Part shown: one piece after another, positions 1 to 64,000 of the stretch
How positions within the stretch are numbered: position 1 is the first letter of the stretch
Layout: each line of letters starts with the position of its first letter
NCBI RefSeq assembly: GCF_040436345.1
Contig: NC_133218.1
Span: forward strand, 23,855,070-23,919,069
Direction of reading: 5' to 3'
Source of the DNA: Pagrus major
Taxonomy: Eukaryota; Chordata; Actinopteri; Spariformes; Sparidae
Length of the DNA: 64,000 bases
Notes under the pieces: generated by a model
What the model saw: the letters and a program-made list of their open reading frames with translations, nothing else
Database searches by the model: none
What the model was told of the DNA's origin: nothing
Position numbers and translations under genes: made by a program

Positions 1-240
1 GGAAAACAAAATTAAACTTGCCAAAACTTGTAGGCTTATCAAAGTGATCGCAACACTTTCGGTTACACTACCCAGGCACAAAGTGTCCTGCCGTAACTGG
101 AGAAAGATGGCCGGTCGGTGTTTTACTCCGCGAGACTTCACTCGGGGAGCTCTGGCGTCACATTCCATCCAGACGAACGTGCGTGATGTGTGCGGCCAGG
201 ATGACGTCAGCGTGTGTCTGCGTTTTTAAAGGGACAGTGA
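1..240. promoter_or_regulatory. CpG-rich promoter-like segment at left edge
   Basis: This stretch is richer in CpG than the AT-rich DNA after it. It carries a perfect cAMP-response palindrome TGACGTCA at 202-209 and a YY1-like AAGATGGC at 104-111. It lies just downstream of clec3a in clec3a's direction. In human the next gene in that direction is WWOX, so it could be the start of a leftward gene outside the window; this is inference. A short plus-strand frame opens at the ATG inside the YY1-like motif and ends at 229, but nothing in it is recognisable. Confidence 0.4.
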
Positions 241-1795
241 CACACAAAAAAAAACACGACTGACAAGCGAGAACAAATAATGCTGGTACGATTTAAATTT
301 TTTGTTGGTGAAAAAAACCCCACTAATAATTAGGAATCCGACACATTTAAAGAGCATTTAAAATAAAACAAAACATAAACAGCGATCCAAAGCATCATTT
401 TCTGTCAAGTAGGGCCCCACTTATTCTGAGGTCCTTTAATTAAATGTACTTTATATTGTATTTAATAACTAATGTGATATCTATTTGTATTTTTAGGCCT
501 GTCTTTATAGATAGAGGAGACAACAGGAAATGAGGGAGACAGAGACTCAACAAAGGAGGATGTTATGGGTCATGGTTGGTACCTTAACCCCAGCGCCACA
601 GGGACGTCCCTGTTTAGACTGTGAGGTGACACAGTACAGTGATGTGTGTTTATGTTGCTTGATGTTAGTACACTTCACCCTGCAGGGTAGCAGCATTAGT
701 TCAGGGCAAACAGTTACAAAATGCATATTTCACATTGTCACCTCACAGCGAGGAGGGTCAGGGTTTGATAACAGTCTCGCTCTGCACGTTTGCATGTTCC
801 TTGTGTTTGTTCGGGTTTACTTTCGGTTATTCCACATTCCAGAGACAAGTCAGGAGAAGCGACCCTGAACTCTGAACCTGAGTGCCTTAAGTTTTCACGC
901 AAAGTCTGTAGATAGAGACACAGATGTGATTTTGGTTGTTAATTAGTTCACTCTGCCAACATAAAAATGATTTATCAAACTGTTTATCAAACGTGTTATG
1001 ACAGAATAAGGAAACAAGCGCGGTCGGAGTGATTTCCTCATTGTTTGCTGTCACCAAACAAGAGGATATCAACGCAGGCGCAGGGAGGGTTATAAGAAGA
1101 GGGGTGTAGAGGCCATGTTTTGTATCAGAATGGATATTTATACGTATAAAGTAATATTGTACTTTACTTTTTACTTTATTTCAGTCATTCACAGTTCATT
1201 TGCTGTTGCATAAGGCCGCACCGCTGATATGATGCCTCAATAAAATGAGTTTCTGTATGAACGGTGCTGTGAAAGACCAGTTCGGTTGTTTGCATATTTT
1301 GTTGTGATTAAATATTTTGATTATAAAGTAGGTCCAGGTGTTATATGAATGTTGTAAAAGTATCCTAACGCTCAGTCCACACTGAAATGCAGGGCTGCTG
1401 TTACTTTGTGATGTCACATACAGGCTGTAGTCGCAACAACACCGGCAAAGCTGAGCTGAAACACGGTGGCTGCTCAGGCCCGTGAGAGCTGACCAATCAG
1501 AGCAGAATGTGATTTTCAGTAGGGGAGCCTTAAAGAGACAGCAGTCAGACAGAGGGTGAATAGAGGTGCTGCAGCACTGGACAGCAATTGTCACAAAAGT
1601 TCACATTTTTGTTTATTTCTATGTTTCTTCATCCAGAATGTCTGACTTCTCACGTTGTTCATTCATAACCTGAGGCTTTGGGACATAAAGTGAACGTACT
1701 ACTGCGTAATCAATAACCATATAGACACAAGGCCAAAAACAAGTCATGTTTCCATCTTGAATCAGCACAGATATGACGACTTAGCTTTGCACAAT
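241..1795. other. Intergenic, no gene seen
   Basis: AT-rich sequence between the left-edge CpG segment and the clec3a poly(A) signal. Open frames here (for example 530-868 plus and 1196-1594 minus) lack recognisable domains and are not flanked by convincing splice signals. I see no RNA gene or clear repeat. Confidence 0.5.
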
Positions 1796-1801
1796 TTTAA
1801 T
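1796..1801 (-). terminator. clec3a: Poly(A) signal ATTAAA of clec3a
   Basis: Read on the minus strand, ATTAAA lies about 53 nt after the clec3a stop codon. It is a common variant poly(A) signal and would give a very short 3' UTR, with cleavage expected near 1775-1785. The position is inferred from motif and spacing only. Confidence 0.55.
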
Positions 1802-1853
1802 CAGAGACCCACTCAGATTATCATCACATTTTTTAACAACCACCGTGTCTCCT

Positions 1854-3795
1854 TTAGGGAATGACATATTCACAGATGTACTTCTTGAGGCTGCGACACA
1901 CCTCATCGTACCACTTTCCCTGTGCGACCACTGAGAGAGCAACACAGCTCTCCCTCTTCGTTCCTGTGGGCTGCTTCTTGGAGCGGTCCCAGTTGAAGAA
2001 GCTGACTGGCAGACTGTTGACATCAACATACTGGCCTTCTTTCACTATGTCTGCCACACCGATCCAGAAGTCCTTGGATCCCGGGGCACTCCTCTTTGCA
2101 TAGTCTCTCAGTTCATTGTTCTCCATCAAGTCCCGGGGCGTTGCGAGGGTTCCTCCTTGTGCAATACAGTCTTCATTTGCTTCATGGTAATGTTTGGGCT
2201 CTTCAATCGTGAGGTAACACTTCCTGTGAGCTTTGATGCCGCGGAGACAGACTGAAAACACAAAGCACTTCCTTCATGAGTGAGTTGAATTGTGAAGTTA
2301 CTATATTGTACTTTTTTTAATACTTATGAATCTCCCTCCCTTTTTCTCCTGAACTAAAATTTGTAACAATTTCATACAGCTACATTTGTTAACTCACAGT
2401 AGAGAGGGTTCACACACTGAATAGTGACTAATACATTGTCCGAGAAAGGAAAAAGCAGTGTGATAACAATAACAACAATAAAAAAAACAATAAAAATATA
2501 GAATATTTTCATATTGTCAACTGGTGTAAGATAGATTACAGAAAGAAAAACAGCAACACAATGAAAACAATAGAAAACTATTGTGAAGAATAGTTCTTAC
2601 AAACCCTATAAATGATTTATGTGTCACTTAGATTCTTCACTGCACAGTTTAACGTCCTACTTCACAATTTAATGGATCCTTTGAGTGCTGCTGCCCTCTG
2701 CTGGTGACTCAGCACACTAAACAATTCAAAATCTAGTTTTCAAGTCACCAATTACGTCCACACACACACACACACACACACTGCATGGCAGCTCAGTGGC
2801 CTTGATTAACAAGTAACAGCCAGAGAGGACATGTTACATATTCAAGTACACTTAAGTACAACTGTTGCGTACACACACGTTTCCATCTAATTCTGTCACA
2901 GAAGTTCAATTTAAAGTGTCACATTTAATGCACTTTTTGTCCATCACGTTGAGTCAGTGATAAAAAAAAGTGTGATTAATTAAAAGAGACAGAAAAGACA
3001 TTTTGTTTATGTGTAATACTTGATGTTTATGTTGAAGTTCCCCTCAACTTTAAGTGTGATACTTGAATAAACACATACGGTTTTTGTATAAGTCTGCATT
3101 AATGTTAGAACAGCTTTGCATCAATGTGACACTATATTGGACTTGAATCACGAAATTAGATGGAAAACGTACATGTAATTAAAATACTAAATGTAGTTTG
3201 GGGAAAGAAATTTAAACTGAGGTAGCATTTACAATAATAACAAAGTAATAATACAAATGCAGAAGTGTTTATTTGATGTATTTCTTTACAAAAAAGTGTA
3301 AAATTGTTTATTCAGTCATGAAGATCAATCGATGCAGTTTTCTCTACACGGTTATCCTTTAAAATCACTGTTTTAGGCAAATCTTTATTGTGACAGCCTA
3401 AAATCACAATCATATTATCCACCAACCATTGTCCTGTGATTTTTACTTATTTCTTTTAAACAAACTGCATAAATCTACTGTCATCTCGTCTCTGTTACCT
3501 GTCTGCAGCGCCTGCATCTCTTTGAGTGAATTCACCTCCTGCCACAACCTCTCAAGCTGGGACTTCACATCATCTTCCTCTGCAGCTGCATCTCGACGAA
3601 GAGACGAGTAAAAAAAACACAGGGCAGATGAACACCAGTGGCAGTCACGTTATTTGTGATGTGTGTGCCATGTACACGGTTACCTCCGGCCTGCCGAGGT
3701 GTCACGGCCTTCCTGGTGCGGGATGGACGGCTGGAGCTGAAGTGGAGCAAGGAGAAGCAGAGAACGAGGAAGACATGGAGGGCCAGACGTGCCAT
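1854..3795 (-). CDS. clec3a: C-type lectin domain family 3 member A
   Basis: Three coding exons on the minus strand, 3684-3795, 3499-3591 and 1854-2251, join in phase to a 200-aa secreted protein (human CLEC3A is about 197 aa). Residues 1-22 form a signal peptide (MARLALHVFLVLCFSLLHF). A basic stretch SRTRKAVTPRQ follows, then a short acidic insert (AAEEDD), then a coiled coil (SQLERLWQEVNSLKEMQ) like the trimerising helix of the tetranectin family. Residues 69-200 are one C-type lectin domain with the expected cysteines (VCLRG, KCYL, NEDC, ESC, EVC, YIC) and the core FWIGVAD. The usual EPN and WND calcium/sugar motifs are not intact (QPT and WYD instead), as is typical of the CLEC3 group, so classical sugar binding is unlikely. 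CLEC3A is known from cartilage extracellular matrix. Tetranectin (CLEC3B) is the nearest alternative, but the similarity and the vat1l neighbour favour CLEC3A. Confidence 0.95.
2759..2781. repeat. (CA)n microsatellite
   Basis: About 11 uninterrupted CA dinucleotides in the second coding-exon intron of clec3a. Confidence 0.95.
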
Positions 3796-3883
3796 GTCTG
3801 AGTCCAGTGGATCCTACAGGACGGGACACAGTGGCACACCTTGTACTGCTGCGAGAGGAACCGAAAACTGTGCAGGCAGCTCA

Positions 3884-3892
3884 ATATATACT
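3884..3892 (-). promoter_or_regulatory. clec3a: TATA box candidate for clec3a
   Basis: On the minus strand the sequence reads GTATATATT about 90 nt upstream of the clec3a start codon. Transcription would begin near 3858, giving a 5' UTR of about 60 nt. A TATA promoter suits a tissue-restricted matrix gene. Based on motif and spacing only. Confidence 0.5.
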
Positions 3893-3899
3893 GGCCCTC

Positions 3900-4664
3900 T
3901 ATGTGCCTCTCCTTACATTGGCTCCAACTCTGTTTGTGTTTGTCCAAACATCAGGAGGAGGTGAGAGAGGTATAAGGGTGGAGTGGCAAATAATGACTTC
4001 CTTGTGTCTGGCTTTTGATAAATATTTACTCGGGACAAGGTGCGCTGGGCAGTATTCCCTTTCATTTCACTAACAAACTGGAAATTCATTGACTGCTCCA
4101 CTATTACAGAGTGTTCTTCATCCTGTCCAACGTTCAGTGTCAGTTTTGGACGAGTGAAAAGTGATGTTACGCCGTAGTGTCATCCCAGAAAAAAGTGTTG
4201 GACTGTCAAATGGTCCCACCAAACTGTGAAATATATCATCTATGTACTCTAAGTGGTATTAATCGACACCTATAAAGCTTAAATTTACAATTTTCAGTGT
4301 AAGAAAACAGGTAACTGAGTAAATGTTGTTGCTACTGATTGACTCTAGATATCTTTTCAATGTTTCAATCACACAGATGACCACTTGTACAAGCTTTAAA
4401 AATAAAGCTCCTCTGAGACCAGAGGAAGTCCAGCTCAGGTCCAGGCCAAGTTATTTTTAGAGTGAGATGTTGTATAAAGATGGGAGGGGAGAGCTAAATA
4501 AGAAAAACCTTTGGGCATATGGGCTCAATATAGCACCACAACTCTCAAAACCAGCCCACGTATGTTTTCAAACTGCACATTCACAAAAACAAACACCTTA
4601 TAGAGGACGAGCTTCTGATATATGTTGTTTTCCAGCAAGTTATTCAATCTGTCTTGTAGTGAAA
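3900..4664. other. Intergenic upstream of clec3a
   Basis: Upstream sequence of clec3a, beyond its TATA candidate. No exon-like frame with splice sites is visible and no repeat family was recognised. Confidence 0.4.
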
Positions 4665-5010
4665 TAAGGTTGTCACAAGTATCGATACTGTAATACTTTT
4701 TCACTACCACATGTTTAAAATGATACAATATCCACGTTTGATAGAACTGAAAGTAACAAAACTACAAAAAAAACTTATCTACAATCAGATTTTCAACCCA
4801 AGGCTGCACAGATATGGACTTTATTAGACTACTAATGTGTTGGTTTAGTCACTTTTCCTGTACCAGCACTGTGTACAGGTTTTTAATTTGAAAAAAAAAC
4901 AAAAAAACATCCTATTTTTTGTGCCTACAACTCCCCCCCCCGCCCGCCCTTTTGCTGTGGTATCAAAAGAGGTATTGAGTTTCTTGTATCAAAGTTTTGT
5001 GACGACCTTA
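4665..5010. mobile_element. Miniature inverted-repeat transposon with TA ends
   Basis: The left end reads TAAGGTTGTCACAA and the right end, reverse-complemented, reads TAAGGTCGTCACAA: 13 of 14 bases match. The outer TA on both sides is compatible with a TA target-site duplication, as made by Tc1/mariner-type transposases. The interior is about 320 bp, holds GATAC/GTATC-rich sequence and a C-run near 4930-4946, and has no coding capacity. Confidence 0.6.
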
Positions 5011-5601
5011 CAGACAGTACGTGGTACTGTAACATCTATTTAGTTTAGACTCCTTGCACAGTATGGAGTCCAAGTTCTGTTTAGTCAGCATGCAAAAAAA
5101 AAGAGGGTTGCATTTGCAAGAACTTCTGTTCCAAACAGCTAACACTTCTCTCTTTCCATCCTGAGGCAGACATAACACCCAAACTAACCCTGAGTTGTGG
5201 ATGAGACGGACAGCGACTGTGCTGAGGGTCTGGTGTTCTGGTTTAATTATTAATGATTAAGACGCCGCATACGTTCACTCAAATAAAACAGTTTGCAGCA
5301 CTCCTGCCAACAGCACACAAACTGATTCTGACTACACTACCTGTAAGATTTGTTGCCATCTGTTGCCAAACTGAGGGATGTGCAGTACACTAATGCAGTA
5401 CAATGTAATGTACACAGTTTTCTGTTTGTTTGTTTGTTTTTACATAAGTAGGCCTATCTATAGAATATGCACATCAAAAGAGAAGAGACCCCTTTTTTCT
5501 TTTGGAAATAACTGACTTCAGGGAGGCCGCAAATCTCATAAGGGTCAGATAAAAAAAAAAGAAAACACAATTTTCACAAAACGGCGTACTTTGCAGATAA
5601 A
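5011..5601. other. Intergenic between clec3a and vat1l
   Basis: Low-complexity AT-rich sequence past the presumed end of the vat1l transcript. No gene is seen. Confidence 0.4.
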
Positions 5602-5607
5602 TTTATT
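5602..5607 (-). terminator. vat1l: Probable distal poly(A) signal of vat1l
   Basis: AATAAA on the minus strand, about 1.8 kb past the vat1l stop codon. The sequence between it and the stop codon (5608-7438) has no competing gene, so it could be a long 3' UTR. A nearer AATAAA at 6005-6010 is an alternative, so the true end is uncertain. Confidence 0.4.
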
Positions 5608-7438
5608 CAAGTAAACAGAGTTGTACTCAAAGAAGGAACACAACAAGGAAGAAAATGTGACAAAAAATATGCTTCCACAGGTAAACCATAGTTTATAAGG
5701 ATTCTTGTAAGCACACTACAATGCTAAATCATGTGCTAAACACTTCTTTAGACACGTTTTTTTCTTGTTTTTACAAGGCAATGTGAATGCACACTCAAAA
5801 ACATCCTCTCTCTCACACACACACAAACACAAACATACACATAATCTGACCCGACATTGAAGGCATCAAAATTGAGATGTATTTCCAAAGTGTCTACGCG
5901 TCACTATCCTTATTTCCAAATCTACAAATCAATGTCTAAATCACTCTACTACACCCAATAAGTGTTTACTCCTGTTAGTTTGTCTCTGTTACTATGTTGT
6001 TCCATTTATTCTGTCCTAAAATGGCATTTTTATTAAATGTTGGCTTTTATAAGAGTTGAGAAAATACTTTTTGACGATACTCTGGCCTTCGCTTTAATAA
6101 TCCAAAGTAATAAATAATTCAAATGACTAGCTGATATAAAGAACACTGAATAAGCACAGCAGAAGAAATGGTTAAATGTTGTTACCTTCGCAAATAAATA
6201 CAGATCAGCCATCTGTAGCCATTTGTTCCCGGCCAGCTGTTCTCCTCCTGTGCTTCATTAACAACTCGCAGATGTGGAGTAAAGCAGAGGGCATCATACT
6301 TACAAATGAAGTAACACACATCACCCTGCCTTTAAACACCAGCTCATTGCAAAAATAATTTATGTTCTTCATGTTCTTATGGCACTTTTGTTGTGAGGCA
6401 CCAGCAAGTAAACAACTTTGGTCAGACAGGCAAAGCAGAGACTCCACAACCCTTGAACTGCAGTCTGACTGATGACTTCATGATCCTTCACTGAGAAAAT
6501 CCAGAATTTTGTATTTACATATTTTCTGCAAGATTTTGACACAGATATGAACTTGAAACTCGAATGTGTTGTTTTATGCCAAAACGACCCGCCAATAAAT
6601 GTGATGCAGTCTAGTGCCGCACATTATGTACTGTACTTTAGTAAAAGTTATAAATACACAGTTTAGTGGGAAAATGTGGAAGATTCACCTTCCTACGGAT
6701 TATATGATCAGGCGAGGATCTATTTTTGTATTCCAGTTAAAAATATGAAGCGTTTTTGTGGGTTGTTTCAATGCTAACTTCACTCCAAGGGAAGCAGTTC
6801 AAGCCTCAAACACTTGTTTGTAGCTCAAAGGCACTGGTGATCCCATAATATTACACAGCTGGCAAACAGAATAAAACATCATGCATCTATCTACACACAA
6901 ACCTTTGCTCTACTGCTCTATTTTTCCATTGCTCTCATTTTACGACGGTCATCACTGAGGACAGACATGATGTGACACCTACGAGCTAAATCTGTTTTGA
7001 AGGAAGCTAATCTTGAAGTGATAACAGTGAGTCAGCAGGCTAAAATGCTTAATCAGTCTAATGCTAATTCAATAAACTGTTGGCAGATGCAATTATCTGA
7101 AAATTGGACACAAACCTATTCACATCATTAGCTAGCGTAACATCATATCATAGTAATACTATTTCGAGAATTCCACTTGTTGCCCTTGGTGGGAAAAATG
7201 TTGTTAGTAGTCATTACCCAAAAATTCAGCTTGACCAATCAACTGACAAACAATAGGTACGAGAAGCACAAACATATTCTGTACAAACATACATTCATGC
7301 ATTCATGCATACAGCACATGCATACACACACAGGCACATACTGCACAACACTGTGTGTGTGGTAGTATTCCTCTGTGGGGGTAGTGTGCAGCCTCTCCAG
7401 TCTCTAGGTGTGTTGGGGTGCGCTGGGGTTCGTTGGGT

Positions 7439-10400
7439 TTAATGGATGAAAGGCATTCGCTCCTTGCTGTCGTTGTCTCCCTCTGGCTCCTCTTCTTCCT
7501 CTCCTGCTTCACTGGTCTCTGTGCTGTCGCTGGCCATCTAGTGGTGGTAAAATATTATGCAGCTGTCATTATCTGTATACTGAGCAACTTGTACAAAGAA
7601 ATAAAAACAGAGATGAACGTGAATGTGTGCTGACACCAAGTGGTCCAGTAAATGTATAGATTTATGTTCCTGTTACCAGAGGAGTGGGAGTTTTCTCAAC
7701 ATCCAGAATGAGTTTCCCTATGTTGCCTCTGTCGTGAATTCTCTGCATGGCCTCTTTTACCTGAGAATAAAACACAACAATTAAATTATCATCAACAATC
7801 TGAACTGTTGGGAAACAACATCACAACAGCAGCTGCTGAAGGTAAGATTGTAATATCACAAATTAAAATGATGGCTTTGGCTGATGATTTTTAACATCTA
7901 AACATGGCACAGCTCTTGTAATTATTGAAGGAACATGAGTGAAACTTTGACAAGAACTTGGGTTTATCCAGACAAACAGATGTTTGATTTGGGTTGAGTG
8001 ATTTGAATTCAGCATAAAATAATAATTTGCTTCTTTCTTCTCTGTGGTCGGTGTAGTTTATTTAAAACCAAACAAAAACAAAGAACAAACAAAGTTCTTA
8101 AAGTTCTTGTTACAAAACAGTTTGAGGCTTGTACTGCAGCCAGACTGTTTTATAGAAAAACACAAAGTTATCCTTTGTTTTGTTTTGTTTTTTATATAAC
8201 AGAGTGAACAGTTTTGAGCTTATTATTCAATATTTTCACAACATTTCACTTTTGGCTCCTTGTCATCATGTTATCAAGAAAATACCAAAAGTAAATTTTG
8301 TCGAAAACTATCACATTTTTTGTGAGCACTACCATTGTGCCATTATTGTAATTCTAGTTTTACTGCAACATTTCTCGTGTACGTTGATCAACACACCTCG
8401 CAGGTCAAAGTAATGAACAATGAAACATCAATGCTACTCATTAAAGCTTGTCTGACTCAACTGTGTAGAGAAAAATTCACACATCACAAAAGATTAGCTC
8501 AGGATGCCGTACCTTGCTTTCTCATTACAGTCTGCACAAAGACACAACTGAATGTGCCTCTTTGTCTGGAGGCCATTGTGTCACGAGCATTCATTTGCTA
8601 AAAGAAACAGCGGAAATCATGCCAAGAGCAAAAATAGGTCAGAAACTTGCACTGCTGCTAAGTAAAGTTTGCAGAAGAGAGAATCCACTTGGATTGTAGG
8701 TGTTATTGGATTTTCCTGGTACTTTCAAGCAACCACTGTAAGATACTGTATGAGGATTCAATTTTATTTTTAGTTAGTAAAACTGGTCAGATGACCTCCT
8801 GTTAGTCTGTTTCCGTCACGAATACTCTCCAACTTTTCATTTCAGAAAGAAAGCATGGTCAACATAAAAAAACAACGCCCTATGAATTCCCCCTCCAGGC
8901 ATACCAACCGATGAGGCAGGCTGTGGCCCTGACACTACATCCCACACCATCCTCCCCTCTAATGAGATTCTTCACGGGCACTAGTTCCAGTGAAAGGCCT
9001 GAGCAATCTGCCAAAGTTTAATGACAACAGTACATGGGGAGTTTCCCATGAGAAATGAAAATCTGAAGACAGCAATCATTTCATCGCACACTCTCCCCCT
9101 GACGATAGATATACAGAGTCTGGATTGACTTGTAATCAGCTACTTGTGATGTATAACCTGCACTGCCTCGCCTTTTATCAGTATTCCAGTAGCTTTTTTG
9201 GCAGCGATATAAATTCCAAACATTTTACTTGTGAAGACAGAGGACGTGTTGGATGCATTCTGATACTGCTGATTGGAGGGATTAGGCAAATCTCTCTCAG
9301 GTTAAACTTTAAGATGAGGAAATGGCTTTTACTTTAGTTATAATGATACCATTAGTCAGAATATAGCTACTGGAAATGGAGATAAAGCCAAAATACAACA
9401 GAAAGCAGCTTTTATCCTTTTGACTCTACAGTTGTGGCTCATGAAAGTTATGGACTAAAGTGCCTTTTACCAGGGATGCAAAAAAACGACTGGACTAGTC
9501 ACTAAATTTGCGAGTGCAAAATAAGTCTGCACAATTAATCGAAAAAGCGAAATTGCACTATATAGGTAGATACATAGGTACAATGTGTGACAAAACTGCA
9601 TTACAAACAAGTACTGTAGTGATGTAATGTTTGGTACAGACCCCAACAAATGCCACATCATCATGCATGCACAATACCAGAGCCCTGGAACAAGTTCACC
9701 TAAATGGAATGCAGCCGTAATTAATGTTATAAATTCTACCTGTGCTTTTCCTGCTTTGACAAGTCAAACTTCTGCTGAGGTTGAAGTCAGGTGAAGCGAT
9801 GCCAGAGTTACATGTTGCCAAACTCCATAATAAAAGGTAAAGCCCCTCCCACCTCAGGCACAACAACACTAATCAATCAAGCACAGTTAGGGCTGTCTCT
9901 TTTAATTTGAATTTTTTTTTTTTTTTTTCTGTAAGCGCAACAGGCGGTTTGCATCAGTTTGTCTTGTGTTCCAGTAGACAACATTCTTTACATGCAATTT
10001 TCTGCTTGACCTGTTGCAAGCGCTCTTGAACTATCAGTAAACTAAGCTAATGATAAAAATGGAGGAGGACATTAGCGGGCATAGCCGTGCTGATTAGAGA
10101 ATCACAACACAGAAGGACGAGCAGCGTGTGGAAGTATTTCGGGTTCGACACCGTAGATGTCAGAAATACCAATGAAGATTAGGCTGTGACTTTGGTGACT
10201 GTTAGTTTGCTGACTTTGTAAAAAGCAGCAGCTTAAGTTACTCTTCAGCAACACACTGAGGACTCATCTGCTAGCTTGTCCAAGTGGCAGCGTAGGCACC
10301 AGAAATAATTGGAGCAATATCAACTGTACAACCGGCTGCCTACTCATACGAACAGTATGACACCACAAGGGAAAGTATGAAGACTATATTGAAGGGTAAG

Positions 10401-13400
10401 ACCATTTGACCGGTACATATGGACATCGCTAGGAACGGTCACACATGCACTGGCACAGAACAGGGGGAACAACAATACTTTTTGTCCCCCCCCCCATTTT
10501 CAGATGCTATTGTAATAAAGTGGTAACATCTAAGCCAGTTATTACGGTCATAGTGCATTGGCAATAATGTCTTAAGGTTATGGCGTCTAACATGCACCTA
10601 GTTTTACTTGTGTGACAATCACAGCCATGTGTGTTGCCTTAAAACCAATTTGAACAAATTATGTGTTAGTTCAAATTCTTTTGAACTTTAAACTTTTTGA
10701 AAAAGAGAGAGCCCTCGCCCACACAGTCTAGTGCTTACAGTCTATCGTGGTCTGTCTCATTAGCTTTGACCTCAGAGATCCCACAACTAATGAGATGCTC
10801 TCAGGCAGACCACATCTAGGGATGTGTTTGAACATCTCATGTCATCTAATAAAGGCAAACTTTGCAGTTATGGAGCTTCATTTACCAGGAAGTTATGTCC
10901 ACCAGAATACAATTAAGTGGTAATTAACTGCTGATTCAGGAGTTAATGAGGATTGGGCGAACCCTGCATCAAACAATTGACCAGGACACAATGGATCATA
11001 ACATAATAAGAGGCTCAAGGCATGATTCAGCGCACATGAGAAAAGTGACTACTGTTGGCAAGAAGGCAATCTGACTGAAAACATTTTAGTAGTTCACAGT
11101 GCAGAGATTAAATCAACAGAGAGACCCCGGAGTAGAGATGGAATTTAACTCCATTATACATTCAGTATATTCTAAACAATGATCGATATGCTGATCCAAA
11201 GCCAGTAACGTACAAATGATTAGATTAGGTTTCTATCTACTTTACAAAGCTTCCCCAGAAATGGAACAACCACAGGTAAAGGAACACCTGAAGAGTTTAT
11301 AGAAATCAGGAGTGAAGTGATTGACGTGTGGGGTTTGTGTGGGTGTGATAATAACTGTGGAAGAGGCAGAAGCAACCTACCCACCATCTGTGGAAGATTG
11401 TCCAAGAACAGCTGACAATGTCCCACAGAAACTAGCAGTGACAAACAACAGCTGATATGCTGTCCAAGATGATTGTAGAAAATCTCTCCTCATGTGATCA
11501 CCACTGTGATCAGTTCATATTTAATCTGAATCTCACTGATTTGACCGTCTTACACCCTCTGATCACCCCAGGTTCTTACCTCCTCCAGCGCCCACAGGGA
11601 GTCCACGACCGGCTTGATTTTCTTTTGGTCGTAGAGACACAAGAGTTTGTCCATCACTGATTTCACGAGACCACATTTGCCGTGCTTGAAGAGGAGGTTG
11701 AGGAGCGAGAATCCAGCTATAACTTTGTTCTCCTCGTAGAGTTTAATAGGGTTCACCTTCTCCACCTGCCACCACTGGAGGAAAAACAAAACAGAGAGAC
11801 ACGTTCATCGCAGGTGACTCATTTTAGTGCGTGCGAGTTTGTTTCATTTGCTATGAAATGTTCATTGGATAGTAACAGACTGCATCTCTGACTCACGGAT
11901 TTTGCAAAGCTGAAGAAACTCTTTGTTTCCCCAGTTACCATGTTTGACGCGCCTGAAAAAACACAAAGAAAAGGATTTCTGTATGCAGTGCAAAAGCCTG
12001 GACAGGAGTGACCGGTCATTAATAAGCAGCCACGAAGCATGAAAGGTGAAGTGGGGGAGAAACAGTTGGCACCTTTAGACCCTTAGATCTGTGCAAGCAT
12101 GCCTTTGCACAAATTCAGTGTAACCAAAACTAATTAATTAATCTACCGCTAATACTGTTACTGTATTCATAAGGCCTGACAGGAACTAAAGTAATTAATG
12201 GAGATCATATTAGAATGGTAGCTGTGAAGGAGCGTGGAGTATGTTTAATTAGAGTCACTATTTCCTCACTCATCTTTAAAGGAAGGGTTTGATATTTTAA
12301 TTCATATTTTTGCCAAGAGTAAGCTTTGGTTAGGATAAAGACTTGATGCCAGGCCTCCAGAAACTGAGGCAGACGTTGAAGCCAACTTGACATAAAGTCC
12401 AAAATGTGAAGTGACAGCGTCATGTGACGCACACTGACCCTAAAAGACTTTTTCTCATAAGCTTACATTGTGAAAGAAGCATCTGTAAAACAATGGATAC
12501 ATTTTTTGCACGTCACAACCACCGTTAAAAGGCTCGTTTTACTATCAGAATTTGATCCAAAATCCGTCAATAATTGCCTCCATAGATCACAAATTACCAC
12601 ATTATGTCTCACAAAAACAGAAATTCTTTGATTTACAAAGGAATATGTTCCAGACTTTTTCTTGGCCAGGAGCAGTTACTGTCTCAGGGCCTGTTTCCGT
12701 TTCCTTTCATTATGTTACGCTATTTGTATCTTGGCTCAAGTTTTATATATAATGGTCAGTATTGATCTTCCCATCTAACTCTCAGCAAGAAAGCACATGA
12801 GCGTATTTCAAAAACAGTCGAACCGTTCCTTTAACTGCGATATTAACTCAAAGGTGAAGCAAATCGACTAAAATTTAACAATTTAGCCAATAGCACTTTG
12901 AAAATATGGAATGGAAAGACAATGGTTACAATGACACAGAGCAAAAAGCCCTGTTCTCACCGTAGAGGATGTAAGTTCCTAAAGGCTTCAGCAGAGTCAG
13001 GCCTTTCCCTGTGTTCTCTCCACACAGACAGTCCAACACGATGTCCACTCCGTCTGGAGAAATCCTAAAACATCAAGAGCAAAGTAAAGTCCACTGAAGA
13101 AAGGATTCATAACATGAATGAGTTTACCACTACAAATATGCGTATAGCCTGAACATTAGTGCTGCAACTAACAATTATTCCCAGATTTATTTATTTTTAT
13201 TAATAATTTAGTCCATCAAATATATAAAAAAAATGTAATCTGTCCTACACAGTTTACCAGCGCCCAAGTTGAAATCTTCATATGTTTTCTTTTGTCTAAC
13301 CAAAAGTCCAACTCACACATAGATATTCAGTTTGCAATAAAATGAAGCTCCAACCAGAGAACCGATAAAGCTTTTGCTCTATAAATGGATCAAGTGATTG

Positions 13401-16400
13401 ACTGATTATCAAAAGTGCTTTGAGCTGACACACATAATCAGTTAAAAGTTGTTCACCCGAAAAGGCATTAGCATCGCACTGAGAATCCAAAGCTTTTCTT
13501 TTTCATCATTTAAAAATGGCCTGGATGTCTTCGGGTTGTATGGTTGTAGACTGTTGGTTGGACAAAACAAGTGATTTGATGAGAAAACATTGTGCTTTTA
13601 GGAAATTGTGATTGTTCTTTAATGGCAAAACGATGACTCCTGAAAATAATCAGCGGATTAATCAATAAAGAAAATTAGTTGCAGCCCTGAAATAGCTGCA
13701 GAATCAATTTTATGTCCATCCACTAATCAGTTAATGGACTGTTCTACTGAACGTGTTGAGTTAATCTACAGACCTTTTTTTTGTTGAGGTAAAGTTCAAT
13801 CAGAGGCTAACTTCATACTTTGATATGGCTGTCTTACCTTGTTTATGACTGTGAGCACTGAATGTAAAAAAAAAAAAAAAAAAATCATATGCACATATTT
13901 ATGAGTCAGTCTATGATTCAAACTCTGGAGCAGCTTCAGGTTTTGTGTAATCATGGATTCGTAAGACTTTAGCACCGATTCTCAGGAGTATTACTCCGAG
14001 AAAAAGTTGCAGTATACAGCCCACGTGTCTGCCCACTGCTTTCTTATAAAGAACTTATTGATTTTTTGCAATGCCCACATTACTCCTCATCAGAAACATC
14101 CTTTATGTTGTGTTACAAAAATGTTTAATGTTCTTGTCGCACAGAGAATCAGCCAAAAGTTTGTCTTGAAGTGACTCATTAAAAGGCACGGAGACGAAAG
14201 AATGAAAGGCATGCTTTTATCAAGGCAGCCATAATTCCTCACTTTCTGCCTTTCTGCCCTGGACACCTGCTTGGCTAAACTGCTTGGTGGTCTTGTGATT
14301 CCCATGGTTTTTGCCTTTTGTAAAAAGACTAATTTAATTGTACTTTGCTCTTGATCCTGAGAAGAATGTGTGGGCCAGAGAGATGAAAGGCATATTAATC
14401 CACAACCACTTGATATGTAGGCAGAGCGCATGAAACAGTCAGTGCTTTTAAAAAAATGTATGTATCATAATCTGAAAAAGTAAAAATACATGTATGGTGC
14501 ATGTTTCCTTTGTTACATCACTCTACAAGCTGGCAGGCAGGATGGTGCTGAGCTTCAACAACATCTTCACAAAACTTCACACCATAATTGCAGCAAATTT
14601 GTGTCACATTACATAAGATCTCAGGCAACGTTCGCTACAAGGGGTTTTCTTTGTCGTGCACACGGGCTAACGGCGTGCTGCGTCGTTAGTGGAATGCTTA
14701 GGCTATCAATGCTCAGCCTTAATTGGCTCAGTTGTTCCACATTGCCAGCGTGGACCTCCGCCCCACACAATGCTGCTGCTCTCTGAGATGAGCTGTGCGT
14801 TGCCATGGGGACGATTGCCATACAAGACCAAATAAGGCAACAGGTAACATCTGCATCCTCGCACGGATGCGGTCCACGTTGTCACATTAATAAACATGTA
14901 TAACATGCAGGCTGCACGATGATGCCCTGCATATTTTATCATAGATTTTGTCAATCACATGTAAAGCACTTTGTTTAAAAGGTGCTACATAAATAAAGTT
15001 TGATTGATTTGACTGATTGATGTTATTTTTAACATTATAAAAATTTGTATTACACATGAGGAAATAAATGCAGACTCCTCAAGCTCAAATCAACCATGAT
15101 ACAAATGAACTTTCTGTGCTTACTTTTTGATTTCTTGCATATAATCAGCGTTTCGGTCAAAGAGGTGAGTCACCGAGTCTCTGATGGCTGCGTGTTTGAA
15201 ACATGAGGCGATCCCAAACACTGTGACATTAGGAACAGTGGAGCACAGCTGAGCCACGGCTTGACCCTGAAAATAACAAAACAATTAGCAACAATTTATC
15301 TATGCCTGAGAACACAACATTAAGGCAACACTACATTTGTATTGAATAGGATTCCTTTAAGTGATTGACTTTAGTTAGAAGCATTTCTTTCAGTAATTCC
15401 AAAACTCAAATTACTTAAAAGGATGGTCAAGACGTTTGAGTAAGACATAATTTAAAGTCTGGTCTAAGATTTTCATTCTGCACTGTGGCACAAACAACAG
15501 CAACTTCTTCCTTTTGTGGCTATGAAGCCATCACTTCCGATGACATTCGGATGAAATGGAGAAACTTGTTCGGTGGCTGTGCAACAATCAGAAGAAAAAC
15601 ACTTACTACACCACCTCCCGCTGAGTGAACCAACACCGACATCCCCTCTCGCAGATTGGCGACCTCAAACAGCATCATATAGGCGGCCACAAAGTTCAGG
15701 GAGAATGCAGCAGCCTCGGCAAACGTCATTTCATCTGGCATCTTGTAGACAAAATCCACTGGGGTGCAAACAACTTCTGCCCAGGCGTTGTAATTCACAA
15801 AAGCCATAACCCTGTCTCCTATCTGAAAGACACATGTTAGAGTAGCTGGATTACAAGCAGAGGGGAAGTTATTAGCAGATTATTGATTACCTGAAATGGA
15901 TATCTGGTTAATAGGCTCACAGCGTCTTTGTTTTGCAGATTCGGTTGCTCAGAAACTGACGCTTCATTTCACTTACCTCGAATCCTGTTGTGTTTTCAGC
16001 CACTGACTCTACTATTCCAGAGCATTCAAAGCCGGGGACGAGAGGAGGTTTGGGAGGATTATCAATATTCCCCTGACGTACCATCAGGTCCAAAAAATTC
16101 AAGCCGCTGCAACAAAGAATAAACAGTTGCCACCTTAATATTTGTTGACATGAGAGCTCCCTGATTCATCATTTTGAGGGAAAACATGCCTTTGAACTGT
16201 CTAAATAATATAAATATTTAGTATGAGCTGTTCAGAGATTTACAAATTACCCTGTGCTATTTCTTCATCATTATCAGCAGTGAGTCACTGGCTATTGCCC
16301 TGTGAATACAAGGCCAGATTCAACAGGCATGAATAATATTTTTCTAACTGAGAGTTTGCAAACACTAGGCATTGGTTCAGCTGTGATCTTCTGCATTAAT

Positions 16401-16866
16401 GACTCCATTTATACCTTGTGACTGACTGAAAATAAGTGGATCTGTCTGAGATAATGCTGGCTTTTCTGAACAACAGTTGGTCCAGCCAGCCTGCACTAGA
16501 AAAGACCTGTGGCTTCATGACTGCGAAATTTTTCCAATCAGATGTTCAGCATTCAATACTTGTCAGAAATACTGTGTAGCGAAGGCCAGAGCACATCACA
16601 GTCCACCAGTGGGTGTAGGTAGGTATACAGTGGTATTTTCATATTTACCATGCTTTGACGCGGATCTTCACCTCACCACCCTGGAGCTCGGGCATTGCCT
16701 TCTTGGTCACCCTGAGTTTGTTAAGACCTCCAAAGCCTGCCAGTATCACCGCTCGCATTTCTTTGGCATCGCCGCCGGACGAGTCCACGTTTTCTGTTTC
16801 TTTGCCCACGTTTTTGTCTATCATGAACTCGGTTTCCTCCGTCATATCTGCTCCTTCTTTAGCCAT
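7439..16866 (-). CDS. vat1l: Vesicle amine transport protein 1-like (quinone oxidoreductase-like)
   Basis: Nine coding exons on the minus strand: 16649-16866, 15977-16106, 15607-15822, 15124-15266, 12961-13064, 11897-11952, 11580-11774, 7677-7760 and 7439-7537. They join in phase to 414 aa (human VAT1L 419 aa). The protein belongs to the medium-chain dehydrogenase/reductase family. The first 40 residues are a low-complexity leader. The GroES-like half contains NFLDLMVRQGN and VPGFECSG. The nucleotide-binding motif AGGGVGQAVAQL falls at about residues 184-195 and is split by the exon 3/4 junction. The conserved C-terminal parts WWQVEKVNPIKLYEENKVIA and KKIKPVVDSLWALEEV are present. The last exon encodes an acidic tail (GEEEEEPEGDNDSKERMPF). 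VAT1L is cytosolic or membrane-associated and enriched in neurons; its substrate is unknown. The start codon matches the human N terminus (MAKEG). Introns hold several transposon fragments, and a foldback element begins 366 bp upstream of the start. Confidence 0.97.
7761..11579 (-). other. vat1l: Large vat1l intron 7
   Basis: A 3.8-kb intron between coding exons 7 and 8. It holds a miniature-transposon fragment at about 9475-9650 and a 17-nt T-run at 9912-9928. No nested gene or other coding exon is recognisable. Confidence 0.6.
9475..9650. mobile_element. Fragment of a miniature DNA transposon
   Basis: Contains GCACAATTAATCG at about 9529-9541, and further on ACTGCATTACAA followed by AAGTACT and TTTGGTACAGAC. 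Similar blocks in similar order occur at 22570-22715, which ends in GGGCAGCCCTA, and a related start occurs at 58487. I infer one dispersed family, hAT-like in appearance. Ends and target duplications were not resolved. Confidence 0.45.
12280..12838. repeat. Dispersed teleost repeat copy
   Basis: The right end, reverse-complemented, contains GGAACGGTTCGACTG, then a TGCTTTCTTGCTGAGAGTTA block and AGATGGGAAGATCAATACTG. This order is a familiar degenerate interspersed repeat of teleost genomes. A weaker similar start lies near 12285-12325. It sits in vat1l intron 5 and has no coding content. A second member lies at 56826-57475. Confidence 0.5.
13158..13688. mobile_element. Miniature transposon, GCTGCAACTAA family
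   Basis: The left end AGTGCTGCAACTAA and the right end TTAGTTGCAGCCCT are inverted copies with one mismatch. The element is 531 bp and sits in vat1l intron 4. Its interior is AT-rich and non-coding. Shorter members of the same family occur at 28755-28862, 36250-36441 and 60640-60794. I could not see a clear target duplication. Confidence 0.6.
14956..15023 (+). mobile_element. 3' tail of an L2-type LINE
   Basis: AAAGCACTTTG followed by GTGCTACATAAATAAAGTTT and a GATT-rich tail. This is a typical 3' end of fish L2-class retroposons. Only the tail is present. An inverted relative lies at 39436-39518. Confidence 0.55.
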
Positions 16867-17232
16867 GTCGGAGACCTGCCGCTGTGCCTCTGCGCTCCTC
16901 CTCGGGGCTCAGACTGATGTGGCGTGCAGCCTGTGAACAGACAGTCAGCCGCTGTATGGACCGCTACCCACAGTGGGGCCTGAGATCTCACCATCTACAG
17001 CTTCATTCAATCATGCGCGATTCAAGTGCTGATTTTTTTCACCCCGTTCAAGTCACCGACATTCTCATTTGTTCAACTTGAGTTTGCCATTATACGAATC
17101 AGGAATATAATTCGTCCCCGGCTATATCATTTGCTTGCGAGTAGGCTATGAAGTGCACCATCTGCTGGTGAAGTATGTAAAAAACTTTACAACTCTGATA
17201 ATGCAACTCATCCATCCATGCAGCAGGGGCTG
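16867..17232 (-). promoter_or_regulatory. vat1l: vat1l upstream region
   Basis: The 366 bp between the vat1l start codon and the foldback element should contain the 5' UTR and core promoter. The part next to the gene is GC-rich, with several CpGs. No TATA box is evident at a sensible distance. Promoter function is inferred from position only. Confidence 0.45.
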
Positions 17233-17246
17233 GCTCAATTTGTGGC

Positions 17247-17306
17247 AGCGGCACCTAGCTGCGGCATCTCTTGTGGCACCCTCAGGTGCCGCAGCTAGGT
17301 GCCGCT
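17247..17306. repeat. Terminal palindrome, left arm
   Basis: AGCGGCACCTAGCTGCGGCA at 17247-17266 is perfectly complementary to 17287-17306, with a 20-nt loop between. It can form a GC-rich hairpin. Confidence 0.9.
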
Positions 17307-17320
17307 AGCAGTCGCGGCGG

Positions 17321-17705
17321 GTGCCACTGTTTGGTGCAGGTGCCACTGCGGGTGCCACTGTTTGGTGGAGGTGCCACTGCGTGTGCCACTGTTTGGTGGA
17401 GGTGCCACTGCGGGTGCCACTGTTTGGTGGAGGTGCCACTGCAGGTGCCACTGTTTGGTGAAGGTGCCACTGCGGGTGCCACTGCGTGTGCCACTGTTTG
17501 GTGGAGGTGCCACTGCGTTTGCCACTGTTTGGTGGAGGTGCCACTGCGTTTGCCACTGCTTGGTGGAGGTGCCACTGCGGGTGCCACTGTTTGGTGGAGG
17601 TGCCACTGCATGTGCCACTGTTTGGTGGAGGTGCCACTGCGGGTGCCACTGTTTGGTGGAGGTGCCACTGCGGGTGCCACTGTTTGGTGGAGGTGCCACT
17701 GCTTA
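17321..17705. repeat. 31-bp minisatellite, left arm
   Basis: About 12 units, each GGTGCCACTG, a short CGG or CGT spacer, GTGCCACTG, then TTTGGTGGA. Each unit contains the 9-bp GTGCCACTG twice. One unit near 17460-17505 is 44 bp because it holds a third copy. Since 31 is not a multiple of three and the unit has no stop, every frame on both strands stays open; these frames are not genes. Confidence 0.95.
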
Positions 17706-17743
17706 TTCATGCCGCTGTTCGGCGGAGGTGTCACTGCTTATGC

Positions 17744-20550
17744 TGCTGCAGCAAGACAAGAGGGTCTGGCTGCAGACCTCCAGCGTGGGGTCGCTTCCGG
17801 GCTACTGCAGTAATCTCAGCACACATAGAGGGCAGGAGTACTATAGCCTACTTGAAACCATCAATCAACTTAACATAATTAATCCAAGCTTTTTTTCATA
17901 GCCTCAGCAACTCATGTATACCATTTATGTAGGCTTAGTTAAATGTATTATTTTGCATTGCATTAGATGATTCCACCTAAGTCTTTTACATGATATAGCC
18001 TAGTCTACTTGACGTCTGAAGATCTTTAGAAGACATAGCGGCCAATCAGAATTTTAACTATGTTTAAATAACAGTTTGAGCAAGTGTGGAGGAGAGAAAT
18101 AATGGGAAACAAAATCATCTTCAATTCTCTCCACAAAAAAAGAGTTTATTTTTATTTTCATTCAATTGTTACACATGGTGTGTGGATTATCACCTGCAAC
18201 TTAACTGACTAAAACTATACTTTGCAACTTATTTTGTTGTCTGTGTACTTGCTTGTATGATTATCACAGTCTTTACCAAGAGTGGGTTACAACTGCCACA
18301 GATGCCTGATGACGCTGTTTGGGGGAGATGCCAAGGCAGATGTCGCTCTTTGGGAAGGCTGCTATTGAGATGCCGAGGTTTAGTTTATGAATGTTAACAA
18401 TTGTCAAAGCTGAATTAGACTAGCTACAGGTAGCATTTCCATGACATGTTTTTCATTACTTTGCAAGGTTTCCTTGATTAATCTCTCAATATTTCGTATT
18501 GATTCATATCACCGTTTGTTCATTAATTTAATTGCCATTTATGATTTTATTTCGAACATGTAAATAGGATTACGTGAACAAAACCTACATAAGTAATGTT
18601 ATGTAGCAATGCTGTGGAAAGAAAGAAAATGAATAGCTTACATTTAGGTTAGGCTATTATCTTTCTTTATATTAAAAATGATGTGTAATACGACTGTGTT
18701 GAAGGTTTTCCATCTTCATATTGTTTTTTTCTTTCTTTCTTTTTTTTAGAGGAATATGAAGTCGTTACTGCTTCCACTTAGTCTGACTATAGGCTACTGT
18801 ATATTTTCTTGTACAGTTTATCTTAAATATCTGTCAGTTATGCACTTTCCCCCAGAAGAGACATCAGATCCAGAGACGTAGGATACTGCTCACAATGTCA
18901 ATACATCGGACCAACTTGGAACCCACTCTCTGTGTTTTTGGACTCAAACTGTTCAATACTGTATAATCCGTCTGGATCTGAAGACAGAAACATCATATGA
19001 CGCTTTTAACCACTGATTTGCAACTCAACAGATAAAGATTTTTAACTTTTTTCCCGATTTTTAAAAAAAAATCCAGATCCATAATATACTACATGGATTT
19101 CATTTGATTGTGAAAGACCTACTTATTTTTGGCAATGTTTTTGCATGTCAACCAGCATCAATTTTGCTGATGTTGGTGTGTTCTCTGATATTGTTTATAT
19201 CTTCAGAGAGGATTGTATATTGCACAAAATCTTCATGACATATCTGTTATTCCAAATCTTTTGATTGCATTTTAATGATTCATGTTATGTATATTTTTAG
19301 TTGGTTTAATGCATAAGTGCTTTGCGTTGCCCTGTTGTGCCACATAGGCCTACATCACTTTTCCATTGGGTTACAATAAATCATCTGAATACAGTATCTT
19401 ACATAAGACTGCATTTAAAATCATTTATATATGAATGTGAAGTGGTTTCAGACTTAAGATGGCAACGATTTACAGACATGTCAGCAGATGGCTGCTGGTC
19501 CACGAGGTAGAAAAAAAATCAAATGATGTTTTGATGACACACTTACAGAATAAATATGTAGCTTAAATGGTTGCCATGTTTGTGTTTTTCCTGTCACTTT
19601 GGGTAATTGAATGCTCATCTGTGATTAAAACACTCAGGCTACATTGTTTTGTGTTGTTTGAAAGGTGATGTTTTTTCCCCCCCTCTTACTTTATCCATTA
19701 CAACTTGAACGAAAATGCCAATTGGAAGTGTACAGAGGCAACACTTATGATAGGGTTTATGAAACTTTATGACACAAGGGGACTGCGGGGAATGGTCATT
19801 CTAAAGGTCACATTTTGAAAGTCGGCTTTATATTAGGCGATAATTACTCATAACCCCATTGGAATAGCGCTACAGAGGAAAATATGCAGATTTTTCTTTA
19901 ACCTCCTATTTTGTTATCGCTTGAGAGAGAGATGCGGCAGGAGAGAAGGATGATGAATGGCAAGGTAGCCTACTAAATTAGCCTACTTAATCTTTGTCAG
20001 AGATGTTTTCAAATTATGGGAAATAGTTAGGCTACCACATCACGATGTAAATAACATAACCCACTTTTGGATTGAAGCTGCAATACTTGAAGTGACCTCT
20101 CACACCTGGCAACCCGACAGAGCGTCAAATCAGAGTGATGACTGCCCACCTATTTGTCACTACAACTTACCACACGCTGGTCCTGTGGATGTGTAAACTC
20201 AAAAGTGAATAAAACACTGGATGACTGGAGAAACATTGGTAGGTAATCAAATTTAGTCACACACACACACAACCAAATCTCATATTAAAATTTTAAAATG
20301 TTATAAAATGTTTGTTTACTTTTATTCTGTCCATCTTGAATGGTTGCATTTGTCAATAAATGTTGATGAAAACTATTTCAATGGAAAGGTGGAAATAAGA
20401 GAATTATGCAAAATAGAAAAATACATTTTTATAGCAATTTTTTCAAGGATATTTTTGCTCCCAATCAATTTGAGTGTTGGTAAAATTAAGATGGTCCCTG
20501 GTTGGTGGTTAATCAAGAAAACCTTGCAAAATAATGGTAAAATCCCGATA
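17744..20550. other. Interior of the foldback element
   Basis: AT-rich, without a recognisable gene or transposase. At about 18305-18382 there is a degenerate piece resembling the arm sequence (GCTGTTTGGGGGAGATGCC), probably a decayed repeat unit. A (CA) run lies at 20258-20271. Confidence 0.5.
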
Positions 20551-20602
20551 GCATATAGTGACACCTCCGCCCAACAAAACGGCGGCATCTGCCGTGGCAC
20601 TG

Positions 20603-21012
20603 GTAGCGGCACCCGCAGTGGCACCTCCACCAAACAGTGGCACCCGCAGTGGCACCTCCACCAAACAGTGGCACACGCAGTGGCACCCGCAGTGGCACCT
20701 CCACCAAACAGTGGCACCCACAGTGGCACCTCCACCAAACAGTGGCACCCGCAGTGGCACCTCCACCAAACAGTGGCACACGCAGTGGCACCTCCACCAA
20801 ACAGTGGCACCCGCAGTGGCACCTCCACCAAACAGTGGCACACGCAGTGGCACCCGCAGTGGCACCTCCACCAAACAGTGGCTACCACAGTGGCACCTCC
20901 ACCAAACAGTGGCACCCACAGTGGCACCTCCACCAAACAGTGGCACACGCAGTGGCACCTCCACCAAACAGTGGCACACGCAGTGGCACCTCCACCAAAC
21001 AGTGGCACCCGC
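20603..21012. repeat. 31-bp minisatellite, right arm (inverted)
   Basis: About 12 units of the same 31-bp repeat in the opposite orientation (CAGTGGCAC and CCTCCACCAAACAGTGGCAC). Two of the intervals are lengthened to 44 bp by an extra CAGTGGCACCCG-type piece. Confidence 0.95.
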
Positions 21013-21022
21013 TGCGACTGCT

Positions 21023-21082
21023 AGCGGCACCTAGCTGCGGCATCTGAGGGTGCCACAAGAGATGCCGCAGCTAGGTGCCGCT
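21023..21082. repeat. Terminal palindrome, right arm
   Basis: Same 20-bp stem as the left arm (21023-21042 with 21063-21082) around a 20-nt loop. The loop is the reverse complement of the left one apart from one change. Confidence 0.9.
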
Positions 21083-21902
21083 GCCACAAATTGAGCTTGC
21101 TCTTTCTCCAGCCATGATGCAACAACTAGTCCTTCAACAAGTGTGGTGCCTTCAGGTGCGCTTGGGAATATTGGTTAAGCATCGTACAACCCCTTACCTC
21201 ACCTCAAAGTTTATGTCGTGCTTGTTAATGTTGAACTGGTAATTATTGATGTTTTAGTGAATTTGAAAAGTAGATATTGATGTCAGAAAGCTGAGGTGCA
21301 GCTTAACAAAGGCACAGAAACCACGGAGTCCGACGATATGGCTAACGCTTGCCAGCGTTACCTCAAAACATTTAATACGAATTTTAATAAGCTAACTTAA
21401 ATGGCATTACAAAAAAAAACTAGCTGTTTCCATCACTTGTCAAGAGTCCCAAAATAATTAAACATAACTTTAATGATAGAATTTGTTAATCATTTGTTTG
21501 CTTGCCAGTAGTAGTCGCAGAAATCAAGCTAACGGTAAAGGAGACACATAACGCTAGCTACAGTAGCCCTGACATGTTATCACTTCATTAAGTTGTTGTG
21601 GTTAATGTGGTAACAAACAGTTGGCTAATTTATTCACACATCCAGCAGGAGAGTGACATTATCAGCCTGTAGAGTACTGACCACATGATGAATCTAGGTC
21701 CTAAAACTGCTGCTAGCTACTTGTCTCACTCGACTTTTAGCGGTTAGCTTTATTTGTGACGCCGTCTGTTGCTAGGTGATTGGGATCATAGACATAAATT
21801 GGTTAAGCTAGCTGCTAACATTATTAGCTTAGTCAGTCTTCTATGTCTGATATGGTGAGTAATACACAATGGGTTTATCTTTTTTATTTACAACAACAAT
21901 AT

Positions 21903-22331
21903 GGCTAGACCGATTAGCGGTCCTGGCTGATTATCGGGGCTGATATTCAGCATTTTTCCGATTATCGGTATTGGTGATTTTTCTGTCAGATCGTGCTACT
22001 TTGGCTCTGATGCAGTATCCTCTGACACAATGTCCCGCCCACAACACTATCTGATTGGTAACACATCACAATCAATTGCCTACAAACAAGGAATAATCAT
22101 AATCTGCATAGTAACAACTAAATATCAGCCTGTCAATGCAACTTGTAAACTGTGATTTTGATGTTTTTTTTTCTGTACATGCGACATCTATTGCATGTCT
22201 GTCCGTCCTGGGAAAAGGACCCCCCCCCCCCCCCCCCATGAATGTCGGTCCCAAATACTGGTTTTGAGTCCCCTTGATTTCTAATAACCGGTATCGGCCC
22301 TGACAAAAACACATTGGTCGACCGCTAAGCG
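21903..22331. mobile_element. Decayed hAT-like miniature element
   Basis: CGATTAGCGGTC near the left end pairs with CGCTTAGCGGTC read inward from the right end (11 of 12 match). The interior shows GATTATCGG and CGGTATCGG motifs, shared in style with the well-preserved element at 59317-60123. ACAATAT occurs at 21896-21902 and again at 22332-22338, a possible target duplication. The outermost bases no longer match, so the borders are uncertain. Confidence 0.5.
22220..22237. repeat. Poly(C) run
   Basis: An 18-nt run of C inside the decayed element; its length is prone to sequencing error. Confidence 0.9.
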
Positions 22332-22569
22332 ACAATATTGATAAGAATCCCTTAAATTTGATTAGTGGGGAATTGTGACCAACATGTATGGAGTATAGCT
22401 GAAAAATAAACATGTCAGTGTTTTTTGTTAGACAAAACAGAGGGACACATTTTCTACATTAGATCCAGGGGAACACAATTAATTGAAATATAATTGAAAT
22501 AGAATATGGCTAAGAACAATACCCAAAAGCTCCACTTTTTAAAAAATATTTGAAATGTCTGACAGAACA

Positions 22570-22715
22570 GCATTACAATTAAGTACTATAATACCACAAA
22601 GATGGCCTGGCCTGCAAATCTTGTTCTACAGATGTAAGAAAACATGTTAGTTTGGTACAGAGCCCTTCAAAAATAATCGCAATAGGATTTTTTGACCATA
22701 TTGGGCAGCCCTAAT
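22570..22715. mobile_element. Fragment of a miniature DNA transposon
   Basis: Contains CATTACAATTAAGTACT, TTTGGTACAGAGCCC, AATAATCGCAATAGG and the end TTGGGCAGCCCTA. Order and motifs resemble 9475-9650. Non-coding. Confidence 0.45.
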
Positions 22716-23577
22716 TACATACTGCAGTTTCTTGTCATTTCGTGGCCAACATATGTACTTATCCAATACACAGCTGGTATAAACAACATCTCAATATATA
22801 AATCAGCCTGGCCTATTTATCAGTCAAGCTTGCTTTGATGCAATTCCTTCATGTTTCTTTAACGCTTCATCTGTGGTAAACAACTTTAATAGTGCTCAAC
22901 TGTTTGCACCAGTTGGCCAAAATTTTACATTGCAAAAATTGTCCATGCTCTCCAACTGCCTCTGACAGCAGAGCATTTATATTTCCAGTATTAATATTAA
23001 ATATGGTTTGTATACATTTATAACTGAAGAACAAATAAAAGTGAGGCCAAGCATCTCATGGCTCGTGCATACCAAGATTTATTTAACTACATGTGGCAAA
23101 TGATTCTAGTTTTACTATGGCTTTCTTTATTAGATCAATAAGAAAGTGTGGAGGGGGAAGCAGCTGCTTAACTTACATTTTCAAGGTCTATGTACAAGAC
23201 AATGGTTTGTAATCAATTTAAAAGCAATCAACTTTAATGGGCAGGTAACACAAATTGTGTTGATGACATTACAAAATAATGTTCACAATCTGACTTTGGG
23301 TCTGTAGCAATTCTCCATTATTCATGGAGATGGCTGTATTTATTACTTCAACTGCTTATCATTACACCAGCAACGCTGTCAACCCTTCGAGGTTCCCAAA
23401 TTGGGAAGAAACCTACATGACTTGACATTTTCCAAGCATTTCACCAAGTCATTTTGTACGTATTGCAGCCTTCACTGATTTTATACTATATCTCAGAGTA
23501 GAAGACATCTAACTTCTTTATAAAAAACGATAACTTAGTACTTGTCACTGGCGCATCAGCAATTATCATGGAGGTTC

Positions 23578-23583
23578 TTTAAT
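23578..23583 (-). terminator. bola3: Poly(A) signal ATTAAA of bola3
   Basis: ATTAAA on the minus strand, about 92 nt past the bola3 stop codon. This is a plausible short 3' UTR, judged from motif and spacing. Confidence 0.45.
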
Positions 23584-23674
23584 AAACAAAATCCTTCTTA
23601 AAACTGTACATTCACAATAGATATGATGAGCAAAGGAAAAGGCTGGAGGTCAACTGTGGAAGGGCTTTCTTTCT

Positions 23675-24781
23675 CTAATGTTTGGGAACATCAGTGAATA
23701 TTCGCAGTCCGTGCATTCCTTGAATCTCCTCTTTGAGTGCCTGTGGAGGACAAAACATAACACACAACTGAGTAAAAATCAACTTGTAGGCTACAAGTAT
23801 AAACATCTGCAAGTGTTTCACAAACATGTTCACCAGTGTTATCGGGATAATCTTACAAACTCACAAGCACGGTTGACAAACAGATAGAGCATCATGGTGG
23901 ATTCATTCATTAATAACTAGAACTGAGCAGTATGTCACAAATAGCTTAGTACTATTCATCATTTTATACCGCCAGAGGTAATATGCTGGGCGGATTGTTA
24001 TTCTGATTTACCTGGTTGACTAGTTGGTGTTGCTGAATGGTCCTTTTTCCTTTGAACTCACTGGACTCTATATGGACCTCATACATGGCCCCACAGCCAC
24101 CTGAACACAACACAGGATCACAAAAACAACAATTTCTCAAGTGTACAACCACCTGGTTTCTTCACAACCACAATAACAGATATGGATAATAACTACTATG
24201 ATGTGTTGACTTTCTTGAACATCTGGAATATATTCATTTGATAAAAATGATGCAGCCAGAAACACAAAAGTAGTCTTGTGTTTGGACATTTCATTCAGTG
24301 TAAACATCACAGGTTTAGTGAAGAGCTGGAGCAAGCTCATACATAATATATGGTTAATTACAGAACTAAAGAGATAGCAATGGGGGAAAGTGGGTGTTAT
24401 GGGAACATTTAAGTCTATTATAAGCTAGATTTGCCAGTTAAGTTTAGCTAAATACCGTGTCAATCCCTATATCTTCACACAGCCAGTCCCCTGATAGATC
24501 TGTTTACCTGATATGTCCACAACTTTGAGCGACGAGGCTAACGGAAACTTCTCCTTCAGTATCTCTGCGATGCGTACCTCTCCGTCTGTTTGTGTGGACA
24601 GACATCTCTGCGCACAGCCAGAAACAACAACCTGAGGAGGCACAAACGAGGAGCGACGGTGAGCTGCGTCAAATTAGCAAACTGCTGTTAGCATCACAGA
24701 CACACCGTTTGAGCCGCAGTGCAAGGACGAATAAAGCGTATTTACTTGATTACTGCGAAGAACCCGCAGAGCAGAAATCAT
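23675..24781 (-). CDS. bola3: BolA family member 3, mitochondrial Fe-S assembly factor
   Basis: Four coding exons on the minus strand (24746-24781, 24508-24631, 24012-24100, 23675-23740) join in phase to 104 aa, close to human BOLA3 (107 aa). Residues 1-25 are a basic, Ser-containing leader without acids ([12 protein letters not shown], then [12 protein letters not shown]), consistent with mitochondrial import. The BolA fold follows: [52 protein letters not shown] and [13 protein letters not shown]. The Cys of GGCGAMYE and the His of MHGLRIF are the residues known to ligate a cluster in BOLA3. BOLA3 acts with GLRX5 and NFU1 in delivering 4Fe-4S clusters to mitochondrial targets such as lipoate synthase. 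The first exon is tiny (12 codons). It is transcribed away from pkd1l2, with 1.2 kb between the start codons. In human it is on chromosome 2, so this neighbourhood is fish-specific or rearranged. Confidence 0.97.
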
Positions 24782-24960
24782 TGTGTTGCCCAAGCTCCGT
24801 TTACAAGACAACATTGTGAAGATGTGGCGTCAGTTTAACCACGGGACGTTTATTTAATCCACACCGGTTACTCAACAAGTCATGTCCTCAGACAGCTTCG
24901 TCTCAGCATTATGACGTCAGACATCCGGGTACTTCAGGGGGGTCATTTTTCTAACAGTTA
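24782..24960 (-). promoter_or_regulatory. bola3: bola3 promoter region with CRE
   Basis: Sequence upstream of the bola3 start codon with several CpGs (ACCGG, GACGTC, TCCGGG). A perfect TGACGTCA palindrome lies at 24912-24919, about 131 nt upstream of the ATG. No TATA box is evident, which suits a housekeeping gene. Confidence 0.5.
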
Positions 24961-25941
24961 TAAAAAATGAGCAAAACAAAGGTAATAAATAATAATTAAA
25001 TTACGTATATGTTTAAGAAGAAAAACCGGACTGATTAATGTATTATTTTTGATAGATGAAATGTTAATCATAATATTTCTAAGCTCAAAATGTTGTTTTT
25101 TTCATGTTTCATATATATTCATGAAACGTTAGCGCTAACTTAGCTAGCTGAGCTACAGTACAATATTTTGACCCATTTTTGCAAAATTCAATTATTATAC
25201 TTAGTATGTCATAAAATAAACTAAAAATTATGAGAAATAATGAAGAATTCATTGATAATATAGATTAACAATCTAAAATAATGTATGAAATCTGATAGTG
25301 ACTGTACAGAAACACGTGGAAAAGAAGCTAGCTTTGCTAACTCTGAAACCTATTGCTGTGAATTGTTTTCCCAAAGAACTTGCTCTATCTATCCTATCAA
25401 AAATGTCTTCTTTATTAAATGAAGAATGAAGCCTACATCGTTTGAGTCCAGGCTGGAGAAAAAGATACACAAAATATTGTCTTTTCATATGCAAAGTATA
25501 CAAATTGTCCAGACTTGATCATTTTCGCGATGGACATTTTGACTTCACAAAGTAAGAATAGTTATAATTTTATAATGTTTAGTTGGGAGATAAACCCATG
25601 TAAAATAAAAGGCTACCACCTTTTCACCAATGTTTTTGGTTCAACCTTCCATATCAGTCTGAACAACAACAGGCCCACGGGAAAGTTGAAGCATCTGGCT
25701 CCTTCTAAAGTTCAGATTGACATTTTCATGGTAGGAGCAGGTCTGAATGAGAAGCTTATCTCACTCTGCAGGCTGTGGGCCCCTGCATTAATGGAGGCAC
25801 AGGAGCAATTAGTGGCTGTTGACAGTGGGATCTGGTGCCTTTTCACTGCAGGCCTGGGTTTTGTTTGTGCACAAGAATTATGTGCACAACACAAAGCTGG
25901 ACAGCCATCAAGGTAGCCATCCTAATGTCCTCAAGAGTTGC
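24961..25941. other. Intergenic between bola3 and pkd1l2
   Basis: AT-rich. A frame at 25515-25916 has no recognisable domain, and I see no supporting splice sites. No repeat was identified. Confidence 0.45.
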
Positions 25942-25961
25942 TGACGTCAGTGCCCTTTAAA
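25942..25961 (+). promoter_or_regulatory. pkd1l2: CRE and TATA-like box upstream of pkd1l2
   Basis: A perfect CRE palindrome TGACGTCA at 25942-25949 is followed by TTTAAA at about 25956-25961, some 50-70 nt upstream of the pkd1l2 start codon. The spacing would allow a very short 5' UTR. Alternatively these sites lie inside the 5' UTR. Confidence 0.4.
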
Positions 25962-26009
25962 GACATGATGTTCTAAGAGAGTCTGAACAGTGTGCAGGTG
26001 GTCACAGAG

Positions 26010-27138
26010 ATGGAAAGCACCACTTTTCCCACACTAACTTTGCTTCTTCTCTTCCTCAGCTGGACATGTTATGCTGAGGAGGATACAGAGGCTCTCTCCT
26101 GTCCAGAGCACCAGGAGGGTTTTGATGGCTCTTGTTATGAATTTGTGGCTCTGCATCGATCGTTCCTCAGTGCCCAGGGATGGTGTGAGCGAGGCGGAGG
26201 ACACCTGGCCTTCATCCTGAATGATGAAATCCAGCAGTTTCTTCAGAAGCACCTAGAGCCGGGGAAGGACTGGTGGCTGGGGCTGGCACCCGCAGCTCCA
26301 AACCTCACGCTCGACTCTGCTGCCTCGGAGGGTGAGAGGGCATGTGGAAAGGGGAACCAGAGTAGAAACTTAATGACTTTTAATGGCTTTATTTAGTGAG
26401 TTTACATATATTTGAGGGCTCTGTTGGCCAACTGGAATGAAAGTGGTAAATATTAAAAATAAAAGCCTGTAACCATTTCAGAAATAAGTTAGTATTTGAT
26501 ATATCTGTGATCAATGATTAAATATCTAATAACTGAGTGAAAAAATGTCACAAATAAGGATTATTGCCTTAGCTGCTATCTCATTAGGCAGCTTGCATGT
26601 CCATTGTAGAGACCTGCAGTGTGGTTGTTTACTGACATTTGTTAGAGGACTGATGCATTAAGATATCTCCCTCAATCAGCAGGTGTAAAAAGAGATATTT
26701 CTCATTCATTTGAGCGTCTCAGTTGGCTTGCTGTCAAGTGGCTTGATTTACAGATGTGCCTTTTATTCCCCCTCACAGAGGATGAGTCTTTGTCATTCAT
26801 TCACCCTGTCACCAGCTCAATCTGTTGCTTTGTTCTTTTATGATCCTTAAATTGCATCTTAACAAGCTTTTGTTAACATCTGTGGCGCTAACATTTTCTG
26901 CAGCAGTTTAACTTAGAAACAGAATTCAAAATCAAAGTTTGATCAATCTTATTTTTTGTGATTTTTTGTCCTTTCCCAGGTTCCCTTGCATGGCTGGATG
27001 GCTCAGACGTCAGCTATAGTAACTGGGAGAACAGTCCAGATGCACACACAGCCTGTGGACATGTCCTGAGACATTCAGGCTTCCAGTGGGAAGCCACAGG
27101 GAACTGTACTCAGGAGCTCAACTTCATCTGCCAGTTTG
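26010..27138 (+). other. pkd1l2: pkd1l2 exons 1-2: signal peptide and C-type lectin domain
   Basis: Signal peptide [18 protein letters not shown], then a lectin domain with [42 protein letters not shown] and [12 protein letters not shown]. The EPN/QPD and WND motifs that bind calcium and sugar are absent (ENSP, TGNC), so the domain may not bind sugar in the usual way. Confidence 0.9.
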
Positions 27139-27521
27139 GTACGCACTGCTAAATAAATAAATAAACGTCTAGCATTAAACTTATGTTGTGTTTGCTCCCC
27201 TTGTTTGATTCTTGATTTTTTTTCCCCCCTCAGATTCAGGGCGATCTATCGCGTGTGATGGCCAAAATGCAACACTGCAATGTGGTTCTGGTCAAGTTAT
27301 AGAGATTGACGACGGCTTCTATGGTCGAAAAACAATTCACTACTGCCGATCTAAACTCACAGCCGCGCCTACATCTTCCCAGGAGGAGTGCAGCTGGATA
27401 GATGTCATGGATTCAGTCACAGGTATACAAAAGTGTTTTCTTTATTTTTTATTTTACATAGAGAACCACTTTTTTAATGTTACATATTAACATTCTAGCA
27501 ATTATGATAGAAAAATACATG

Positions 27522-27619
<98 letters not shown>

Positions 27620-28860
27620 GTATATATATAATGACTTGACAAATTATTTACATAACTTGCGATTTGGTACTTTAAATAATAGAACATTTTGTTTAAAGGC
27701 ACATTTGCATTAACAATAGCATCTATGGGAACATATTTGACTTTGTTAAAGCCGCTGCAACAGAATACCTACAAAAATCCTCTTAAGCTACGTTCTTATT
27801 TCATGCTTTGTGTCAAACACAAAAGCTATGATTGCCCTGTGACTGCAGACAAAAGGATTATATTTCCAGAGGAGACATTAGACAAATCCACTCTTAGGAG
27901 CTGAATAGACTTTGGTGTTAAAAATACATTCGCATTCATCTCAGTCTGGGATTAGTAATGCCACAGGAGTTCATGCAATTATGAAGCAAATATCTGGTGT
28001 TTCTTCTTATTGTTAATATACCTCTTTAAGAGCTGTTAGATGCTACGAGACCCTCTCATTAGAGAGTTGGATAGGATGAAAATTGTACTGAATCGTTTAC
28101 TTGACTTATGTGTCATTCCAGCCCATTGTCATGGACTGCAGGCTTGCCAGGCTCCAGTGGATCTGACCTCTTTCGGTGAACCGTGTCCTGTGCTTGGAAG
28201 TTACCTGTCTGTAGAGTACCACTGCAAACATGGTCAGATTTGTCCTTTTTTACTTCCACTAGACGGGAGCACAAAGTCATGGGTTATGTGTAGTTAACAA
28301 CTAGTTGGACTTAGCCAAAGTTGCGGTTGATGTCGTCATGCTCAGACTATGTTGTGTATGTCTTGTATTCCTCTCGTAATGACGCAACCATATTTCTTAT
28401 CCTTCACCTTTCATCTCCTTTGACAGCAGAGCTATGTAGCCTCTCAAGCTAAACTTGCAAGTTGACTTTCAACTCATTCAAATGATTGCCTTGCTGAGTG
28501 AACTTAGATGAACTTTTATTACAACATGGATACATATAAATTCCTCTCAGGACTCCACCTGTTGATGAGCAAGCTGGCGGCCGTCTTTGATAATGTCACC
28601 ATCACCGTGAAGTGGCTCCTTCATCCTTTTCAGGGAAACCTCACGTGCAAACTGAATGCTGGAGACGGCCACACTATTGATCCATACAGCCCAGCAGAGT
28701 GAGCAATACTTTGCATTCAACCAGATAGAAAGTAAAATAGCAGTTCTCTGATTCTAGCTTTGGAAAATCTTTGGGTTGTGGACAAAACAAAACATTTGAG
28801 GATGTCATCTCGGGCTTTAGGAAACACAGATAGATATTTTTCAGCGTTTTCTGACATTTT

Positions 28861-28906
<46 letters not shown>

Positions 28907-31900
28907 TTTTTTTATTCATTGATTTTATTTATGTAGTAGTTAAACACTATTAAACCTTTCACTTACAGGATGGAGAGCACTGTGAGGCACATGTTCAGCC
29001 GTCCTGGTGTTTTTATGGTTGGAGTGGAATGCAGCACCAGTGACTGGCATGTCACAGCTCAGAAATCCATCACCATTCAGGAGCCCGTCGGAGAGTTTGG
29101 TCTCATTACATGCTATAGCAGGAACATGTCAACAGATGGCACTAAATTCAATGCTCTCTATGGTAGACCTGTTCAGATCCAAGTTGAAGTGGAGGCAGGT
29201 AAGTCAGTCTTACACTGTAGGGGATAAATGGCTCCAATAAACCGCTTCTCCAAAAATACAGAATAATTTGACTCCCTTGTTTTTCTCTCCTGTAAATAGG
29301 TACAAATGTTTCCTACACAATTCAACATAAAGACCATGTGGTTGCAAACTCGTCTGTGGACACAGGGATTACACCCCACAACATCACACTGAGTGCCCCT
29401 GTGCTGGAGAAGCTTGGACATAGCTGCCACAACCTGACTCTAACTGCCTCTAACAGGGTCACAGCCCACACAGTGTCCACTGGTCTGGAGCTGTGTCTGC
29501 TGGAGCCTGTCGAAGGCCTGCAGGTGTCAGTGACGGTGGAGGGAGACGACTGTCCAGACTCTACCGATCTCATCATTGGTGTTTCGTTGGAGCGAGGAGC
29601 CCCTGTGGAGCTGCTCTTCACTCTGACTGGAGCCATGGACACTATCTCTGAGACCAGAGACATGCTTAACGGGAGCTTTCAAGCTTATACATTCTCCAGC
29701 CCACTTGAAGGTACTTCAGCTTAAGCTGTACTGTAACTAAATGAAAACCCATAGCATATAATGCATGTGCTTAGTGATCTTGAAAAACATTTGTTTTGGT
29801 GAAGGATTGTCGAAGGTGAAGGTACGAGCTGTGAATGCCTTCTCCACCTCTGATGTGGACGTGGACTTAAAGAACATACTTTGGGCTTGTCAGAATTACT
29901 CTGACCGGTCACCAGATGAATATGGAGACACAGTATGTATACGATGAGCGTGACACCTAACATTAAATTATCAATATGTACATGTTTGTTTCTGTTGCAG
30001 CACAATGACTTTGTTTCCATCCACAGACAGGTAATATGAGTGCAGACGGCTCTGATGACTTGAAAATAATTGCTACTCCAAACAATTTGGTCGACTACAC
30101 TCAGAGTGTCACACTGAGCACAACTTGGACTGAATCATTACCCAGCAAAGGACTCACATTTGAATGGAAATGTAGTAAGTACAACAATTAATTCACCACT
30201 TAACGTTTTAGTTTTTAAAAGTTAAATCACGTTTAAAATAATTACACAGGGTGAACACAGTTAGAGGAACACACACGATCCAAAACAAAAACTTTTTAAG
30301 AACAGTGAAGCTTAAATGCTCAGTGTCTGTACCCAGCTGGATTTGTTTTCCCCATCTGATCACCAGAAAGGGAAGCTGAGCGCACCAATACAATTCATCT
30401 CTACCAGCCCAACTTTCACTTTGATTCAGCAGAAAAGCTTTCATTTCAGTGTAGATCACCATTATGTCATCAATCATCATATTTTGATTCCAATGATCAG
30501 AAACGTGCGAAGGTCCTCTGGTTTCACATATTCTGGTTTCCATCAGCATACTCCAACTAGCATATTCTGGTTTCTCAAAACCAGGATGAGGGTTTATTCA
30601 GATTTCTGAAGCCAGGATAATGTTTGTATGTCAATAGAACACAGAACCTCCAAAAACACACTATCATAGCTGGGACATTACTGTGGATATAAACTCACTG
30701 TGTCGAAGAGGTGTTGATTCAATTGGATGATGGTTTCTGAGGTTGAAGTTAGTGGTGTTGTTCTACTACAGGGTGTGTTGTGAAACTTCCTACTTTTCTA
30801 GTGCAGGACAAGGCTGTATGGCAGAGTGAAGGCTCAGTGAATCTAGCTTGTGTTCAGGTTTTCCCCATGCCCTTGTCCTTTGAGATTTAAAAACTGAATG
30901 AAACTCCTAGATGTAAGCCCACTGTTGATTTTTTAAAGAACTTTTCTCACACCTCTTACACCCCTTTGCTTTGGCGACCCCTGGTGGGGGTCAGCACCCT
31001 AAGGTTGGGAAACAGTGTTTTACTTGGTTGCTTTGTGTTCTTGTTATTTGTCCATCCCATGTAATTGTGATTCCAATTTTTTTTTCTTTATACAACAGCA
31101 ACACTGTAATCTCTATTTTTAAGTTCTACCTCTGCTTCTTTTCATACAGGAGGAGAATGCAAGTGTGGAAACAAAACACAGGATGAAACTCGTGTTGTGG
31201 AAAAAGACTGCCTTCCAGACCCATTTGATATTTTCCTTTACGCTGTAATTGTGAGGAGAACTACCTGGTTTAGGAAATCTGTTAAACTTGCTTCAAATTC
31301 AAAGTGCGTCACTGTTGTTCTGAAGGAATTCACAGACGTCACCATCAGGTAAAAGTTGTCCATTTGTTTAAGCTCAGATATTCTCAAAATAGTTACTCTG
31401 CAGATCATTGCAGGGGTTGACATACAACAAATATTGTAAAGCTGTATATATGTAGTTGGAATGGGTCATAGTTATATATTTACTTTTATTCTTGCAGTTG
31501 TGATAATTGTGCTTCAGTAAATGTGAACAACGATGTAAAGCTAAAACTGAGTTGTGAGACAACTTGCCCAGACGTAGTTTGGCATATTGAGGACCCCAAA
31601 CCTTTGATGGTGAGTCTGAATCAGCATATCCATCATTAATTGATTTTAAACTGTTGCCTGAGAGATTAATATGTCAGACACTTACAGTATTAACCAATGT
31701 TTTTTTTTCCAGGAGGACCTTCACAGATGTTACTCCAAAGCAGGTAGAAGGCCATCTATTGAGAAGCAGGATGGCAGCACTGAGTATGTTGTACATAGCC
31801 AACATCTGAAAGCTTCAAGGGACAGATTGCACAACATCAGTGTGATTGCTTACAGTACGTTTTCATCCCATTGCCAATGATCATTTTTAGATACAGATTA

Positions 31901-34900
31901 AGTGTTAATATAAAGAGGGATTTAAGCATTTTTGAACGACTCTTAAAAAGCAGTGCTTCGTTCGAGACTATGTATTAATTTTGTTTGCTTAAAATGAAGA
32001 CGTTTTTACACTTTCTGGCTTTGAAAGAAGCTGATAAATCGATTTTTTACTAAATGTGTGTTTTTCTTTTTTAAAGGCAAGAAGGAGCCAGGTTTTGCAA
32101 AATACACGTTACCGATACCAGCTCCTGAACCAACTGAACCAGCTGCAACTGCTGCACCTACAACCCCCAACCCCCCCTCATGTAGCATCTCTCCAGGGTC
32201 GGGAACAGTCCTCGATGCTTTTGACATTACCTGCACAGCAAGCTCTTTCTGCTCCACAGGATGCTCTTACTGCTTCAAAACAGACACAGGTGAGAATTTG
32301 CACCACTGTCTCTTTTGATTTATTTCACTTTTAAACAAATTTTAAAGTGAAAATGATTGCCTGTTATTCATTTTAATGTTATGACTATTGAACAACCCAT
32401 AAACTGAGACATAATCAAGAATTCATCACAACTTTTACTAAATTGTCTCTTTTATCTTCAAGGCCAACATTTACGCTGCAGTAATGCAAATGAGGTGAAA
32501 TCTGTCTTCTTGCCTCTCGGAGATAAGAGCAACAATTACAGGTTGTCTGTTGTGGTGACTGTGAAAAATGAATATGAGGAAGCCACCACCACGGTCTCCA
32601 CTCAGGTTTGTCATCTACCATGATCAGAGAAATTAAAATTGGCAAAACAGGCTGTCCATGTAAAAGTCTTGAATAATTTAGAGTGATTGTTAATGTTCCT
32701 CAAGGTGAGAAGAAGCAGCTCCGGCACCTCTGTGGATGCTCTCCAATCTGCAGTGGAGGATACTGTGAGTCAGTTAGAGCAGCAGGGTCTGCTCTCTGGC
32801 GAGGCTCTCGGACAACTATTTTCTTCAGTTTCTGATATGTTGAACAAAGAGGCCGGCCAAGATCAGAAGGATGCAAGAATGAAGGTAACAGAATGATATT
32901 TGTGAGGCTTACAACTAGAAGTCGACCCATTGATCAGTTTGGTTAACCTAGATTTTGGACGTTTTTGATGTTCAGTTCCAGATTTATGTATTTTATTAAG
33001 TTTTTATTTTGAGTTTGATGTTCAATGATCCAGATTTATTGATAACTTAGACTTAAATGTTCAGTTTATCAGTTATCCAGTTGCTAATAAAGTCAAAGAT
33101 AAGTATTAGTATAGTATCAGTATTTTTTTTCCCCACATGTGAAGGGCTATTTGTCGATTAATCACCTATCAGCTTTTTCCTGTTTCAAACTAGCAGTAAT
33201 GTATTAGCCTTTAAAAATCCTCTATCAGTTGACTTGTATTTACAACTTGCATGGAGAGCAACGTGATGTTGATCAGAACTTCCTTCCCCTTTAGCTCAGA
33301 GAGCAAATGTTGACCAGAATGACCACAGTTCTTCTGGAGACACCCAGCAACACCACTCAGGGAGTGCGAGTGACGGCCAGAGCTGTGGCTGGACTCACCA
33401 AGCATCCCGACGAGCTCAGTCCAACTGCTCAAGTACCGTACAGTATATCAGTACAGCAACATTAAGAAATCTACAAATGTCCACTGGAAAACAGGCAGTA
33501 CAGACAGCCCTTTGTAAATAGGCAATGATAATACTTAATGGAATAGCAACACCAGCTGTAAATGATATCTTAGCCATTGTTTCTTAATTAAAAGCAAGCT
33601 TAAATTTTGAGCATGGACTCTCTAGAGCTGATGTGCCATTAAGGATTCAAAGCATTTCATTGTTGAATACGACTCAGCAATAAGTGCAATCTGCAGGAAC
33701 ATGCAGACCACACTACTTAAAAGCATTTTCAACTGCCTTTCTCATCCAATAGATAAACTGTATTGCTCTAGATATAATGTCCATCGGCTCTCCAATCTTT
33801 TTCTGTTGCTTTATTTTCTCTCCAGGAAGAAGCGGGCTCATTGTTGGTGGACCTCAGCTCCTCCCTCAGCACTGTCAGCGTTAATCAGGAAGACGGTGAT
33901 GATGGAGAAGTTGTGCAAGCTGCTACACCAATAGTTGAAGCAGCCAGTAATATTTTGAACGTTTCATCAAATGTAAGGAAAAAACTATCACTGATTACTT
34001 GCTAAATATCTATCTTTCCTCTGTCCTCTATGGTCTTTACCAAACAAGATGGTTTATGTTTTCATCAGAAAAAAGTCTCAGAGTTTCTTCTCACTGGGAT
34101 CAACAATGTCCAAAGTGCTTTGCTGATTAATAAAAAGCTGAACGGAGAGCCTGCCATCATTGATTCTGGTCAGATCAGCGTGTATGTCAACAGGTAAGAG
34201 ATGACTGACACTTGCTAGAACATGTATTTGATAAACTAGGGTTTGCTGAAGTCACTAAGAATATTGTGATTATGCTTCCTGCAGAGTGTCTCCAGGAAAG
34301 ATGCAAATGCAGGATATAAATGTCCAGAAGAACAGCTCCTCCAGATTTTCCTTCCCCACACTGCCTGCTCATATTGTCTCTCCAGACGAGCCAGTAGATG
34401 TCAGAGTAAGTGTGTGTACTGTGGGGGACACACAGGAGTGTCTTAAAAAGTTTGTTTCCACGGTAGGAGGGGTCAGCAGTGTGGGATGTATAAGGTTTTA
34501 CTGTTAAACATCCGTAATACCCAGACCAGTTAAAATGGCAGCAGTGACTTGTTCATTCCTCAGAAATAAAGAGTCCTTATCTGGAAACAGAAAATGGAGG
34601 AACGAAGCGTCGAATCTCAAAACTTTGTTAAAATCTGACATCGTCTACAGCTATGGAACCAACAGAAATAAAGTCATGAGTTACATTTTTGCACAAATTG
34701 CCCTATCTATGTGCCCACTTCCTTCTAGATGATGAGTTTTGAGACAAATCCATATTCTTGGAAGGAGGACAACATCACAGGAGCTGTCGGATCCGTCTCT
34801 CTCGCCAGAGTGAACGGCACTGTCATCCCTGTAGAGAACTTACCTGAAGAGATAGAGGTAGTATTTTGTAGAGGTACTTTTAGTTACTTTGGATTGCACT

Positions 34901-37900
34901 GGTAGACTGTTCAGAATGATGTGTTTTCTGGCTTTTCAGATTCTCTTGCCAAGACTTGACGTTGGGCAGGAGAACAGCACAGTCCTGGACCTTGCCAATT
35001 TCAGCACATTAATAATTGACGTCCCCTCGCCGGATGTAACACTCGTGCTGAAAATGGAGCCGTCTGAAGACATTTCCTTCATGCTATTCCTGGGATACAA
35101 AGATTATCCAAATGATGAGAATCATGTGGCTAAGACTCAGATCCCTCTAGAGAATGCCACAGACGGTAATATAAAACAGATTTACTTTTTATAATAATAT
35201 GTCTGAAAGTCACATTTAAACTGTACTCGAGAGAGGCAGTGTGGTGTATTGATTATCCATTACTTCAAATTTCCTTTGTGTTTTGGGTGAACTTATTTAA
35301 AGTCGGACAGGCTGAATACAGTTCTGTCATTTTAACACAGGGGAGAAATACACCTGGGTGCTGAGTCCCAAAGACAGAACAGGAGATGTTGGAGTGCACT
35401 TCCTTGTTATGAAGCCAATCGTAGAGCCAGGCGTCAAATCCGTCAATGCCACTGTTAATGTAATTTCCATCGCTGCCCAGTGCAAATACTGGAATGAAAC
35501 TGAGTCTTCTTGGAGTGAAGACGGCTGCAGAGTGAGTTAAAAAACAATAACACACATCCACAGTGGTTGTATCAGTACATTCTTGAAAAGTGAGCTGTGG
35601 CTTTTCTTTTTCTTTATTTCTTCATACAGGTCGGTCCGCTCACCACGCCTCTGGTCACTCAGTGCCTCTGTAACCACTTAACTTTCTTCGGCAGCTCTTT
35701 CTTTGTCATGCCGAACTTAGTGGACGTGTCACGCACCGCAGAACTCTTTGCTACTTTCACCAACAATCCTGTGGTGGTGTGTTTTGTGGGGGCCATCTTT
35801 GCTGTTTATGTCATGGTTGTTGTGTGGGCGCGCAGGAAAGACATCCAGGACTCAGCCAAGGTACTTCTCAGTTAACACTTCCACCACATAATGTCATTGA
35901 ATCTTTGAAGTGCCGGACAATTTGGGAAGCTCAGACTTTGCTGCTCACACATATAATATGAAATGCTCACAGTGTCAGTACCACAGCAGACTGTAAAGTG
36001 CAGCACCCCTGTTTTCAGCTGGGTTGTAAAAAGTACCCAGAACTCATACCTGAGTAAAAATAAACATATCGAGTTAAAATATTACTTTGGTAAAAGTGAA
36101 AGTCACCCATATGAATAGTACCTGATTGAAAGTCAAAGTATCTGATATTAAATATACTCAAGTAGCAAAAATACAAGTAAAAGTAAATTATAGATATAGT
36201 ATATTCACATGTATATTTCCTTTTTTCTTTACTCCTCTATGACAGTAAACTGAATATCTTTGGGTTGTGGAACAAAGAAGACATTTGAGGACATCATATT
36301 GGGCTTAGGGAAACACTGATCGAAAATGTTCACCTTTTTAAGACATTTTTAGACCAAACAACTAATCTATTAACTGAGAAAATAATTCACCGATTAATTG
36401 ACAGTGAAAGTAATCGGGTAAAATAATTAGGTGCAGCCCTACATGAATGTACCAATGAAAAAACTGCTACCTACTACAAAATTATTACATATTTTTGTGA
36501 GAGAGAACATCATTGTTTGAATTATATCTTATGTAGTCTCTGAAATGCTTTTCACTTTTCTTAATGTTCATGTTTAACATTTACTTTTTGTCATTGAATT
36601 AACCAATAAAAACAAATCCCCGAACACTGTGTCTTCCACTCTCTCGTAGGTCAAGATAACAGTGCTCGAGGATAACGACCCGTTGGCTGAGTATCGTTAC
36701 ATGCTAACTTTCAGCACAGGGCATCGGCATGGTGCAGCCACCTCCTCTCAGGTCGGTGATGATCCACTAACAGAAAACATACCTGTCTGCTGCTTCTGTT
36801 GGATAACAGTTATGATGCTGACACAACTTTGAGTATGTCTGTTCATCTTGATTGTTTTAGGTGACGATAACTCTTCTGGGTACAGAGGGGGAAAGTGAGC
36901 CCCACCACCTGACAGACTCTGAGAAGCCAGTGTTTGAGAGGGGTGGGATGGACATGTTTCTGCTGACCACACACTTCTCCCTCGGAGATCTGCAGAGCAT
37001 CAGGCTGTGGCACGACAACTCAGGAGCCCACCCTGCTTGGTATGAGTTACAGGGCAAGACTGACTGACTTCAATCACAGTTAAGCTTGAGTTTGTACTAA
37101 TTAGTGATGTTACACACAGGTATGTCAACAAAGTAATGGTGCAGGATCTGGAGAGTGGTCATAAATGGCACTTCCTGTGTAACTCCTGGCTGGCTGTAGA
37201 TGTGGGAGAGTGCACTCTTGACAAGGTCTTCCCAGTTGCAACGGAAATGGATTTGAAGAGGTTTAGGTAAGACCAGCTATAGATCTGGTAATAACACATC
37301 ACCAAGCATTTCACAATTGGATTTATTATTCTCCTGACTCCAATTATGCTTTTTCTTCAATATTTTCTAGTAACCTGTTCTTCATGAAGACAGCCAAGGA
37401 TTTCCGTGATGGCCACATCTGGTTCTCTGTCATCAGTCGGCCCCCCTGCAGCACTTTCACTCGTGTGCAGCGAGTTTCCTGCTGTTTTTCCCTGCTGTTG
37501 TGCACAATGCTCACCAGCATCATGTTTTGGGGCATCCCTACTGACCCCTCTGAGCAGACCATGGACCTGGGTGGGTAACTGAATTCAAATATTCAGATAA
37601 TTTAATTACATAACAGAATACTTTTAATTAGGCCTTGCACACACAGAATGAATGTGATTATTTCTGATTTTCAGCATTAATGTAAAAAAATGTAACTAAT
37701 AGATTTTTGCATTGAACTTTTGGATGACAATGACCTGGGGCAGGGAAAGTTGAACTGGTATTGTAGTGTTGACCTTTAAATTGAGATCTGTAGAAAAAAT
37801 CACATCTGTTTAAACTCAACTTACTTTGCAGGTCACATAGAGTTCACCTGGCAACAAGTTATGATTGGAATTCAAAGTTCAATCATCATGTTTCCCATCA

Positions 37901-40900
37901 ATCTCCTCATTGTGAGCATCTTCAGAAACACTCGTCCTCGAGAGAAGTCCACCAGAACAGATTCAGCATCTAAACAGGGGAAGACTGGTCGAGTCTCTCC
38001 CTCACAGACTTCTTCCCCTCATAAAGAGCTGAAGGACATCACACCAGACACTGTGATCAAGGTGAGGAAACAGATTCTCCTCAGTCATTTTTATAAGTAA
38101 TAATAACTCTTCTATTGTCTGAAGTGCTCAATGTGGTGTCTCCATTAGGACATTAAGAGGATTGCTCAGTCACTGTCAAAGGCCATGAAGAGTCCGCTGC
38201 CTGAGCTGGAGCTCCGGTCTGGTCAGCAGGCTGACATCAACACTCTGCTGTCTCTGGTGGAGGACATCATCAGACAGCAGAACCGAGCGGCGGGAGACTT
38301 TTACAGTGACGCCTCCAAGAGGGAACGCTCTATGATCCTCAGCTTAGGTGCAGTTAATCTACAAGGTAAAGCTTTACAGAGCTCTTCATATCATGTGTTT
38401 CTGATTTTTATTGACTGATCCAATTAAACAGACAGAAAATTGAACAATTTAATGGCCTTTTAATACATAGGAAAGTAGTATTTTTGCATTTTCCTGATGA
38501 TATTGGCTTGATTCATATTACTTTTGATGGGCAGATAAAAACTTTAATTTATTTTAAAAAAAGTATTATAATTTTCTTCATCGTCAATTGGATTAAGGTA
38601 CAGGAAAAACTGTATCTTTAATTTTATTTATTTATTGAGATAGATCTTGTGACAGTGATGTGATCTGGGATGCTGTCAGTGGTCCAAATTGATTATGTTG
38701 ACATGAAAGGACATTTCTTTGAATTGGTAAAGTCGAAATATATATATTGTCTATTACAGAAAATTAATAACCCTGAAGGATTTCTTGATGATTCCTTTTT
38801 TTTACATGGACAGAAGACAGTGTGTGTGGGAGCCCTGAGAAGACCTCAGATGAAGCTCAGAAGAAGAGCAACAACAGCAGGTACCTGTACAGGCAGCTGC
38901 GTCACGTTGAGAAGGAGCTGGGCTTGTTGGGACCTTCTCGTTTTCCGAACCCGGGAAGCTACAACAGAGCCATGCAGCAGGTTCAGGGAATGAAAGGTCT
39001 CCTGGAGTACCGGCTCCCCTCGTCCAGCCTGGAAGGAGACCAGCTGGACGGCAGCCCCAGTCCAGAAGAGAGCATCAACGGAGACTCCGCCAAAAAGAAG
39101 TTCTGCCAAGGAGGACTGCCGTGGTGGTTTGTGTTTGTTGGCTGGATACTGGTGATCGCAACCAGTGGTGTGTCGGGATATTTCACCATGATGTACGGTC
39201 TGACGTACGGGAAAGACCGCTCTATAAGCTGGCTTATCTCCATGGTGGTCTCCTTCTTTGAGAGTTTGTTTATCACTCAACCTCTGAAGGTGAGCGACAT
39301 TACAGTTCAACATCAGAGTACACAGTAATAACATGTATAGCATTGCAAATGTGTAGAAAGTAATTCATAAAGTAAGCTTTCCAACCAATGTTCAGCCTTT
39401 AGTCCTTAAGAAATTGTTACAATACTGATACGTTTATCAATCAATCATTCAAACTTTATTTAAATAGCACAATTCAAACAAATCACAATGCGATCCAAAG
39501 TGCTATACAAGTGACAACATGGGATTTTAAGAAAACAATAGAATTTAGAGACTATTTATAATTAACTGATTAAAATCAAATTTTGATATTACTTCTACTA
39601 CTTCTTGTCACATCTCAAAACATATTAACAACAAGGCCCCGCAGAGCCAAGTAAATGATATTAATGTTTATGTGACACTGTCAAAGCCTATATTACAAAG
39701 TGCTTCATGCAATGCAGCAACTTTAATCAACACATTTTTAAATCATCACATTTTACATTAACACAGATAAAACCAGTTTTAGTCATTTAAGTTAAAAGAA
39801 ATTTATTTAGAAAAATAGAGAAATAAAATAAGATGTATTCCTTTGTAAAATAATAAAATAATTTATTGATTCTTTGTTTATTGTCAAATGTATGTATATA
39901 TATTGCTTTATAAACATTTGCAAGGCTATCCATGACCGTCACAGATGTCCTTTACAGTACTACAGCACATGCATCATTATGAGGTTCCTTCCGCCACAGG
40001 TTCTTGGTTTTGCTGCTTTCTTTGCTCTCGTTCTGAAGAAAGTTGACCAGGAGGAGTACGGAGAGCCTCAGATAGATGACAGTCTGAGAAACACAGGTAC
40101 TTTTTTTTTTTTCCACAGTTTTCAATTTTTGCTTTAGTTCGAAAAAACAAAACATATCAGTCCAGTATTACTCTCATCAGATGATCCTGACGCGGTGCGT
40201 GCAGCAAGAAGAGACAGTACCTGCAGTTTCTATCAGCCGCCACCTCCCACTGACATTGAGAGGATGAGGAACAACATGATCAAAGAGCAGAAAGTCTTTG
40301 CTCTAATAAGGGAGATTCTGGGTAGGAAAGCACGATAATACATAACAACACATGATGTAATGTAATACAATTTGAGATGCCGATGTAAGATATTTGTTTA
40401 TGATGCAGTCTACATGGGATTTATGTGGATGTTGCTTCTGGTGGCATACGGTCAGAGGGACCCCAATGCTTACTTTCTGACCCAACACATCCGACAGAGC
40501 TTCAGCAGAGACATCTCAGACAGTATGAGTATTCAGGATGTGTTCACCTGGGCAAACACAACTCTGCTGAGCAACCTGTTTGGAGAGCACCCAGGTCAGT
40601 ATGTTGTGAAGTTATTAACTGTCCGACTCCCATGCTTGTGTGGTATAAAATATGTTAGTTGTGACTAAAAGTAGAATTTATTAGGACTGACTGTGACGAA
40701 TAAAATCACTTGAAAATCTATCACAGGGTTCATCACAGATGGGAACTCCAAGCTGGTGGGTAACGCTCGTTTTCGCCAGGTGAGGGTGAATAAAAACTCC
40801 TGCCCTGTGGCTCCCTACATGCAGCAGCCTGAGCGGGACTGCCATGCTCCGTACTCATGGGAGCTGGAGGACATGGGCTCCTATGGTCCAGGCTGGAGCC

Positions 40901-43544
40901 ACTATGTGGCTGATAACGCCTCAGTCAACCTTAATAGTCCATGGACGTACCAGTCCCAGGGTGAACTGAGGGCGTACCCCATCTGGGGCAGCGTGAAGCT
41001 CTACAGAGGAGGAGGATTTGTGGTGGATCTTGGGCCAGATTCACAAAATTCAAGCAAGTAGGTATTATACATTAAGGAAATTAGGTCAAGATAGATTTTC
41101 ATCAATGCTGCTTACTATATTGTTTTTATTTTGATTGAGAGACCCCTAGCAGCAGAAATTACATACTGTGCATCTAACCATGTTTTTTTCTCTTCAGAAC
41201 CCTTCAGTATCTTCATGACAACACCTGGTTTGACGTGTACACCCAGGCGATCTTCATGGAGTTCACAGTGTACAACGCCAACGTCAACCTCTTCTGCATC
41301 GTCACTCTCATGCTGGAGACCACAGCCATCGGTTAGTAGTCAGAGTTCAGTTACCTGTGTGAGAGCTGCATTGACACTTATTTATGAGACTTATGTTGTG
41401 TTTCCTCCAGGAGCTTTCCAGTTCCGCAGCGAGCTTCAGAATGTGCGTCTTTACCCGTCGACCGGCGGCCTTCACGTCTTTGTCATGGCCTCCGAAGCCA
41501 TCTACTTCCTCTTTATCATCTATTACATGTTTGTCCAGGTATGAATTCACCACACCTTGAATTTACTATCATCACTAGCAATGATAATTAAGTTCCTCAC
41601 ACAAACTCCTCTCGTCCTGACAGGGAAAGCTGATGAAGCAGCAGAGATATGCTTACTTTAAGAGTAAGTGGAACCTGCTGGAGCTGGCCATTATCATCCT
41701 CAGCTGGAGCGCGCTGTCTGTCTTCATCAAGAGGACCTTACTGGGAAAGCGGGACATTGAGTACTACCAGAACCACAAAGACCAGTAAGCAATAAGAAAA
41801 ACACAACCTTTACAAGTGTATACTTACGGATCTAATCTTAATATTGGTATGATTAACAAGTTTTGCTCATTTATTGTACATTTTGCTTGTTCATTTTCTA
41901 TTATCTAACATAGTGAAGCGAGTCAGTGCATCTCACACTTAAAGCTCAGAGAAAATACCTAATTTACACCTTTAGAAATTATTTAAAGTTATTTAAACTA
42001 GATTTTGTCTCAATAAATAGGAAAACATTGTATTTGGTCATGCTGTAAGCTGCAAAGGTCACGTCTGCTATCTGAAATAGAAAAAAAAATTGGGTCTGGA
42101 ACTGGAGGTGGACCCTCATCCTGGGCCTTCCATCCAGATAGATCAAATTAAAAAACAATAACAGATTGTACTGTCTTCTTATTTACACAGCAAGGAAGAA
42201 CATATATTTGCAGCAGATTCATGAAAAAGTACCAACGCCAGTGCCATTCAAATATTTTACATGTATAAAATATCAGACCAATTCTATAAAATTTGGAAAC
42301 CATACCTTAACTACATAGAGCCTGGGATCTCTGCCACTGTGCTGCAAGGATTTTCTTGACCGTTCTTTTTGTACATTAACATTGTAATTGCTGGCACCAG
42401 ATGCATAAAACTCTTTAGATTCACGACAAAAACTGTATTTGTGCGTACACATCATTTATGGTACATCTGGCCCTGGCTCTGTTTATATCAGTCTGTGTGT
42501 AGGTGACATAATGCATCTATCCTCTACTTGCCGTAAAAGTTCAAACTAATAAGTACACATTACTAGATGGACTATTATTTCCTTAATCAATTCCAAAGCT
42601 CTCTCAATAGATTGTTAAAACAAGACGCTGTCCTCTCATGCTCTGTCTCCAGATACGCCAGTTTCCATGGGACGGCCAAAGCTGATGCAGTGCTCGGGTA
42701 TCTGATTGCCTTCCTGGTGCTGTTGGCTACAATCAAACTGTGGCACCTGCTGAGGCTGAACCCAAAGCTGCACATGATCACAGCCACACTGCAGCGAGCC
42801 TGGACTGATATTTCAGGCTTCCTGGTGGTCATGACCATCATGTTCCTGGCCTACTCCATCGCTGTGAGCAGATTCCCACACTTAACATCAACATGCTATA
42901 CATTGTGAAATAAAACTAATTCAAAAGGGGAACTTTCATACAGAGTAAACTTTCTTCTTTTATTCAGTCTAACCTGATGTATGGCTGGAAGCTGTACTCC
43001 TACAGGACTCTGCTGGATGCAGCACAGACCATGATCAGCCTGCAGCTTGGCATTTTTAACTATGAAGAGGTTGGCATTAGACTATTATAACTGTTCCACA
43101 GCAGATTATGACAGGTGACCCCTCTTCAGTGTATGTCTTCCTCCTGATCCCGCAGGTGCTGAATTACAATCCAGTGCTTGGTGCCTTTCTCATCGGCTCC
43201 TGCATCGTGTTCATGACCTTTGTGGTCCTGAATCTCTTCATCTCTGTCATTCTGGTGGCATTCAGTCAAGAGCAGATACATCACAAGGTAACTCACCCAT
43301 GCCAAGTCTGAACTGAGATGTTACCATTACAGAAACAGCCTCTCATGAAACATATATCTCACTGTTCTTACAGCCATCAGAAGAAGATGAGATTGTGGAC
43401 CTGATGCTGATGAAACTCTGCAGTTTGTTTGGACTCAAATTTAAGCAACAAGGTGGCGACTGCCTAACTGAGAGGCCAGTTGTTTCATCTGCTTCAAATA
43501 ATGGACTCTCGATGATTTCTTCTGGGAATATTCGTGATGGTTAA
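26010..43544 (+). CDS. pkd1l2: Polycystin-1-like protein 2
   Basis: 41 coding exons with GT/AG borders join without a frame break to 2495 aa (human PKD1L2 about 2459). Exons: 26010-26331, 26980-27138, 27234-27422, 28122-28232, 28551-28698, 28969-29198, 29300-29710, 29805-29932, 30027-30174, 31150-31348, 31498-31609, 31713-31854, 32077-32289, 32463-32605, 32705-32884, 33295-33432, 33826-33972, 34069-34193, 34285-34405, 34729-34857, 34940-35165, 35341-35531, 35630-35860, 36650-36751, 36861-37039, 37120-37266, 37371-37570, 37832-38061, 38149-38365, 38814-39289, 40000-40096, 40181-40321, 40409-40594, 40727-41057, 41198-41331, 41411-41538, 41624-41784, 42653-42863, 42968-43069, 43156-43287, 43374-43544. 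Order: signal peptide (1-22), C-type lectin (about 36-160), SUEL lectin (161-260), PKD/REJ region (261-1240), GPS (1288-1325), first membrane span (about 1351-1370), PLAT (1382-1500), then polycystin spans and pore. The C-type plus SUEL pairing separates PKD1L2 from PKD1 and PKD1L1. It is a cell-surface receptor/channel-like protein. The ATG at 26010 starts a good signal peptide; an in-frame GTG upstream does not. Confidence 0.95.
27234..28232 (+). other. pkd1l2: pkd1l2 exons 3-4: SUEL/galactose-binding lectin domain
   Basis: [20 protein letters not shown] and YGRKTIHYC, continuing in exon 4 with [20 protein letters not shown] and VEYHCKHG. The cysteine spacing and the GSY...V.Y.C ending fit the sea-urchin-egg-lectin (rhamnose/galactose-binding) fold. 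Confidence 0.9.
27523..27630. repeat. (TA)n microsatellite in pkd1l2 intron 3
   Basis: About 78 bp of pure AT dinucleotide, then about 30 bp of interrupted AT. Frames reading Tyr-Ile repeats here are artefacts. The length is likely variable. Confidence 0.97.
28755..28862. mobile_element. Fragment of the GCTGCAACTAA miniature element
   Basis: CTTTGGGTTGTGGACAAAAC, ACATTTGAGGATGTCATC and TTTAGGAAACACAGAT match, in order, the copy at 36250-36441. It lies in pkd1l2 intron 5 and ends at the adjacent GATA repeat. Confidence 0.5.
28861..28906. repeat. (GATA)n microsatellite in pkd1l2 intron 5
   Basis: About 11 uninterrupted copies of the GATA tetranucleotide. Confidence 0.97.
35341..35860 (+). other. 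pkd1l2: pkd1l2 exons 22-23: GPS autoproteolysis site and first membrane span
   Basis: [16 protein letters not shown] is followed, across an intron, by [15 protein letters not shown]. All four cysteines and both tryptophans of a GPS motif are present, with the H-L/T cleavage triad at about residues 1320-1322. The hydrophobic [19 protein letters not shown] is the first membrane helix. Confidence 0.93.
36250..36441. mobile_element. Truncated miniature element, GCTGCAACTAA family
   Basis: Begins with TTTGGGTTGTGGAACAAAG and ends with ATAATTAGGTGCAGCCCTA, the family's right end. Only the right part is present. Lies in pkd1l2 intron 23. Confidence 0.55.
36650..37266 (+). other. pkd1l2: pkd1l2 exons 24-26: PLAT domain
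   Basis: [73 protein letters not shown] and [12 protein letters not shown] form a complete PLAT/LH2 beta-sandwich, the cytosolic lipid- or protein-binding module after the first span of polycystin-1 proteins. Confidence 0.93.
37371..43287 (+). other. pkd1l2: pkd1l2 exons 27-40: membrane spans, polycystin (TOP) domain and pore
   Basis: Hydrophobic helices include [61 protein letters not shown] and [15 protein letters not shown]. The large extracellular polycystin domain spans exons 33-35 ([44 protein letters not shown]). The pore helix and filter ([15 protein letters not shown]) come before the last helix ([15 protein letters not shown]). Confidence 0.9.
39436..39518 (-). mobile_element. 3' tail of an L2-type LINE
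   Basis: On the plus strand ATCAATCAATCATT is followed by CAAACTTTATTTAAATAGCA and CCAAAGTGCTATACAAG, the reverse complement of the tail at 14956-15023. Lies in pkd1l2 intron 30. Confidence 0.55.
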
Positions 43545-43775
43545 AATGTTGCTACAGAATGCTTTGCTTCAGTAAATGCTTGCCATAGCTTGCTTAATTT
43601 ATTCAAACCAACGTGTTGATGCTTTGTGACTGAATATTAAGTCCTTACAAGTCTATAAATTATTAACATTTCTCTCCAGAGAAGCTGAAACACTGAGAGA
43701 ATGTAGGAACTGAGGATAATACTTATGCTATGCACTGATGCACTGTATTTAGGCTGCAGTATATTTTGTTAAGCA

Positions 43776-43781
43776 AATAAA
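43776..43781 (+). terminator. pkd1l2: Poly(A) signal AATAAA of pkd1l2
   Basis: First canonical AATAAA after the stop codon, 232 nt downstream, implying cleavage near 43795-43805. Confidence 0.6.
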
Positions 43782-45040
43782 TTTGTGTTTCTGTGACTAA
43801 ATCTGGTACAACATGCTTTTATTCCAAAAAATATATTAATTGGTACTTGGTGACACATTTTGTTTGCATCAATCTGACAAAAAAACAACAACATTTGACC
43901 GGCTGTCATCCTAAATTTCAGCAACATATTTCAGTTATGTATATAATTATGTTTCTCACAAGTAAGTGTGTAGAAGGAGCCGAATAATATTCAATTTCAG
44001 CGATGACATTTTTTTTATAAAGAAACACGATCCACCTTTTGTTATCACTCCCTGTAAGTATGATATTTTTTAAAGTTTATCTAAGACGTATCTCATAGTA
44101 CTCATAATACATAACATAGTACATAGCAGCTAAGAAAGCATGATTACTGAATCACTTTTAATACAAAAAAAAAACAAGGTGGCTGCATGAAATAACTGAT
44201 TAAAAAAAAACTACAGTTCTTCGTGCAAATGATGCTGCTACCTCTAGATATTATTAGATTCAACAAGATATCATTTTACTTCATTTATATAGTCAAAATA
44301 AATAGTAATTTGTAATACAATCTGGAGAGCTGTGAACTATAAACATCGGTACAAACGCGATATCTTTTGCCAGTTGCCTTTAAATGCCCTTTTCACCATT
44401 TCAGTGTGTTGCTCCCACAATTCACCCGCTAATGGACATGGAGTGGAGTAGATGATTGGCTCGATGTTTAAATGTCATGTTATGAATGTCATTCTCTTTA
44501 TCATCAAATTATTACAAAGTTTAATCTTAAAACCAGTGCCAGAGTTTTAATATATTCTCTAAACTTGCACAGGAAACCTATAAAGTTTGGGGAAATTTTG
44601 GGAAATCTACATTTGTGTATGTGAAATTTACCATACATAATTAATAAGTTCACAATAATGTCGTGTACATAATGACATTTTTATACTCAATTTTGATATT
44701 ATCATTCATTTTACACAATACACAGTTTTCCAGACAAATAAATGTTTTAAAGATTCTGGTTTATCATTAGAAAAACATGCATTTGTTGCCAGTGTCTAAA
44801 GATTTAAATAAATATAGATTTGTTGGTTGTAAATTGTGTAAAATGTTGATGTGTACTTCTTCAACCTTATTAGTAATGCAATAACTACTTTCCCTCTTGG
44901 AGATCTCGTCCTCCTTTCATAAAGCATATCATCATATGCTTGTTGCTGCATTTTGAATCCATAATATCAAAACCACATGTCATCAAAGGGGCTCTGCTGT
45001 GAGGTGACTGATCCTCTGTGGAAATATCATAATTAACCCC
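43782..45040. other. Intergenic between pkd1l2 and nfat5
   Basis: AT-rich spacer with no exon-like frame, tandem repeat or transposon end that I could delimit. Confidence 0.45.
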
Positions 45041-45343
45041 TACGTGGACATTTTTACGTATTGCGTCACCTGTGTGGGCGTGGCTCTCGGTGCCAGAGCA
45101 GCTCGGGCCGTTTGCTGACAACAACATGCGTCGTAGGCGGACCGAGGGGGGACACAGCAGCCGAGTGACGGCGGAGACGGTTTGCCAGCTATAAGGACAG
45201 GGTCAAGTTAACAACTACGGTTTACTCCGAAAACAACTTTTAACATTTTGTGACAGTCAAGAGAGAGAAAAGTAAAGGACGTCCACCGACGTCACGCTGT
45301 ATCTGAGTGAGGGGTGTCCGGTTTCTCAGTGTGAGGGATTGCG
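45041..45343 (+). promoter_or_regulatory. nfat5: CpG-rich promoter and 5' UTR of nfat5
   Basis: Abrupt rise in CpG content (GTGGGCGTGGC, CTCGG, GGCGGACCGAGG, GACGGCGGAGACGG) just before the nfat5 first coding exon. GGGCGTGGC is a GC-box-like site. No TATA box is seen. The transcription start was not located. Confidence 0.6.
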
Positions 45344-45416
45344 ATGCCCTCTGACTTTACCACCCTTTTCAGCGGGGACCTCGACCTGAATGCTCCCAGA
45401 GCCTTGTACTCTAAAG
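45344..45416 (+). CDS. nfat5: Nuclear factor of activated T-cells 5, first coding exon (partial gene)
   Basis: The exon encodes 24 residues, MPSDFTTLFSGDLDLNAPRA then LYSK, plus one base before a GTAATA donor. It aligns with the N terminus of human NFAT5 ([20 protein letters not shown]), including the phase-1 exon end that would complete a Glu codon. NFAT5 (TonEBP) is the Rel-family transcription factor of hypertonic stress and some immune responses. This N-terminal segment is its start; the DNA-binding domain is encoded downstream, outside the window. No second coding exon was found up to 64000, so intron 1 exceeds 18.5 kb, consistent with the long first intron of this gene in other vertebrates. 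Identification rests on a short exon, supported by CpG promoter context and the chromosome-16q-like neighbours. Confidence 0.88.
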
Positions 45417-48400
45417 GTAATAAAAGCCCTCTTTTTTTTTGTTCTATATGTCGCTCATGTTTAGCTAAGTTTCTACTCTTGTTGTAGTTTGTGAATATGT
45501 GTGTTAGCTAAACTTATCCACCCACCTGTGTTTGGTCGTAATCTAACTGTTCATGTAGCTGCTGAGCCCTCCCTTCAGTGTCATTTATCTATAAACTGCC
45601 TCCTGTCCGTCACATGTCTGCTGATAAAAGCGTTGAGTTGAAGTCTTGAACCTCTCTGCTCTAACTCCTCTTTTTCTTGCTTCCTGGAGCAAGGTGAAAT
45701 GCTTTTTATTTTTCAAACTGAAGCCCTGAGCAGCTGCATGCACACCGGTCAGACCAGTTTACTTTCCCCCCGCCAGCTGAAAAGCAGTGCTGTCTTATTT
45801 TCTGTGGGTTGTTTGAATAAGCCATCAGTGCCCCCCCTCCCCTCCCTCCGTACCACACATGCACTACACTGCCCCTGAGACAGAGAGAGAGGCTCTGCTG
45901 GGCCCATAAACATCAACTGTGTCATCATCAGTATGGGAGCCTCAGGCTGCCCGCAGGTAGAATAACTGTACTGAACTGAACTCATGAGAGCAGGTGTAAG
46001 TCTGAAGAAAATAAAGACTGAACTCCAGGCAGGGGATTATGTGTACTGTGGCATGCAAACTCAAGGAGAAGGTTAGCAGGGCTCCTGGCTTGCTTTCTAC
46101 ACTGGTTGCACTAGTGCGCCTAACTGTTTTAATTTAATTTCTTAATTCGTTATGTAGAAGAGCATTTTTCATGACAAAAAGGAGTCAATAGCCCAATTCA
46201 AAATGATCTTTTAAGGTTTGTTCAGCACAACTGACAAAATAATCCACAGAAAATATGTTTATTGGCTAATATTTGTTCAAAAGCAACTGCTTACACACTC
46301 AGTGTTTGTTAAATAGAAACATTTTTGCAGGCTTCATTTTTTGAAATTTCAGGCGTGTGACCAACGAAAATGTTTAGTCGCACTTGAAAGATTTTTGGGC
46401 ACATGTGCGACCAAAACAGTCTGTCCCTGGAGCACTGGTTAATTATTATCCATTTATCCATTAAATTGTTTCCACTCACACACATGTATGGAAATATGCT
46501 CATTTGCATCATAGTTAGTACATCCGTCATGACAGTGTGAAGAGGTATAGGGGTGGGAATTAGAGAGTCACTCACAATAAGATACAACAACATTTATGAT
46601 ACGTTGCTCATGATAATGATAGTGTCACGATACAGCTAAATAATCTATACATTGCAAGTCAATCATCTAATGATCTGTTTAACTGAAGAATATGAAATAC
46701 CCCGAAAAAGGCAAAGTGCGGGATTACAGAATCGACCTGTACTGAGATGAATCTATGTATAAAGATGTGCATAGAGTCTCAGTTTAGGGCCTCTTTATTA
46801 CACACACTGACTGCAACTTGTCCATGTTCACATGTGGTATCATCCCAACGTAAAATAAACTGGGAAAAGGCTCAAGTGCCAGAAAGCAGAACAGTTCAGG
46901 AGTTAATGTTTAAAGGAACTAAACAACTCTGCCTCACTAAATTCTTTTCAGTCTGTGTAAATTAAGTTTATAGAAGTTTACACCACAAGGACTCATACAA
47001 CATATTGTCCCAACCCTTCGAAGCTAGCAAATGAAGTAAAGAAGATGATATCCATATTTGAGATGAGTAAATAATCTGGCAAAGATATATATCTGCTGAT
47101 ATACTTGCTCTCTCTCTTAAAAACATTACAAAAACAAACATTTCAAAATACTGTTGTACATATTTTACCGTCTGCAGGATATGATACAGTCTAGAAACTG
47201 ATTTAACTAATCATTCTCTCTAAAGTACTGCAAACATATCTTTAGCATTTACATACTAACATTTCTTGTTATTCATTGACTGATATACAGTAGGCTGTGT
47301 GCAGATTCTGATATATCTGCATCAGGGTAATATCTACCATACAATTAATCATTCAGGCTCCAATTTACAATGAGGTCAAGACTTCTTAGATGTTGTGTGT
47401 GCCACCCAAAAGTAGCTGTAGTACGAAAGCTAGCAGTGTTCAGAACAACACTAGCCTCACAAGACCCTTCATCCATTTTAATGTGTTAAATACTTCTAAT
47501 ACGTATCTGTATACTGGACAAGTATTCTTTTGAACAACTGAACTGAAGTTATTTTTAAGGGTCTGTTCACTAAAACTATGCAAAACACAACAATGAACAC
47601 ATTTTCTTTCTTACTTGTTGTATCTATACTACTTTGATCTGAGACAAAGAACCTTCTTTTGGGACAATTCACAGTCGAGATGCTTCAACAGCAACAGGAC
47701 ACTGTTCACACTGCTGCTTACTTTAAAGAGGATTGTCTATGATAAGGACAGCCCTGAATATATCATTAAGAAAACTGAAAACAGGGGAAAGACTCGAAAT
47801 GAGTATAGATAAAAAACAAACACAAAATAAAGTTTTTATAGTATACTGCTCATCTGGATTTTTCCCCCTTATTTTCCTTTCAATTTTTACCCCATCATTT
47901 TAAAACATTTATTAAATGTAGTGAGCCCCACTCTGACAATAACATTTTGAGAAGCTAAGATACATTGGTAAAGTGAAATATTTTCATCCGTTTGTCAACT
48001 GATTGGAAACAAAGGAACAGATAAAGCTATTTATATTTCTATGATAAGTTTTGAGTCACTATATTATTTATTGTTTTACTTTTGACTCATCAGAAAGATG
48101 ACTTTCATCATCCCTTGTGCACTATATAAATCAACTGAAATTCCAATAAGATCTAGACCAATTGTAACCTAATGTCTAGCTTGTTTGCTTACTAATCACA
48201 CCATTGTGTATTTGTGTCAGCATAGGTGACTCGGCTGTGGGTCGGAGGTGAAGTTAGTTTTGCATCTTGCCGCCAAGATCAACTCTCCCCCTGTTGTCTG
48301 TTGAAAAGTCATACCACACACCTGGATAAAAATAAACAAACAGTCTGTATTATGGACATAATATAGAGTATACTATAGCAGCTTTGTTGAAGGTCATTAT

Positions 48401-49824
48401 TTTAGCATTTTTATTGGGTTGTTTTCTTCAGTTTTTAACTTCTGTGGAAAGCTGCATTGGCCAGCTAAACCACAATGAGGAATACATATTTTTAGCGTCC
48501 GAGCAGTCCAGGGAATACCAAGGAAAAATTGCACACTGACTGTAACAATGGCTCTCAGGATAGGAATGCTAGTTAAATGACTGGGGGTTAATGGACGTCA
48601 TAAAATGTCTTCCCACCAGTTTCACATCAAAGGTGAAGAACGTTATGGCTTTCCCATAAGTTCTATCAAACTGGTTAACAATTGCAAAACCACAGATCTT
48701 AACATAGTTTTGTTTTTTTCTTATTGAAACCCACCAAAGCCTGGTCAATCATTAACCCTCTGGCTTCTCTGTGTGTAAACCTGGGCTTAAATAGCACTCT
48801 ATTAATATTGACTCTCCTGTGTTAAGCAAACTTAGCGGCATGCGCTTAAAAATACTTGATTGCCTTGAAAGCTTGTTGATATCTCACGATGAAAGAAAAA
48901 ATACCTCAGAGGGAAAACATCTGAAAAATCAGTTCATAAATGTGTCATTTAGGTTAGTGTCTTATCAATAGGTGGCCGTTTGACATAGTTAACTCATGAC
49001 CTACTAGTAGTCTAAAGTCGTAAAAATCACGAGGTAGAGATGTTTAGTGATTTGCAGTCATCCAGAACATCTATACACTCATTCACTGATTTGCCACGCG
49101 GCCTAAAACAAAGTCACAAGTGTGCAGTAAATACCAGAGGAGGTGATATTTTGACCTGGGTCTGATTAATCTTTTTACTGAGGTTTGGTTAGTGTTAATG
49201 ATTAATCAAAGAGATTTAGAAGAAGGTAAAGTGAGTAATTTGCATTATTGCATTTGTTTTTGATAAGACACAATGAATCTATCAACGCTTAACCAAACAA
49301 TGAAATTAGGATACATATATATTCCATATCATTATTTAGGCTTTACATTTGACTCATTAACTATGAGACTCACCGTGACTTATGTTGTCACAAGTTCATT
49401 AACAACTTAGTGCTGGATTCAACTGAGACTTGAAGCAATTAACACATGGCTCAAGTTGCTACAATACAAAAAGTTTTTAATTTACATGCCTGTATATAAG
49501 GCCACCAAAATTACACCACTTTCAGCCAGCTACAAATGTAACTATACTAAAGGAACACTGTTTCATTGCTTATGGGAATGTAATGTGGTCAAAAGCATTT
49601 GGAAGGACGTTCCAAGTAACGTTTGACATGGCTAGCCTGATAAGCAATAGCAATAGCTATAGGTTGAAAATTTTTTTATCTGAAATCTGAAATCTGAAAT
49701 CGTGGCAACCCTAATCCAATAGCAAACTCGATCACTCAAAAATGTTTTAGTTTAAATACCACCCATAACTGCTTAATGTTAAAGTAAGAGAAGAAAATTC
49801 CTGGATTTGTCCCTTGTCTATTCT

Positions 49825-49947
49825 GGTCCGAGACCCATCCTCCTTCCAAGTTTAGTGGAAATCTGTTCAGTAGTTTTTGTGTAATCCTGTTGACAAACCA
49901 ACAAACAAACAAACAAATGGACACAACCTCCTTGGTGGAGGTTATTA
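49825..49947. mobile_element. Tail of a dispersed fish retroposon
   Basis: TTCCAAGTTTAGTGGAAATC, GTTCAGTAGTTTTTGTGTAA and TCCTGTTGACAAACCAACAA, then an (ACAA)n stretch and AACCTCCTTGGTGGAGG. This string is a very common interspersed 3' end in fish genomes. The family name is uncertain. Confidence 0.5.
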
Positions 49948-51769
49948 ATTAATTTTATGTCATATATAGATCAGATCTTCAGCTTCTCATTTTTTGTTTT
50001 AGTATTTTTGCATTCAATAAATAATTTGCCCAGCACTCAAAAGAGAATTTCAGCAAACTTGGTAAATTGTCCCAAAGAATTATCATAAAATGGCAGACAA
50101 AAATGAGGTAGTTATCAGAAAAGATATCAGTAAAACTGTCCTATAAAATAGCAGTGAAATATTTCTAAAAGATCTGTTTTTTAATGGTAAAATTGCTTTC
50201 ACTTGATAACCATGATTTACTTGAGTGACACTGCTATTTTAGTGACAGTACTTCATTGTGTTTCAACAGTTGTTGATGTTGTATGCCTTACCAGAAAAGA
50301 CATGACATCTTTGGACCATAAAATCTGCTTATTTTTGGTTCACTTGAATAGATTTTATGATCTGCAGCGAAGTTCTCCGCATACCCATAAAATGTCTAAA
50401 ATACCACAAGTATGATGCCTAGTTTTTTCCACCCTGTCAGACATGTTCTGTTTGTTAGAAGTGTTACACACTTTTGTCTCCTCAGCCTATTTTAGGTCAG
50501 CAGGTCAGTTGTGTTCATGAAATGTAAGCAGATCTTTCTTACCCTGAAGCTGCTGTTGAATTGACTTATTTTCTTTTTTTGCAATGGAGCAGAGTTTCAC
50601 CAAGAAAAACTTCTTTGTTGTACAAAGTGGAACAAGATGCTACATGTCTTGAAGCAGTAATTTATGCTGTTTAGGTTTTTTTTCTATGTGTCAAGCTGGA
50701 TTTCTGCTTCTTCATCAAAGTGTTTCAGTGATACATCTGCAGGCGTAAGATTTTATTTACATTCCAGCATATGATTTGATGATGTTGTATTCACAGGCCA
50801 GATTGGAGAGGATAAAGATGCATTCTCAGTTTTAGCTGATTTAGTCTTGGCACAGTGCAGGAGGCCATGATGCCTAATGCTTTTGCTTCCACTCATTTTG
50901 TGGAGGATTTCTCACACTCTTCAGTGAAAAGCCCAAAGCACCTGTGAGATCTAACATCCACCCCCTTATGTGTCTCTCCAGAGCAAGATGATTCTGAACT
51001 AAGACATTAAATATTAAGTGTGGTGAATCTTGGCTGGCAGAAGTCTTTCCATTGGCAGATGAGAAGCAGCAGTTAAGGTGTCTGGAGCTCATAACTAGGC
51101 TGTACACATGGTGTTATACGCTGCCAGGCTATTTCCTGGCTCAAACAGAGGGAAAGGTGGCATGTAAAGTGTGACCTATTGATCTGTAGAAATAGAAAAA
51201 AATGATGTGGTGTTAAAACATTTTCTGTTTACAATACAGTAAAAAAAACAAAAAACTTTTTCACAGTCCACTCTTAGCTTATTTGTACAGTATTGTGCTC
51301 TTAATAAATATCGGAGAAACCAGAACATCAGCTTTATGTAATCCAATATACCAGCCTTACAATACACCCTCCCTTTGTGAAGCTTATCATATTCAGTTTT
51401 TGTTGAGACTATGCCAGAGAGCTGTTGATTCAACTCTTTGGTCTTTTTCAAGGCTGAATATTTTGGTCGTTTATTGTTTGATTGACATAATCTAAAACCA
51501 GCTTCAAACTGAAACTGGTTGACCTTAAACACCTGTACTTTTCCTTTGCTCTTCATCCCTTTCCTTCTGTATTCTACCTACTACAAATGTACCGTGTCTT
51601 GTAATGAGAGTTATGCTGTGAAGGCCCAACGGTAACTAGCTCATGTGTCACTATCATCTTACTGTGTTGTCATTTTCAATGGTACCCTGAAGTAAATACT
51701 GATTACTGTTGCAATTACAGTTGGCAGTGAAGCATCTGATGAATAGATGAGTCAACAAAACAACAGACT

Positions 51770-52010
51770 TTGTCTCAGGGGACCACTGCTTCTTTCCCAT
51801 TCCCAACCAACAGTTGGCTTTGTTTGTGAGACCAAGATCATTCCCTAACCATAACCATATGTTTATTGTTCTAACCATGACCACACAGGTCCCCTAACTT
51901 TAATGGAATAGTCATTTTAACCAAACAATGATCTTTTTGCAAACCTAACCAAGTGGTTTTGTGCCTACACCTAACCAAAACCTTAACCATAGCATTGTGA
52001 GATCATAAAC
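51770..52010. repeat. CTAACC-rich interspersed repeat
   Basis: Multiple spaced CCTAACC, CTAACCATAACC and CCTAACCAAGTGGTTTTG motifs, characteristic of a dispersed non-coding fish repeat. This is not telomeric DNA, because the motifs are irregular. Confidence 0.4.
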
Positions 52011-52394
52011 CGATTATCTTTTCAACAGTGATTTATAATGTTTCTGAAGGTACAGTAAAATGATGTTGGTCTTCTGACATGGGATCAGAAAACAGTGTCG
52101 TTCAGACGGAACATATTTTATTGAATTTAGAGAACTTGTTGCTGATTGGGTCTAATTCTCCTCAGTTCCCTTCAAATGAAGCTTTAGGATTTGGAGGAAA
52201 GAATTCCATATATCTATTTGTCCATTTAGTCCGGTTCTGCTCCGACGTTTCTGCCTGTTAAAAGGACGTTTCTTCTTGCCACTGTCGCCAAGCGTTTGCT
52301 TAAGGGGGAAATGTTGGGTCTCTGTAAATAAATTAATCAAAGAGTATGGTCTACCCTGCTTAATTTAGGAAATTTTGGACAAGGAAAGACCTCA

Positions 52395-52735
52395 CCCGAC
52401 AAAAGGGCCTTTCACACTTCACTTAGCCCGGGACTATAAGCATTCTTAGCACCTTCTTAGTCCCAGGCTTGAGAGAGCTGTTAGCCTCAGACTAGGAAAG
52501 CATTCACACTTCCTGTCACATTCCAAAGTGGGCTAACCCAGCTTAAGCCTAGCTAAAGCCGGTCTGGCTGCTCCAGAGCAGGGTTAGCCCAGCGTTTGCA
52601 AGGTTATCAAAGTAGTCATGCGTCAGACTAATATCTAGTTGCATGTTCCAAAGGACATTTAATCCAGTGCTAGTCGAAGTGCAGTGTGAATCGTATAGCC
52701 CTGGGCTTAGGTTAACCCTAAGTCAACAATGTGTG
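52395..52735. repeat. Interspersed repeat with AGCCCGGG/CCCTGGGCT motifs
   Basis: The left part has CTTTCACACTTCACTTAGCC and the right part has the opposed CAGTGTGAATCGTATAGCCC. Several TTAGCC and GGGTTAGCCCAG blocks lie between. The ends are imperfectly inverted, suggesting an old non-autonomous element; borders are approximate. Confidence 0.45.
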
Positions 52736-54149
52736 TGTAAAAAGTACCTGAGTTATCTCAGGGTCAACTCTCAGACCAAGATTAAAGATTGTGAAAAATG
52801 ATGAAATGAAAAATGCCCTAAAGTGTTGAGTGTTGTGTCTTCTACCATGGCTGGTTATAGACACCATAAAGCTGATACAGATTTAAGAACACTGTTGGTT
52901 TGGTTGGTTCCCAAAGCCCAAGATGACGTCCTTGAATGTCTTGTTTTGTCCACATCCCAAAGATATTCAGTTAAATGTCATCGAGGAGTATAGCAGAATC
53001 AAAGTTGACAGCTGATCAGTCTTTGTTGACTCTGTTCCTACCTTTTATAAAACCCGTCACATCACAAGATTGCCTCATAAAGGTTCACATAGCGAGGTAT
53101 TTCATGACCTTTAGACATGCTGTCAAAGAATCCATCCTACAGCCTAACGTTCGTGGTATCTCAATATCCTGTGTTTTCATTTCTTTTTTCTGAGTCATCT
53201 GCTGCTTCCTCGGCAGACTGGCAGGCTTGGAATGAATAGAATCTCCGGACTGGCCGATTTCCCCCTGCATCCTGTCATTGTTGGTAGACCTTCTTGCTTT
53301 TTTTATTGAAGTGACAGTAAAGGGTTTGGGCACTAAGACTGATGCTTGTTAAGGCAGAGGCCTGATGAAAGATGACAGATAATTGTAGAAAAGAAATTCT
53401 CTCAGGTGAAAGCAGATGTAGAATCTACAGTACTTGCGTCTTTTCTTTGTTGACTTGTAAGGTGATAACCATTATCAAGATGCTGCTGTGTTGTTTAGAA
53501 ACAGAAGCCAGTATTGAAGTGGGATCTTATCAACTGTCTCGTTTACCCACACACAGAACTATTGTCTGTACAGAAATTTAGCTTTGTAGACGTCATGTGT
53601 CAATATATCTTCTTAACATATGCAGAGCAAGTAGCATCAACATCATTTTATTTTACATCTGCTGTTCATGTTGATAAAGGGATGCACATTACAAGCAATT
53701 TCTTTAATTGATAGTAAACTGCCCTAATAATTGATTAGTTGTTAAACATTTTTCCATCAGAAAACTGTTTAACCACTGACGTGATTTATGTATGATGCAA
53801 AAATAGGAGTTAGGAGTTAAAAGAACAGATAAAGAGAACACTAAGTTACTTAAATGATAAATTAAATAAGACAAAGTAATGACTTCATTTTAATTGTGGA
53901 GTTCCCATGTGATGCTATTAAATGGCTAAAATGTAAAAATATTGGTTTGTATAGAATGTCTTTCTAATAATGTTTAATTGGTTGAATTCTGAAAGGCAAT
54001 TTGTGATTAATCATTAACATCTCTAGTTGGTATGTACATTTCTGGCCCTTCTGGTCCTGGTCTACGTCTGACTCAGGATCAAGAAAGATTAACAGCTGAG
54101 AGCAACACATAGACTGCACTGATATTGACTTGGACTGTCTCATTTTTCT

Positions 54150-54545
54150 TCAAACCATGGCTGTCACGATGTCAAACTTTCACCACATGATTATTGTGGC
54201 CAAACAAATTCACCATAACAATTATCTCAATATCTTTGCAAATTTGAACAAGCAATCAAAACAATCTTTAACTGTATTTACTGTGTGTTCTGTCTGTTTT
54301 TTGGCTAAAAAATGCCCTCTAAATACAAGTGTAGGAAGCTGGAGAGAGAGCCTGTAACCATAACTGTACAAATAAGTGTATAAAAAGAACCATTACAATC
54401 AGCAACTTGATTAGTAGTGAAAAGGAAACCTGATGGCCTTATAAACAACCACTTACACAATATTATCATATATGTTTTATTTACACGATATCAATATTTC
54501 ATTTTTTAATATCACGGTTGTGACTATTGTGTATATCCCAACATC
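54150..54545. repeat. Old dispersed repeat with TATCACGGTTGT end
   Basis: GGCTGTCACGATGTCAAACT at the left and AATATCACGGTTGTGACTAT at the right form a loosely inverted pair, with CACCATAACAATTATCTCAA-type sequence inside. It resembles a decayed miniature transposon. Confidence 0.4.
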
Positions 54546-54663
54546 GCAACACCCCCACTTCAAACAAAAACAAATGCCATCAGAATAATTTATTTTATTC
54601 ACACTCAACCTAAAGAGTATACAGTATGTGAGGAAGACATGACTTTAGTAGTCAGCCTTTCCT

Positions 54664-54706
54664 CACAAGTGGCTACCTGTATGAGGACTACAGGTAGCCA
54701 CTTGTG
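54664..54706. repeat. Perfect 18-bp hairpin
   Basis: CACAAGTGGCTACCTGTA at 54664-54681 is exactly complementary to 54689-54706, with a 7-nt loop. Flanks do not extend the stem. The function is unknown. Confidence 0.9.
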
Positions 54707-56825
54707 CTTTTCTTGGTAATGAGTTGAAAAGGATCATTAAACTGAAGTACATAAGTAGTGTGCACTGAAGACAGAGCAGCAGAAAATGTCTAAATTTAGA
54801 CAATGAAATAAAAAAAGGAAGAAACTAATTGATCTGGGTTAGGGTTTAAAAACTGCCCACTTAGCCCAGTTCTCTTTTTATCACTTGTTGAGGGTAGTGT
54901 TTTTTTCTTCCACCTTATTAATAAACCCCCTGTTGCGCCATGTAATACACAGAGTTTTGAAACTAGATCTTAGTATGTTAGATAAACAAGAATGTTATAA
55001 TAAGATTATAAGGATATAATACCTGGAAACCATTAAGAAAAACCTATGACCTATGTATATATGTTGGATGAGGATTAATTATATAAATTGATTAAAAGTT
55101 AAATTAAATTCTAGTAACATGGCTGCAATCTGCATTTTTTTTTTAATGAAACCAAGGTCTGCTAAGCTCCTGACTACATTATGGTCCTTTTAACCTTGTG
55201 TCAAGTTGCCATCTCCTAGTTTAATTTGAAAACAAAGGTCATGTTCGCTTCAAGGCCCCCACTCACAGTGGAATAACTTGCCTCAGGACAAGTTGAGGCA
55301 AGTCAAGGTGAACTCGTCTCTGATCTAGCTTTACATACAATACATTTGTGTAGATGATTGTTGTCCTATATGTCCCTTTTTCCATTTCCGTTGCCAGTAT
55401 TACCTTTACTCTCTTATCCTCATTAAAGTCGGGTACTGTAACTGTTACTGCTTCAGCAAATAGTCGTTAAAGTTCTTTTTCATTGTTATTCAAATTCTCA
55501 TTATTAGCGTTAATGGCAATATATTGTGTCAGTACTTTTTTTTCCTCTCTCTTCTTGTTGCCACTCCTTCTTGTATCAGACTTTGGCAAGGAGGATGTTT
55601 TTTTAATGAGTTAAAAGACGTCATCAGCAGAAATTACAATGTTCATATCTCACTGTCTCAGCAAGCCACAACCTGCTCGAATAGAAATCTCAAATCTTTT
55701 TTCTCCCCATGCTTCAGTGTGTATTCTGATATAAATCCTGTTTTAGTAGTGAGGATGCTATTGATTAAAGCATTATTTGTGTTCTGGATCAAAGGCTGCC
55801 CGCTTACAGAAAAAAAGAAAACGGCTGCTCTTTAAAAAACATTTTTTTCCAGCACTGTTGGTATTTTGAGCAATAATAGTCTCTCAACAGGAGCTGTGAT
55901 ATACATTTTTACTTAATTTATCAGGAATCTCAACCAAATCTACCTGCCTTAAACAACAAACAACAAAGGCAAAGGCAGCAACAAGTTTATACATTTTTAT
56001 GGTAGAGGTGTTTGCTGTTTATTGACCACATTTTTCTCAGTCTGCTGTGGTTTTGCCTGACTAATCAGTAGACATTCCAAATCGTTAATTAGACTGAACA
56101 CCAAATCTTCTTACGTAAGTAATATCTGAAGGTGTAGGCTCAGTTTGCCTCTGGAAGGTGGTGAGCCTGAGAGAAACATTGTCAGAAATCTAGAAAAATG
56201 AAAAATATGGTGACTGAACGATTGCAGTGTGTAAAAGGCCTCAAGGAGCAGGTTAGGGTTCGGGCAGGGCTGAGCAGGCCTGCTGCCTTTTTTGTTTAAG
56301 GCTGTGATTGTTTTGAAATGGCTTCTCAGTTTACCAAAGTGTCAGGCGTTAGGTTTCTCAGTCGTACATTCTTACGCTCTACTGTTCTATTGTGAATTGC
56401 TCAATGCCTCAAGACTCAAACAGACCTTCCCAGTGTACGCTAAATATTGACCCAATGCCAGATAGTTTATCTGTTTATTCCCACTTTTTTATCAAAGAGT
56501 CAACAGCTTCCATCAAGAATCACTTCGCAAGGTCTCCAAACATTGACCTCTGTGCCAGACTATTTTTAAATCCTGTTCACTGTGATTGTAGGAGGACTGT
56601 GCACTGTGTGTAGATGCACTGTGCAAACCAAGATTAGACTAGAGTCTTTGAACCTTTATCTCAATCATCTGTTCAAAGATTTTGATTGTATTCTGTAAGG
56701 TATTGCTTGAGGAGTCACAGAGCCATCCCAGGACACTGACCAATATATTTCATGAACCTTTTCCCCTTTCGTAATCATGAACATTTTTCATCTGGTTATA
56801 TTCCGTGTGATCTGGCTGTGTTTTT

Positions 56826-57475
56826 AAAAGGAATAGTTTGACTTGTTGGAAAAAATATGTTCATTCACTCCTTGTCCCAGTGCAGATTAAAATTTTAAAA
56901 GTTATGCATTTAACCTTTAAGATAATGTAAGCATTGAGGGTTTGCTGAATGTGACTCACTTGGATGTCACTTGATTACCCTCCAAGCTCCCGTTAGAGAA
57001 AAATTAGGTGTATATTAATCTCAGCTCAAATTGTGTCTAACTTTAGTGGATAATAACACATTGGGTATGGAGTTAATCTGCAGACTTGTTGAGCCATGTT
57101 TTTAGTCTAGCGGATTGCCGTAAACGCCTTGACTGTGTCATAACTCATACTATAAAATGGCCAAGCCTGCCTTACATGACATTGCACTTCCTGTGATGTG
57201 ACTATTGCACATGCAAACATTGCAATGTCAATGCTAAAATGATATATTTTGCTTACGAGAAGACTGATGAAAACAATTATTTTTGTACAGATTTAACAAA
57301 CAAGATATAACATGAAATAAGTGCGTTTGTGTGATGGTAGATTTTATTACATTTGGTCAGAGCCTTCCAAGCTGTTTCCCGTTTTTTCCAGTCCTTGTGC
57401 TGAGCTAAACTAACTGGCTGCTGGCTGTAGCTTACTATTTACTGTAAAGACATAAAAACAAAACAGTTTTGTAAT
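56826..57475. repeat. Dispersed teleost repeat copy
   Basis: The left part reads GGAATAGTTTGACTTGTTGG. The right part, reverse-complemented, contains GTCTTTACAGTAAATAG, AGCCAGCAGCCAGTTAG and a GGAAACAGC-type block. Both pieces belong to the same familiar fish repeat as 12280-12838, here in opposed orientation and probably fragmented. Confidence 0.4.
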
Positions 57476-57668
57476 TGTTCCTTTCCAGGTTCAGCCTTAA
57501 TGTGGTTAGCATGGCAGCTTAGTGATGTCACACTGTGTAGTGTTTTTGTGCGTTATTGCCAAAGGCCCTTCCTGTTGCCTCAGCACAATTTTCCTGTGAG
57601 ACAGACACAGAAATGCCTGTATTGGCTCACCAAGCTGTTCTATTATACTATAGGTTGTTAATATTAAT

Positions 57669-57717
57669 GTGTGTGTGTGTGTGTGTGTGTCTGTGTGTGT
57701 CTGTGTGTGTGTGTGTT
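57669..57717. repeat. (GT)n microsatellite
   Basis: GT dinucleotides with two CT interruptions; a second pure GT tract lies at 57851-57872. Confidence 0.95.
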
Positions 57718-58486
57718 TCTGTCACCTCTGATTCAGAAGAAAACAGGCAGTCACATTAAGACTGCTTTCATTGGAAGCGTTGTGAGGAAGTTTAGTACGT
57801 TCCAGTAAAGCGTGGCATTTTTGGGCGAGTGTGCGTCTATGTGTGAACTTGTGTGTGTGTGTGTGTGTGTGTAGTCCTCTGTAAATAGTTAGAATTCCAC
57901 CGCTTTCTGAAGTCACGCTTTCATGTTAAGCTCAGTGTCTGTCTCGTCTTTTGGAGTCCATGGGTAAACACAGAGCCAAATGTAGATGTGCTGTAGAGCA
58001 TGATCTGAACCAGAATTTGACTGTTTTTCCCCCCAGTTGCTTTCACTTCCAGATTATGCACACTAACACTGACTCTGTTGCAGTGCTGTGGCTGTGAGCT
58101 GGGTGGTTTGGCCCTCACAGGAGCCTCAGTGGGCTGTTTTGTAAGGTTAGGATAGTGGTGGTTGTTCATTGAAAGCAAGTCATGTACACTGATGCCTGGA
58201 GGTCATTCCTGATCACTTCAGGGATTAGCTGGACTGAAAGAGCTACATGCCACAAACTCTTAGCCCGGGGTGACACAAATGACTTAGCCTGATATAAAGA
58301 CCAGCTGACCTTAACTTTCACCAACGACTGTGAGACTCAAAGATTATTGGGATGCTGGGAGTTATTGCTAAAATCAAAAATCTTTACATTTCTGACAAAA
58401 GTGAGAACAACTGCCTCTACCAGTCTTCATTATTCAGGATTGACCTAACTACAACACTTTATTTAAAATATCTATGGATCTACTAG

Positions 58487-58600
58487 GGTTGCACAATTAA
58501 CCATAACATTATCCAAATTTGCAATATGGCCAAGTGCATGATCCAAATTGTACAAGTTACCTTTTTTTTTTTGATAAATGTGTTTTAAAAACAGACAACA
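58487..58600. mobile_element. Fragment of a miniature DNA transposon
   Basis: GGGTTGCACAATTAACCATA followed by TTTGCAATATGGCCAAGTGC. It resembles the left end of the GCACAATTAATCG family seen at 9475-9650. The right end was not found. Confidence 0.4.
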
Positions 58601-59316
58601 CATAGCGATATTTATTTTTAGGTGATTATACACTCATGAAAACCATGTATTCCTGCTGCTAAATTCCCCTAACTCCTACCCACTGCACCTTTAAGTGTTC
58701 CTACAAGATGTCACCAGCCTAAGCAGCCTTTTCTGTTGTAAACTGGTGTTCAAGTCTAGAAAAATGCTCAAGGTAGAAATGTTTGCCTATGGTCAATGCA
58801 AGCTCATTTAGGTCTGAAAATTTAATTGTTTTAGAGATGATTTCATAATATTCACTGATCATTTAATGAACGGCTAAAAATTCTCCTCAACTCCATCTTC
58901 TGACTTGTTTTCAGAGGTTGCTGTTGCTGTAAACGATCAAATGTTACGACCAATATTCATTGGTACAAGAGGATCAGACTGGCACAATGACTGATTTCAC
59001 ACGTCCTCTCTGCTCAAGTGTGGTAATTCTCATATGTTTCTTCATCAGACCAACATTTTATCAAATACAGCGATGTTGTCATGCTCGTTCCTGAATCCAT
59101 CAACTGTTTAAATGTACTTCCAGTTACAATGGGTGTCATTGTGCAGCAGGCTGGCAGGCAACCACTGTAAGACCTTTATTTCAACATATTTGAGTCATCA
59201 TGTCTGGTGTAAACATTTGGATTATCGACAGCGTCTGCAGTCAAAACGAAAGTTGTGCGACCTGTATTACAGTTGTAGCTGATACTATGTTAGGAGGCAA
59301 TTCTTGTATTTGTTTA

Positions 59317-60123
59317 TAGAGGTCAACCGATCAGTCGATTTGGCCGATTATGGAATGGAGTACGTTACCATTTTGCATGGAGGATATGCTAAGTCAGTCA
59401 TCATCATTTGAAGGCCGCGTGTGTGTGATTGACTCCTGATAATATAAAGTAAACAAATTGACACATACTTTGGTGACTGCTGTACGTTAAAGTTAGATAT
59501 ACAGCAGCCATACATGCACGACAGACTTTAATTAATGTCATGTTTTTCAATGTAGACTAAGAGAGACTGACGTTACATCAGATATATTTTTTTCATAAAG
59601 TAATTCTCCACTCCATGAAATACCTTCCACGCATTACTCTGGAGATAAGGGTTACAAAATATGGTCTAACGTTAAATCTTTGCGGTCCAGGGGTAATGTT
59701 AAACGTTGGAACATGAAATTGCACACTTTAGGATCCTCCTTACCCCAGGAATACGCACAAACATTAATGGTTTGTAAGACTGGCAATTAACAATGTAACG
59801 GGACGCGCAACAGAAGTAATACTGGCCAGTTCAGCCACAGAACAGCGCATCATCCATTGTAAATATAACAGATTCCAACAAAGTAATCCACTAAATCACA
59901 CATTTCCAGATCTTGTGTCTTGATATCAAACAGACAGCTACTGCTAGCTTTTCAACGGAGATTAAAGACTGTGTCTTGCACATCTTTAGTTACTCTATTT
60001 TACTAACATTACAAAGCCCGAGTTTTACTGTAACTTATCACCGAAAGGGTGTATCAGCTTTTTCCTTCTCCCAACTATCATTATTAAATCTGCCTTTAAA
60101 AATCCATTATCGGTCGACCTCTA
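59317..60123. mobile_element. hAT-like non-autonomous transposon with 8-bp target duplication
   Basis: Starts TAGAGGTCAACCGAT and ends ATCGGTCGACCTCTA, inverted repeats with one mismatch in 15. TTTGTTTA is present on both sides (59309-59316 and 60124-60131), an exact 8-bp target-site duplication as expected for hAT transposases. The 807-bp body has subterminal GGCCGATTATGG and CCATTATCGG motifs and no transposase frame. Confidence 0.85.
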
Positions 60124-60639
60124 TTTGTTTATGCAGAGTAAAATATGTAGGTCAGACTCTGACACATACCACAAGGAGCTTTTAATTGGTTATGAAATAG
60201 TCTCAATGAATAGTCTTTAATACTGATGCCTCTGGTGACCTAAATGAGAAAACAAGACCATTAGCGAAAAGATTGGCTATTTTCTATGTAATAATTATGT
60301 TTATTCCTAATGGCCGACAATAAACAAATTGATGTCACTGGTGTTACAAGTTTTGGTTTCTCTTGCATGTGGTCTTTTTCCTATCTGCTGCCTGTCACTT
60401 AACAGATGTTTATAACAGCAGAAGTAACGCCCACTGGATGTTTTTACTTGCTCATACGCTCACCCAACCTTCATGTCATATCGTCACGCCATTTTCTAGT
60501 AAGAATGCTTCTTTGACAAGTTCCTCCAGCTTGTAAATGTGCACTCAAGTTTATTAGGTACACCTAGCTGGAGATAGTGCAGTCTTGCACAACAGTCCTG
60601 CAATGAATCCTGTAAGTTTTCAGTTACTTTTCTTTGTCA

Positions 60640-60794
60640 TTTATGATGTAAATTAAGAGTCTTTGGGTTTTGGATAAAATAAGCAATTTGAAGACGTTAC
60701 TATGAGAAAAAAAAAATGCATTTCAGAGACTAAACAATCAATAGATTAATCGTGAAAATAATAGATAAATCTATATAAGCGTTAGTTGCAGCAC
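60640..60794. mobile_element. Truncated miniature element, GCTGCAACTAA family
   Basis: CTTTGGGTTTTGGATAAAAT, then AATCAATAGATTAATCGTGA, ending GTTAGTTGCAGCAC, the family's right end. Confidence 0.5.
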
Positions 60795-61141
60795 TTTTAA
60801 AAATGTAGTTATGATAATCAACTCAATAAGTCAGACAAGCTCAAGTTTGTGTCACTTAAAGCAGCAACAGTGAACCTTTTTTTGTTGATACTCGCAGCCC
60901 CAGTGGACAAAATAGGTATGAACACCACCACCTCCTGTCATAAAGATCTTGATATGGCTAGCCACTGCATTTGTTTTGAAAGCAAGTGAAAGAAAAGCAT
61001 TTATAGTACTGTTGTTCTTTTTTAAACACATTTTTTTCTTTTTGCAAGCATGTTCTGCACCCCCAGTAAAGTGTACACGTTTGTGACAGAAATCCCAAAT
61101 TGATGTTAATTAATTAATGTACAATAAAAGTGACAACTACC

Positions 61142-61300
61142 ATGACAAGAAAATATGATGAAGCAAGACCCGCTCTTGGCTTCACCAGTACAACAGTGGG
61201 TGACAAAGAGAGACCCCAGTGTGTTGTGTGTCTCAAAATATTAGCTTCTGACAGTATGACGCCGAACAAGTTAAGACGCCACCTGGAGAATAAACTCTAA
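61142..61300 (+). pseudogene. BED-type zinc finger remnant of a hAT/ZBED-like gene
   Basis: A short frame from ATG to TAA encodes 52 residues. MTRKYDEARPALGFTSTTVG leads into a BED-like finger with PQCVVCLKILASDSMTPNKL and RRHLENKL. The Cys-x2-Cys pair and the first His fit the start of ZBED5/hAT-transposase-like proteins. The usual second His position is Leu, and a stop codon follows at once. No catalytic region continues downstream, so this is a dead fragment of a transposon or transposon-derived gene inside nfat5 intron 1. Residue similarity is from family knowledge, not from an alignment. Confidence 0.65.
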
Positions 61301-64000
61301 ATTTCAGATTCACGATGCAGTGTCACTTTTAATGATTCCACTGTAAAGTTTTTCAGTAAGATGTCACACTAAAGTTGCAGTTTTGTATTAATTATAGACA
61401 ATGTTTGAACAGTGTTGTGTCTCTTTGTGGCTATGTAAGATTAAAAACAGTAACATGACAATGGTGAAACAAAGTCAGCTTTGGTTTAGTGCTGTACATT
61501 TTCCAGAAAGTGTTTAGTAATCAATCCATTGCAGCCAGTTAAAAACTAAGTAACTTGTCAGTTACATCTAGCAGAAAAACAAAATTTGTAGCTTGATTAT
61601 TTATTATTATTACCAGATTAGTGTTATACCATACACTAATTGTTGCATTCGATTCAGAAGAGTCATGCATTAGCTATGTATTAATTAAGCATGAACTGTA
61701 TAAGGTGTATTATTTGGGGCAGTAGCGTTATCCTTGAAGTGTGGGTGGTGACAATTACAATAACTTGTGGTGACGCTTTACAAGGATGATTCATATTTTT
61801 CTCACAGTGATGTTTATGTAACACCCTTCAGTGTTAATGCCCAGTTCTTCATTCAAGTTTGGATAATGCTGTTTTATTTTCTAGTTTTCTCCACATTATC
61901 TCACGCGAGACGCAAAAGCTTTAAAGACTTGTCCCCTGATCTGTGTTGCTATGGAGTCTCTGGCAGCCTTCATGTAGGCTTGGCTGTAAACATTTCAGGG
62001 TTGTTGTACATGGTTTGCTGCAGGTGCCAGCGCCTTCTCCTTCTCTTTGTCCAAATGTTCTGTCAAGGTGAGCTTAATCTTATCTTCCCCATCACTTTTT
62101 GTTCAGCTGTACTTTTTCAAGTTGAGTAATATAATATCTACGTAGGTTGGATTTTTTTCAGCATAGTTAGGTTCTTCTATTGCTTAATTTCTGCTTGACA
62201 GGATTCCACATGAATATCCCACGAACCTGTTGAGCAAGTTGAAGTACAGAAAAGGGTCTGGAAGCACAGTAAACAAGACAGAGAGAGGGAGGGAGGTAGA
62301 TGGAGTGGAGGAGGGGGACAGAAGGGGAGTTAAATCAGTCACTCAGCCAAAAAACCAGTGCCACGCCCCAGGTGCCAGGGCTAGTAAGAGCAAGCAGCAG
62401 GAATGTGAGGGAAATGAATGGGAGTGTAAGTCCTGCCATTCACATGGTGAGTGCTTTCTTTTTTCACCTTTAGGCTGCACGACGTACCATGTAAACATAT
62501 CACAAGGTATGGTGAGGGTACAAAAGAGCAAAAATATTTGACTGTTGGCTCCAAAAATATCTAACTTTATGCAGGAAGTCTGACGTGAAACTTGGATTGC
62601 ATGTGGTTTTGTCAGCTATTCTTTGTTTACATTGAACGTTAGTGCAAACTAAATATGTGAAGCAGTTAATGAGGGTAGCCACAGTGTATTAATAGTATGA
62701 GTAGACCTGATCAAAACCACATGAGCGTGACGTGAACATATTCGGTCAGGCTTTTAATCTGTTATTATGATGATCACAGACGGACAGAAAATGAAAGGTT
62801 TTCCTCAGTGGTCTGCACAACACGTCTGTGGTCTAAAGTTAAAATCAAAACATCACGTGGTGTGTGGGAGTCAGTTTATTTCCCAGCTAACGAGGCTGAC
62901 CTTTTTTTAATTTTTTTGATCTTCTCCCGTGTGAAAGGAACAGTGTTTTTGTCACATGTGAATAAAGAATCGCACTCTGTCTGCTTACGAGGAAACAAAT
63001 ATGCGGCGAAATAAGACGTTTTTTTCAGTCTTTAAAAACGTCAAGGAAGTGTGGAAACACTTTGAACAGTCCAACCAGTGATTCGAGAGTGCCGCTCTGA
63101 GAGAAGAGTACATATTTTCTGTCTGTGCGGTTGGCAATCTGTTTACTGGAAGGGTTGCTCACTCAGAGCACATGTTGCTGCATGTGCAGTCAGCCAGCGA
63201 GCCCCAAGAAGACTGTAGAGTTAAGTGTAAATGCAGGGGCAGAGAAAGTGTTTTTGTGGAGGTGGTGGGGGGCTGTTTGTGTGCATGTGCATGCATGTGT
63301 GTCTGTGATTTTGTTTTGAGAACTTAGCAAATAACCAGTAAAACCACACTAGAATCCTGTGTGTACGTGTGGTTCAGTGCAAGTTATATGAGTTTGCTGA
63401 GTCCAGATTTAAGCTCCCTTTCTGGGAACCAGCATTCCCTGCTCCTCTACAGCGAGCTGTAAGAGACTGGAGGGCTTTGGGAATGAAGAGGCATGGGCTG
63501 GTTTCAGTATGTCCCAGGTTTGTCTATTGTACACAGTGAGTGGTAACAATGGGAGGGTTAAGTATCTGATATACACACCAAACCCTGGGACTCAGCTGCA
63601 AGTAATTAAAGCTGGCAGTTGGCAGAGAAGAGAGTCAGGCGACTGTAATGGCCGCTCTAAGTTCATACCATAATATTTGGATGATGAATCAGGCTGCTAG
63701 TAAAAGTGTTGTCATGCTGTTGACCCAAGGCTTTCTCCCCTCCCTGTGTCCTGTTGGCCCTGAGGGAGGCATAGAGAGAAGAGAAAAAAGGCTTTGTACG
63801 ACCCTGCTGCCTGTTTGTAATGAGATCTAATGTTTATTTGGGATGCTGCAGCTTTTGTTTTTACTTAAGTAGTCTCATCAATTTGTTTCCCACTTTATTT
63901 GGTGTTCCTCAAGATGTATGCAAAGCCCTGTATCAACATTTTATCTGAAATGAACTTCACAATCTTGAAAGAGGGATGGCATAATCCATCAACCACTTAC

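Follow-up and report, generated by a model that had tools for sequence, protein, structure and literature searches.

The original Zisupton element is reportedly 11 kb long, with subterminal inverted repeats of 99 bp, 8-nt target duplications, zinc fingers and an Ulp1 SUMO protease. In two other papers, 8-bp duplications (PMC12730594) and a multi-exonic gene (PMC9297572) are given for Zisupton. The family described here, of which one copy lies in the window (the whole 64,000-nt stretch of DNA that was analysed, part of contig C4), resembles Zisupton in its 8-bp duplications, in inverted repeats set in from the ends, and in the gene of its long copies, which has several exons and both zinc-finger-like and CxC4 motifs. 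It differs in having arms of about 0.5 kb with a palindrome and a minisatellite, and a form, the commonest among the copies found, that is short and coding-free; moreover, the KDZ domain was not detected in it.

Arms of comparable build are known from other elements. In Tm1 of root-knot nematodes the arms are composite and include a short motif in repeated form, and outside the inverted repeat lie short end motifs that are unequal, as in the present family; Tm1 makes 9-bp duplications, however, and is placed by its authors with Mutator/Foldback (PMC3169594). Tetris of Drosophila virilis is likewise non-autonomous, with outer, tandem-repeat and inner arm domains and with repeats that resemble the outer domain; its unit, however, is about 220 bp, its duplications are 8-10 bp, and it was classed as Mutator by its authors, who sought longer gene-bearing relatives and found none (PMC4079207). 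The long arms of Galileo (P superfamily) also contain internal tandem repeats, and for the arm repeats binding of transposase has been shown (PMC3688188). Among vertebrate class II elements, Xmix MITE / Xstir of Xenopus have tandem repeats in the TIR, as given in a review table (PMC9659126). In the open-access literature, neither a report of a teleost foldback nor the phrase 'non-autonomous Zisupton' was found among the matches listed; in two of the matches the word foldback concerned Drosophila.

On the basis of the comparisons below, the element in the window is very probably a foldback-type DNA transposon that is non-autonomous and derives by internal deletion from a Zisupton/KDZ element of roughly 15 kb. 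A vertebrate foldback family and its longer gene-bearing relatives are met together in one genome, and with a candidate enzyme gene, arms that differ in unit number and a copy with flipped interior present, the purpose of long repetitive arms is directly testable.

Boundaries and features of the element

The element spans 17221-21108 (3888 bp), including unequal 12-bp ends outside the inverted arms, and is flanked by an 8-bp target duplication, CATCCATG on the left and CAGCCATG on the right, with a 7/8 match in the window copy. The first-pass annotation had delimited it to 17233..21096; these positions hold as edges of the arms, and the true ends, as read from other copies, lie 12 bp further out, at 17221 and 21108. 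When the window copy was taken alone, 15.5% of random pairs scored as high as a duplication at the arm edge, and 226/3000 (7.5%) as high as a duplication with the unequal ends included; the 8-bp register, not decidable from this copy alone, was revealed by the other copies. The features are as follows.

17213..17220, + strand: left target-site duplication CATCCATG, 7/8 against the right copy
17221..17232, + strand: left end CAGCAGGGGCTG outside the inverted repeat, identical in 8/9 paired copies
17233..17245, + strand: left arm outer border, from the arm alignment
17247..17306, + strand: left palindrome, limbs resembling array units in opposite orientations
17317..17702, + strand: left 31-bp minisatellite array
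17703..17744, + strand: left inner border, decayed units
17745..18410, + strand: left-side sequence without right-arm counterpart, edges approximate, present in other copies
18450..18481, + strand: inner inverted-repeat pair, left copy
18482..20259, + strand: left part of the longer element's interior, without Pfam domain
20259..20260, no strand: internal deletion junction TCAAATTTAGTCA / CACACA, identical in 7/7 short copies
20260..20508, + strand: right part of the longer element's interior
20509..20542, - strand: inner inverted-repeat pair, right copy
20550..20604, - strand: right inner border, decayed units
20605..21012, - strand: right 31-bp array with a 167-bp higher-order repeat
21023..21082, - strand: right palindrome
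21084..21096, - strand: right arm outer border
21097..21108, + strand: right end TTGCTCTTTCTC outside the inverted repeat, identical in 9/9 paired copies
21109..21116, + strand: right target-site duplication CAGCCATG

The left-side sequence at 17745-18410 includes degenerate units at 18294-18363. An insertion into the window copy was ruled out for this stretch, since it occurs in other copies too and is therefore an original part of the element.

Arm architecture

Two inverted arms of ~0.5 kb, each with outer border, palindrome, 31-bp array and inner border, had been proposed from the letters, and the alignment confirmed them. Segments 17233-17702 and 20615-21096 aligned in inverted orientation at 94% over 482 columns, and the repeat search gave 433 nt at 95% for the arm pair. 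Between 17233-17702 and 20605-21096, 14 substitutions were counted in 469 aligned bases, together with 24 gap columns, which comprise 2 single bases, 12 columns from one extra sub-repeat and 10 from uneven cutting of the compared segments. The outer 110 bp of the arms differ at 3 positions, one more than the approximately two of the initial estimate.

Within each arm, an outer border of 13 bp is followed by the palindrome, which on the left (17247-17269 / 17284-17306) pairs 22/23 bp. Folding of the palindrome gave z-values of -3.9 and -5.3 in the two arms, with 0/200 shuffles as stable in each. The array of each arm has a 31-bp unit and twelve unit starts, the last unit being partial. Homology at 18450-18481 / 20509-20542 extends the arms inward with a score of 48, which was reached by 0/2000 random pairs outside the element (maximum 47).

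Six tests were run between palindrome and unit. Both palindrome limbs matched the array unit, one in each orientation (shuffles as good: 0.0015 and 0.0005), the minus strand of the loop also matched (0.0025), and the remaining three gave no match. The arm thus looks like one short motif that was inverted at the end and amplified inward. Collinearity of the arms is not claimed, as the unit order was no more alike between them than after shuffling (matched order 0.12). Slower decay of the outer arm than of the inner part is suggested by 14/469 against 6/78 substitutions (Fisher p = 0.051); a by-eye inner count of 6/77 gives p 0.049 in the same comparison.

Open frames in the arrays were rejected as genes, the 31-bp unit being without stop in any frame on both strands. 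Rfam and tRNA searches returned 0 matches within the window.

Copies in the genome

The 111-bp arm end was found at at least 11 places in the 786-Mb genome (25 contigs), and as an inverted pair in nine of these; all genome copy counts are lower bounds. In total, 39 arm-end matches were obtained, of which 20 lie at arm starts, corresponding to the 11 places, and 19 come from the second limb of the palindrome. Paired copies are located on C4 (the window copy), C17 (twice), C21, C22, C6, C5, C18 and C9, and single arms at a second C9 place and on C13. The search for the same arm-gap-arm order elsewhere, a check named beforehand, was therewith passed, 9/11 places having paired inverted arms and 8-bp target duplications. 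The right end is TTGCTCTTTCTC in every one of the nine pairs and the left end CAGCAGGGGCTG in eight, both lying outside the inverted repeat.

The flanking 8-mers agree at 8/8 positions in four copies (L009, L010, L011 and L013), at 7/8 in the window copy, L012 and L014, at 6/8 in L015, and at 2/8, in fixed register, in the C9 copy, the left end of which is damaged. Over the nine copies this amounts to 61/72 positions, against a mean of 2.0 of 8 and a maximum of 4 in 72 mismatched cross-locus control pairs.

Flanks are unrelated between loci, except for the two C9 places (L016/L017 and L018/L025, at about 1.2 and 0.98 Mb), which share a 100% identical flank and are 99.97% identical over 14.5 kb; the second of them runs into 100 N. 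This pair may be a recent segmental duplication or an assembly duplicate. Because of the shared flank and the 99.97% identity, ten independent sites are counted among the places found, and, the C9 long copies being one insertion duplicated, the long forms rest on two sites.

The copies make up a dispersed foldback-type family. Unit numbers vary between them, with 2-12 in the left and 1-16 in the right array (loose pattern). Exact element patterns gave 0 matches in viral and genome contig collections that hold no fish genomes, and the letters of the 31-bp unit and of the palindrome gave 0 matches in paper texts.

Short, long and flipped copies

Over its full length, the window copy has 98.3% identity with L009 on C17. 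Seven short copies (the window copy and L009-L014) share the junction TCAAATTTAGTCA|CACACA, with CA runs of varying length, and this coding-free form is the commonest among the copies found. Near 19135, L011, L012 and L014 are about 0.78 kb and L013 is 1.68 kb longer than the window copy and L009. The shared junction is missing from the C9 long copy and from L015. At the junction point, the C9 copy carries about 11.7 kb of extra DNA, around which no 8-bp duplication was read by eye. The C13 copy, which is without the left outer arm, also has the long interior, with aligned pieces 95-97% like those of C9.

Since one deletion junction is common to all seven short copies, a single deletion derivative has spread and later diversified, and the presence of the shared deletion at different target sites strongly implies that the short copies moved in trans.

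In L015 (C18:11978544-11987550; 8.4 kb), the orientation of the interior is reversed with respect to the unequal 12-bp ends, a flip that recombination between the arms would produce. Other DNA is also present in L015; it includes a frame of 689 codons that by eye resembles the reverse transcriptase of a nested LINE.

Coding content

The impression that the window element has no transposase frame was borne out by 0 Pfam families in six frames at E up to 1. A 41-codon frame at 18756-18881 (MKSLLLPLSL...DPET), without Pfam match, is preceded by a pyrimidine tract and an AG and followed by AATAAA at 19375; it may be an end exon.

The extra DNA of the longer copies contains a multi-exon gene with a CxC4 cluster, which is KDZ-associated. 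In the C9 long copy, CxC4 was above the cut-off (1.6e-6); when nine exon-like pieces were chained, it scored 40.9 bits and covered profile positions 2-93 of 130. It was not reported in the C13 long copy. A weak C2H2 finger below the cut-off was obtained in both. By eye, a frame with the Ulp1-like motif VNCGVFV and a SWIM-like CxC...CxH stretch were read; in the frames searched, Pfam gave no match to a C48 peptidase, nor to a hAT domain.

Genome-wide, CxC4 is present at six places, two of which are the C9 copies. The long-copy exons match the CxC4 loci L032 (C9 6.228 Mb) and L034 (C18 4.418 Mb), e.g. with 75% over 284 and 81% over 212 residues. These two loci are related to each other, and the exons of their CxC4-bearing genes follow the same order. 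For PF18758, the KDZ transposase domain, no match was obtained in the long copies, where introns may split the domain and the exon chain is rough. Elsewhere in the genome, six loci match PF18758, all of them outside the foldback family, and the long-copy exons gave 0 tblastn matches against the four of these six that were compared.

Lineage and proposed mechanism

As in foldback elements, tandem-repeat arms lie near the ends, target duplications flank the element, and copies with paired arms are dispersed. The 8-bp duplication, the subterminal inverted repeats with unequal 12-bp ends outside them, and CxC4 in the C9 long copies agree with Zisupton/KDZ; membership in that lineage is likely, as CxC4, 8-bp duplications and subterminal repeats together point to it. 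A 9-bp target duplication, as in Mutator, was not found, the copies showing 8 bp.

Target duplications of 8 bp are also made by hAT and P elements, and in the foldback family no KDZ domain was found, so that another superfamily, of the hAT or P kind, could mobilise the same family, and what the long copies carry as coding interior would be captured or nested DNA. This is unlikely in view of the interior itself, which recurs in both of the independent long copies, has a KDZ-associated CxC4 cluster that scores above the cut-off, and joins the element, as judged by eye, without a flanking 8-bp duplication. From the window copy alone, with arm edges lacking a clear duplication, the arms could have been read as two separate insertions of a short solo element around host DNA, or as a local inverted duplication enclosing it, but this is refuted by the nine paired copies, which have homologous middles and are flanked by duplications, and is now very improbable. 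An assembly artefact is barely credible: tandem arrays are prone to misassembly and unit numbers may be wrong, yet nine paired copies at unrelated flanks argue against it.

For a deletion derivative of a Zisupton/KDZ element, an enzyme from the longer copies would act in trans on the element ends, where the subterminal palindrome and the minisatellite may offer it many binding sites and help to draw both ends together; the element would then be cut and pasted as a whole. We infer the role of the array as an enzyme binding site by analogy. Array length would change by slippage and unequal exchange, and the arms could recombine with each other and thereby flip the interior.

It is tentatively proposed, as an idea somewhat short of probable, that the foldback form arose in Zisupton/KDZ, outside the Mutator and P lineages cited for foldbacks. 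The arms would then be an end motif inverted to a hairpin and amplified to an array, with a dual role: as a platform for binding they would let a defective copy spread further than its parent, and as a site of recombination they would flip the interior, as in L015. If the lineage assignment is true, KDZ would join the lineages able to take foldback form.

Genomic surroundings

A nearly complete orthologue of vat1l was located at 7442-16866 (- strand) by nine tblastn segments. The left arm starts 367 bp upstream of the vat1l start codon, and one copy of the family is thus placed on the promoter side of a gene. Pfam matches in the window include lectin and polycystin/PKD channel domains, 6/10 frames searched having a listed match. 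In addition, a dispersed repeat is present in three copies (28763-28865, 36227-36353 and 52905-52993) that are 80-86% alike, and a 75-bp direct repeat at 33167-33241 and 60052-60126 is 77% alike.
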